Source: a virus. Taken from it: a stretch of 36,586 nt of DNA. The stretch is taken from positions 1 through 36,586 of IMG/VR virus record IMGVR_UViG_3300037245_001050; one strand, given 5' to 3'. The position numbers and the translations under genes are program-made. Below, piece by piece: positions 1-36,586 of this stretch (the first letter of the stretch is position 1; each line of letters begins with the position of its first letter). The notes below the pieces were generated by a model that ran no database searches, was not told the origin of the DNA, and saw only the letters and a program-made list of their open reading frames with translations.

Positions 1-383
1 AGACACATTCAGTATTGGCATTAGCGAAGCTGCTCTATATCAACAATATTACAGTAAAAGCCTATAACATAATCGAGTTTTTAGATGAGATAAAGAGTAG
101 TTTTGATAGTAACGATTTCTTAATAAAGGATTTCTTGAAAGTGAAGCACGCTCTCATACTCGATGATTTTGGTACTGAGAAGGTTACGGACTGGACACAG
201 GAGATCATATACAGGCTCATAAACCTACGATATGAGAAGATGCTACAGACCTTCTTTATATCGAACCTGTCACCATCAAAGATAGGTGATGTGTATGGTG
301 ATCGGATAATGTCAAGGATAACCGAAATGGTAGGCGGGAAGGATAGCATTATCAAAATGACCGGGCAGGATAGACGGATATAA
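1..383 (+). CDS. DnaC-like helicase loader, C-terminal part (gene split by the window ends)
   Basis: This is the C-terminal 126 residues of an AAA+ ATPase of the DnaC/phage helicase-loader type, which would load the replicative helicase at the origin. The open frame runs in from base 3 with no start codon of its own. Visible motifs are a Walker B segment (ALILDDFG), a sensor-I-like FISNLS and an RIMSRI segment resembling the arginine-finger region. The reading frame is continuous with the fragment starting at 36381 once the single A shared by the two window ends is counted once. That gives GSVGTGKTHSVLALAK, a complete Walker A followed by a normal helix. The joined protein would be about 195 residues, slightly short for DnaC (about 245). 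It follows the replication initiator and methyltransferase genes on the circular map. Confidence 0.85.
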   Translation, partial: THSVLALAKLLYINNITVKAYNIIEFLDEIKSSFDSNDFLIKDFLKVKHALILDDFGTEKVTDWTQEIIYRLINLRYEKMLQTFFISNLSPSKIGDVYGDRIMSRITEMVGGKDSIIKMTGQDRRI

Positions 384-396
384 AAGGAGAGAGGAT

Positions 397-687
397 ATGA
401 GAAAAAAAATAGATTCAAGAACTGTTACAGAGGGGGCTTATATTTCTTTTCCAGACAACACAATCTTTCCACATCCAGATAAAGTATCTGGTTTAGAGTG
501 GGTGTGTAGACACGGAAGTCACGAAGAGATAATAAGGCACAGAATGTACATAGCAAGCATCTTAGAGGCTTACAAAAGTCTTGTTCATCACCAGACCACA
601 GTAAATTATTTTAAGCGGAAAATATATGAGATTAGAGATCATGTAAGGCGCGAACGCAAAAACAACCGCAAAGGAGAAATGATATGA
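397..687 (+). CDS. Hypothetical early protein, 96 aa
   Basis: I do not recognise this family. The product is basic at the C terminus (a run such as RRERKNNRKGE), soluble-looking and without membrane segments. The start is well supported: AAGGAGAGAGG lies just upstream of the ATG. That ribosome-binding region is the best match to the pyrimidine-rich 5' end of the putative small RNA at 28029-28098. The stop overlaps the next gene by four bases (ATGA), so translational coupling is likely. It lies directly after the helicase loader in the early transcription unit. Confidence 0.7.
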   Translation: MRKKIDSRTVTEGAYISFPDNTIFPHPDKVSGLEWVCRHGSHEEIIRHRMYIASILEAYKSLVHHQTTVNYFKRKIYEIRDHVRRERKNNRKGEMI

Positions 688-1127
688 GCAACAAACTAAC
701 CAACTTAGCAACCTCCCGTAAGCTCCAGCCTATAATGGGCGGGATTGAGACGGAGAAGTATTATGTTGGAGATACCATTTGTGTAAAGCTATCAGATGGC
801 ACTTTACTAAACCCAGAAAGCGGGAAAAGGATGCTGTGTTTACATTACATCACTGATATCGTACCCTCATACGATATCCATGACCTGCTTGCGAGGTTGC
901 CGAAGGTGATAGAACATGAAAAATATGGACGATGCTTTTTTACCTTATCTAGCTTTATTGATAGAGATGGAGAAGAACATTACCAAGTATTTTACAAAAC
1001 GCCAATACTCACACATAAACGCATAGGGGCACAATTTTCTAGATGGAAGCCATTACTCCAAGCCCTATCCGATCTATTAATCTGGCTATCAGAGAATAAT
1101 TATTTAGGGGGTAGAGATGAGGTGTAA
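684..1127 (+). CDS. Hypothetical early protein, 147 aa
   Basis: No family is recognised. The gene starts at an ATG that overlaps the upstream stop codon and has AAAGGAGAA as ribosome-binding site. The sequence is a mixed alpha/beta soluble protein with no signal peptide or transmembrane segment. The N-terminal half contains a glycine-rich stretch (IMGGIETEKYYVGD). The C terminus is aromatic and helical (LLQALSDLLIWLSENNYLGG). Its last 11 bases overlap the next gene. Confidence 0.65.
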   Translation: MSNKLTNLATSRKLQPIMGGIETEKYYVGDTICVKLSDGTLLNPESGKRMLCLHYITDIVPSYDIHDLLARLPKVIEHEKYGRCFFTLSSFIDRDGEEHYQVFYKTPILTHKRIGAQFSRWKPLLQALSDLLIWLSENNYLGGRDEV

Positions 1128-1464
1128 AGAATGTAGACATTATAAACCATCAAAGGTAAGGGGTGCGATAAATCTAGACTTATGTAAGTTTCATGGTAAG
1201 CTTTGCACCGAGCTTAACTATGGCAGAACTTGTTTTGACTTTGCCAATGTCAACCTTGAGATAGAATTGTTTCACAATAGAGAGCCAACGTGCCCGCATT
1301 GTGGTCATGGAGAAGCTGATTGGTGGGAGCATGGTGACGACATAAAGGATGGTAATGATTTTAAAATAGAATGCGGATCGTGTGAAAAAGAGTTTGAGGT
1401 CACTGTTTGTATAGAGACAACCTTTACCACGACAAAGCCAAAGGAGGCACAAGATGAAGGGTAA
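1117..1464 (+). CDS. Cysteine-rich protein with two zinc-binding-like modules, 115 aa
   Basis: The N-terminal 45 residues contain CKECRHYK followed by further cysteines (CKFHGKLC and RTCFDF). The second half has a zinc-ribbon pattern, CPHCG at about residue 59 and CGSCEKEF about 30 residues later. The four ribbon cysteines in CxxC pairs argue for one bound zinc ion. Its role cannot be read from sequence; small zinc-ribbon proteins are common in phage early regions and can bind DNA, RNA or host enzymes. It overlaps the genes on both sides by about 11 bases, typical of a tightly packed operon. Confidence 0.7.
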   Translation: MRCKECRHYKPSKVRGAINLDLCKFHGKLCTELNYGRTCFDFANVNLEIELFHNREPTCPHCGHGEADWWEHGDDIKDGNDFKIECGSCEKEFEVTVCIETTFTTTKPKEAQDEG

Positions 1465-1669
1465 AGCAGATAAATGGATTACAAGGCTGTTATGCCTATT
1501 GGCAGGCATGGCAATGAGTATGATTATTACAAGCTATGTGCAAGACAACAATCACACCCTCACCGCCCTCCAGCAGAGTCAGGATCGGTACGAGGGGAGG
1601 ATGTTAAAGATTATCAACGGTACTTGTGAAGCATGGGAGTGTCATATTCAAGTGGAGGTGGGAGAATGA
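1454..1669 (+). CDS. Small single-pass membrane protein, 71 aa
   Basis: Basic residues at the N terminus (MKGKADKWITR) precede one hydrophobic segment at about residues 11-29 (LLCLLAGMAMSMIITSYV). A hydrophilic tail of about 40 residues follows, carrying two cysteines (GTCEAWEC). The predicted topology is cytoplasmic N terminus with the tail outside the inner membrane. The start ATG has AAAGGAGGCACAAG upstream. Possible roles include a small lysis-related or superinfection-related membrane protein, but it lies in the early region and not in the lysis cassette, so no function is assigned. Confidence 0.65.
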   Translation: MKGKADKWITRLLCLLAGMAMSMIITSYVQDNNHTLTALQQSQDRYEGRMLKIINGTCEAWECHIQVEVGE

Positions 1670-1908
1670 AATTTCTAAAAGTAATATGGTTTGCGTATAA
1701 AGAAAAAAGGAAAGCATATTTATTGTCGCGGCTTGAGGAGTTAGAGAAAGACTTAAGGTGGCAACTTAGAGAACTAAACGTCCGTGTTAAGCCAACGGAT
1801 TTCGGCTACTATGCTAAATCCCACATTAAATATCTTTATGGGACTATGCGCGTCGGTAGAAAAATACAAAAGAAGATAGAGAAAATAAAGAAGCTGTTGA
1901 ATATTTAA
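1666..1908 (+). CDS. Small basic hypothetical protein, 80 aa
   Basis: I place the start at 1666 and not at an upstream in-frame GTG or ATG, because GGAGGTGGGAGA lies directly before this ATG and the start overlaps the preceding stop (ATGA). The protein is very basic and helical. It opens with MKFLKVIWFAYKEKRK and ends with a lysine-rich helix (KKIEKIKKLLNI). An amphipathic helix or coiled coil is likely in residues 17-35. No family is recognised. The charge is compatible with nucleic-acid binding or membrane association. Confidence 0.6.
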   Translation: MKFLKVIWFAYKEKRKAYLLSRLEELEKDLRWQLRELNVRVKPTDFGYYAKSHIKYLYGTMRVGRKIQKKIEKIKKLLNI

Positions 1909-1947
1909 CTAAACCAGCACCATCACGAGTGCTAGAGGAGGAGAGGA

Positions 1948-2271
1948 ATGGGCTATTGGGCAGGAGTAGAAATACATACAGGTAAGGAATATACAGAGGT
2001 TTGTGAGAGCATTAATCACACATCAAACACAGGTAAGATGTGGGCGATTGCACTGGGCATACCTTTAGGGGACTTGCACCATATGGAATGTAGAAATGCT
2101 GCGGACATTCTACATAAGGGGGTTAAGTATATGCGAGAAAATAAAGAAGAACTAGAAAAGCTTAATCCTGAAAACGGATGGGGTGATTATGATACTGCTC
2201 TTGAATTTTTAACGGAAATTCGCGATATGGCAGACGCACACCCAAAAGCTAGGCTTGATATTAGTTATTAA
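1948..2271 (+). CDS. Hypothetical early protein, 107 aa
   Basis: The start has a strong ribosome-binding site (GAGGAGGAGAGG) six bases before the ATG. The product is a soluble acidic protein with histidines and a central helix, ending in ARLDISY. A C-terminal helical region (ELEKLNPENGWGDYDTAL) is visible. No catalytic motif is recognised and no family is assigned. A gap of about 40 bases separates it from the gene before, with no clear promoter or terminator. Confidence 0.6.
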   Translation: MGYWAGVEIHTGKEYTEVCESINHTSNTGKMWAIALGIPLGDLHHMECRNAADILHKGVKYMRENKEELEKLNPENGWGDYDTALEFLTEIRDMADAHPKARLDISY

Positions 2272-2308
2272 CCACCCACCGCACGGTGACAAATTGGAGG
2301 AGAGGAAT

Positions 2309-2608
2309 ATGGAAGATACTAAGATAACACCAGAAGAAAGGCAACGCAGGACAGAAGCAAACAAGCTTAGAGATTATGAGCAAGCAATAAAAACACTAGA
2401 GAGTCAAGCAAAAGCGCTCACCAAAGAACGCGACACCTTAAAAGCAGCGTTGATGTTATCCTGCGGGGGAAGTGTCGGTATATGTCCTTATGATGAATCG
2501 TGTTGCACTTATAGCAAGGCTGGTGTCTGTACTGAAAATATGTCAACTACATGCTGGCGTGACCATTTCATATCGGAAGCCGCTAACAATACCCCACAAG
2601 GAGGGTGA
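2309..2608 (+). CDS. Coiled-coil plus cysteine-rich hypothetical protein, 99 aa
   Basis: The start at 2309 is preferred over an upstream in-frame start at 2255, because GGAGGAGAGG precedes this ATG and the longer version would overlap the previous gene. Residues 8-47 form a charged helix with coiled-coil character (QAIKTLESQAKALTKERDTL). The last 45 residues carry seven cysteines, in patterns such as CPYDESCCTY and CTENMSTTCW. They probably form a small metal-binding or disulfide module. Similar helix-plus-cysteine proteins occur in many phage early regions, with unknown roles. Confidence 0.6.
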   Translation: MEDTKITPEERQRRTEANKLRDYEQAIKTLESQAKALTKERDTLKAALMLSCGGSVGICPYDESCCTYSKAGVCTENMSTTCWRDHFISEAANNTPQGG

Positions 2609-2610
2609 CG

Positions 2611-3039
2611 ATGAGAGATAAGCTTAAGTTAAAAATAGGTGAATATTTATTTGAGTCAAACTGGTACGCTCGCGAAGAAGGTCAAAGACCAAATTATTAT
2701 TATTCTTCCTATCAGCGGGCTGTGTTGTCAAAGAGCATAATACAAGATGAAGATGGTAAAAGAATAACGTATAATATTACAGGCATAGGTGATATTGATG
2801 CTAGCATGTCGTTAGAGTCTTATAACCTATTTACAACAAAGAAAGCTGCCGATGAAGGCGCTAAACAGCTAGTAATAAAAGCATTAAAGGGCATGAAAAG
2901 GATAGATACAACTGGATACACACAGCACATAGCGCTTCTTAAAGCCCGCATAAAAACCGCTAACAACCCAAAACGCACCAAAAGGTTTGCGGATGCTATA
3001 AAATATTTGTATGATAATTTACCGAAAGGAGAAAGATGA
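2611..3039 (+). CDS. Hypothetical early protein, 142 aa
   Basis: I chose the ATG at 2611 because AAGGAGGG ends seven bases upstream. An in-frame GTG at 2605 overlaps the ribosome-binding site. The protein is basic and soluble, with a tyrosine-rich N-terminal section (NYYYSSYQR) and a lysine-rich C-terminal helix (RIKTANNPKRTKRFADAIKY). There is no recognisable catalytic motif. It overlaps the next gene by four bases. Confidence 0.6.
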   Translation: MRDKLKLKIGEYLFESNWYAREEGQRPNYYYSSYQRAVLSKSIIQDEDGKRITYNITGIGDIDASMSLESYNLFTTKKAADEGAKQLVIKALKGMKRIDTTGYTQHIALLKARIKTANNPKRTKRFADAIKYLYDNLPKGER

Positions 3040-3341
3040 TGAGTGAGATATTAAAAAACTTAGAAGATGATTTGGGTAATGTTGATATTGACTATGCAGA
3101 GAGCAGGCTGATACCTATCATGCAGGCACAGGTATTAATTGAAGGAGTCAAACAGCTCACACGCATAGCGGATAGCTTGGAGGCTTTAACCCCACAAATT
3201 GAGCAGGAAAGAAAAGTATGTTCAACTTGTCATTATGGTAAAGATTTCGGGGCAGGAACAGTTTGCGATAATGGTCTTGTGTGTCTTAATTATTCTGCAT
3301 GGCAACCGAGACTTGACAAACCCGATAAGAGTACGGTATAA
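3036..3341 (+). CDS. Small protein with C-terminal cysteine cluster, 101 aa; last early gene
   Basis: The N-terminal two thirds are acidic and helical (MMSEILKNLEDDLGNVD). Residues 65-95 hold a four-cysteine cluster in the arrangement CSTCHYG, VCDNG, VCLNYSAWQP. This C-x2-C...C...C-W-P pattern is seen in many small phage proteins and is likely to bind zinc. AAAGGAGAAAG provides a good ribosome-binding site, and ATGATG offers two adjacent starts. The 3' end of the gene contains the promoter at 3313-3342, so the late transcription unit starts inside it. Confidence 0.65.
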   Translation: MMSEILKNLEDDLGNVDIDYAESRLIPIMQAQVLIEGVKQLTRIADSLEALTPQIEQERKVCSTCHYGKDFGAGTVCDNGLVCLNYSAWQPRLDKPDKSTV

Positions 3342-3342
3342 T
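3313..3342 (+). promoter_or_regulatory. Sigma70-like promoter for the late (structural) operon
   Basis: A perfect TTGACA at 3313-3318 is followed after 18 bases by a perfect TATAAT at 3337-3342. It overlaps the stop codon of the gene before and lies about 75 bases upstream of the small terminase gene. The expected transcript start is near 3349. The only departure from the ideal is the 18-base spacer. Confidence 0.75.
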
Positions 3343-3346
3343 AAGG

Positions 3347-3404
3347 CTGATGGTTAATTCATCGGAGGGTTTAGGGAGATACCTTAAGCTCTCCGGCTCC
3401 TAAA
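3347..3404 (+). promoter_or_regulatory. Structured leader of the late operon with two predicted hairpins
   Basis: Two inverted repeats stand side by side in the 75-base gap before the small terminase gene. The first pairs CTGATG (3347-3352) with CATCGG (3360-3365), with one G-T wobble. The second pairs TTTAGG (3370-3375) with CCTAAA (3399-3404), extended inside by GAGA (3376-3379) with TCTC (3390-3393). No T-tract follows, so it is not a terminator. Given the promoter at 3313-3342, these would sit at or near the 5' end of the late mRNA. Possible roles are mRNA stabilisation, antitermination or a packaging-site element. Confidence 0.5.
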
Positions 3405-3417
3405 ATGAGGTAGAGGG

Positions 3418-3912
3418 ATGGCAGGACGACCGACAAAGTTTAGATTACCATTAGCGGCTGAGATATGCCTCAAGATGATAACTGAAAACCCGCCAAACAA
3501 TAATGTAAAAAAGATATGTGCAGCGAATAGTAAATATCCTTGCTTTAAAACATTTTATTCATGGTTATTTAAGGCAAATCAGGAAGATTCTGCTGACGAA
3601 TTTAAAGAATTTCTACACCAATATAACAGAGCTATCGAGATAAGGGCTGATATTTATAATGATGAGCAGGTTAACATAGCATATGACGACAAGGGTGACA
3701 TCCTAGTAGGCTTGCAAGGTATGAGGGGTAACTCTACCAATGTGGCACGGTCAAAGCTTAAAATTGACACGATTCAATACTTGCTAAAAGTGTCTAATCC
3801 TAAGAAATACGGTGATCGTAACGCTACCGACCTGACCATCAAATCAAACGGAGCTGCTTGCGATGCGCTACAGAAGATAACCGAGTCATATATGAATAAG
3901 GAGAAGGGATGA
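3418..3912 (+). CDS. Terminase small subunit (Sf6 gp1-like)
   Basis: The small terminase recognises the phage DNA and brings it to the motor ATPase for packaging. The opening MAGRPTKF is typical of terminase small subunits. The segment NVARSKLKIDTIQYLLKVSNPKKYGDR (read in two parts, about residues 108-134) matches the C-terminal oligomerisation region of the Sf6 gp1-like family. The middle (CFKTFYSWLFKANQ) fits a helix-turn-helix DNA-binding part. The length of 164 residues is normal. The start has GAGGTAGAGGG upstream. It sits as expected near the large subunit, with one small gene between them, and overlaps that gene by four bases. Confidence 0.85.
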   Translation: MAGRPTKFRLPLAAEICLKMITENPPNNNVKKICAANSKYPCFKTFYSWLFKANQEDSADEFKEFLHQYNRAIEIRADIYNDEQVNIAYDDKGDILVGLQGMRGNSTNVARSKLKIDTIQYLLKVSNPKKYGDRNATDLTIKSNGAACDALQKITESYMNKEKG

Positions 3913-4229
3913 TAAAAAGGCTACATAAGTTACCTGAAGCAATGGTGTGTAGAAGGCAGTTTACTAAAACTTCTAGCTTTTGGAAAATAATAACCTCATG
4001 GACATGTACCACTAAAGTAGAGTTGTTGTTTGAAACTGACATGCAAGCAGTATATCATTGTTCGCGCTGTAATTTAGATTATGTTTATATGAAGCAGAAG
4101 GTGGAACATGACGGCGCTGATATTGAAATGTGGGCGCTGTACTTAAATGAAGATCATGTTTACACTGTTGGAGAGCGGGTATTAGACAATAAATATGATT
4201 GCAGTATCGTGCAGCTTGAGGCTGCGTAA
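3909..4229 (+). CDS. Hypothetical protein between the terminase genes, 106 aa
   Basis: The family is not recognised. The product is a small soluble protein with a possible metal-binding pair of cysteines (HCSRCNLDY). An N-terminal segment is rich in basic and aromatic residues (RRQFTKTSSFWKIITSWTC). The start overlaps the small terminase stop (ATGA), arguing for coupled expression. Its position between the two terminase genes could mean a packaging accessory or an unrelated small cargo gene. Nothing in the sequence decides this. Confidence 0.6.
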   Translation: MIKRLHKLPEAMVCRRQFTKTSSFWKIITSWTCTTKVELLFETDMQAVYHCSRCNLDYVYMKQKVEHDGADIEMWALYLNEDHVYTVGERVLDNKYDCSIVQLEAA

Positions 4230-4232
4230 CAC

Positions 4233-5531
4233 ATGAAATCACACCAACGAAAACAGGTTAGAGACGCAGCGTTCGCTATCTTTGACTATAAACCTCACGA
4301 AGTACAACAAGCCATACATGATAGTTTTGCACGGTTCAGAATCGCGGTATTAGGGCGCCGGTCGGGCAAGACACACCTTGCGTCGAGGGAAGTTGCGGAG
4401 CTTCTATTTAATCCTGCTTTCCCTAATCAGCGTATTTGGATCACCGCGCCACATTTCAACTTGACGGAGCTGGTATTTCGTGAGGTGTGGGAGGTTATGC
4501 AGCAGTACATACCCGCAACAGCGATAACAGAGGCACGCTATACGGATCAGAAACGTATTATCCGTACAAGATGGGGGTCAAGTGTAGAATGTAAATCAGC
4601 AGACAATGAAAAGTCTCTGGTCGGAGAGGAGCTTGACCTGCTCATACTGGATGAGTGTGCAAAGATAAAGTTTCGTGCGTGGGAGCAGCACTTGAGACCT
4701 ACCCTATCATCACGTAAGGGTCGTGCATTGTTCATCACTACACCAGAAGGGCGTAACTGGGTGCATGGTCTGTTTAAGCGCGGTCAAGACCCTAATAGTA
4801 AGGGCTGGGAGTCTTTTACAGCCTCATCAGCGTGCAACCCTCATGGTGGCGTGCGTGATGATATGTTACAGGCAAAGAATGAAATGACCCCTGAGACATA
4901 CGAGCAGGAATATGAAGCTGCCTTTGTATCTCGTAAGGGTTTGGTGTATAAGACCTTCTCTCATGCTCGTCATGTGATAAGCCCCTCGAAGCTACCTAAG
5001 ACCTTTGACGAGATCATGTGTGGCGTAGATTATGGTTTCGTTAATCCGTCTGCTATTCTGGTGATCGGTGTGAAGGATAGCCGGTATTATGTGCTTGCAG
5101 AACATTATGAGAAAGAAATGTTTGACAAGGATAGAAAGGATGTGTTAACATCATTCAAGCGTCAGTATAACTTTCGTTATTGTTATGCCGACCATGATGC
5201 AGAATCAAACAAATACTTGCTTCTCGCTGGTTTCAAGATGAGGAAGGCGAGGAAGGAAGTAAGCGCAGGGCTTGAAGCGGTTGCACAAAAGATGATGATT
5301 AAGAAGGATGGGAAGCCCTCCCTCTTCATCGTCAATAGCTGTACGAACTTAATAACCGAATTAGAGGGTTATTCCTACCATGAGAAGAAGGATACAACAA
5401 ACGACAAAGAAGAACCCGTCAAGAATGACGATCATGCCTGCGATGCTCTCAGATACGCTATATACACGCGGGAGAATCCAAAGGGTAGGGTCAAAACCTA
5501 TAATCCACCGAGGAACGTAATATATGGCTAA
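4233..5531 (+). CDS. Terminase large subunit (packaging ATPase and nuclease)
   Basis: This is the motor that pumps DNA into the prohead and cuts the concatemer. The N-terminal ATPase domain shows Walker A (GRRSGKT, residues 41-47), Walker B (LLILDE, near 136-141) and a coupling motif (ITTPEGRNW, near 168). The C-terminal RNase H-like nuclease domain shows its acidic residues in CGVDYGF (near 263), YADHDAE (near 319) and DDHACDALRYA (near 400). The length of 432 residues is normal for this type. There is no strong ribosome-binding site before the ATG, so translation may be coupled to the gene before. The 3' end overlaps the portal gene by eight bases. Confidence 0.95.
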   Translation: MKSHQRKQVRDAAFAIFDYKPHEVQQAIHDSFARFRIAVLGRRSGKTHLASREVAELLFNPAFPNQRIWITAPHFNLTELVFREVWEVMQQYIPATAITEARYTDQKRIIRTRWGSSVECKSADNEKSLVGEELDLLILDECAKIKFRAWEQHLRPTLSSRKGRALFITTPEGRNWVHGLFKRGQDPNSKGWESFTASSACNPHGGVRDDMLQAKNEMTPETYEQEYEAAFVSRKGLVYKTFSHARHVISPSKLPKTFDEIMCGVDYGFVNPSAILVIGVKDSRYYVLAEHYEKEMFDKDRKDVLTSFKRQYNFRYCYADHDAESNKYLLLAGFKMRKARKEVSAGLEAVAQKMMIKKDGKPSLFIVNSCTNLITELEGYSYHEKKDTTNDKEEPVKNDDHACDALRYAIYTRENPKGRVKTYNPPRNVIYG

Positions 5532-6960
5532 TTCATCAACATCTAGACTAACCCAAACAAGGGCAGAATATAACGCGCTAAGCGGGGTCTGGACGTACAA
5601 CATTGATGCGTATGATAATCAGGGTGGCTTTATTGATGGTGGTCACTTGATTGCGTATGTAAGGGAGACCCCAGAGGGATTTGAAAGAAGGAAGTCGCGT
5701 TGCTGGTTCCCTAATTTTGCTAAAGATGTGGCTGTTACTCTATCCGGTCACTTGTTCAAGAAGCCAGCGACAAGGGACTTTGGTACTAATGCGAACCTCC
5801 TGGCGTTCAAAGACTCCACAAACCAAAAGGGTGACATAACACTTCAAGAGTTTATGAAGCAGGTCGAGACCCATTCTTATGTGTTCGGGTACTGTATGGT
5901 GCTTGTAGACAAGCCAGCAACAGAGCAGAGCAACCGGGCAGAGGAGCTAGAGAACGGGAAACCTTATGCGTACATAATCGACCCGCCTGATATGCTTGAC
6001 TGGGAGCTTGACGAAGCTGGTGAGTTTAAGTGGGTGAAGCTGCGAGAGACCTACAGGACGGAAGCCGACGATCCGTTCGGAACCCATGATACTAAATCAC
6101 GATACAGGATATGGACTAAAGAGGGGTGGACGTTATACGATAGCGATGAAACCCAGATTGGCTCTGGTGAACATAACCTTAATCGCGTCCCTCTCATAAT
6201 GGTCAAGCATGATGAAAGCTTGAAGTATCCGACCATCGGGACATCAACATTTACTTCAATCGTGCAGTTAGCGGTCAGGCTGTTTAATGCCCTCTCTGAA
6301 CGTGATAATATCCTGCTCGGTGCTACATTCCCAATACTGACGTTACCGACAACAGACCAGCTATCGCAGAAAGCAGGTGATGATGATACTACAAGCGAGA
6401 AGAATAACCCTGCATTGGGTGTGGGGTCTGTTGTGGCGTTCGACCCAGAGAGCCGACACGCTCCTGCCTTCATTAACCACGATGGTAAGACGGTCGAGAA
6501 CTATGATAAGCTTATTGAGTCACTTATTAAGCAGATGCAACAATTAGCGCGCCTTGAGTTTACAGGTGGCACATATACAAGCGGCGTTGCTATGGCGTTT
6601 GACTTCGAGAAAACGAATCAAGCCCTTATTAAGAAAGCAGAGACGCTAAGAGATTCTGAGCTTGCTGTCTTGAGGCTGGTCGATCTATGGATGGACGGAA
6701 CAGGTGAGCTTGATGGCATCATAGTTGACTATCCGGGCGATTATAACATCATGGACGTTGAAAAGACGTTGAAGAATATATTTGCAACCCTTGAGCTTAA
6801 TATAAGTGAAACATTTGACAAGGAAGTACGCAAGCAATCATCACGCAAGATATTGCCAGCGATACCAGATAAGACACAAAAGATAATCGACGCAGAAATA
6901 GACGCAGCCGTTAAGCCGATAGATGAGCTTGATGATGATGAGGGGGAGGGGGATTTATAA
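5524..6960 (+). CDS. Portal protein (DUF4055 type)
   Basis: The portal forms the dodecameric ring through which DNA enters the head and to which the tail attaches. The sequence has the features of the DUF4055 portal family: an N-terminal TRAEYNALSGVWTYNIDAYD, then GGHLIAYVRETPEGFERRKSR (two parts) and a long mixed alpha/beta body. The C-terminal half has a helical stretch (ESLIKQMQQLARLEFTGGTY) and an acidic tail (DELDDDEGEGDL). The length of 478 residues fits. Its position right after the large terminase is the standard order. Confidence 0.85.
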   Translation: MANSSTSRLTQTRAEYNALSGVWTYNIDAYDNQGGFIDGGHLIAYVRETPEGFERRKSRCWFPNFAKDVAVTLSGHLFKKPATRDFGTNANLLAFKDSTNQKGDITLQEFMKQVETHSYVFGYCMVLVDKPATEQSNRAEELENGKPYAYIIDPPDMLDWELDEAGEFKWVKLRETYRTEADDPFGTHDTKSRYRIWTKEGWTLYDSDETQIGSGEHNLNRVPLIMVKHDESLKYPTIGTSTFTSIVQLAVRLFNALSERDNILLGATFPILTLPTTDQLSQKAGDDDTTSEKNNPALGVGSVVAFDPESRHAPAFINHDGKTVENYDKLIESLIKQMQQLARLEFTGGTYTSGVAMAFDFEKTNQALIKKAETLRDSELAVLRLVDLWMDGTGELDGIIVDYPGDYNIMDVEKTLKNIFATLELNISETFDKEVRKQSSRKILPAIPDKTQKIIDAEIDAAVKPIDELDDDEGEGDL

Positions 6961-7467
6961 ATGAAAGCACTAGAGTTAATAGTAAGAACAAGAGAATATC
7001 TAAATTACCTAGAGGAGCACATAGGCAACGTATCTAGGGCATGGAAGGAACTGCAAGAGAAGTGCAAGGATATGCGTTTCATATCTGACGACTTTGTTTT
7101 CTTTGGCATTGATGCACACATTAAAAGCCATGATTTATCAAAATTAGGCGAATATGAACTTGCTCAGTATAGACGCAAGTTCTTCCCAGTAGACAAAGAA
7201 ATCCAAGAGCCGGAAGAAATAGCAGGGGCGTTTCAGCACCACTACGATAATAATTCGCACCATTGGCAAAACTGGACTAAGAGCATAGAAAAGACACCAT
7301 ATGACCATGAGTGTCATTGTGTTTGCATGGTCGTAGATTGGATGGCTATGGGCTATAAGTTTAGTGATACAGCACAAGCATATTACGAGAAGAATAAAGA
7401 CAATATTGAGTTGCCTGAATGGGCTGTAAATTTCATTTATGAAATATTCACAAGGCTTACTAAGTAA
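6961..7467 (+). CDS. DUF5662 family protein, 168 aa
   Basis: The arrangement of histidines and acidic residues matches the DUF5662 family: HIKSHDLSKLGEYELAQYRRKF, then FQHHYDNNSHHWQNW, then VVDWMAMGYKF with a C-terminal tyrosine-containing helix (the long pieces are read here in parts). The conserved H, D, HH and D positions suggest a metal-dependent fold related to HD hydrolases, but no reaction is known to me. It starts on the base after the portal stop codon. It is probably a cargo gene in the head operon and not a structural protein. Confidence 0.7.
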   Translation: MKALELIVRTREYLNYLEEHIGNVSRAWKELQEKCKDMRFISDDFVFFGIDAHIKSHDLSKLGEYELAQYRRKFFPVDKEIQEPEEIAGAFQHHYDNNSHHWQNWTKSIEKTPYDHECHCVCMVVDWMAMGYKFSDTAQAYYEKNKDNIELPEWAVNFIYEIFTRLTK

Positions 7468-7481
7468 CGGGATTTAATATA

Positions 7482-8495
7482 ATGCCTAAAAAGAAACAAA
7501 AAGAATACGCAGCATTAAGAACGGCTTTCAGGATATCGAGCCAAGCTGAACAGGACATGCTTGAGCTTGATGAGAGGATGATCCGTTTCCTTAAGCGTGA
7601 TATAAAAAGAACAACAAACTGGACAAGCCCCTATGACAACACATACAACTACAATAAAAGGCTTGACGAGGCTATTAGGCTGCGCGTCACTCAGATTCAA
7701 AGAGAAACTAATCGTATTGGAAACGATATGCAAGGAACGATCGAAGCTCTTGCAGCAAAAACTATAGTACAGGCAGATCAAGCAGCATTATCAGCCGAAC
7801 AGGTGAGCAGTATAATCGGGAATGTGGACGTGGACAGGTTCAGTAAGGTAATGCGTCCCTCATTCTCCGAGTATCGTGCTGACTTGTTACGACACCTTAA
7901 GAAAAGCATCGGGCAGGGTAAGAGCGTGGAGAAGCTTGCAGTTGAACTGACGAGGCTCGATCCGGTCAAGGTAGATATCCCTGCTTATATCAGAGAGATT
8001 GAACGGGCTGCACGTAGGGCTATTAGAGACCCAAAGGATATGCGGACGTTTAGGGCAGTATTAAGGAAGCATGAGCGATACCTTAACAACCTTACTAGGC
8101 GAGGCGAAGAGGGCTTTCAGCATCTAGGCATCAGACGAGCAGGTCAAGCGTTTGTACGTGATATCAAGAAGGCTGTCAACGATAACACGATAGATAACGT
8201 GGTCAATAGGTGGGCTGATAGTAAGCTCAAGTATATTCAAAAACGTGTAGCACGTACCGAGACAAGCAATGCGTATCATGCTTATTTAGAAGAATACGCT
8301 TATGAGGCAGATCATATCATCGGTATCGAGGTGAAGCTATCAGCATCACACCCTGAATATGATATTTGTGATGAGTTGGCAGGGTTCTACCTCTTTAGTG
8401 AGTATGGTCGTGATATACCGATACCAGAGCATCACCCTAATTGTATATGTGGAACGGAATATATATTTGAGGGTGAGCAACAGGAGGCAGCTTAG
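7482..8495 (+). CDS. Phage head morphogenesis protein (Mu gpF / SPP1 gp7-like)
   Basis: This minor head protein is thought to be packaged in small numbers and to assist portal-dependent head assembly. The C-terminal third carries the family signature: VARTETSNAYHAYLEE, then LSASHPEYDICDELAG, then PEHHPNCICGTEYIFEG. Its H, D and C residues look like a metal site. The N-terminal 200 residues are mainly helical and charged. The length of 337 residues is usual. It lies between portal and scaffold, the canonical position. No clear ribosome-binding site is seen before the ATG. Confidence 0.85.
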   Translation: MPKKKQKEYAALRTAFRISSQAEQDMLELDERMIRFLKRDIKRTTNWTSPYDNTYNYNKRLDEAIRLRVTQIQRETNRIGNDMQGTIEALAAKTIVQADQAALSAEQVSSIIGNVDVDRFSKVMRPSFSEYRADLLRHLKKSIGQGKSVEKLAVELTRLDPVKVDIPAYIREIERAARRAIRDPKDMRTFRAVLRKHERYLNNLTRRGEEGFQHLGIRRAGQAFVRDIKKAVNDNTIDNVVNRWADSKLKYIQKRVARTETSNAYHAYLEEYAYEADHIIGIEVKLSASHPEYDICDELAGFYLFSEYGRDIPIPEHHPNCICGTEYIFEGEQQEAA

Positions 8496-8837
8496 ATGAG
8501 ATTATTGAAAGAGATAAATATTTTAGGTAGGAAAATCAAAGTTGAATATTTTGACTTTGATAAAGCTTTGGGAAATAATAAATTAACGGGCAATTCGGAC
8601 GGGATTCAACAAACCATACAAATTGATTCTAGCTTACATAGAGAGCATCAAGAATCAACCTTATTGCATGAAGCGCTTCACATATTATCATATTATTTAC
8701 ACTTGGATTTAGACGAGGCAATGGTGGGACGACTAGAGTCCGGTCTTTATCAGATACTTAAAGACAACGATTTATTTAAAGGTGAGGTTTGTGCTGAAAA
8801 GCCTTTATTAACCGGAGCAAAAGAAGTAAACAACTAA
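8496..8837 (+). CDS. Small HExxH zinc-metallopeptidase-like protein, 113 aa
   Basis: Residues 58-62 read HEALH within TLLHEALHILSYYL, a zinc-binding HExxH helix. E74 in LDLDEAMVGRL is well placed as third ligand. Before it, GIQQTIQIDSS resembles the strand that precedes the active helix in small phage metallopeptidase-like proteins. There is no signal peptide. The gene begins on the base after the stop of the head morphogenesis gene and precedes the scaffold. That is where many phages place their prohead protease, but a maturation role is only inference. ImmA/IrrE-like regulatory peptidases are the main alternative. Confidence 0.7.
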   Translation: MRLLKEINILGRKIKVEYFDFDKALGNNKLTGNSDGIQQTIQIDSSLHREHQESTLLHEALHILSYYLHLDLDEAMVGRLESGLYQILKDNDLFKGEVCAEKPLLTGAKEVNN

Positions 8838-8853
8838 ACGGAGGATTCACAAC

Positions 8854-9537
8854 ATGGCAGAGAACGAAGGCAACAGCTCAAGTAACGAGCAAGGTGACAA
8901 CGGTTCTAGTGAGAATCAAGAGAATACATTGACAAAGGCGAATTTCGACGCGTTAACAAACGAGATAGCTACCCTGAAGGAGTCAGTCAAGACAGTAACA
9001 ACAGAGTCGATTACTCGGAAGGGCAAAAACAAGAAGCTGGAAGGAGAGCTTGAAGCTCTAAGGAAGGCAAAGGCTGATGGCACGACAGATGCAGACGATA
9101 AGGGTAAACAATATCAGACAATGTTTGACGGATTTAAGTCTGAAATCGCTGACCTTACTGGCAAGCTAAGAGATCGCGACGTATTCGGCAAGATAAGCAG
9201 CATAGCACATAAGCATGGTGCGATTAACCCTGATGATGTGGTAACTCTTATGAAGGGGAATATTACCTTTGACGATAAGGGTGACACGGTTATCATGGGT
9301 GGTAAGGTAAACGGAACAACCGGGAAGCCTTACTCTCTTGACGAGTTTACTACTGAATTTCTTGCAGGTCGTCAACATCTTATCAAGGCATCAGGCAATA
9401 GCGGGGCTGGAAGTACCAACTCTGCGGGTAGCGCTGGCGGTAACGGCAAAACCTATACACCAGAACAGATCGGGAAAATGACGCAAGATCAATATGAGCA
9501 GGCAAGAAAAGAGAATAATGGTCTGCCCCCGATATAA
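8854..9537 (+). CDS. Capsid scaffolding protein
   Basis: The scaffold directs assembly of the major capsid protein and is lost from the mature head. The protein has a disordered Ser/Asn/Glu-rich start (residues 1-28) and a coiled coil at about residues 30-75 (EIATLKESVKTVTTES, KKLEGELEALRKAK). A globular part follows (VFGKISSIAHKHGAINPDDV), then a Gly/Ser/Asn-rich linker and a C-terminal helix (GKMTQDQYEQARKENN) of the kind that contacts the coat protein. ACGGAGGA provides the ribosome-binding site. It is placed directly before the capsid gene, as expected. Confidence 0.8.
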   Translation: MAENEGNSSSNEQGDNGSSENQENTLTKANFDALTNEIATLKESVKTVTTESITRKGKNKKLEGELEALRKAKADGTTDADDKGKQYQTMFDGFKSEIADLTGKLRDRDVFGKISSIAHKHGAINPDDVVTLMKGNITFDDKGDTVIMGGKVNGTTGKPYSLDEFTTEFLAGRQHLIKASGNSGAGSTNSAGSAGGNGKTYTPEQIGKMTQDQYEQARKENNGLPPI

Positions 9538-9559
9538 ATAGAACGAAAGGAGTATTATC

Positions 9560-10480
9560 ATGGCAACAGGAAATATGACAAATACAACGGTAGATGCGTT
9601 TATACCAGAGGTGTGGAGTAAAGAAGTTATCCTCACCGCAAACAACGCAACAATCTTCGGCGGTCTCGTCAGGCGTGATTTTGACGGGGAAATTAACAAT
9701 CAAGGCGATGTGGTTCATGTGCCGTTATTCTCGAAAGTCTCTACAGGCGACAAGCAGGCGAATACTGCGGTTGTTTACACTAACTACACCGAGGTAACGA
9801 AAGACATCACTATCGACAAGCACAAGTATTTTGCTTTCCGGGTTGAGGATATCGCGCGGATACAATCAAAGCCTGCATTGATTACCCCTTATGCCGCACA
9901 GGGCGGGCGTGCAATAGCTAATGTGGTAGATGTAGAGCTTGCGGCGCTTATTACCGATTCTACAATCACGCAGAACGTGGGAGCGCAGACATCGTCTGAT
10001 GCGGCTTATACCGACATCACAGATGCGGTTATTAGGGACGCTATACAGACGCTTGACGAAGCTAACGCCCCAGAGAACGGCAGGGCGATGGTTATTTCTC
10101 CAGCTCAGAAGAATGCTATGCTAGGTATTGATAAGTTTGTTGATGCCTCTAAGATTGGTGATGCTTCGGTAATAAGGACGGGCTTGTTTGGCAGTATCTA
10201 TAATGTTATGATATACGTTTCAAACAACCTTGCAGATGTAGCCAGTGTTGCATCAGTAGCATCGTCAGGTGGTGCGTCAGAAGTTAACCTAGAGCCAGCG
10301 CACAAGGCTTGCATGATGTTCCATCCAGAATGGGCAGCACTAGCGACACAACTACAGCCGAGAGTGCAGTCAAAGTATGATCTTGACCATCTCGCAGATA
10401 GCGTAGTGGGCGATATTATATATGGTGCTGACGTTTTGATTCCTACTTTCGCAGTACAGATTATGACTACATCAGAATAA
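9560..10480 (+). CDS. Major capsid protein (HK97 fold, possibly P22 coat-like)
   Basis: This is the main shell protein of the head. It has the usual opening (VDAFIPEVWSKEVILTAN), then GGLVRRDFDGEINNQGDVVHVP, TIDKHKYFAFRVEDI and ALITPYAAQGGRAIANVVD (longer pieces read in parts). These match capsid proteins of the P22/HK97-fold group. The length of 306 residues is right for a small genome. AAAGGAG lies nine bases before the ATG, as expected for a highly expressed gene. No separate N-terminal delta domain is obvious; the scaffold is a separate gene. Confidence 0.85.
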   Translation: MATGNMTNTTVDAFIPEVWSKEVILTANNATIFGGLVRRDFDGEINNQGDVVHVPLFSKVSTGDKQANTAVVYTNYTEVTKDITIDKHKYFAFRVEDIARIQSKPALITPYAAQGGRAIANVVDVELAALITDSTITQNVGAQTSSDAAYTDITDAVIRDAIQTLDEANAPENGRAMVISPAQKNAMLGIDKFVDASKIGDASVIRTGLFGSIYNVMIYVSNNLADVASVASVASSGGASEVNLEPAHKACMMFHPEWAALATQLQPRVQSKYDLDHLADSVVGDIIYGADVLIPTFAVQIMTTSE

Positions 10481-10490
10481 GGGGTAACGC

Positions 10491-10769
10491 ATGAGTAAGG
10501 AAAAGATTATACCAAACCCTGACGGGACAGACGCAGAACATCTATATGGCAGAAAGATACTCTACGGTGACGGGCAGTTAATGAAAAGTGTTCACGAGGG
10601 TTGCGCCCGTCAGATGCGGTACGAAGCGGGTACACGTTGGACGCGTGTGCTTAAATCATTAACAGAACGCAAGGAAAAGTTATGCAAAAAGGTTGCAAGT
10701 GTGGTCAAAGCTGCACAGCCAAAAAAGAAGCCGACACGAAAGCGAAGAAGCAAGAAAAAGCCTTCATAG
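10491..10769 (+). CDS. Small protein with very basic C-terminal tail, 92 aa
   Basis: Residues 1-55 form a mixed domain (YGRKILYGDGQLMKSVHEGCARQ). Residues 75-92 are a lysine/arginine tail (KKKPTRKRRSKKKPS). AAGGGGTAACGC precedes the ATG. Its final 88 bases overlap the next gene in another frame, and both frames look used. The family is not recognised. The basic tail would suit binding to packaged DNA or to an acidic capsid surface, and the place after the capsid gene would suit a head protein; both are inference. Confidence 0.55.
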   Translation: MSKEKIIPNPDGTDAEHLYGRKILYGDGQLMKSVHEGCARQMRYEAGTRWTRVLKSLTERKEKLCKKVASVVKAAQPKKKPTRKRRSKKKPS

Positions 10770-11386
10770 TCGGTGGCGGTACGTCCGCTAAAGCCATATT
10801 GGATAACGATATCTTGTGTTCTAAGATGCGCGAGTATACGGTCATTGGCTGTAATAAAGCGGTTGAGCATATCGACTGCGATATTATGGTCATACACGAT
10901 CACGGTAATTTTATTAATGGCAGGTATAGGGACTTACTCGACAAGTTTGATGGTGGCGGGGGTATTTACGCCCCCGCTTCATCAAATACTGACTTTCAGG
11001 ACGCGAAGGGTGTTACATATCTGAAAAGGAGTGCAACCCCTAGCTATGACCTTAATAAGGGCGTGTATGCGGGTGGTAATTGTGGTTGTTTGGCTTTATC
11101 GTTGGCAGTTGCAAAGGGATTTAAAGAGATATACCTGATAGGCATGGACGCACGATATAACATGGCAGAGGATAGATCACACTTCCATGATGGTTACAAG
11201 AATAAAATAAGCGAAGATAACGAGCGCGTATATGAAGCGTTTGCAACCTTCTTTGAGAATAGCGGCAAGGCTTTAAAGAAAACCAGACCGGATGTCAAGG
11301 TATTTAACGTATCAGACATCAGCCTGATCGACATAGATGAGGATTATTTTAAGCGGATCACTATCGAGGACGCATTAAATGGGTAA
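10682..11386 (+). CDS. DUF115 / MptE-like Rossmann-fold protein, 234 aa
   Basis: After a lysine-rich start with cysteines (MQKGCKCGQSC), residues 27-220 show the pattern of the DUF115 or 6-hydroxymethylpterin pyrophosphokinase MptE-like group, which includes glycosyltransferase-like enzymes. The pattern is AFIVGGGTSAKAIL, then YTVIGCNKAVEHIDCDIMVIHD, then VYAGGNCGCLALSLAVAKGF and EIYLIGMDARY with a following HFHDGY. The GGGTS loop probably binds a nucleotide or nucleotide-sugar. AAGGAAAA precedes the ATG, supporting a start inside the upstream gene. It overlaps the downstream methyltransferase by eight bases, so the two may work on the same substrate. Confidence 0.65.
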   Translation: MQKGCKCGQSCTAKKEADTKAKKQEKAFIVGGGTSAKAILDNDILCSKMREYTVIGCNKAVEHIDCDIMVIHDHGNFINGRYRDLLDKFDGGGGIYAPASSNTDFQDAKGVTYLKRSATPSYDLNKGVYAGGNCGCLALSLAVAKGFKEIYLIGMDARYNMAEDRSHFHDGYKNKISEDNERVYEAFATFFENSGKALKKTRPDVKVFNVSDISLIDIDEDYFKRITIEDALNG

Positions 11387-11963
11387 CACATTAGCACAAG
11401 AGAAGGCTTTATATGAGAACGTATACAAGAGCATACCAGAGTATAATCGGCACTCTCCTTGCGCCTCTCTGCTCCCCATCATTATTGATATAGCGAACCA
11501 GCACGGCGTTAAATCAATATTAGATGCAGGATGTGGGAAGGGGCAAAGTGTTCACGCTCTCGATATCGGAGGCTTTAACGCAAGGGGCATTGACCTCACA
11601 CTTGACGGACTCTTGCCTGAAGTGAATGAGGCGTTATGTATAGAAGCCCCTTTGTCTGATATGCCATTAGCAAACAATGAATTTGACATGACAATATGCG
11701 TTGACGTGCTGGAGCATATACCGCAGGATGATAATATGCTCAACGATAGCTTGAAAGAGATCGCGCGGGTATCTGCCCGGTTCGCTTTCTTGCAGATATG
11801 TACGCGTAAGGACTGTTTCGGCAAGAGGGTGAACGCTACCCTTCATAAATCAGTATTCCCATCTGCATGGTGGGTTAGGAAGTTGAGAGAACACTTTGCT
11901 TATGTAGAGATACTTGAACAGCGTGGCGGTGACGTGATGTTATTTTGCATACACAGGGCTTGA
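11379..11963 (+). CDS. Class I SAM-dependent methyltransferase (Methyltransf_11 type)
   Basis: The Rossmann methyltransferase core is clear: motif I ILDAGCGKGQSVHAL near residue 47, an acidic GIDLT after strand 2, APLSDMPLANNEFDMTICVDVLEH in the middle (read in parts) and a following HIPQDD. This is a small-molecule, sugar or protein type methyltransferase, not a DNA methylase, since no DPPY or PC motif is present. The target is unknown. It overlaps the DUF115-like gene and sits in the head operon, which suggests modification of a capsid-linked or glycan substrate. Confidence 0.8.
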   Translation: MGNTLAQEKALYENVYKSIPEYNRHSPCASLLPIIIDIANQHGVKSILDAGCGKGQSVHALDIGGFNARGIDLTLDGLLPEVNEALCIEAPLSDMPLANNEFDMTICVDVLEHIPQDDNMLNDSLKEIARVSARFAFLQICTRKDCFGKRVNATLHKSVFPSAWWVRKLREHFAYVEILEQRGGDVMLFCIHRA

Positions 11964-11964
11964 T

Positions 11965-12324
11965 ATGGCAAAGGACATTGACATCACTATTGACAAGGCT
12001 CTTCTTAATCTTGATAAGACTGCGAGGAAGGGTGTAATAAGTGGCTTAAAAGAAGCAGGTGACAGGGTACAGCGCGAGATAAAACGAACAAGGCTCTTTA
12101 TAGATCGAACAGGAAACTTGAGGGTCTCGATAGTAAGGCAGCCGGTAGATGAAAAAGCCCTGCTGGTAATAGTTGTAGCAGGCATGGAATATGGATTATA
12201 TGTGAATGACGGGACACGCTACATAACGCCTCGCCGGTTCATGGAAGAAGGGAAAAATAAGGTGTTGCCACAACTAGAGGCAATTTTTGTTAAACACTTA
12301 AACAGAGCAATCGACAGGGGGTAG
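11965..12324 (+). CDS. HK97 gp10-like head-tail or tail-completion protein
   Basis: The C-terminal half, with EYGLYVNDGTRYITPRRFM, is the signature of the HK97 gp10-like family of small head-tail interface or tail-completion proteins. Residues 12-35 form a helix (LNLDKTARKGVISGLKEAGDR in parts) and the middle is beta-rich (NLRVSIVRQPVDEKALLVIV). The length of 119 residues fits. It opens the connector gene group that runs to the tail tube. Confidence 0.75.
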   Translation: MAKDIDITIDKALLNLDKTARKGVISGLKEAGDRVQREIKRTRLFIDRTGNLRVSIVRQPVDEKALLVIVVAGMEYGLYVNDGTRYITPRRFMEEGKNKVLPQLEAIFVKHLNRAIDRG

Positions 12325-12328
12325 CAAG

Positions 12329-12586
12329 ATGATCGAGGCAATTACAATATTAAGCAAGGAGTATCAAGAAGTATATCCAAAGGCTGACGGTATATCGGTA
12401 GGCGGGATGCGTCACTATAAAACGCCCTGCAAGCACCTCATGGCAGAGCAGACGTTTAAGGATATCGCAAATAAAACTGTTCCGGGCTTTACGCTAGAGG
12501 ACGGAGAGCGTAAGGCATATAAAATACAGGTCGTTGATATTAAGAAGGTAGAGAAGCCGAAACCAAAGGCAAAGGATAAAAAGTAA
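12329..12586 (+). CDS. Hypothetical protein of the head-tail connector group, 85 aa
   Basis: The family is not recognised. It is a small protein with a beta-rich centre and a lysine/proline-rich C-terminal tail (EKPKPKAKDKK). It contains HYKTPCKHLMAEQTFKDIA, which looks like a helical segment. Its end overlaps the next start (TAATG). The context suggests a small virion or assembly protein. Confidence 0.5.
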   Translation: MIEAITILSKEYQEVYPKADGISVGGMRHYKTPCKHLMAEQTFKDIANKTVPGFTLEDGERKAYKIQVVDIKKVEKPKPKAKDKK

Positions 12587-12987
12587 TGGCTGATTATTTA
12601 GGATATGGTGATCTGAACTGGTCGCTCGACCTTAAGCGTTCATTGTCTGGCAAGAAAGGGACAGATGCTCCTGACAGGGTGGTTATTGAGCGGGCAATCT
12701 TAAAGGCAGAAGGTATCGCAAACGCATACTTAGGTGTACGGTATGAAATGCCTATCGCTGAAACAAGCGAAAGCGCGGCACTAAAAAGCGCAGTAGAAGA
12801 TATAGCCAAGTATCGTTTATACGTTGACCATTCAGAAAGCGGGATGCCGGAAAAGGTAGACAAGGCACACGATGAGGCTATCGCATACCTCAAAGAGCTT
12901 GCTAAGAAGCTGGTCACGCTCGGTCTCGATACCGACGATGAAAAGGAAGCGGGTAAGGATGTGTTCAGCTCGTTTGTGAGGGGTTAA
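12586..12987 (+). CDS. DUF1320-like head completion / adaptor protein (Mu gp36 type)
   Basis: The protein shows the pattern of DUF1320 proteins such as Mu gp36. ERAILKAEGIANAYLGVRYEMPI is followed by a helix containing VEDIAKYRLYVDH, then a pair of helices KVDKAHDEAIAYLKELAKK (read in parts). These small helical proteins act as the connector between portal and tail. The length of 133 residues fits. It is translationally coupled to the gene before. Confidence 0.75.
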   Translation: MADYLGYGDLNWSLDLKRSLSGKKGTDAPDRVVIERAILKAEGIANAYLGVRYEMPIAETSESAALKSAVEDIAKYRLYVDHSESGMPEKVDKAHDEAIAYLKELAKKLVTLGLDTDDEKEAGKDVFSSFVRG

Positions 12988-12988
12988 T

Positions 12989-13435
12989 ATGGCTAGCGGA
13001 ATGAAGAACCTGACAGGTGAGATAATGACGCGGCTTAAAGCCGATTCGGATGTTATCGCCTTGCTTGCCAATGGTGCGGATAGTATATTCCATTGGAAAA
13101 ACGTGCAGACAGATGATATTGTCGGTATGCCAAAGCCTTATATAAGCATTAACCCTTTACCTAGAGGCGACACGATAGAGAAGGCGAGTTATCGTGAAAG
13201 CGTCTTAAAGATAGAGGTCGAGTATGTCATAAACGATGCAGCACAAAAGACGGAGACCTCTTTTTATGATGAAGCTGAAAAGATAGATACTGTCTTGCGA
13301 GGTGATAACCTCGACAACCCGACTTTCGGGAATGATAAGACTTTCAGGGACGATCTAACAGAGGATTATATCAAAGAGGATGGTGCGAGAAAGGTTATAT
13401 TTGAATTAGAATATATTTACAAACAAAATAAATAG
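12989..13435 (+). CDS. Probable tail terminator / tail-completion protein
   Basis: Position just before the tail tube gene and length (148 residues) are as expected for tail terminator or completion proteins. The content fits too: an N-terminal helix (LTGEIMTRLKADSDVIALL), then PKPYISINPLPRGDTI and a beta-rich SVLKIEVEYVIN. No diagnostic motif is present, so this rests on gene order and general pattern. GAGGGGTTAAT supplies a moderate ribosome-binding site. Confidence 0.55.
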   Translation: MASGMKNLTGEIMTRLKADSDVIALLANGADSIFHWKNVQTDDIVGMPKPYISINPLPRGDTIEKASYRESVLKIEVEYVINDAAQKTETSFYDEAEKIDTVLRGDNLDNPTFGNDKTFRDDLTEDYIKEDGARKVIFELEYIYKQNK

Positions 13436-13449
13436 CGGAGGGTAGTAAA

Positions 13450-14454
13450 ATGACACTAAGAAGAAAAGATACATGTTTTGTACAAAAGCAAGTGGCATGG
13501 GGGACAGCCATATCCAGCGCGATGTTTGAATTGCCATTAGCGGGTGATCCAACAGTCACTTATAATAGTGGTGACTTTAGGTCGGAACGGTCAAGGGCAT
13601 CAACAGCAGAGTCAGGTTATAGAAAGGGTAATTACTCTTACACTATTACTTTGCAAATTGAGCTTGACGCAAGCAACTCTGTTTTCGTATGGCAGAACCT
13701 TTTAGGGTTATACGCTTACTCGGTCGATACGCCGGTTGCATCAGCTAATCAGCATGTTTCAAAGCTTGCAATCGCAACGGCAGATAGAGCGCAACTATCA
13801 GCTTTAGGATTCACTATGGAAATAGGCGGCGATGGTAAGTATTTTACTTATGATTCTTGCATCATTGACAGTGTAGAGATCGGAGAGATCGAGCAAGGCG
13901 TTGTTCCAATGACAGTAACGGTATTCGCTAGAGAGGTAGCAGAGGCAGGGTCTAGTAGTGGAGGCGCATTTGCACCGAACGCTACAGGGCAGCTACTTGA
14001 CACGCTACAAAGCGTTATCAGCGCTGGCGTGGCAGCTTCCGAGGTCGCACAGCCTATCACAGTGACGAGCCTATCAATTAATCGAGGCAGTGAGCCGCAC
14101 TTTAGGGCATCAGCGAATACAGCCCTTGAGCATACCCTGGGTGAGTTTACAACTATATCAGGTGCGTTTGAAATCGAAGTAGGCGACACAGCGCGGACAG
14201 CCGTACTCGACGACTTCACAAACTCTGACGAGCTATCTATTATAATGGCTTATACGAGTGGCGAGATCGTAACAGGCTCAACCCCCTACTCATTGACTAT
14301 CGCTATACCAGAATGCAAGTATACAAGCGTTGGTCTGCGTACAGACGGTCATAGAAGGTGGGAGAAGTATGAGTTTATGGGCGGCACTGAAAGCGGTACA
14401 GATGGTGACGCAACTACAGTAACGCAGATAAACGCACTTACAACATTTGCATAG
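13450..14454 (+). CDS. Major tail (tube) protein
   Basis: This is the subunit of the tail tube. The sequence is beta-rich with many Thr, Ser and Ala residues. It contains features of phage tube proteins: an N-terminal AWGTAISSAMFELPLAGDPTV (read in parts), a central YSYTITLQIELDASN strand pair, ITVTSLSINRGSEPHFRAS and a C-terminal YTSVGLRTDGHRRWEKYEFM. The length of 334 residues and the place between the connector genes and the tape measure support the call. CGGAGGGTAG gives a good ribosome-binding site. Confidence 0.7.
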   Translation: MTLRRKDTCFVQKQVAWGTAISSAMFELPLAGDPTVTYNSGDFRSERSRASTAESGYRKGNYSYTITLQIELDASNSVFVWQNLLGLYAYSVDTPVASANQHVSKLAIATADRAQLSALGFTMEIGGDGKYFTYDSCIIDSVEIGEIEQGVVPMTVTVFAREVAEAGSSSGGAFAPNATGQLLDTLQSVISAGVAASEVAQPITVTSLSINRGSEPHFRASANTALEHTLGEFTTISGAFEIEVGDTARTAVLDDFTNSDELSIIMAYTSGEIVTGSTPYSLTIAIPECKYTSVGLRTDGHRRWEKYEFMGGTESGTDGDATTVTQINALTTFA

Positions 14455-14463
14455 GGGTGAGGG

Positions 14464-14565
14464 ATGGAACTTTTGCTATTAAGCATACCGGTTGGTATCA
14501 TTGTGCTTATCTTTCAGATTGGCGCATGTACGCGTAAGATAGTCAGGGCTTTAAAGGATAGATAA
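14464..14565 (+). CDS. Tiny single-pass membrane protein, 33 aa
   Basis: A short gene with GGGTGAGGG directly before the ATG. It encodes a hydrophobic segment (LLLLSIPVGIIVLIFQIGA) followed by a basic tail (CTRKIVRALKDR). The stop TAA shares a base with the ATG of the tape-measure gene (TAATG), so the two are coupled. This is where siphophages usually carry tail assembly chaperones. Its role is unknown; membrane association of tail components or a leader-peptide effect on tape-measure translation are possible. Confidence 0.55.
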   Translation: MELLLLSIPVGIIVLIFQIGACTRKIVRALKDR

Positions 14566-16544
14566 TGGCTAGAGATAAAAAAGTAAGCATCGTCATACGC
14601 GCGAAAGATCACGCATCTAAGTCGATTAATACCCTTAAGAGCCGCATATTGTCTTTGAAGGGGGCGATGATAGGCGGTTTGGGATTTATCGGGCTTAATA
14701 AGCTATTGAAAGAAACCGTAGGACGCGCCCAGAGCGCAGAGACCGGTCTGAAAAAGCTTGGCGTAGCTATGAGGGCGGCAGGACAGGCGTCAGCAGAGAA
14801 CCTAGAAGCTTTTAAAGAACTGTCAGTAGACTTAGAGAGGCAAACCGGCATACTTGAAGAAGATGTTTTGCAGTCTTTGGCAGTTTTGCAAACCTTTGGT
14901 CAAATGTCACGCGCCGATATGGAAAAGACCATTGTTGCGGCTATGGACATGTCAACTGTATTTGGTGAGACCTTGCAGCAGTCAGCCATTAGGCTTGGTA
15001 AAGCCTATAATGGTAACCTGCGTGGTTTGCAGATGATGGGTATCGGCATTGATGCGGCAACCTTTAAGGCAAAAGGCTTTCAGTCAGTATTGGATCAGCT
15101 TGCTAAAGAGCAGGGTGGACAGGCTGTTGCAAGAATGGCAGGGTTTGAGGGAGGCGTTAACCGGCTAACAGTTGCTATCGGCGAGGCAGGCAAGGAAACA
15201 GGACGCTATATAACCCAAAGCAAGAGAATAAGAGAAGTTATAGAGTCTTTGGCTGGCGGATTTCAAAAGTGGGCTGAATGGATAAAAGGAACCAAAACGC
15301 AAACACAAGATTCCTTAGAGCCGTTGGCAAAAATGGTGGGCTTGCAGTGGTCTCAGGTTGAGGCAATGAACGCGCTAGGCAAGATGCATGTTATCCCTGA
15401 GTTGCTTAATGATTTAAAGGACTTGCGAGAAGAACAATCCAAGATAAACAAAGACCTTAAGTTTAATAGAGACGCACTAGATATTACAATAGCAGAGATT
15501 ATCGAAAATGAAAAGCTGAGTAAAAACATAGCAAAGCAAGTTAAAATAATGCAGCAACTCAAAGCCTTAAGAAAAGACAAAAATGTTATGAAGGGTATGC
15601 AGAACATTCTTGATCTTATCAATAAGCAATCCAGCGCAGTTGCAAGGCACGCAAACGAAGAGCAGAAGCTAGCAAACCTTACTATAAGGCTGAACAAAGA
15701 CAAGCTAGAGCTGTTTAAGACCGACCTTGAGAGAATAGCACTTATCAGGGCGCAAGATATAAAAATCGCAGGTGAGGATGCTGCCCTTATCGCAGATATT
15801 GAAAAAGTATACGCCGAAAAAAGAAAAATCATAATTAATGATATCGCAGAGACAAAGCGCAAAACAGCACAAGAATCTCTTGCCTTTGTGCAAGACATAC
15901 TTGACGAAGAGCTTGACGATCACACGAGGACAATAAAAGCAGAGGAAGCCTTAATTGTAGGAAAGGCAGATGCCGCCTTTAATAATCTTCAAAAGATAGC
16001 TGCTATAACAAAAGAACATAACGAAAAACAACTCAATGAAGCTTCCATCCTTGCCGATAAAGAGATATCAGCACGTCAAAGAGTAGCGGACAAGATCGCG
16101 AATATACAATCATCACAAGTAAAAGAAGCCTTGCGTGATGAAAACCTTAACTGGTCAGAGCGTAAGGTGCTTATTGGAGAGACCGAGGACGAAGCAAGCT
16201 CTTTATTTGCCAGATTAACCAACGGTAGCATAACAACCGCTACAGGGCTTGAGAAGGCGTTTAACGAGTTTGATAAGCTGAAAGATACCGTTACCGATGT
16301 AGAGGGTGCGGAAAATGTACTTGAGATACTAAAAGAGGCATCTAATGAGATCACATCACTATCAGAGCGGTTTGGACGTGCGAAGCTATCACCAGAGATA
16401 GATATCGCGGCGATGAGCGCAAAGATGAAAACAGCAGGCGAGACAGCAGCAGATGAGTTTAAGAAGGCGTTTGAGCAGCGTTTGCGAAATAACCCGATAG
16501 ACGCGTCAAATGGCGTTAAATCATCATTCACAAACAATAGGTAA
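14565..16544 (+). CDS. Tape measure protein
   Basis: The tape measure sets tail length and fills the tube. The opening KVSIVIRAKDHASKSINTLKSR is typical of the family, followed by a glycine-rich hydrophobic segment (LKGAMIGGLGFIGLNKLL). A conserved N-terminal domain (LERQTGILEEDVLQSLAVL, AAMDMSTVFGETLQQSAIRL in parts) and a long helical remainder rich in Lys, Glu and Ala follow. At 659 residues, the usual rule of about 0.15 nm per residue predicts a tail of roughly 100 nm. No lysozyme or peptidase domain is visible in it. Confidence 0.85.
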   Translation: MARDKKVSIVIRAKDHASKSINTLKSRILSLKGAMIGGLGFIGLNKLLKETVGRAQSAETGLKKLGVAMRAAGQASAENLEAFKELSVDLERQTGILEEDVLQSLAVLQTFGQMSRADMEKTIVAAMDMSTVFGETLQQSAIRLGKAYNGNLRGLQMMGIGIDAATFKAKGFQSVLDQLAKEQGGQAVARMAGFEGGVNRLTVAIGEAGKETGRYITQSKRIREVIESLAGGFQKWAEWIKGTKTQTQDSLEPLAKMVGLQWSQVEAMNALGKMHVIPELLNDLKDLREEQSKINKDLKFNRDALDITIAEIIENEKLSKNIAKQVKIMQQLKALRKDKNVMKGMQNILDLINKQSSAVARHANEEQKLANLTIRLNKDKLELFKTDLERIALIRAQDIKIAGEDAALIADIEKVYAEKRKIIINDIAETKRKTAQESLAFVQDILDEELDDHTRTIKAEEALIVGKADAAFNNLQKIAAITKEHNEKQLNEASILADKEISARQRVADKIANIQSSQVKEALRDENLNWSERKVLIGETEDEASSLFARLTNGSITTATGLEKAFNEFDKLKDTVTDVEGAENVLEILKEASNEITSLSERFGRAKLSPEIDIAAMSAKMKTAGETAADEFKKAFEQRLRNNPIDASNGVKSSFTNNR

Positions 16545-16547
16545 CAA

Positions 16548-18962
16548 ATGGACGTTAATGTATTAACATACCAGCCCGATGGCTCTACGCTACGAGAAAC
16601 GTATGCTATGGCTCCCCTTGAGGTAACAGATGCAGAGCTGGTTATAAGAGACCTGCGCTTTCGTGTAGCTGCTGCCGGTGGTATGGGTGATTGCGCTCTT
16701 ACTATATACAAAGAAGGGTCTACCGTTGCAACCGTAGCGGGCGATATAATAAAAATAGACGATGGTACAGATGTGCGGTATGTCGGCAAGATAGAGTCAA
16801 TGCCTATTGATAAGTCTGATACTGATGCAGAGTATGAGGATAGAACATACGTTTCCGGTCGTTCTATCCTTGAGCTTGCAGATAGCATACCTTATACGCT
16901 CAGAGAGGACGACGGGGGGACTGTATCAACTAACCTGCAAGACCTCTATGATGATCTCTTTGATGGTGGCAAGTATTCAGGCAAGGGTCAGGATAATAAC
17001 CAGCCGATAGAAACAGCCTTATCGCCTATGTTTACATATTCCCCTGCCAATAACGTATTGGAAACATTAAGCATTAACGCATCATTCAACGGCACCAGCG
17101 TTGCAGAGGTAGCGGATATGGTTATTCGATTAAACAACGGCACGCTTGACCTGACAGCCGTTGAGCCATATGGCTATCGAATCAAGACAGATAAAACATT
17201 CCATACAGAGCAAAGGGTAACGACGCTACTGTATACCTTTGATATGGACGATGGTGATTTCCCTACAAAGAATAGCGTTGACCTAGCTGACGATGGTTAT
17301 AGAACCTTTATTGAAGGACGCGAGAGTATTGCAAATAAGTTTATCCTTAATGGCAACGAATTGACTACTTTGAAATACGCTACAGAGGTGGCAAGCTCGA
17401 GGGCAACGTGGGGAACGATAACCGCACCGGAGATGAATAACGAAAATATCACCGTTGCAGAAGCTCAACAATGGCTTGACGGGTTTATCCTTGACATGCT
17501 ACAGCCAATTACAACCTATGAGATACGCTTAAGACGATCAAAGTATGGGTTCTCCCCTGTATGGTTCACTGGATCGACAGACACCACTAACGGTTACATA
17601 AAGCTGACAGAGGGTGGATCATCAGAGGTATTTAATGAGCCGTTTATTGATGCAGAGTATAGGCTTGACTCCGGCGGGTGGGATATTATCATCAGGGCAG
17701 GCAAGACGCGCCCGAATTATGCAGCACGCGCAGAGGTGTTGACCCAGTTTACAGGCTTAAGAACCTTCGCCGCGCAAACGCCTACTATCATTGATCCAAG
17801 CGATACCGCAGACGATGAAACATTTTCAGGGACAGAAATATTTGATTACGGACAATTTAACTGGGTATCTGACAACACCGACTTTCCTTTAGTGGCGGCA
17901 GATATTGAATTTAAAATAAAAGAATCTGGTGGTGATTGGTTCGCAGGTGGCGCGACGGTTAAAACCTTAACCACATCAACAACCCCGCCAGTCGTCGCCA
18001 GCGGCACGGTTGCAAACTTATTTGTATGTAGATTCTTTAACGCAACATCAGGGACTAGGAGCGTATCAGGTGGCACGGTCTATGCCCTTGCCCTCGATAC
18101 TGAAACACAATATGAGATGTGGGTCGAGGCTACTGTTGATAAGGGGGGCGGTAGCGTGTCTATTGTTAAATCACCGCCCTCGCCTTTTTATTTAACGGCA
18201 GAGACCACAGGAGCGAAAGCGCGGGATGCGCGAGCAAGGCTGCCTGATGCAGAGCAGAAGAGCATCCGAGAATATACCCCGATTGCAACGCTTAAGCGGG
18301 CAGAATGGCGGTATTATACTGATGTAGGTGGTGATACTCCACCAGATGCAGGCGCGGAAGGATGGTTCATAACAGACGATAGCCTTGACGTATCGCCTAC
18401 ATGGACGCGTATGACTGGCGACTTTGCAGGCAACGCAACAGGAACGACTAACGGATCATGGACTGTTGACTCTGATGATTCAGAGGGGTCGTTTGTATAT
18501 ATCAACACAGGAACAACAGGCGCGGGGTTACGCTATAATATATCGACCTCTGAGGTAGAAGTCAACCATCAAGACGGGGCAGAGGACTGGGTAAGCCTTG
18601 CTACTGGCGCGACAACATTCATTGAAGATACTTACTCAACCGAGGATTATAGGCTTGTAGTAGATAGCGTAACTGGCAACCTGAAATATATCAGAGATTT
18701 CGGTGGCACTCCATTAACTAAATTTGAAGTAACCCCGAATGGTGACGTTATATGCTATGGTGATGTAGAGCCTGACACAGATGAGGGAACCGCGCTCGGG
18801 ACAGCTTCTAAAAAGTGGGCTAATATTTATTGCGGCAATGTAGTCTATACACAGGATATTATATTCACGCCCGATGGCGGCTCTACCGTAGATGGTAAGC
18901 TTGAGACGACCGGCAACGTAGTGTTTGCAGAGGGTATCGCTTTCGGCTTTCAGGATGGTTAA
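16548..18962 (+). CDS. Tail hub / tip-like protein with fibre-like C terminus, 804 aa
   Basis: The gene follows the tape measure, where the distal tail or hub protein is expected. The N-terminal part (residues 1-115) is beta-rich and contains DVRYVGKIESMPIDKSD and ILELADSIPYTLRED, like proteins that form the tail tip ring. The last 130 residues look like a fibre module: YRLVVDSVTGNLKYIRDFGG, then ALGTASKKWANIYCGNVVYT and a C-terminal GFQDG, the type of motif seen in trimeric tail fibres. So it may combine a hub domain with a host-contact part. No enzymatic motif was seen. Confidence 0.65.
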   Translation: MDVNVLTYQPDGSTLRETYAMAPLEVTDAELVIRDLRFRVAAAGGMGDCALTIYKEGSTVATVAGDIIKIDDGTDVRYVGKIESMPIDKSDTDAEYEDRTYVSGRSILELADSIPYTLREDDGGTVSTNLQDLYDDLFDGGKYSGKGQDNNQPIETALSPMFTYSPANNVLETLSINASFNGTSVAEVADMVIRLNNGTLDLTAVEPYGYRIKTDKTFHTEQRVTTLLYTFDMDDGDFPTKNSVDLADDGYRTFIEGRESIANKFILNGNELTTLKYATEVASSRATWGTITAPEMNNENITVAEAQQWLDGFILDMLQPITTYEIRLRRSKYGFSPVWFTGSTDTTNGYIKLTEGGSSEVFNEPFIDAEYRLDSGGWDIIIRAGKTRPNYAARAEVLTQFTGLRTFAAQTPTIIDPSDTADDETFSGTEIFDYGQFNWVSDNTDFPLVAADIEFKIKESGGDWFAGGATVKTLTTSTTPPVVASGTVANLFVCRFFNATSGTRSVSGGTVYALALDTETQYEMWVEATVDKGGGSVSIVKSPPSPFYLTAETTGAKARDARARLPDAEQKSIREYTPIATLKRAEWRYYTDVGGDTPPDAGAEGWFITDDSLDVSPTWTRMTGDFAGNATGTTNGSWTVDSDDSEGSFVYINTGTTGAGLRYNISTSEVEVNHQDGAEDWVSLATGATTFIEDTYSTEDYRLVVDSVTGNLKYIRDFGGTPLTKFEVTPNGDVICYGDVEPDTDEGTALGTASKKWANIYCGNVVYTQDIIFTPDGGSTVDGKLETTGNVVFAEGIAFGFQDG

Positions 18963-18964
18963 CT

Positions 18965-21832
18965 ATGATAGATGCTCCATTCGATTATGAGACAATAACC
19001 CCACTATATAACAGTAGTGGGGTTTTGCAAAATAAGAGTACCTACACGCCTTATACGCGTAGCAAGATACTTCGCTTGCGTGACGATATTGACACGCAGG
19101 GATCAATCCTAGCCATAACAGGCGGCAACTGGACAAACAATAACTTTAATTGGACGAAGGGCGACCGGTTCAACCTTGATACCGACAAGAGGCTATGGCT
19201 CTCTTATATAAGTGATCTGCGTACAGCGTGCGAAGAGCTGGCAACCGCAGCAGGGATAAGTGCGCCGACGTGGACGGTGGCGACGCTCGTGCCTCTTTAT
19301 AAGCGCGGCAAGACCGCAACCATATCAGGAACGACACTCACGCAAACAGGCGCGGATTTCGACGATGTAACTGACGATGATGATTATTGCTATGTCCAGA
19401 GCGGAACAGGCGCAACGGTAGGACGCTATCAAATAACTGCAACAACGGCAGACACCCTCACGCTATCCGGTTATTCTGGTGACTCTGGCGCTGGTGATGT
19501 TGAGTTTGATATTATGTTGACCGATAAGCAAGGAACCTACACGACAAGCAACCTAAAATCATTGATAACCGATGTGCAAACAGCAATACTCGCGGTGCAG
19601 GACGATACCGGTACATTCCTATATTTTGTTGATTCTGTAAACGGCAACGACACAACCGGTGACGGATCGCGCTCGAACCCTTACGAAACATTAGACAAGG
19701 CGGTCGGATTATGCAACATAACTCCGGGCAATATATTCCTTGAGGCGGGATCATATACAGGGGATGTCAGCATCACTCAAGATGATGTGGTCGTGCAGGG
19801 TGTGTCTGCTGATAGTGTGGTCGTTATATTAAACGCGTATCTTGTCGATGCAGATGATATGTCGGTTAGAGATATATGGTTTGGTGATGGCAGCGAGGGA
19901 TATGCGAACTTCCTCGCTAAGTTTTGTAGCGGTTTTCTATTTGAGCGGTGCGTTATACAAGCGCACAGCACTCCCTCTGGTACGTTTGGAAGTAGGATAA
20001 ACACAGCAAGCGGCACGCTTTCACATTGTTCCTTGCATGGCGTTAAGGAGGGCTTGATTGCGGGGTCACCATCCTTTGGCTCTCCTGCTGGGAGCATAGG
20101 CGTTCTTGTAAGCGGGGACAATAGCACGGTTAACGTAAATAATTGTCTGTTCTATAATTCATGGGCTGGGGTTGTTATCCAGACAGGCGTAACCAATACA
20201 ACGGTTACAATAGATGATTATTGCGCGTTTGACGAGATCGGGGCGGGTGGCAATACCCTTGCCGTTGATGGCGATGGTACTTTCACAGCTTTTACTCCAT
20301 TTTCTTTTACTTCTTTGAATATCGGTGACATCACGACCATGTACCTCTATGATGATTCTGATCTGGTCGGCTCTGCAAGTGACACTTTTGATATAGGCGC
20401 ATACCCGCAATCACCATATAACGTATTGAGGACAGCAACGGAATCTATCACGATGGCAGAATCAAACGAAATGAGCCTATTAGAGCCATCATCAGATGCG
20501 GTTAATGTTGATGATGAGATTGCAAGTGCTAACATGAGCGTGTCAGTTGACATGCCATTTTGGGGCTTGTTCGAGTCTGATTATGACGGCTCGGTTATAT
20601 ATCTTACAAATGCCCTAATAGATTCATCACCGCGCGATGCTAAGATGGTAAGCCATTTAAGCACCTTCCAGTACAATGGCGCAAGCCTTGATATCTCATG
20701 GGATAACACAGCCGGGGATCTGTTTGAGGTTCATATAGTAGCAGATGATGGCTCGACCGACTACACCCCTGCGGCATGGTGGGAGAACAACACCCTTTTC
20801 CCCGCAGCATCGACAACCGACGTTAACGGGACGCGCGGTTATGCTATAGATTGCTCTATCGAATCCGAGCTTGACGAGGAGTGGGGCGATCAGGGCGCGT
20901 TCTCTACAGTATCGGCAGATGGCGTAAACGATCAGCAATGGGATATTACGTTAAAGATACGCTTAAAGAATACCATTAGCGGAACATGGAGCGAATTGAT
21001 AACACTATCAAAGACTTACAACTTTAACACTTTTGCGGGTACGATGGCATATTGCGCTGATAACCCGCGTATAGTAGATAATGAATATGCTGACCACGCA
21101 AACTATACGCTGAACTCATATCATACCACCGACGGTGGGGATAAGCTACTTTATACACGACCGGACGGGGTTGACTATGATAGCGACGATAGGCGTTATG
21201 CCTACACCCCTGCATTTAAGGGTCTATATTATACATTAACAAATGCGGTATTCGGTGGGGGTAGCCCGATTAATGACTTCTATACATTGTGGCAGGAACG
21301 CGATACCGCACTTGGCTCGTCTATTGGATCAGCAAATGCAAAGGCAATAAAAGCACTCTACCCTTGCCTATGGTCGAATTACGGCAACTGGAACTATAAC
21401 AACGATCATTGCTTTGCAACAACCTTCAATGATGTATACGATAACGGTACTTTCAATTCTGCCGTGCCGATACTTGGAAGCGCGACGAGCAAGCTGCGCT
21501 ACCTATGGATGCAAGCATATTTAGGTGGCGACTGTTTGGGTCACTCATCATTTCAGAGCTTTATGTATTACATGCCATCAGGTGAGCTTATGTCACATTC
21601 AGGGTTCGGAGTCGGCAACCACTTAAATGAAAACTCTGATTTTGAATTTATACTCAGCACGGTCGGGGGTTGCAATGGTGATCGGTTCTACTTACAGGAG
21701 CTAAACACAACACAACCATTTGGAGATCGTACCTATTGGTGGTTCACTAACGGAGAGGTGCGGATCAATGAATTAACTAATGGCGTGATATCATTTAACG
21801 AACAGAAAGATGCAGGTGATGGTATATTCTAG
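18965..21832 (+). CDS. Tail spike / fibre protein with right-handed beta-helix region, 955 aa
   Basis: This is the largest gene in the window. Residues about 220-480 begin with YFVDSVNGNDTTGDGSRSNP followed by PYETLDKAV, the DUF1565-like entry to a right-handed parallel beta-helix. They continue with short repeated strands (VVVQGVSADSVVVIL, GVLVSGDNSTVNVNNCLFYN) and end near FDIGAYPQSPYN. Such pectin-lyase-like folds are used by phage tail spikes to bind or cut surface polysaccharides. The C-terminal half is rich in Tyr, Trp, Asn and Asp and unlike known domains. Catalytic residues cannot be assigned by eye. Confidence 0.7.
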   Translation: MIDAPFDYETITPLYNSSGVLQNKSTYTPYTRSKILRLRDDIDTQGSILAITGGNWTNNNFNWTKGDRFNLDTDKRLWLSYISDLRTACEELATAAGISAPTWTVATLVPLYKRGKTATISGTTLTQTGADFDDVTDDDDYCYVQSGTGATVGRYQITATTADTLTLSGYSGDSGAGDVEFDIMLTDKQGTYTTSNLKSLITDVQTAILAVQDDTGTFLYFVDSVNGNDTTGDGSRSNPYETLDKAVGLCNITPGNIFLEAGSYTGDVSITQDDVVVQGVSADSVVVILNAYLVDADDMSVRDIWFGDGSEGYANFLAKFCSGFLFERCVIQAHSTPSGTFGSRINTASGTLSHCSLHGVKEGLIAGSPSFGSPAGSIGVLVSGDNSTVNVNNCLFYNSWAGVVIQTGVTNTTVTIDDYCAFDEIGAGGNTLAVDGDGTFTAFTPFSFTSLNIGDITTMYLYDDSDLVGSASDTFDIGAYPQSPYNVLRTATESITMAESNEMSLLEPSSDAVNVDDEIASANMSVSVDMPFWGLFESDYDGSVIYLTNALIDSSPRDAKMVSHLSTFQYNGASLDISWDNTAGDLFEVHIVADDGSTDYTPAAWWENNTLFPAASTTDVNGTRGYAIDCSIESELDEEWGDQGAFSTVSADGVNDQQWDITLKIRLKNTISGTWSELITLSKTYNFNTFAGTMAYCADNPRIVDNEYADHANYTLNSYHTTDGGDKLLYTRPDGVDYDSDDRRYAYTPAFKGLYYTLTNAVFGGGSPINDFYTLWQERDTALGSSIGSANAKAIKALYPCLWSNYGNWNYNNDHCFATTFNDVYDNGTFNSAVPILGSATSKLRYLWMQAYLGGDCLGHSSFQSFMYYMPSGELMSHSGFGVGNHLNENSDFEFILSTVGGCNGDRFYLQELNTTQPFGDRTYWWFTNGEVRINELTNGVISFNEQKDAGDGIF

Positions 21833-21840
21833 GAGGCAAT

Positions 21841-22335
21841 ATGCAGATAAAGCATAAGGTAACAGCGACAATAAAGGATAAGAGCGGCAAGGTCATACAC
21901 ACGCAAGAGGGAGAGAACGCGGTAACTACAGGCGATCCCACCTCAGTACATAACGGTTTTGTCTGGCTACTAGATCGCGCTTTCGGGGATGGTACATACT
22001 TTGACCCTGACGATAATATAAACAAAATGATGCTCGGTACAGGCACACCGTCAAATTCAGGGCTTGGCACACCAAAGACAGGCGTACCGGGTACGACCCT
22101 CTTGGCATTCAAATCAGGCTCTCCGACATGGGATGTCTCCACATTAACAGCACCGGTCATAACGGCAACGTGTGATTGGGATAGCTCTTTTGATGCGCTA
22201 TCTGGCATTACAGAGGCGGGTCTATTTGTCGATGGTACTGACTATGAAATGATCGCTTATAAAACATTCTCTCCTGCTCTGAGCAAAACCACAGGCGGTA
22301 CGCTCACTATAGAGTGGGAGATAACAATGTCATAA
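21841..22335 (+). CDS. Tail-associated protein, 164 aa
   Basis: The ribosome-binding site AGGAGGC is nearly ideal. The protein opens with IKHKVTATIKDKSGKVIHT and ends with ITEAGLFVDGTDYEMIAYKT and TLTIEWEITMS. This last pattern occurs in many small proteins next to phage tail fibres, where the tip-like domain ends in TIEWEI(T). It is probably a virion tail protein, perhaps a fibre attachment or capping protein. There is no signal peptide. Confidence 0.55.
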   Translation: MQIKHKVTATIKDKSGKVIHTQEGENAVTTGDPTSVHNGFVWLLDRAFGDGTYFDPDDNINKMMLGTGTPSNSGLGTPKTGVPGTTLLAFKSGSPTWDVSTLTAPVITATCDWDSSFDALSGITEAGLFVDGTDYEMIAYKTFSPALSKTTGGTLTIEWEITMS

Positions 22336-22340
22336 GATTG

Positions 22341-22370
22341 TTGACAAGCATACAAATAGTATGTTATGTT
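22341..22370 (+). promoter_or_regulatory. Sigma70-like promoter of the lysis cassette
   Basis: TTGACA at 22341-22346 is followed by an extended -10 (TGT then TATGTT, 22362-22370), with 18 bases between the hexamers. It lies between the stop of the tail gene (22335) and the first lysis gene (ATG 22413), so the transcript would start near 22377 and include GGAGG before that ATG. No terminator is seen just upstream, so the lysis genes would also be read from the late operon. Confidence 0.6.
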
Positions 22371-22412
22371 TTAATGTGAATGTTTATTTAACACTCTTTC
22401 ATGGAGGCTTAA

Positions 22413-22799
22413 ATGTTAGCAATAATAGCAGGGATACTCACACCGATAGCAGCAAAGCTCATTAACGCATATATTACCCCGAAGCTTTTACCGGTGATCG
22501 ACAAAGTATCTGAAGTTGAAAGTAAGCTCGGACATCTTGACAATGATATAAAGCATAGCAAGATACTCACGCTCATCGAAACCACACCAAAAATAATGAA
22601 GTTTGTCAATAAATGCGGGTGGAACCCTTACCAGCTCGATGTGGTTATCAAATTCTGCGTACTCTTGGCAAAGAAGCCACCTACAGAGAGAGCGAACCGC
22701 GATAAATGGAATGACGACGACCTCAAGACGCTCTTTGATTTCTCAATGATTATCATAGGAAAGTGGATTGATACATTCTCGAAAAAGAGGAGCAAATAA
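22413..22799 (+). CDS. Putative lysis-cassette membrane protein (holin-like), 128 aa
   Basis: The N terminus is a hydrophobic segment (MLAIIAGILTPIAAKLINAYI, about 21 residues) ahead of an amphipathic helical body, with a second hydrophobic stretch at about residues 109-118 (FDFSMIIIGKW). The C terminus is basic (SKKRSK). It is placed first in a three-gene group ending in an endolysin-like peptidase and has its own promoter, so a holin or lysis-accessory role is likely but inferred from position. TGGAGGCTT is the ribosome-binding site. The 3' end overlaps the next gene by one base. Confidence 0.5.
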   Translation: MLAIIAGILTPIAAKLINAYITPKLLPVIDKVSEVESKLGHLDNDIKHSKILTLIETTPKIMKFVNKCGWNPYQLDVVIKFCVLLAKKPPTERANRDKWNDDDLKTLFDFSMIIIGKWIDTFSKKRSK

Positions 22800-23107
22800 T
22801 GACGCAAGATCATACGTGCTGTGATAAAATAATAAAGATAGAACAGCAAGTAAAGGGACATGCTGATCGCATTGATAATCTTGAAACCCTATATACCCCA
22901 GTTGCACAACTTAAGACACTATTCATCATTTGTATTTTCATTTTAACTGGCATCTTTGCCCTAACAGGCTATATCTGGAAAACAGTTGATGAAAGCAAGG
23001 GCATGTTAATCAAGCTTGACGTTGACATGAAGAACCTAAAGAGCAATATCCGGTCAGCTAAAAAAGTGAGCCTATATAATCAAGACTTGCTTAAGGAGCA
23101 ACAATAA
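22799..23107 (+). CDS. Small membrane protein of the lysis cassette (XhlA-like organisation), 102 aa
   Basis: The protein has a charged coiled-coil start (KIIKIEQQVKGHADRIDNLE), a single transmembrane segment at about residues 40-59 (TLFIICIFILTGIFALTGYI) and a helical tail (LIKLDVDMKNLKSNIRSAKK). This arrangement resembles XhlA-type accessory lysis proteins, though family membership is not certain. AGAGGAGCAAATA precedes the ATG. It overlaps the genes on both sides by a base. Confidence 0.5.
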   Translation: MTQDHTCCDKIIKIEQQVKGHADRIDNLETLYTPVAQLKTLFIICIFILTGIFALTGYIWKTVDESKGMLIKLDVDMKNLKSNIRSAKKVSLYNQDLLKEQQ

Positions 23108-23616
23108 TGCCGGTGAACATAAAGCTAACTGATAATTTCAGACTGAAAGAGTTTTTTGTAAGCAGGGATCATAAAGCAATAGCAGACAAACTATTTGATG
23201 AGTGTAACAACTTTCAAATACACTTAGGCTATAACCTTGCTTATGACGCTCAACGTATGCGGGACCACATTGACGCGCCACTCATAATTACGTCAGGGTA
23301 TCGCGATGATAATCTAAACAAGTTAACAACCGGATCGGCTGACAGGTCACTCCACACACAGATGCTTGCCTTTGACGCTAAGACTGACGACGACCGAGAT
23401 CTCTTAATAATATATCTATACGTCACGAACAACCCTAACCTTTTCCAATGCTCGGAATGTTTTTTGTACCGAAGCGAATCCGGGATTTATACCAATATAC
23501 ATTTTGCGCGTCAAACCGCAGGATACGATAAAGTTAGACCTGGCATTATGGTGCGCTTAGATAGTGGCGGGGTGATACCTTTAGAACATTACTTAGAGGA
23601 ATACGAAAATGGGTGA
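23107..23616 (+). CDS. Endolysin: peptidase M15 (VanY/DD- or L-Ala-D-Glu peptidase type)
   Basis: The M15 zinc-peptidase signature is present: TSGYRDDNLN (near residue 62), then SADRSLHTQMLAFDAK, where the histidine and aspartate are two zinc ligands, and NIHFAR near residue 132, supplying the third. The start LTDNFRLKEFF resembles the entry of the M15_3 family. The length of 169 residues is typical for a single-domain lysin that cuts peptide bonds in peptidoglycan; no cell-wall-binding domain is present. It lies directly after two small membrane proteins, so it is the likely lysis enzyme. AAGGAGC precedes the ATG. Confidence 0.8.
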   Translation: MPVNIKLTDNFRLKEFFVSRDHKAIADKLFDECNNFQIHLGYNLAYDAQRMRDHIDAPLIITSGYRDDNLNKLTTGSADRSLHTQMLAFDAKTDDDRDLLIIYLYVTNNPNLFQCSECFLYRSESGIYTNIHFARQTAGYDKVRPGIMVRLDSGGVIPLEHYLEEYENG

Positions 23617-25342
23617 GATAGATCATAATAAAGAGCATATTGTAGAATCGCATACCGATGTTGACGTAACGGGACGAAAGAATAAATCTCGCTTGTCATG
23701 GAGCGCGTCCGGCGAAACATGGGACATGGGCAACCCAGAAGCAGAGCAAATGCGCGAGACGGTTATCTATGATAATACCATATCGGTAGGCGACCCTGTG
23801 TATCTAACAGGGTATGATGCCGGAGAGGATAAAATCAACGTAGGCAAAGCTGATGCCAGCAACGCGGCTAAGATGCCTGCTATTGGCGTGGCGATAGAGG
23901 CGGGCGTTGCAACTAATCAAAAAGAGATAGGCACGTTTGGCAGGCTCAACAACACCAATACCGTCGGCTTGTCAATAAACGATCCTCTTTATGTTGCTGC
24001 GGGTGGGGGCATGATATCAATAAAGCCTACAGGGACTAATCTTGTACAGAAAATAGCGCAGGTAACAGAGGTTGATGCCTCTGGTAATGTATATATAATC
24101 GGGGCAGGCAGAACTAACGATGTGCCTAACTTGACAGAGAATAAAGCTTGGTACGGTGACACTGACGGCGTACCACAAGAAACAACTCTAGAGTCTACTG
24201 ATGGGCATCTAACAATTGAGCATATACCCGGAGCGATTAACCTCACAGTTAACCATACTATATGCTACTTTCCGACTGGCATAGAATTTGGCAACACCAC
24301 TCAAGAATACGATGTAGATGGCGTAACGTGGGTAAACGCAGTAGCGGGCGGCACGCTCGGAGGGATACCAGATGAGGCAAGCGGAGGGCATGAGCTGGCT
24401 GCTTGTATTTTAGCTGTCACGACGGCATTAGACGACTCTTACCTCGCTGTGCGAGAAGGTACAGGCGCAGCAAGCGCGACTAACCCCGGCACGGTTCATT
24501 TTCTATTTACAGGGATAACCGAATTTGATACTTTAGATTTACGCATGTTATATAGCGGAAGCATAAGCCACATTGTCGGCGTAGAGTTTTGGAACTATAC
24601 TACTTCTGCTTGGGTTAGGGTGACTAATATCCTATCCTCTGCTAACTATATAGAAATCTCTGATAAGGTGTTTGGCTCCACGAACTTTATAGGGACAGGG
24701 GGAGACGAGGGCGACGTAAAGCTGCAAATAATACACGATGCCTCAGGTAACGCCGCTCATGGATACGAATTTGATCTAGTCTCTATTTGTAATGGTGGTG
24801 GTGGAGGTGGAGCAGCCCCGACAGTAACCGAATTTACAGATAATACTTTTAGGGTTCTCGATGAAATCGACAACACCAAAGAGATCGCGTTTCAGGCAAG
24901 TAGCGTTCCCACCGGAACCACTAAAACCATAATAATGGCTGATGCTGATGTTGATTTAAGTGATGTGAATACGCTGACCTATGCAATAAAAGCAATAGCA
25001 GACGACACTGCGCTTGCTTCGGGTGATGGGTTGGCACAGTTTACGCTACCTAATGCGTTCGATGGAATGGATTTAATAGACGTAGAGGTCAAAGTATATA
25101 CTGCTTCTACCTCCGGGTTACCTTCTTTTCAGTTTTATAACTTAACAAAGACACAAGACATGCTATCAACTAATTTGACTATAGATGCCAATGAAACGGA
25201 CTCATCCACGGCAACAACAGCCGCAGTTATCGACACGGGCGCTGACGACGTATCGGGGCGGGACGTTATAAGAATAGATTGTGATGCTGAAGGTACTGGT
25301 ACAGCAGGAGCAGAGTTTGAGTTTGTATTTAAGAAACCATAA
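23609..25342 (+). CDS. Tail fibre / virion surface protein, 577 aa
   Basis: Residues 45-180 show a domain found repeatedly in phage fibre proteins: GDPVYLTGYDAGEDKINVG, then AIGVAIEAGVATNQKEIGTF, then NDPLYVAAGGGMIS and VQKIAQVTEVDASGNVYIIG. A glycine run near residue 398 (GGGGGG) links to a C-terminal part with TFRVLDEIDNTKEIAFQASS and TGTTKTIIMADADVDLSDVN, also common in tail fibres. The protein is therefore modular and most likely exposed on the virion. It overlaps the lysin gene by eight bases, so the fibre cluster continues past the lysis cassette. Confidence 0.65.
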   Translation: MGEIDHNKEHIVESHTDVDVTGRKNKSRLSWSASGETWDMGNPEAEQMRETVIYDNTISVGDPVYLTGYDAGEDKINVGKADASNAAKMPAIGVAIEAGVATNQKEIGTFGRLNNTNTVGLSINDPLYVAAGGGMISIKPTGTNLVQKIAQVTEVDASGNVYIIGAGRTNDVPNLTENKAWYGDTDGVPQETTLESTDGHLTIEHIPGAINLTVNHTICYFPTGIEFGNTTQEYDVDGVTWVNAVAGGTLGGIPDEASGGHELAACILAVTTALDDSYLAVREGTGAASATNPGTVHFLFTGITEFDTLDLRMLYSGSISHIVGVEFWNYTTSAWVRVTNILSSANYIEISDKVFGSTNFIGTGGDEGDVKLQIIHDASGNAAHGYEFDLVSICNGGGGGGAAPTVTEFTDNTFRVLDEIDNTKEIAFQASSVPTGTTKTIIMADADVDLSDVNTLTYAIKAIADDTALASGDGLAQFTLPNAFDGMDLIDVEVKVYTASTSGLPSFQFYNLTKTQDMLSTNLTIDANETDSSTATTAAVIDTGADDVSGRDVIRIDCDAEGTGTAGAEFEFVFKKP

Positions 25343-25355
25343 AGGGGACAATTAA

Positions 25356-25892
25356 ATGGAAAGAAAGGCACTAAAGATAATAGTAACGCGCAAAGCGGAT
25401 GGGTACAACTTGTATCCTGAATTTGACCTGCTGGACGCTATCAAAGATACGCAGTATCCAGTGACTAAAGCAGGTGGAAAAGATAGGTGGAAATTTTATG
25501 TTGATCGAGAGTGCGGGGGATGGCTTAGAGATAACGTAACCCCAATGCACAAGGTGGCGGTAGATTCTCCGCTAGGCACGCATGTCCGTGTTATTTTGGC
25601 TCCTGCCGATTTTGCGGATCAAGCGGCATCTATGTTTAGCGAAACATGCACTGTCTTGTCTGATGCAGAAATGAAATCATTTTATGAAGATAAATTTGCT
25701 GTTATTCAACCGACAGAAATAATTGACAATGATGTTATTATAGGGCTAAACGCAAAAGTTGCAGCAGGCAAAGAGCTTTCACCGGAGCAACTTGATATGT
25801 TGGATAGTACGAAGCCATCTTGTGGCATAAGACCCAACCCTAAAAAAACATGGTCTGGCTACAAGAACGAAATGCAAATAACAATGGTGTAA
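25356..25892 (+). CDS. Hypothetical protein in the fibre cluster, 178 aa
   Basis: The family is not recognised. The product is a mixed alpha/beta soluble protein with no signal peptide. It has a conserved-looking central part (WLRDNVTPMHKVAVDSPLG, then THVRVILAPADF) and a lysine-rich end. A helical region ELSPEQLDMLDSTKPS suggests a small second domain. AAAGGGGACAATT lies before the ATG. It could be a fibre assembly chaperone or a virion protein. Confidence 0.5.
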   Translation: MERKALKIIVTRKADGYNLYPEFDLLDAIKDTQYPVTKAGGKDRWKFYVDRECGGWLRDNVTPMHKVAVDSPLGTHVRVILAPADFADQAASMFSETCTVLSDAEMKSFYEDKFAVIQPTEIIDNDVIIGLNAKVAAGKELSPEQLDMLDSTKPSCGIRPNPKKTWSGYKNEMQITMV

Positions 25893-25898
25893 ATTGCT

Positions 25899-26585
25899 AT
25901 GGGAAATCTAATAATATGCACTGACTCCTCTGATTTAATTGTTGGGCTTACGGGATTTACCACAACGGTGGATTATTCTTTCGCCTCCCCAGATACAAAC
26001 CCGCACGGGGTTACGTTTAATGGTACAGATATAATATCGTGTGATACCGGAAATGACGAAATTACGCTACATGATGGAAAGACGAGTACAGAGCAAACAC
26101 AATTTGCCTCGCCCGGTCCATACCCATCAGGGTTGTCGTCAGATGATACAGACCTTTTTTCTTTAGAGAGATTTAACGACACAGTATACTTGCATGATGG
26201 GATAACAACAACTATACAGACCAGCTATGTTATTGCTGGCGCTGGTAACCCTAGGGGGCTTCTTTGGGATGGTGTGTACACTTATAGTGGAGATTTTACT
26301 ACTGATTATGTTACACAGAATGTAGGAATGACAACAACGAACGAGGCTTACGTTTATTACGGTGGCACAGTTAGCCTTATGTCGGGGTTGTCTGGCGATG
26401 GAACTGACATCTACATGACTGACTCTGGCACACAAACCGTGTGGCAATTTTCAGGACTTACGACAACAGAAGTGACCTCTATCACAGTGGCTTACGCCAG
26501 CAATAACGGAGCTGCTTGGGATGATATAAGCGCACGACTTGGCTCTGATGAACCAGCGTTCATACCAAACATAACAATATTTTAA
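25899..26585 (+). CDS. Five-repeat beta-propeller-like protein, 228 aa
   Basis: Five consecutive units of 41-43 residues are visible at about 1-43, 44-84, 85-126, 127-169 and 170-210. Each has a Thr-Thr-Thr-like turn (FTTT, KTST, ITTT, MTTT, LTTT) after an aspartate/glycine-rich stretch, and most end in a P-x-G-L/V-x-x-D-G-T-type segment. This is the pattern of a five-bladed propeller, each blade having four strands. Five-bladed propellers such as tachylectin-2 bind sugars, so a receptor-binding lectin-like role is a reasonable guess. No catalytic motif is seen. There is no strong ribosome-binding site before the ATG. Confidence 0.6.
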   Translation: MGNLIICTDSSDLIVGLTGFTTTVDYSFASPDTNPHGVTFNGTDIISCDTGNDEITLHDGKTSTEQTQFASPGPYPSGLSSDDTDLFSLERFNDTVYLHDGITTTIQTSYVIAGAGNPRGLLWDGVYTYSGDFTTDYVTQNVGMTTTNEAYVYYGGTVSLMSGLSGDGTDIYMTDSGTQTVWQFSGLTTTEVTSITVAYASNNGAAWDDISARLGSDEPAFIPNITIF

Positions 26586-26596
26586 CGAGGTGAAAT

Positions 26597-27997
26597 ATGT
26601 CATATCTAGGTGAAAAACAAAGAAGCGAGGCGGTGAGGCTCTATTTAACATTAGATACAGCTCCCACCGGAACGCCGACGGCAACGATCACACGTCAAGG
26701 CACGTCAGTATTAACGGCTACTAATATGACGCAGGGGGCAAGCACCCTTGAATGGTATTATGATTATACCACAGGCGTATCTGCGACCGTAGGAGCGCAT
26801 CAGGTCAAGTACACGGCGGTCGTTGATGGCGTGACTCGATTCGGATACGATCAATACGATCAGACCATAGATGATTTTGATTCTCTCGCGGTTGATATTG
26901 CATCAGTACAAGCTGATACGACAAGCATAGAAACCAAAGTAGATACTATTGATACGGTGGTTGATGCCATTCTCGTTGACACCACAGCTATAGAGATCGA
27001 CACAACGAGCATTGAAACTAAAGTTGATTCTGTCCAAGTCGATACAACAAGTATCGAGACGAAGGTGGACTCTATCCAAACCGATACAACCAGTATCGAA
27101 AGCAAGGTTGATACTATTGATACTAATGTTGATACAGCCCTCACTAATCAGACAAGCATTGAGGGTAAAATCGACACGATAGATACAGTGGTTGACTCCA
27201 TACAGGTAGACACTACCAGTATAGAAACTAAGGTAGATACTATTGATGGCGTAGTCGATGCAATCCTTGTCGATACCACAGCCATAGAAATAGATACTAC
27301 AAGTATTGAAACTAAGGTAGATACTGCGATAGTTGATATTGCGGCAGTCCCTACGGTAGGAGAGATTGATACAGAGCTGACATCAGAGCATGGAGCGGGC
27401 GCGTGGACAACAACAGGGGCAGGATCGGGAGCATATAACGCTACTGTCAATGTCAAAGATGATTCAGCTATAGATGTACCAAACGCCTTTGTCACAATTC
27501 ATAACGCAAGCGACGATGATGCACCTGTTATCGCTAATGGCACAACCGACAATAGCGGGAATGTGATACTTGCTATCGACGGCAATGTATATATAAGGGT
27601 ACGCAAGGCAGGCTTTAACTTTACCAGCACCGCTAAGAATATTACAGCCACAGGGACATATAACGTGACAGGCACAGCTATTGCTGCGACGAACCCGAGC
27701 GATCCTGACGTATGCAGGTTGAGACTATACCCGATCACTCTAGGCAATGCAGACATAACCGATCTCGCAGATGAGATCATTATATCAAGTCAAGGTAGCC
27801 TAACCAAGATAAACGATCAGTATATTAAGAATACGGAGCTATCTTTTACATACGATAGTGGTACAACCCCAGACAGCTATTACTTTGACGCGGTACGCTT
27901 GTCTACATGCCATATAACATGCGCGGCATTAGGGCTTGACCATGACATAACCGTACCGGACGAAGCAACTAAAAACATCAGCGATTTACAGACTTGA
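26597..27997 (+). CDS. Fibre-like protein with a long coiled-coil repeat region, 466 aa
   Basis: The N-terminal 90 residues form an Ig-like beta domain. Residues about 94-249 are built of a repeated 14-residue unit (DTTSIETKVDSIQV and close variants), two heptads long, with Ile/Val at regular spacing. This is the pattern of a trimeric coiled-coil stalk. After it come a short linker, an Ig-like carboxypeptidase-regulatory-type domain (VNVKDDSAIDVPNAFVTIHN, GNVYIRVRKAGFNF) and a C-terminal domain. A stalk with end domains is the build of a tail fibre. It is the last gene of the late operon, and the stop codon lies in the -35 box of the next promoter. Confidence 0.65.
   Translation: MSYLGEKQRSEAVRLYLTLDTAPTGTPTATITRQGTSVLTATNMTQGASTLEWYYDYTTGVSATVGAHQVKYTAVVDGVTRFGYDQYDQTIDDFDSLAVDIASVQADTTSIETKVDTIDTVVDAILVDTTAIEIDTTSIETKVDSVQVDTTSIETKVDSIQTDTTSIESKVDTIDTNVDTALTNQTSIEGKIDTIDTVVDSIQVDTTSIETKVDTIDGVVDAILVDTTAIEIDTTSIETKVDTAIVDIAAVPTVGEIDTELTSEHGAGAWTTTGAGSGAYNATVNVKDDSAIDVPNAFVTIHNASDDDAPVIANGTTDNSGNVILAIDGNVYIRVRKAGFNFTSTAKNITATGTYNVTGTAIAATNPSDPDVCRLRLYPITLGNADITDLADEIIISSQGSLTKINDQYIKNTELSFTYDSGTTPDSYYFDAVRLSTCHITCAALGLDHDITVPDEATKNISDLQT
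26880..27345 (+). repeat. Degenerate 42-bp tandem coding repeats
   Basis: About ten degenerate copies of a 42-base unit encode the 14-residue coiled-coil repeat, and the first and last blocks are similar over about 110 bases. Copies share protein sequence but differ at many synonymous positions, so the repeat is conserved in protein and not in DNA. The repeat lies wholly inside the fibre gene. Confidence 0.7.
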
Positions 27998-28022
27998 CAA
28001 AGCTGATTTAATTTGTTATATT
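27994..28022 (+). promoter_or_regulatory. Sigma70-like promoter at the end of the late operon
   Basis: TTGACA at 27994-27999, a 17-base spacer and an extended -10 (TGT then TATATT, 28014-28022) are very close to consensus. The -35 box overlaps the stop codon of the last late gene. No gene follows before the terminator at 28071-28098, so the promoter appears to serve a short RNA. Confidence 0.65.
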
Positions 28023-28028
28023 TATCTT

Positions 28029-28098
28029 AATATATCCTTTCTCCTTAAGGTTATTTTAGTCTACCGAACGAGCCTGCTGCTGCAACAGTGGGCTTTTT
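28029..28098 (+). ncRNA. Putative small regulatory RNA of about 70 nt with an anti-Shine-Dalgarno 5' end
   Basis: A near-consensus promoter (27994-28022) predicts a start near 28029 and a rho-independent terminator ends at 28098, with no open reading frame of useful length between them. The 5' region at 28032-28046 reads ATATCCTTTCTCCTT. It is complementary to the long ribosome-binding regions of several early genes: 16 contiguous pairs with 2 G-U before 397, 16 with 3 G-U before 35797, and 14 with 2 G-U before 33863. Expression has not been shown, and the tract could be chance. The layout of exposed 5' seed followed by terminator hairpin is that of trans-acting small RNAs. Confidence 0.45.
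28071..28098 (+). terminator. Rho-independent terminator after the late operon
   Basis: AGCCTGCTG (28071-28079) pairs with CAGTGGGCT (28086-28094) over nine base pairs, including two G-T wobbles, around a six-base loop (CTGCAA). A run of five T (28094-28098) follows. It is placed 74 bases after the stop of the last late gene and before the early promoter, so it separates late from early transcription. Confidence 0.85.
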
Positions 28099-28190
28099 CG
28101 TGTCTAAGATACAACATGCAGTACCCAATTACCACATCTTGTGAATATCAATATAAAACGAAATAAAATGAAATATAATGAAAATAAAAC
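28099..28190. other. A/T-rich non-coding tract upstream of the main early promoter
   Basis: These 92 bases contain no gene. The last 40 are rich in A with repeated AAAT and ATGAAA units (ATAAAACGAAATAAAATG and so on), ending at the -35 box at 28191. Such A-tracts resemble UP elements that stimulate RNA polymerase. No clear inverted repeat is seen, though the tract could also bind a regulator. Confidence 0.4.
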
Positions 28191-28219
28191 TTGACAAGCT
28201 TATATAAACTTGTTAATCT
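28191..28219 (+). promoter_or_regulatory. Main early promoter
   Basis: TTGACA at 28191-28196, a 17-base spacer and TAATCT at 28214-28219, with a TGT extension just before the -10 (28211-28213). ATAAAAC precedes the -35, the same bases as before the promoter at 33524. The transcript would start near 28226, about 42 bases before the first early gene. Confidence 0.75.
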
Positions 28220-28267
28220 TAGTGAGTAAGATAAACGATAAACCAAACTAGAGAGGGGTGATGAGAG

Positions 28268-28504
28268 ATGAAAATTCAAGAACAAAAACTATTAGCAAAA
28301 CTAGAGGTGGCTACTATGATATTGAGATGTGAAATTCAGAGTGTAAATTTCGGACGAGGTGAAATTAGCAACGCTTTGCACCTTATAGAGTTAATCACAA
28401 ATCAAACAAGAGTGGGTCGTTATAGCCGAGCCGAGTTAAACCTAGAGCTTTTGTCGGATCGCTTAGAAAAGAGGAACCTTACCAACATAAAAGTATATAC
28501 ATAA
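28268..28504 (+). CDS. First early gene, hypothetical protein, 78 aa
   Basis: The protein is helical and slightly basic (QEQKLLAKLEVATMILRCE, YSRAELNLELLSDRLEKRNL). It has no signal peptide, membrane segment or recognised motif. As the first gene after the strongest early promoter it is a good candidate for an early host-takeover or regulatory protein, by position alone. AGAGGGGTG lies upstream with a rather long spacing. Confidence 0.55.
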   Translation: MKIQEQKLLAKLEVATMILRCEIQSVNFGRGEISNALHLIELITNQTRVGRYSRAELNLELLSDRLEKRNLTNIKVYT

Positions 28505-28543
28505 CCCCCCCCTATATGGGATTAAAAGGAGAGAAGAGATAGG

Positions 28544-28825
28544 ATGAATTTTTTAAATGTTAGCGAAAAAGAAGCAGTTAATACCTGTATTGCGCTAGGC
28601 GATCAGTGGGGTTACGGAAACTTAATTGATCGGTTACAAAAAGCATGGGCGTTAAAAAACCTTCGGTTCAATAGCTTTACCGTAAAAGACGCTTGTTATG
28701 CAGCACACATGTCGGAGGCAAAGGTCAACCAATTAATGAGGAATAGACCAAGCAGAGAGGATTTTATTAAGTATTTAGAAGAGTGTACCGGACTCAAGGA
28801 GCCACCCAATGACATTCCTAAATAA
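28544..28825 (+). CDS. Hypothetical early protein with possible helix-turn-helix, 93 aa
   Basis: AAAAGGAGAGAAGAG precedes the ATG. The segment FTVKDACYAAHMSEAKVNQ followed by LMRNRP has the spacing of a helix-turn-helix. Residues 15-35 also look helical (LGDQWGYGNLIDRLQKAW). No family is assigned. The C terminus (CTGLKEPPNDIPK) overlaps the next gene by 17 bases. A role as an early transcription regulator is possible. Confidence 0.55.
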   Translation: MNFLNVSEKEAVNTCIALGDQWGYGNLIDRLQKAWALKNLRFNSFTVKDACYAAHMSEAKVNQLMRNRPSREDFIKYLEECTGLKEPPNDIPK

Positions 28826-28934
28826 AGCGATATTGGGGTTTATAATCATAGTGGTGGTGATCTACGGTTTCTTTATTAAGAACCCTCTAGTTAAGGTGTA
28901 TGAACCAGACAAGGCGATCCACTATGTCCGATGA
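28809..28934 (+). CDS. Tiny single-pass membrane protein, 41 aa
   Basis: AAGGAG lies seven bases before the ATG. The product has a hydrophobic segment at residues 8-23 (ILGFIIIVVVIYGFF) flanked by lysines (K6 and K24), then a short hydrophilic tail ending in HYVR. It overlaps the genes on both sides, which is usual in this operon. Function unknown; such small early membrane proteins can be involved in superinfection exclusion or host membrane change. Confidence 0.55.
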   Translation: MTFLNKAILGFIIIVVVIYGFFIKNPLVKVYEPDKAIHYVR

Positions 28935-29094
28935 TGATATAAAAGATGGCATCTACCTTGACGAGATACCGGGATTCGATCAATGTGATATGTGTGAGGA
29001 AATGGTTGAGGCAAGTGAAATTGATTATGGGTTATGTCAAGACTGTTATGATGAACCAGAGGCGATACAGTTTATTAAGGCAAATATATATTAA
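28924..29094 (+). CDS. Small four-cysteine zinc-finger-like protein, 56 aa
   Basis: I place the start at the ATG at 28924 (MSDDDIKDG); an upstream in-frame ATG at 28900 would add eight residues. The core has CDMCEEMVEASEIDYG then LCQDCYDE, two CxxC pairs 16 residues apart, as in a treble-clef or zinc-ribbon finger. The protein is acidic. The role is unknown; small zinc proteins of this kind are frequent in phage early operons. Confidence 0.55.
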   Translation: MSDDDIKDGIYLDEIPGFDQCDMCEEMVEASEIDYGLCQDCYDEPEAIQFIKANIY

Positions 29095-29108
29095 AGGAGA
29101 GAGAGGTT

Positions 29109-29345
29109 ATGAGCAGGAAACATTTAACACCACAAGAAGCTGACAAAGAGGGATTGATGCAGTTAACAGAGTTTGATAACCGAGGCAGCAAGATGTCAAC
29201 GCAATATGGAATTATCACACATGGCGAGTGGGTAGAAAAGGAATATGATCGCATCATGTCAAACCCTGAAAGATCGGGCGCGATAGTTATTATGGCAGGT
29301 GGTAAGGTTGCATTATATGTCAATCGAGTGGCGGGGGCGTATTAA
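29109..29345 (+). CDS. Hypothetical early protein, 78 aa
   Basis: AAAGGAGAGAGAGG lies before the ATG. The sequence is soluble, with residues 30-60 forming a helix-rich region (YGIITHGEWVEKEYDRIMSN) and a beta end (SGAIVIMAGGKVALYVNRV). No family is recognised. The stop overlaps the start of the nuclease gene (TAATG). Confidence 0.5.
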   Translation: MSRKHLTPQEADKEGLMQLTEFDNRGSKMSTQYGIITHGEWVEKEYDRIMSNPERSGAIVIMAGGKVALYVNRVAGAY

Positions 29346-30256
29346 TGAAAAAGATGCTTTCATATTCAGGTATACGCAAATTCCTAACCTGCCGAAAGAG
29401 TTTTGATCTGCGTTATAATAAAAGGCTTGAGCCTAACAAGACAGGTGATGCTCTATCGTTTGGGAAGGTCATACACGCAAGCCTAGAAGCCTATTATTTA
29501 CAAGAAGGGTATCAGCCATCAATAGATAACAACTACCCTGACAAAGCTAATGATACATGGCAAGCTCATTACTTCGCACTATCATCGGCAATGATGGCAG
29601 GATACGTTAATCAGTATGCCGGTGAGGATTCGGGCTATCGAGTTTTGAAAACAGAGCTGCCTTTTGAGGTTGCTATAATCAATCCAAAGACAGGCAGATC
29701 ATCACGAAAATACCGGCTACATGGATATATCGACATGCTAGTCGAGGAGATAGCAACCGGTGATATCTGGATAGTGGAGCATAAAACCTCTGCTCAGTTA
29801 CAGAAGCTACTCAAGACCATATGGCACGATCAGCAGATAATGACATACATTATCGCCTTCCAAAGAATGACAGGGCTGAAGGTTAAGGGCGTAATATACA
29901 ATATCTTACAAAAGACGACCATGAGACAGGGCAAGAAAGAGACCGCTCAAGAGTTTGCAAAGAGATTGCTTCAACGATATATAACAGACCCAAGCATGTA
30001 CCATCGCGAAGTGGTATTGTCAGACAGCCTGCGTCTTAAAGAAGTAGAGCAAGAACTCTGGGATGCTGCACAGGATATAGGTAAGTGTGATAACTATTAC
30101 AAGAGCCGCGCACAATGTTATGTGTTCGGTGAGTGTGAGTTTTTCCCAATATGCAATAGCGGTGATAATCCGCTAATTATAGATCAATATTACAAGGAGA
30201 GAGAAGATGTCAATGTTACCAACGAGCAAGAGCAAGAAGGAAACGAACCCTTCTAA
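29345..30256 (+). CDS. PD-(D/E)XK nuclease of the RecB/Cas4 type
   Basis: The family pattern is clear: LSYSGIRKFLTCRKSFDLRY at the start, ALSFGKVIHASLEAYY, then GYIDMLVEE (aspartate near residue 127) and WIVEHKTSAQ, the E-x-K pair of the active site. QQIMTYIIAFQRMTG follows. A cysteine near the N terminus (TCRK) and three near the C terminus (CYVFGECEFFPIC) could hold an iron-sulfur cluster as in AddB and Cas4. It would process DNA ends in recombination. It opens a module with a Sak4-like ATPase, a DUF669 protein and RusA, and overlaps the next gene by 50 bases. Confidence 0.8.
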   Translation: MKKMLSYSGIRKFLTCRKSFDLRYNKRLEPNKTGDALSFGKVIHASLEAYYLQEGYQPSIDNNYPDKANDTWQAHYFALSSAMMAGYVNQYAGEDSGYRVLKTELPFEVAIINPKTGRSSRKYRLHGYIDMLVEEIATGDIWIVEHKTSAQLQKLLKTIWHDQQIMTYIIAFQRMTGLKVKGVIYNILQKTTMRQGKKETAQEFAKRLLQRYITDPSMYHREVVLSDSLRLKEVEQELWDAAQDIGKCDNYYKSRAQCYVFGECEFFPICNSGDNPLIIDQYYKEREDVNVTNEQEQEGNEPF

Positions 30257-30908
30257 GTTTACTATACTTTTGTATGGTGAGCCTAAGATCGGAAAGAGTG
30301 AGGCGTGTGCTAGGATTGAAAACGCGCTATTTATTCAAACGGAGGCTGGGTTAAAGAACCTTGAGGTCTACACAACCGGGCTACTCACAACATGGGAGGA
30401 TTTTAAGAAGGTAGGTTTGGAGCTTGTCACGAAAGAGCATAGCTACGAAACTGTTATTATCGACACGATAGACGGGCTTTATCAGCTATGCGCTAAGTAT
30501 ATCTGTAAGCAAAATGGGTGGAAGCATGAGAGTGAGCCTGATTTTGGCAAGGCATACGCGCTCATAAAGTTAGAGCTGATGAGGACATTACATGTTCTAT
30601 CCTCACAGCCATTCGGCTTGGTACTGGTCGGTCATGCTAAGACCAAAGAGCTGAAAACGAAGGTCGGCAAGGCTTATGATAAAGTGACACTTAACTTTAG
30701 CAACACTATCGAGGAAGCGATCACCAGCTTCGTAGATATCGCGCTCTATGCTATGATAGAAAGAGACGTTGATAATGAGTGTGATGTCAGGGTGGTCAAG
30801 AGCCTATCGAACCCGGATTACTTTGCAGGTGGCAGAGTAGATTTATTTGAGAACAACATGTTATTAAGCGATTTATTCGCTACTAAAAAAGAGGGAGGTA
30901 CAAAGTAA
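30207..30908 (+). CDS. Sak4-like RecA-family ATPase (AAA_24)
   Basis: Walker A is at residues 24-31 (GEPKIGKS) and Walker B near residue 84 (TVIIDTIDGLYQL). A third motif (FGLVLVGHAKTKEL) follows. This is the build of the AAA_24 or Sak4 family of single-strand annealing and recombination proteins in phages. Length of 233 residues fits. ACAAGGAGAGAGA precedes the ATG at 30207, inside the nuclease gene. Such proteins anneal single strands coated by a single-strand binding protein, for which the next gene is a candidate. Confidence 0.75.
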   Translation: MSMLPTSKSKKETNPSKFTILLYGEPKIGKSEACARIENALFIQTEAGLKNLEVYTTGLLTTWEDFKKVGLELVTKEHSYETVIIDTIDGLYQLCAKYICKQNGWKHESEPDFGKAYALIKLELMRTLHVLSSQPFGLVLVGHAKTKELKTKVGKAYDKVTLNFSNTIEEAITSFVDIALYAMIERDVDNECDVRVVKSLSNPDYFAGGRVDLFENNMLLSDLFATKKEGGTK

Positions 30909-31351
30909 TGAGTGATATTGATTTGAGTATTTATGATGATGATTATGATGAGGCAGAAATAATCGACAACAACACACCTGACGGAATATATCAGGTGTAT
31001 GTTGACGAGGTGGTAATGAAGGAGACGAAAGAGAGTAAAGAGCCTATGCTGGCGTGGAAGCTTAAGATTATTAATGGCAAGCGCGAGGGGTGTTTTATTT
31101 TTAAGAACTCGGTTGTCAAAGATACCACGCTCGGATTCATCAAGACAGACCTGTCAATCTGCGGGCTTACATTGAGTAAGTTTTCAGAAATATATCTAAG
31201 CCTTGAGAGCCTTCTCAGGACACAGCTTGAGATTAAGGTTGTTACAAAGGGAGAATATCAGAACATATACTTCCAGAAGAAGCTTGACCTTGACGAAGAG
31301 GGCAACCTGAAAGATACCGATACTGTATCCGATGATGATATCCCTTTCTGA
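30908..31351 (+). CDS. DUF669 family protein, likely single-strand-DNA-binding partner of the recombinase
   Basis: The protein has the pattern of DUF669 (PDGIYQVYVDEVVMKETKES, MLAWKLKIINGKREG, LEIKVVTKGEYQNIYF). It ends in SDDDIPF, the acidic tail typical of single-strand DNA-binding proteins (SSB), which docks partner enzymes. DUF669 genes usually lie next to Sak4-like genes, as here. An SSB-like function is therefore probable. It overlaps the Sak4-like gene by one base. Confidence 0.7.
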   Translation: MSDIDLSIYDDDYDEAEIIDNNTPDGIYQVYVDEVVMKETKESKEPMLAWKLKIINGKREGCFIFKNSVVKDTTLGFIKTDLSICGLTLSKFSEIYLSLESLLRTQLEIKVVTKGEYQNIYFQKKLDLDEEGNLKDTDTVSDDDIPF

Positions 31352-31428
31352 TATAGCAGGCTGTACACGTACCAACGCACAGTAACACCAGTAGATTTTT
31401 TAATACCAATGTAAGTAAATTAACTAAA
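31352..31428. other. Non-coding stretch after the recombination genes
   Basis: No gene and no convincing promoter or terminator is seen in this part of the 119-base gap. One weak inverted repeat (CTGT with ACAG) and a run of six T (GATTTTTTAAT, near 31395-31401) do not form a proper terminator together. Confidence 0.4.
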
Positions 31429-31455
31429 GCCCGCTTGAAATTGATTTGAGCGGGC
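31429..31455 (+). promoter_or_regulatory. Strong hairpin directly upstream of a ribosome-binding site
   Basis: GCCCGCTTGAA pairs with TTTGAGCGGGC over 11 base pairs (two G-T) around a five-base loop. It ends one base before the AAAGGAG of the next gene. There is no T-tract on this strand, so termination is unlikely; on the other strand a T-rich stretch follows. It may stabilise the mRNA, mark a processing site or gate translation. Confidence 0.55.
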
Positions 31456-31470
31456 GAAAGGAGAAAGGGA

Positions 31471-32076
31471 ATGAGAGAAGCGATTAATTTACCATTACAC
31501 TTAAGGGACGCTGTGTCTTCACAGCACGAGACCATACGACACATCTTGCTTTATAGTGAGGATGTCGTCCGCATGAATAAAAAGCTAGAGCAAGAGTTGG
31601 CATCAGAAATAAGTATGCGTATTGTTACATGCACGCTGTTTGACGAGCAAACAAAAAAGCTCGCCGACAAAGACGTAGAGATCGCGCGGTTGAAGGAAGA
31701 GAGCGAAGGTCTTGAGGTTGTTCTAGCCGAGATTGAAGAACTTTGTTCTAAGTCAGGGATTGATAACTTTGACACTCTTTGTCATACAGAGATGGTTGAG
31801 GGTCTTGTGGGGCTAGTCAATAAGCTAAAACCAGAACATGCCAACTGTGAAGAGTGCCTTAATCACGGACTTAATAGGGACAAGGTCGTTAACCGCATCA
31901 AAAAACAGCGCGAGAACGCTCAAGCCAAATCCTCTAAGCTGAACGCAGAGAAGAGGGAATATATGAAAATTGTCTGGCGAGCATTGTGCCGAGAGGGGGT
32001 AATTAGAACTAAAATTGACAGGAAATATAACACATACCTCAAAGCTCAAGCCAAGAAGCGCAAAGGAGCTAAATAA
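31471..32076 (+). CDS. Hypothetical coiled-coil protein, 201 aa
   Basis: Residues about 45-95 form a coiled coil (KKLADKDVEIARLKEESEG, LEVVLAEIEELC) and the C-terminal 60 residues are strongly basic (KKQRENAQAKSSKLNAEKRE, YLKAQAKKRKGAK). A cysteine pair (CEECLNHG) lies between. The basic tail suggests nucleic-acid binding. GAAAGGAGAAAGG precedes the ATG. The gene follows the hairpin at 31429-31455 and overlaps the next gene by one base. No family is recognised. Confidence 0.55.
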   Translation: MREAINLPLHLRDAVSSQHETIRHILLYSEDVVRMNKKLEQELASEISMRIVTCTLFDEQTKKLADKDVEIARLKEESEGLEVVLAEIEELCSKSGIDNFDTLCHTEMVEGLVGLVNKLKPEHANCEECLNHGLNRDKVVNRIKKQRENAQAKSSKLNAEKREYMKIVWRALCREGVIRTKIDRKYNTYLKAQAKKRKGAK

Positions 32077-32363
32077 TGGATCTAATCTGCGAAAAATGCA
32101 ATTCCGAGTTTGACGGATATCGTAAAGATGCGAGATATTGCTATAAGTGTCTTGATGAGAAGCTAGGCGAGATTGAGAAGGAGAGGGATGAGGTGAAAGC
32201 AGAGCTTGAGATAAAGGATAGAGCGATAGAGGATATTTTAAATTATTCGCTTAAGTGTAATAGTTGTTTCGAAAGTGGAGACTGCAAAAATGGGACAGAT
32301 CACGGATCAGACGATTGTATAAACCATCACCTTAACAAAGCCAAGGAGATAGTATGCGAATAG
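32076..32363 (+). CDS. Zinc-ribbon plus coiled-coil protein, 95 aa
   Basis: The N terminus carries a four-cysteine finger (CEKCNSEFDGYRKDARYCYKC in parts), then a coiled coil of about 30 residues (LGEIEKERDEVKAELEIKDR), then a second cysteine/histidine cluster (CNSCFESGDC, DHGSDDCINHH). Two metal-binding modules joined by a helix suggest a DNA- or RNA-binding adapter. Function unknown. It overlaps rusA by ten bases. Confidence 0.6.
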   Translation: MDLICEKCNSEFDGYRKDARYCYKCLDEKLGEIEKERDEVKAELEIKDRAIEDILNYSLKCNSCFESGDCKNGTDHGSDDCINHHLNKAKEIVCE

Positions 32364-32761
32364 TCATAGAGGGCAAGCCGATACCAAAACAAAGACCACG
32401 ATTCGCCATGAAAACAGGCAGAGCATATTCACCACAAAAGCATTTAATGTTTGCGGTAATGATGAATATAAAAAAGCAGGTCGGCAACATGAAACCGATA
32501 ACCTGTGCTGTTAAGGTTGAGACGATATACTATATGCCTATCCCTAAGAACACCAGAAAGAGCAACCTGTTTGATATGACAAGCGGGGCAACGTATCATA
32601 CAAAGACCCCCGACCTAGATAATCTTGACAAGTTTATATGGGACTGTATGAATGGTGTCGTCTGGGTAGATGATCGGCAGGTGGCAGAGAACCATACCAA
32701 GAAGAAATACAGCATGAAGCCGAGGACAGAGATAACAATTACGAAAATAAAAGGGAGCTGA
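32354..32761 (+). CDS. rusA: RusA-like Holliday junction resolvase
   Basis: RusA cuts four-way DNA junctions and resolves recombination or replication intermediates. The family motif is evident: IPKQRPRFAMKTGRAYSP near the start, then TPDLDNLDKFIWDCMNGVVW and VDDRQVAENHTKKKYS, with the acidic residues D-L-D-N-L-D-K and D-D that bind metal. The length of 135 residues is usual. It completes the recombination module with the nuclease, Sak4-like and DUF669 genes. Confidence 0.9.
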   Translation: MRIVIEGKPIPKQRPRFAMKTGRAYSPQKHLMFAVMMNIKKQVGNMKPITCAVKVETIYYMPIPKNTRKSNLFDMTSGATYHTKTPDLDNLDKFIWDCMNGVVWVDDRQVAENHTKKKYSMKPRTEITITKIKGS

Positions 32762-32762
32762 C

Positions 32763-32951
32763 ATGATTAATCGAGGAGAAAAGAATTATGAATATTCAGT
32801 ATTTGAAGTGTCGTGTGATAATTGCAGCACAGGAGCAGAAGATTTTGAGGCATTAGATTGGGGCGATCTTATGGATCAAATGACAGATGCGGGGTGGACA
32901 AAATCAAGCGCAAGTGGTAAGTGGGAGCATTTTTGCCCGGACTGCCAATAA
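32763..32951 (+). CDS. Small zinc-finger-like protein, 62 aa
   Basis: Two CxxC pairs (CDNCSTG near residue 18 and CPDCQ at the very end) enclose an acidic helix (FEALDWGDLMDQMTDAGW). This is the layout of small phage zinc proteins of unknown role. The gene lies two bases after the rusA stop. No catalytic motif is seen. Confidence 0.55.
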   Translation: MINRGEKNYEYSVFEVSCDNCSTGAEDFEALDWGDLMDQMTDAGWTKSSASGKWEHFCPDCQ

Positions 32952-32963
32952 AGGAGGGATAGA

Positions 32964-33335
32964 ATGAGCATATACGTTATTTTGCCAAGTGGTAAATATG
33001 AGCATCGTGTTGTCTGGGAAGCTGCACATGGCACGATACCAGACGGATACGAGATACATCATATTAATGGTGACAAAAGAGACAATCGACTAGAGAACCT
33101 TGAGATAATGACTCGGCAGGATCACACGCGGACACACAGCCCGGACTATAAAAAGATTGATGGGGAATGGCATAAGCGTTGCCCTGATTGTAAAATGTGG
33201 AAGTCTGGGGATGATTATTTTCAACACATACACTCGCATGGGGTCATGGTTAGTTTCTCATATAGGTGTAAGCCTTGCCATAGAGCGCACTATCTACAGA
33301 AATACCATCAACGCAAAAAGGGAGCAGCCAGATGA
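32964..33335 (+). CDS. HNH endonuclease, 123 aa
   Basis: The HNH motif is clear: HRVVWEAAHGTIPDGYEIHH (read in parts), then INGDKRDNRLENLEIMT and RQDHTRTH. The first histidines and the N-x8-N pattern are as in HNH_3 proteins. The C-terminal half has two further CxxC pairs (CPDCKMW and CKPCHRAHY), which make a zinc ribbon found in many phage HNH proteins. It may be a free-standing homing endonuclease moving itself, or a nuclease of the replication module. The gene starts with AAAGGAGGGAT as ribosome-binding site. Confidence 0.8.
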   Translation: MSIYVILPSGKYEHRVVWEAAHGTIPDGYEIHHINGDKRDNRLENLEIMTRQDHTRTHSPDYKKIDGEWHKRCPDCKMWKSGDDYFQHIHSHGVMVSFSYRCKPCHRAHYLQKYHQRKKGAAR

Positions 33336-33520
33336 ATAAACTAGAATTTGTAATTAAACATTACCAAGCCTGCAACCTACTACACAGAATGTATTTAGAG
33401 AGCGGGGATATCTCAGATTTACCTAAAGTGTATGATAGCCTTTCTGCTGATGAATTGCTTAAATTAGCAAATCGCTGCGTAATTAAGGCTATACAGCTAA
33501 AAGATAAAAAAGATAAATAA
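33332..33520 (+). CDS. Hypothetical early protein, 62 aa
   Basis: The gene starts at an ATG that overlaps the HNH stop by four bases. The protein is helical (YQACNLLHRMYLESGDISDL, LSADELLKLANRCVIKA) with a lysine-rich end (QLKDKKDK). No motif is recognised. The next promoter (33524) begins just after its stop, so it ends one transcription unit. Confidence 0.5.
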   Translation: MNKLEFVIKHYQACNLLHRMYLESGDISDLPKVYDSLSADELLKLANRCVIKAIQLKDKKDK

Positions 33521-33523
33521 AAC

Positions 33524-33552
33524 TTGACAGAGTAGTTATCGTTTGTTATTGT
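33524..33552 (+). promoter_or_regulatory. Sigma70-like promoter of the helix-turn-helix and methyltransferase unit
   Basis: TTGACA at 33524-33529, 17 bases, then TATTGT at 33547-33552 with a TGT extension (33544-33546). The bases before the -35 are ATAAAAC as at 28191. The transcript would start near 33559, which rules out the upstream TTG start of the following gene. Confidence 0.65.
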
Positions 33553-33575
33553 TAGAAAATATAAAAGGGGGTTTC

Positions 33576-33770
33576 ATGGACGGATATATCAGAATAAGCA
33601 CAGCCCAAAAAGAAATATGGAATGTTACGCGGCAACAGTATTACAAGTGGATAAAGGAAAATAGGTTTGATGCTGTGCAGATCAATCACGGCAATACGTC
33701 ACCGTATTGGATAAAGAAATCAAGCTTACTTGACTTTATTGAGACACTACAGCAACCGATGGCGTTATAA
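33576..33770 (+). CDS. Small helix-turn-helix DNA-binding protein (excisionase-like)
   Basis: The product of 64 residues reads RISTAQKEIWNVTRQQYYKW at the start, which has the spacing of a MerR/excisionase-type winged helix, followed by an NHGNTSPYWIKKSSLLDF wing and helix. AAGGGGG lies before the ATG at 33576; an in-frame TTG at 33543 falls inside the promoter. The protein may regulate its own promoter or the methyltransferase gene behind it. Without an integrase an excisionase role is unlikely. Confidence 0.65.
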   Translation: MDGYIRISTAQKEIWNVTRQQYYKWIKENRFDAVQINHGNTSPYWIKKSSLLDFIETLQQPMAL

Positions 33771-33774
33771 TTTA

Positions 33775-33845
33775 TGGGGCGGGGGTTCAGATTCTACTGC
33801 GGCGCGCTATAGTAGCGGACAAGAGACCCATACCAAACCGCCCCA
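33775..33845 (+). promoter_or_regulatory. Structured leader upstream of the C5-methyltransferase gene
   Basis: The outer ends TGGGGCGG (33775-33782) and CCGCCCCA (33838-33845) pair perfectly over eight bases. Inside, GGGT (33783-33786) can pair with ACCC (33826-33829), and CTACT (33794-33798) with AGTAG (33811-33815). The whole forms a long or branched hairpin ending about six bases before the AAGGAG of the methyltransferase gene. No T-tract follows. It is not a tRNA, because there is no T-arm and the anticodon-like loop is too long. Confidence 0.55.
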
Positions 33846-33862
33846 CCTTACAAGGAGAGAGG

Positions 33863-34903
33863 ATGCATAAGATAAACGTATTATCATTATTCGACGGACT
33901 GAGCGGCGCCAGGATAGTACTCGATCGGCTAGGCATAGAATGTACTTACTATGCAAGTGAAGTCGATAAGTACGCGATTAAGGTGGCTCAAGCAAACTAT
34001 CCAGATACGATACAGCTCGGCGATGTGACGCAAGTGAGGGCAGAGGACTTACCGACCATCGATCTTTTAATTGGTGGATCTCCTTGCCAGGACTTGAGTG
34101 TCGCTAAATCAGGACGCCAGGGTCTTGAAGGATCCCGCAGCGGTTTGTTCTGGGAATATGTAAGATTGCTTCGCGAGCTGAAACCAAAGTACTTTTTACT
34201 TGAGAATGTCTACAGTATGAAAGCCGTTGATCGCGACATTATCAGTAAGGCTATGGGTTGCTCACCGATGAGGATTAATTCAAGACTTGTTACAGCTCAG
34301 AACAGGGAAAGGTTGTTTTGGCATAATACCGGCGTGTTCATGCAGCCGATGGATCAGGGCATAGTGCTTGCTGATATTGTAGAGGACGGTGTTGTTGATA
34401 GAGAGAAGAGTTATTGCGTTGCCGCTACCTATCATGAAATCGGAGTTAATAGCAGGCGCGATTATGACAAGGCGTGCCGGCAGGTAGTCTTTAAAACAGG
34501 GATACAAACCGTTCCCCGGGGATATAATAACGGGGGGATAAAAATAACCGACAAGTCTCCGCCGGTTACAAGCAGTGCTTTTGAGCATAATAATAAGTTA
34601 GTTATTAATCCTATCAAACTCGGCCATCTTGGACAAGATAAGCGGCCATATAGGGTTTACAGTACAGAGGGCAAGTCAGTTACTCTAATGGGTAATGCTG
34701 GTGGTATGGGCGCTAAGACAGGACTGTACTATACGCACGAAGGCATCCGCAAGCTCACGCCCTTAGAGTGCGAACGCCTACAGGGTATACCGGAAGGTTA
34801 CACCGACAAAGGAGTCAGTAACACGCAACGCTACAAGATGATCGGTAACGGATTTACTATACCGGTGATAATGCATATATTAAATGGGATTACAGGAGCA
34901 TGA
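33863..34903 (+). CDS. C5-cytosine DNA methyltransferase
   Basis: All main motifs of the Dcm family are seen: motif I (LSLFDGLSGARIVL near residue 8), motif IV with the catalytic Cys75 (GGSPCQDLS) and motif VI (ENV, Glu114). Near the end come motif IX (RKLTPLECERLQGIPEGY) and X (RYKMIGNGFTIPV). The variable middle part (about residues 150-270) would recognise the DNA target, which cannot be predicted here. The length of 346 residues is normal. CAAGGAGAGAGG precedes the ATG. The likely role is to protect phage DNA from host restriction; no partner restriction gene is present. Confidence 0.9.
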   Translation: MHKINVLSLFDGLSGARIVLDRLGIECTYYASEVDKYAIKVAQANYPDTIQLGDVTQVRAEDLPTIDLLIGGSPCQDLSVAKSGRQGLEGSRSGLFWEYVRLLRELKPKYFLLENVYSMKAVDRDIISKAMGCSPMRINSRLVTAQNRERLFWHNTGVFMQPMDQGIVLADIVEDGVVDREKSYCVAATYHEIGVNSRRDYDKACRQVVFKTGIQTVPRGYNNGGIKITDKSPPVTSSAFEHNNKLVINPIKLGHLGQDKRPYRVYSTEGKSVTLMGNAGGMGAKTGLYYTHEGIRKLTPLECERLQGIPEGYTDKGVSNTQRYKMIGNGFTIPVIMHILNGITGA

Positions 34904-34906
34904 AGC

Positions 34907-35071
34907 ATGGCAAAACAAACAACAATGCAGGCAATGCAAGAGGTTGCTAGAGCGATTATTAAATCAAAAGATACTTTTCTTTATGAGCTTAACAATAATC
35001 CTTATATTAGTGGTTTCTTAATGGCTATCGCTAAATTTTTAAACAAAATAACAGGTAAGAAAAATGGCTAA
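34907..35071 (+). CDS. Small hypothetical protein, 54 aa
   Basis: The gene is too short to stand out but has an ATG three bases after the methyltransferase stop, CAGGAG upstream, and overlaps the next start by eight bases. The protein is helical and basic (MQAMQEVARAIIKSK, then ISGFLMAIAKFLNKITGKK). The end may be an amphipathic, membrane-binding helix. Function unknown. Confidence 0.45.
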   Translation: MAKQTTMQAMQEVARAIIKSKDTFLYELNNNPYISGFLMAIAKFLNKITGKKNG

Positions 35072-35783
35072 CAAAAGAATGTTCTCAAAGGATATTGTCG
35101 CTGGATCGCAATTTATTATGTTGCCACACTCAGCCCAAAACCTCTACTTTCATATAGGGATGCACGCAGACGACGACGGATACTGTGAATATGTATCGGT
35201 TATGAGACTGATCGCCGCATCTAATGAGGACTTAAGCATATTACAAGAGCAAGGGTTTGTCTGCGTATACAATCTGTATACGCTTTGCATGCAAGGATGG
35301 TACACGCACAATAAGGTTCCACCAACTAAATATACTGCCAGCAAGCACCTAGAATTATTCCCCGATAGATACCTGCCTATAAAAGAGCAATATAATTGCG
35401 CACTTAAACAACCTTGCATGCAAGATGCACGCGAACCGTATGCGCAGGATAGGTTAGGTAAGGGTAGTATAGGTAAGGGTAGGGAAGAAAAGAAAACTAC
35501 TACGCGCGAAAAAGCTCTCGCGCTACCGGATTGGTTGAATAAAACAAAGTGGGCTGACTTTGAAGCAATGAGAAAGAAAATGAGGAAGCCACTAACGGAA
35601 GCATCAATAAAACTAAACTTAAAAGTATTAGAAACTGATAAGAAGAACCAAGCTGAGATAATCGACAATGCAGTCAGGTCATCATGGCAAGGATTACATC
35701 CATTGAAGAACAACGGATCAGGCAAGAAGCCAGCTAATCATTTAGCACCAGAGGAAGGAAAGTATAAAGAGTTTGACCAATAA
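35064..35783 (+). CDS. Replication initiator / replisome organiser-like protein, 239 aa
   Basis: The N-terminal 110 residues resemble the winged-helix domain of phage replisome organisers: KRMFSKDIVAGSQFIMLPHS, then AQNLYFHIGMHADDDGYCEY. The central part contains RLGKGSIGKGREEK, a repeat-derived linker often seen in such proteins. The C-terminal part (LPDWLNKTKWADFEAMRKK) is a helical domain that may bind the helicase loader. The helicase-loader gene lies two genes later. The origin may lie inside this gene, as in lambda O. Confidence 0.7.
   Translation: MANKRMFSKDIVAGSQFIMLPHSAQNLYFHIGMHADDDGYCEYVSVMRLIAASNEDLSILQEQGFVCVYNLYTLCMQGWYTHNKVPPTKYTASKHLELFPDRYLPIKEQYNCALKQPCMQDAREPYAQDRLGKGSIGKGREEKKTTTREKALALPDWLNKTKWADFEAMRKKMRKPLTEASIKLNLKVLETDKKNQAEIIDNAVRSSWQGLHPLKNNGSGKKPANHLAPEEGKYKEFDQ
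35285..35482 (+). repeat. Candidate origin repeats inside the replication initiator gene
   Basis: Two copies of a 13-base repeat, TAGGTAAGGGTAG, lie at 35455-35467 and 35470-35482, 15 bases apart. A ten-base perfect palindrome, TTGCATGCAA, occurs at 35285-35294 and 35414-35423. The repeats are followed by an A-rich purine run. Iterons within the initiator gene are known from lambda O. Two copies are few, so the call is tentative. Confidence 0.4.
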
Positions 35784-35796
35784 AAGGAGAGGGGAT

Positions 35797-36384
35797 ATGA
35801 GAGTATTGGTAGCATGCGAGGAAAGCCAAGCGGTAACTATAGAGATGAGAAAGCTAGGCATAGAGGCTTTTTCTTGTGACATTGAACCGTGTTCAGGTGG
35901 TCACCCAGAGTGGCATATTAAGGGAGACGTTACACCGCTATTAAAACAAAGGTGGGACATGATAATCGCGTTTCCGCCATGCACTCATTTAGCTGTAAGT
36001 GGAGCTGCTTGGTTTGAGCAGAAAAGAAAAGACGGCAGACAACAGCAGGGTATTGATTTTTTTATGTTGTTTGCTAATAACAAATGCCCGTTAATAGCTA
36101 TTGAAAACCCGATAGGTATAATGTCAACCAAGTGGAGAAAGCCGGATCAGATCATACAGCCATGGATGTTCGGTCATGCTGAGTCAAAAGCTACTTGCCT
36201 ATGGCTCAAGGGTCTGCCGAAGATTACAGAGATAAACAATGTGAAAGAAGTGTTTGATACGCTACCAAAGAATAAACAGCAAAGGCTGCATTATTTACCA
36301 CCGTCACCAGACAGGGCAAAGTTAAGATCGAAAACATTTCTTGGAATCGCTAGAGCAATGGCGGAACAGTGGGGATTGGTATGA
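35797..36384 (+). CDS. Short C5-methyltransferase-like protein, 195 aa
   Basis: I place the start at 35797 because AAAGGAGAGGGG precedes this ATG; an upstream in-frame ATG at 35773 has no ribosome-binding site. The sequence RVLVACEESQAVTIEMRKLG is a SAM-binding start with a glutamate after strand 1. FPPCTHLAVSGAAWF holds the catalytic-type Cys62 and AIENPIGIM the ENP motif (Glu103). No separate target-recognition domain is visible, and the C terminus (RSKTFLGIARAMAEQW) replaces motifs IX and X. It belongs with the compact phage DNA cytosine methyltransferase-like proteins; activity is not certain. Confidence 0.7.
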   Translation: MRVLVACEESQAVTIEMRKLGIEAFSCDIEPCSGGHPEWHIKGDVTPLLKQRWDMIIAFPPCTHLAVSGAAWFEQKRKDGRQQQGIDFFMLFANNKCPLIAIENPIGIMSTKWRKPDQIIQPWMFGHAESKATCLWLKGLPKITEINNVKEVFDTLPKNKQQRLHYLPPSPDRAKLRSKTFLGIARAMAEQWGLV

Positions 36385-36586
36385 TATCACCTGACCAATT
36401 TATAAAGAGCGTGCAGAAAGCAGAGGTAATCGGTAAAGGTCTCGACCATATCAACCAACAGATCAACTGCCCTGTCCGCTATGCTCATGCCACCCCTGAT
36501 ACAATGGATGGCAAGCTAAAGGAGTGGTTCACCTTAACAGAGGGACGTAATAGCCTATTCGTGCATGGTAGTGTGGGAACAGGTAA
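36381..36586 (+). CDS. DnaC-like helicase loader, N-terminal part (continues at base 1)
   Basis: The ATG at 36381 overlaps the previous stop (ATGA). The 68 codons present include a helical start (SPDQFIKSVQKAEVIGKGLD) and end in FVHGSVGTGK at the window edge, the Walker A of the AAA+ ATPase. The rest of the protein is at 1-383, and the two parts fit with a one-base overlap. The gene follows the replication initiator-like gene and the short methyltransferase gene. Confidence 0.85.
   Translation, partial: MISPDQFIKSVQKAEVIGKGLDHINQQINCPVRYAHATPDTMDGKLKEWFTLTEGRNSLFVHGSVGTG

Follow-up and report, generated by a model that had tools for sequence, protein, structure and literature searches.

A short promoter-terminator unit between the late and early genes of this phage encodes, with a probability that we put at roughly 0.6, a trans-acting antisense small RNA (sRNA) acting on the phage's own translation starts. 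The window analysed here is the whole 36,586-base IMG/VR virus entry, in which the promoter and terminator anatomy of the unit and the non-random complementarity of its CU-rich tract to start regions were confirmed; from the sequence we infer transcription, duplex formation, repression and timing of the small RNA.

The ends of the record overlap by 1 base, and with the duplicate A left out the ORF of a DnaC-type ATPase (36369–36586 joined to 2–383; Walker A motif GTGKT, GTGKTHS) crosses the junction. Because this gene reads through the joined ends, the map is circular or circularly permuted. The + strand carries nearly all credible genes: those for packaging, head, tail and lysis (late region) extend from 3418 to 27997, and those for recombination, methylation and replication (early region) from 28268, via the record ends, to about 3341. 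No lysogeny functions were seen in this phage. Identities to the closest known phage proteins were low (capsid ≤31%, terminase ≤30%, Sak4 ≤29%), protein searches with the tail, capsid, exonuclease, terminase and Sak4 sequences returned distant relatives only or none, and DNA searches for relatives found none. A perfect TTGACA-18-TATAAT promoter at 3313–3342, which overlaps the 3' end of gene 3036–3341 and precedes terS, probably drives the operon of packaging and structural genes. The last late gene (26597–27997) contains diverged internal repeats (26885–27338) coding for a coiled coil, the copies being offset by multiples of 21 nt.

An earlier note on this DNA had described a near-consensus promoter followed by a strong terminator with no gene between them, and promoter and terminator scans together with the ORF list bore this out (Table 1). 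Promoter P1 ranked second among the + strand sigma70-type promoters, with only the perfect promoter at 3313 scoring better, and the TGA stop of the last late gene sits inside its -35 box. The terminator, the strongest in the genome according to the terminator scan, begins 73 nt past the last late gene, and its stem showed pairing probabilities of at least 0.85 at every base and near 1 at most; by its position it closes the late operon as well as the small RNA. The 5' end of the RNA was inferred to lie 7 nt past the -10 box, and its 3' end was taken as the terminator U-run. The predicted fold consists of a weak 5' hairpin (CCUU/AAGG stem with UCUCCUU in the loop, opening cost about 2 kcal/mol), a single-stranded linker and the terminator hairpin; compared with shuffles, the whole RNA was modestly stable (z -2), which was mostly owed to the terminator. 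The 5' seed, which had been proposed to be exposed, is not fully so, since the CCUU/AAGG hairpin covers part of it. An Rfam covariance-model search with the RNA unit gave no match. The unit has its own promoter, an intrinsic terminator and no ORF, as would a trans-acting bacterial-type sRNA that blocks translation initiation.

Table 1. Coordinates of the promoter-terminator unit, of related promoter elements and of the predicted target start regions.
Feature	Coordinates	Strand	Description
Promoter P1	27994–28022	+	TTGACA-N17-TATATT; 11 of 12 consensus matches
Operator-like dyad of P1	27997–28016		ACAAR-N10-YTTGT; between -35 and -10 of P1
Predicted small RNA, ~68 nt	28029–28096	+	no ORF
CU-rich tract UAUAUCCUUUCUCCUU	28031–28046	+	complementary to Shine-Dalgarno (SD), spacer and start codon of several phage genes
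Intrinsic terminator	28070–28095	+	10 bp stem, 6-nt loop, U-run
Promoter P2	28191–28219	+	TTGACA-N17-TAATCT; past the terminator, before the first early gene (28268)
P2 dyad copy	28194–28213		between the P2 hexamers, position as in P1
Promoter P3	33524–33552	+	akin to P1/P2 (ACTTGACA...TTTGTTA); within the early region; dyad partial only
Start region of gene 397–687 (96 aa)	384–399	+	16 bp, 2 G-U; helix -27.1, net -16.6 kcal/mol
Start region of gene 35797–36384 (DNA methyltransferase, phrog_757)	35784–35799	+	16 bp, 3 G-U; net -18.2 kcal/mol
Start region of gene 3909–4229 (106 aa, between terS and terL)	3897–3911	+	15 bp; net -17.3 kcal/mol
Start region of gene 33863–34903 (C5 cytosine methyltransferase, Pfam DNA_methylase)	33852–33865	+	14 bp, 2 G-U; net -14.0 kcal/mol
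Start region of gene 31471–32076 (201 aa)	31458–31469	+	12 bp, 1 G-U; net -14.2 kcal/mol
Weaker possible target upstream of gene 6961	6939–6951	+	13 bp, 5 G-U; net -12.0 kcal/mol

Complementarity was scored with a 23-nt window slid along the + strand, the score being the mean of the five best helices with start regions. Among 12,186 + strand windows the tract ranked first, with a score of -24.9 compared to -19.4 for the runner-up site. This top-five score was equalled by none of 3000 dinucleotide shuffles, none of 3000 mononucleotide shuffles and none of 3000 variants in which the CTCCTT core was retained; equal pairing scores of shuffled control RNAs had been named beforehand as a refutation, and none of the 3 x 3000 controls gave one. 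As no variant keeping the core scored as well, the match is not confined to the anti-SD core but takes in spacer and start codon too. Single helices of about -25 were found in 14 of 200 shuffled genomes, so that the unusual thing is the set. Under an identical procedure the present phage reached a z of -7.6 at a site that is intergenic and has a terminator, compared to at most |z| 5.8 for ten other phage contigs, none of which had a top-scoring site that was both intergenic and accompanied by a terminator. In a genome-wide target scan of the + strand, the top six sites (397, 3909, 35797, 33863, 31471 and the weaker 6961) were all located at or just upstream of starts, and nine of the 20 best sites had a start no more than 20 nt downstream of them (0.6 expected). 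When up to three mismatches were allowed, the motif AAGGAGARRGGATATGAG was present at six forward positions, five of them at starts, and its one match on the reverse strand of the genome is the CU-rich tract. Non-random complementarity to the initiation regions of distant genes, as expected of a trans-acting sRNA, was thus observed.

The pairings previously stated for genes 397, 35797, 33863 and 31471 were all reproduced in length and in number of G-U pairs, and two further targets were found, namely 3909 in the packaging operon, which is the second strongest, and 6961. The capsid gene at 9560 is indeed a poor match, with a run of 7 bp instead of the six given before. Once both partners were opened, the five best duplexes retained a net energy of -14 to -18 kcal/mol. 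Gene 397 comes after the DnaC-like gene, and its start region is nearly identical to that of 35797 over 23 nt. There are about 52 starts, and the top five include those of both recognised DNA methyltransferases (2/2), for which the chance is about 0.007 (calculated post hoc). With gene 28268, the closest one downstream, the tract forms no more than 8 bp, which argues for pairing in trans and not in cis, and the five best targets are located about 3.4–12.4 kb downstream of the unit around the circular genome. A cis-antisense RNA of the OOP or sar type was rejected on account of these distances and of the short pairing with the adjacent gene.

Early genes had been put forward in the earlier note as the best-matched set, with the RNA switching off early translation when late genes are made. 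Early starts did pair better than late starts with the tract (p = 0.0007), but the 16S anti-SD sequence showed the same bias (p = 0.0004); the tract resembles the 16S 3' end and hence pairs with any strong SD, and SDs are stronger in early than in late genes. The margin by which the tract exceeded the 16S anti-SD was no different for early than for late genes (p = 0.44). The 16S anti-SD comparison led us to reject early-gene specificity of the tract as unsupported, and the second strongest target lies in the terS-terL operon. The proposed action at the late stage was likewise unsupported, given that P1 has the dyad of the early promoter P2. This 20-bp dyad has exactly two matches in the genome, in P1 and P2 (0.19 expected), and is likely the operator of a phage regulator; because P1 shares it with P2, P1 is probably co-regulated with the early promoters and their genes. 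Within 33524–33770, P3 precedes an ORF of 64–75 aa with a weak HTH_17 match below the Pfam cut-off, which is a candidate regulator of P1, P2 and P3. The terminator scan found no strong + strand terminator between 3418 and 28070, so that late mRNAs would carry the tract at their 3' end, and the RNA could be supplied by either early synthesis from P1 or late read-through mRNA. Early synthesis would be compatible with early shut-off, since T4 regB, which is early-promoted, inactivates early mRNAs. Of the original proposal, the sequence statistics lend good support to a trans-acting sRNA pairing with starts and none to early-gene specificity; a late switch, though unsupported, is still conceivable.

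According to the antisense model, P1 would give rise to a short untranslated RNA that ends at the terminator, and the loop UCUCCUU of the weak 5' hairpin would make the first contact with the Shine-Dalgarno sequence. Opening of the hairpin would then allow a duplex of 12–16 bp to form across SD and spacer, which for 397, 35797, 3909 and 33863 would also take in the start codon, and the ribosome would be blocked. The RNA would act mainly on a few of the phage's genes, the two DNA methyltransferases among them. With a P2-type dyad in P1, the RNA would probably be co-produced with early mRNAs and limit or shorten translation of its targets, and late read-through transcripts, with the tract as 3' UTR, could prolong the effect.

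It appears unlikely that the terminator merely closes the late operon, with P1 being an early promoter or a leftover that makes a by-product and the CU tract being functionless. The 73 nt between the last late gene and the terminator, the lack of a preceding strong + strand terminator in the late region and the failure to find a conserved relative would all suit such a by-product, but only one + strand promoter is better than P1, which has its dyad in common with P2, it would be unnecessary for early mRNA because P2 lies beyond the terminator, and the rank-1 complementarity would be left without explanation. Complementarity to distant starts is also unaccounted for if P1 and the terminator form a leader or attenuator of the lambda PR'–6S RNA type, in which the short RNA is the default and antitermination extends it into the early operon. 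Although the order of promoter, terminator within about 50 nt and operon is that of an attenuator, the genes beyond it are served by P2, the leader has no sequence able to compete for the terminator stem by pairing, and the hairpin is present in nearly all of the ensemble; read-through by means of a protein antiterminator is conceivable. We rate this explanation slightly below the by-product.

Far less probable is a role of the tract as a DNA operator downstream of P1 with incidental RNA complementarity: the six gene-start matches would have to be coincidence, and the dyad family of this genome sits inside P1 and P2, between -35 and -10, and not right after the start site, where an imperfect dyad (ATA-CCTT-N7-AAGG-TAT) is nevertheless found. 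We give hardly any weight to the P1 transcript being a replication primer or origin activator in the AT-rich stretch 28130–28190. An A-rich intergenic stretch does lie directly downstream, but GC skew keeps its sign over the whole genome, DnaD-like and DnaC-like loaders are encoded away from the unit, and the complementarity would be unexplained. Just as improbable is an origin of the tract from the ribosome-binding site (RBS), now an inverted relic, of a lost minus-strand gene; its reverse complement AAGGAGAAAGGATAT would make an excellent RBS, and outside matches to such tracts mostly lie in coding sequence or are the antisense of RBSs belonging to minus-strand genes, but the minus strand lacks a start codon at the right distance, the frame closes within 8 codons, and an origin as a relic would be compatible with a present sRNA function.

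In scans of IMG/VR and GTDB no homologous promoter-tract-terminator element was found, and the exact tract ATATCCTYTCTCCTTAAGG occurred in no other record of the viral collection; the viral and genome collections yielded no homologous unit in which the pairing could be conserved or covary. A wider class was defined as a promoter followed by CCTYTCTCCTT, with the reversed tract as control. This pattern matched 17 IMG/VR contigs (13 distinct) compared to 9 (7 distinct) for the control, and a terminator was located downstream in about 4–5 of the 13 distinct matches and in 0 of the 7 distinct controls, which are small numbers; in GTDB there were 5 matches, none of them with a terminator. We do not claim a wider sRNA family, because the counts are too small and many of the matches fell in coding sequence or on the antisense of an RBS of a minus-strand gene. 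The best look-alike belongs to a marine-looking phage fragment present in two contigs, L031 (875–990; 875–995) and L043 (6571–6686; 6571–6690), in which TTGACA-TATAAT is followed by AATATCCTCTCTCCTTT and by a terminator with a 14-bp stem, with no ORF between. Its anatomy is as here in an apparently unrelated phage, and its pairing with its own starts is weaker (at most 10 bp). The second look-alike, on the reverse strand of the GC-rich contig L038 (position 6522 of the reverse complement), has TTGACA-17-TATACT, then CCTTTCTCCTT and a terminator with a 13-bp stem. As a search rule, each non-coding promoter-terminator unit can be scored for complementarity to the phage's own start regions.

By analogy, the predicted RNA would work like the C-rich SD-binding sRNAs of Gram-positive bacteria, without our claiming membership of a named family. 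LhrC (Listeria), RsaE and FsrA use C-rich (UCCC) SD-binding motifs to block initiation (PMC4132741), and the likeness lies in a short RNA with a C-rich, SD-binding motif that is single-stranded or in a loop. In contrast to these, the RNA described here would be phage-encoded with phage genes as targets, it has CUCCUU with specific spacer and start-codon matches in place of UCCC, and no sequence homology was found. Among phages, sar (P22), OOP (lambda) and c4 (phages P1/P7) are short phage-made RNAs directed at phage mRNA by base pairing; the initiation of translation or the RBS is the point of attack for sar and c4 (PMC12197685). One main target is described for each of the three, that is, one RNA for one target or one switch, whereas here one RNA would act on several distant genes in trans. 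VpdS (phage VP882), which acts on phage and host mRNAs, and 24B_1 (phage Phi24B) are phage-encoded sRNAs that act on phage gene expression (PMC12197685), but they are Hfq-linked, come from temperate phages and are unlike the present unit in sequence and anatomy.

In its effect the RNA may be compared with T4 RegB, an early-made endoribonuclease that inactivates mRNAs at the GGAG Shine-Dalgarno sequence of many early genes and whose own gene is transcribed from an early promoter (PMC3014915); RegB is a protein nuclease and not a base-pairing RNA, so that the analogy is one of effect only. We tentatively suggest, as a possibility held with less than even confidence, that one early-made antisense RNA is a multi-gene translational governor of the phage's own programme and an RNA counterpart of T4 RegB, in which a single CU-rich tract would have its counterpart in SD-spacer-start sequences that are near-identical among several unrelated genes, i.e. 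the two DNA methyltransferase genes, one gene linked to replication and one from the packaging operon. If this is true, one RNA tunes several of the phage's own genes in trans via a common extended ribosome-binding site, adding to phage temporal control an RNA layer comparable in effect to that of T4 RegB.
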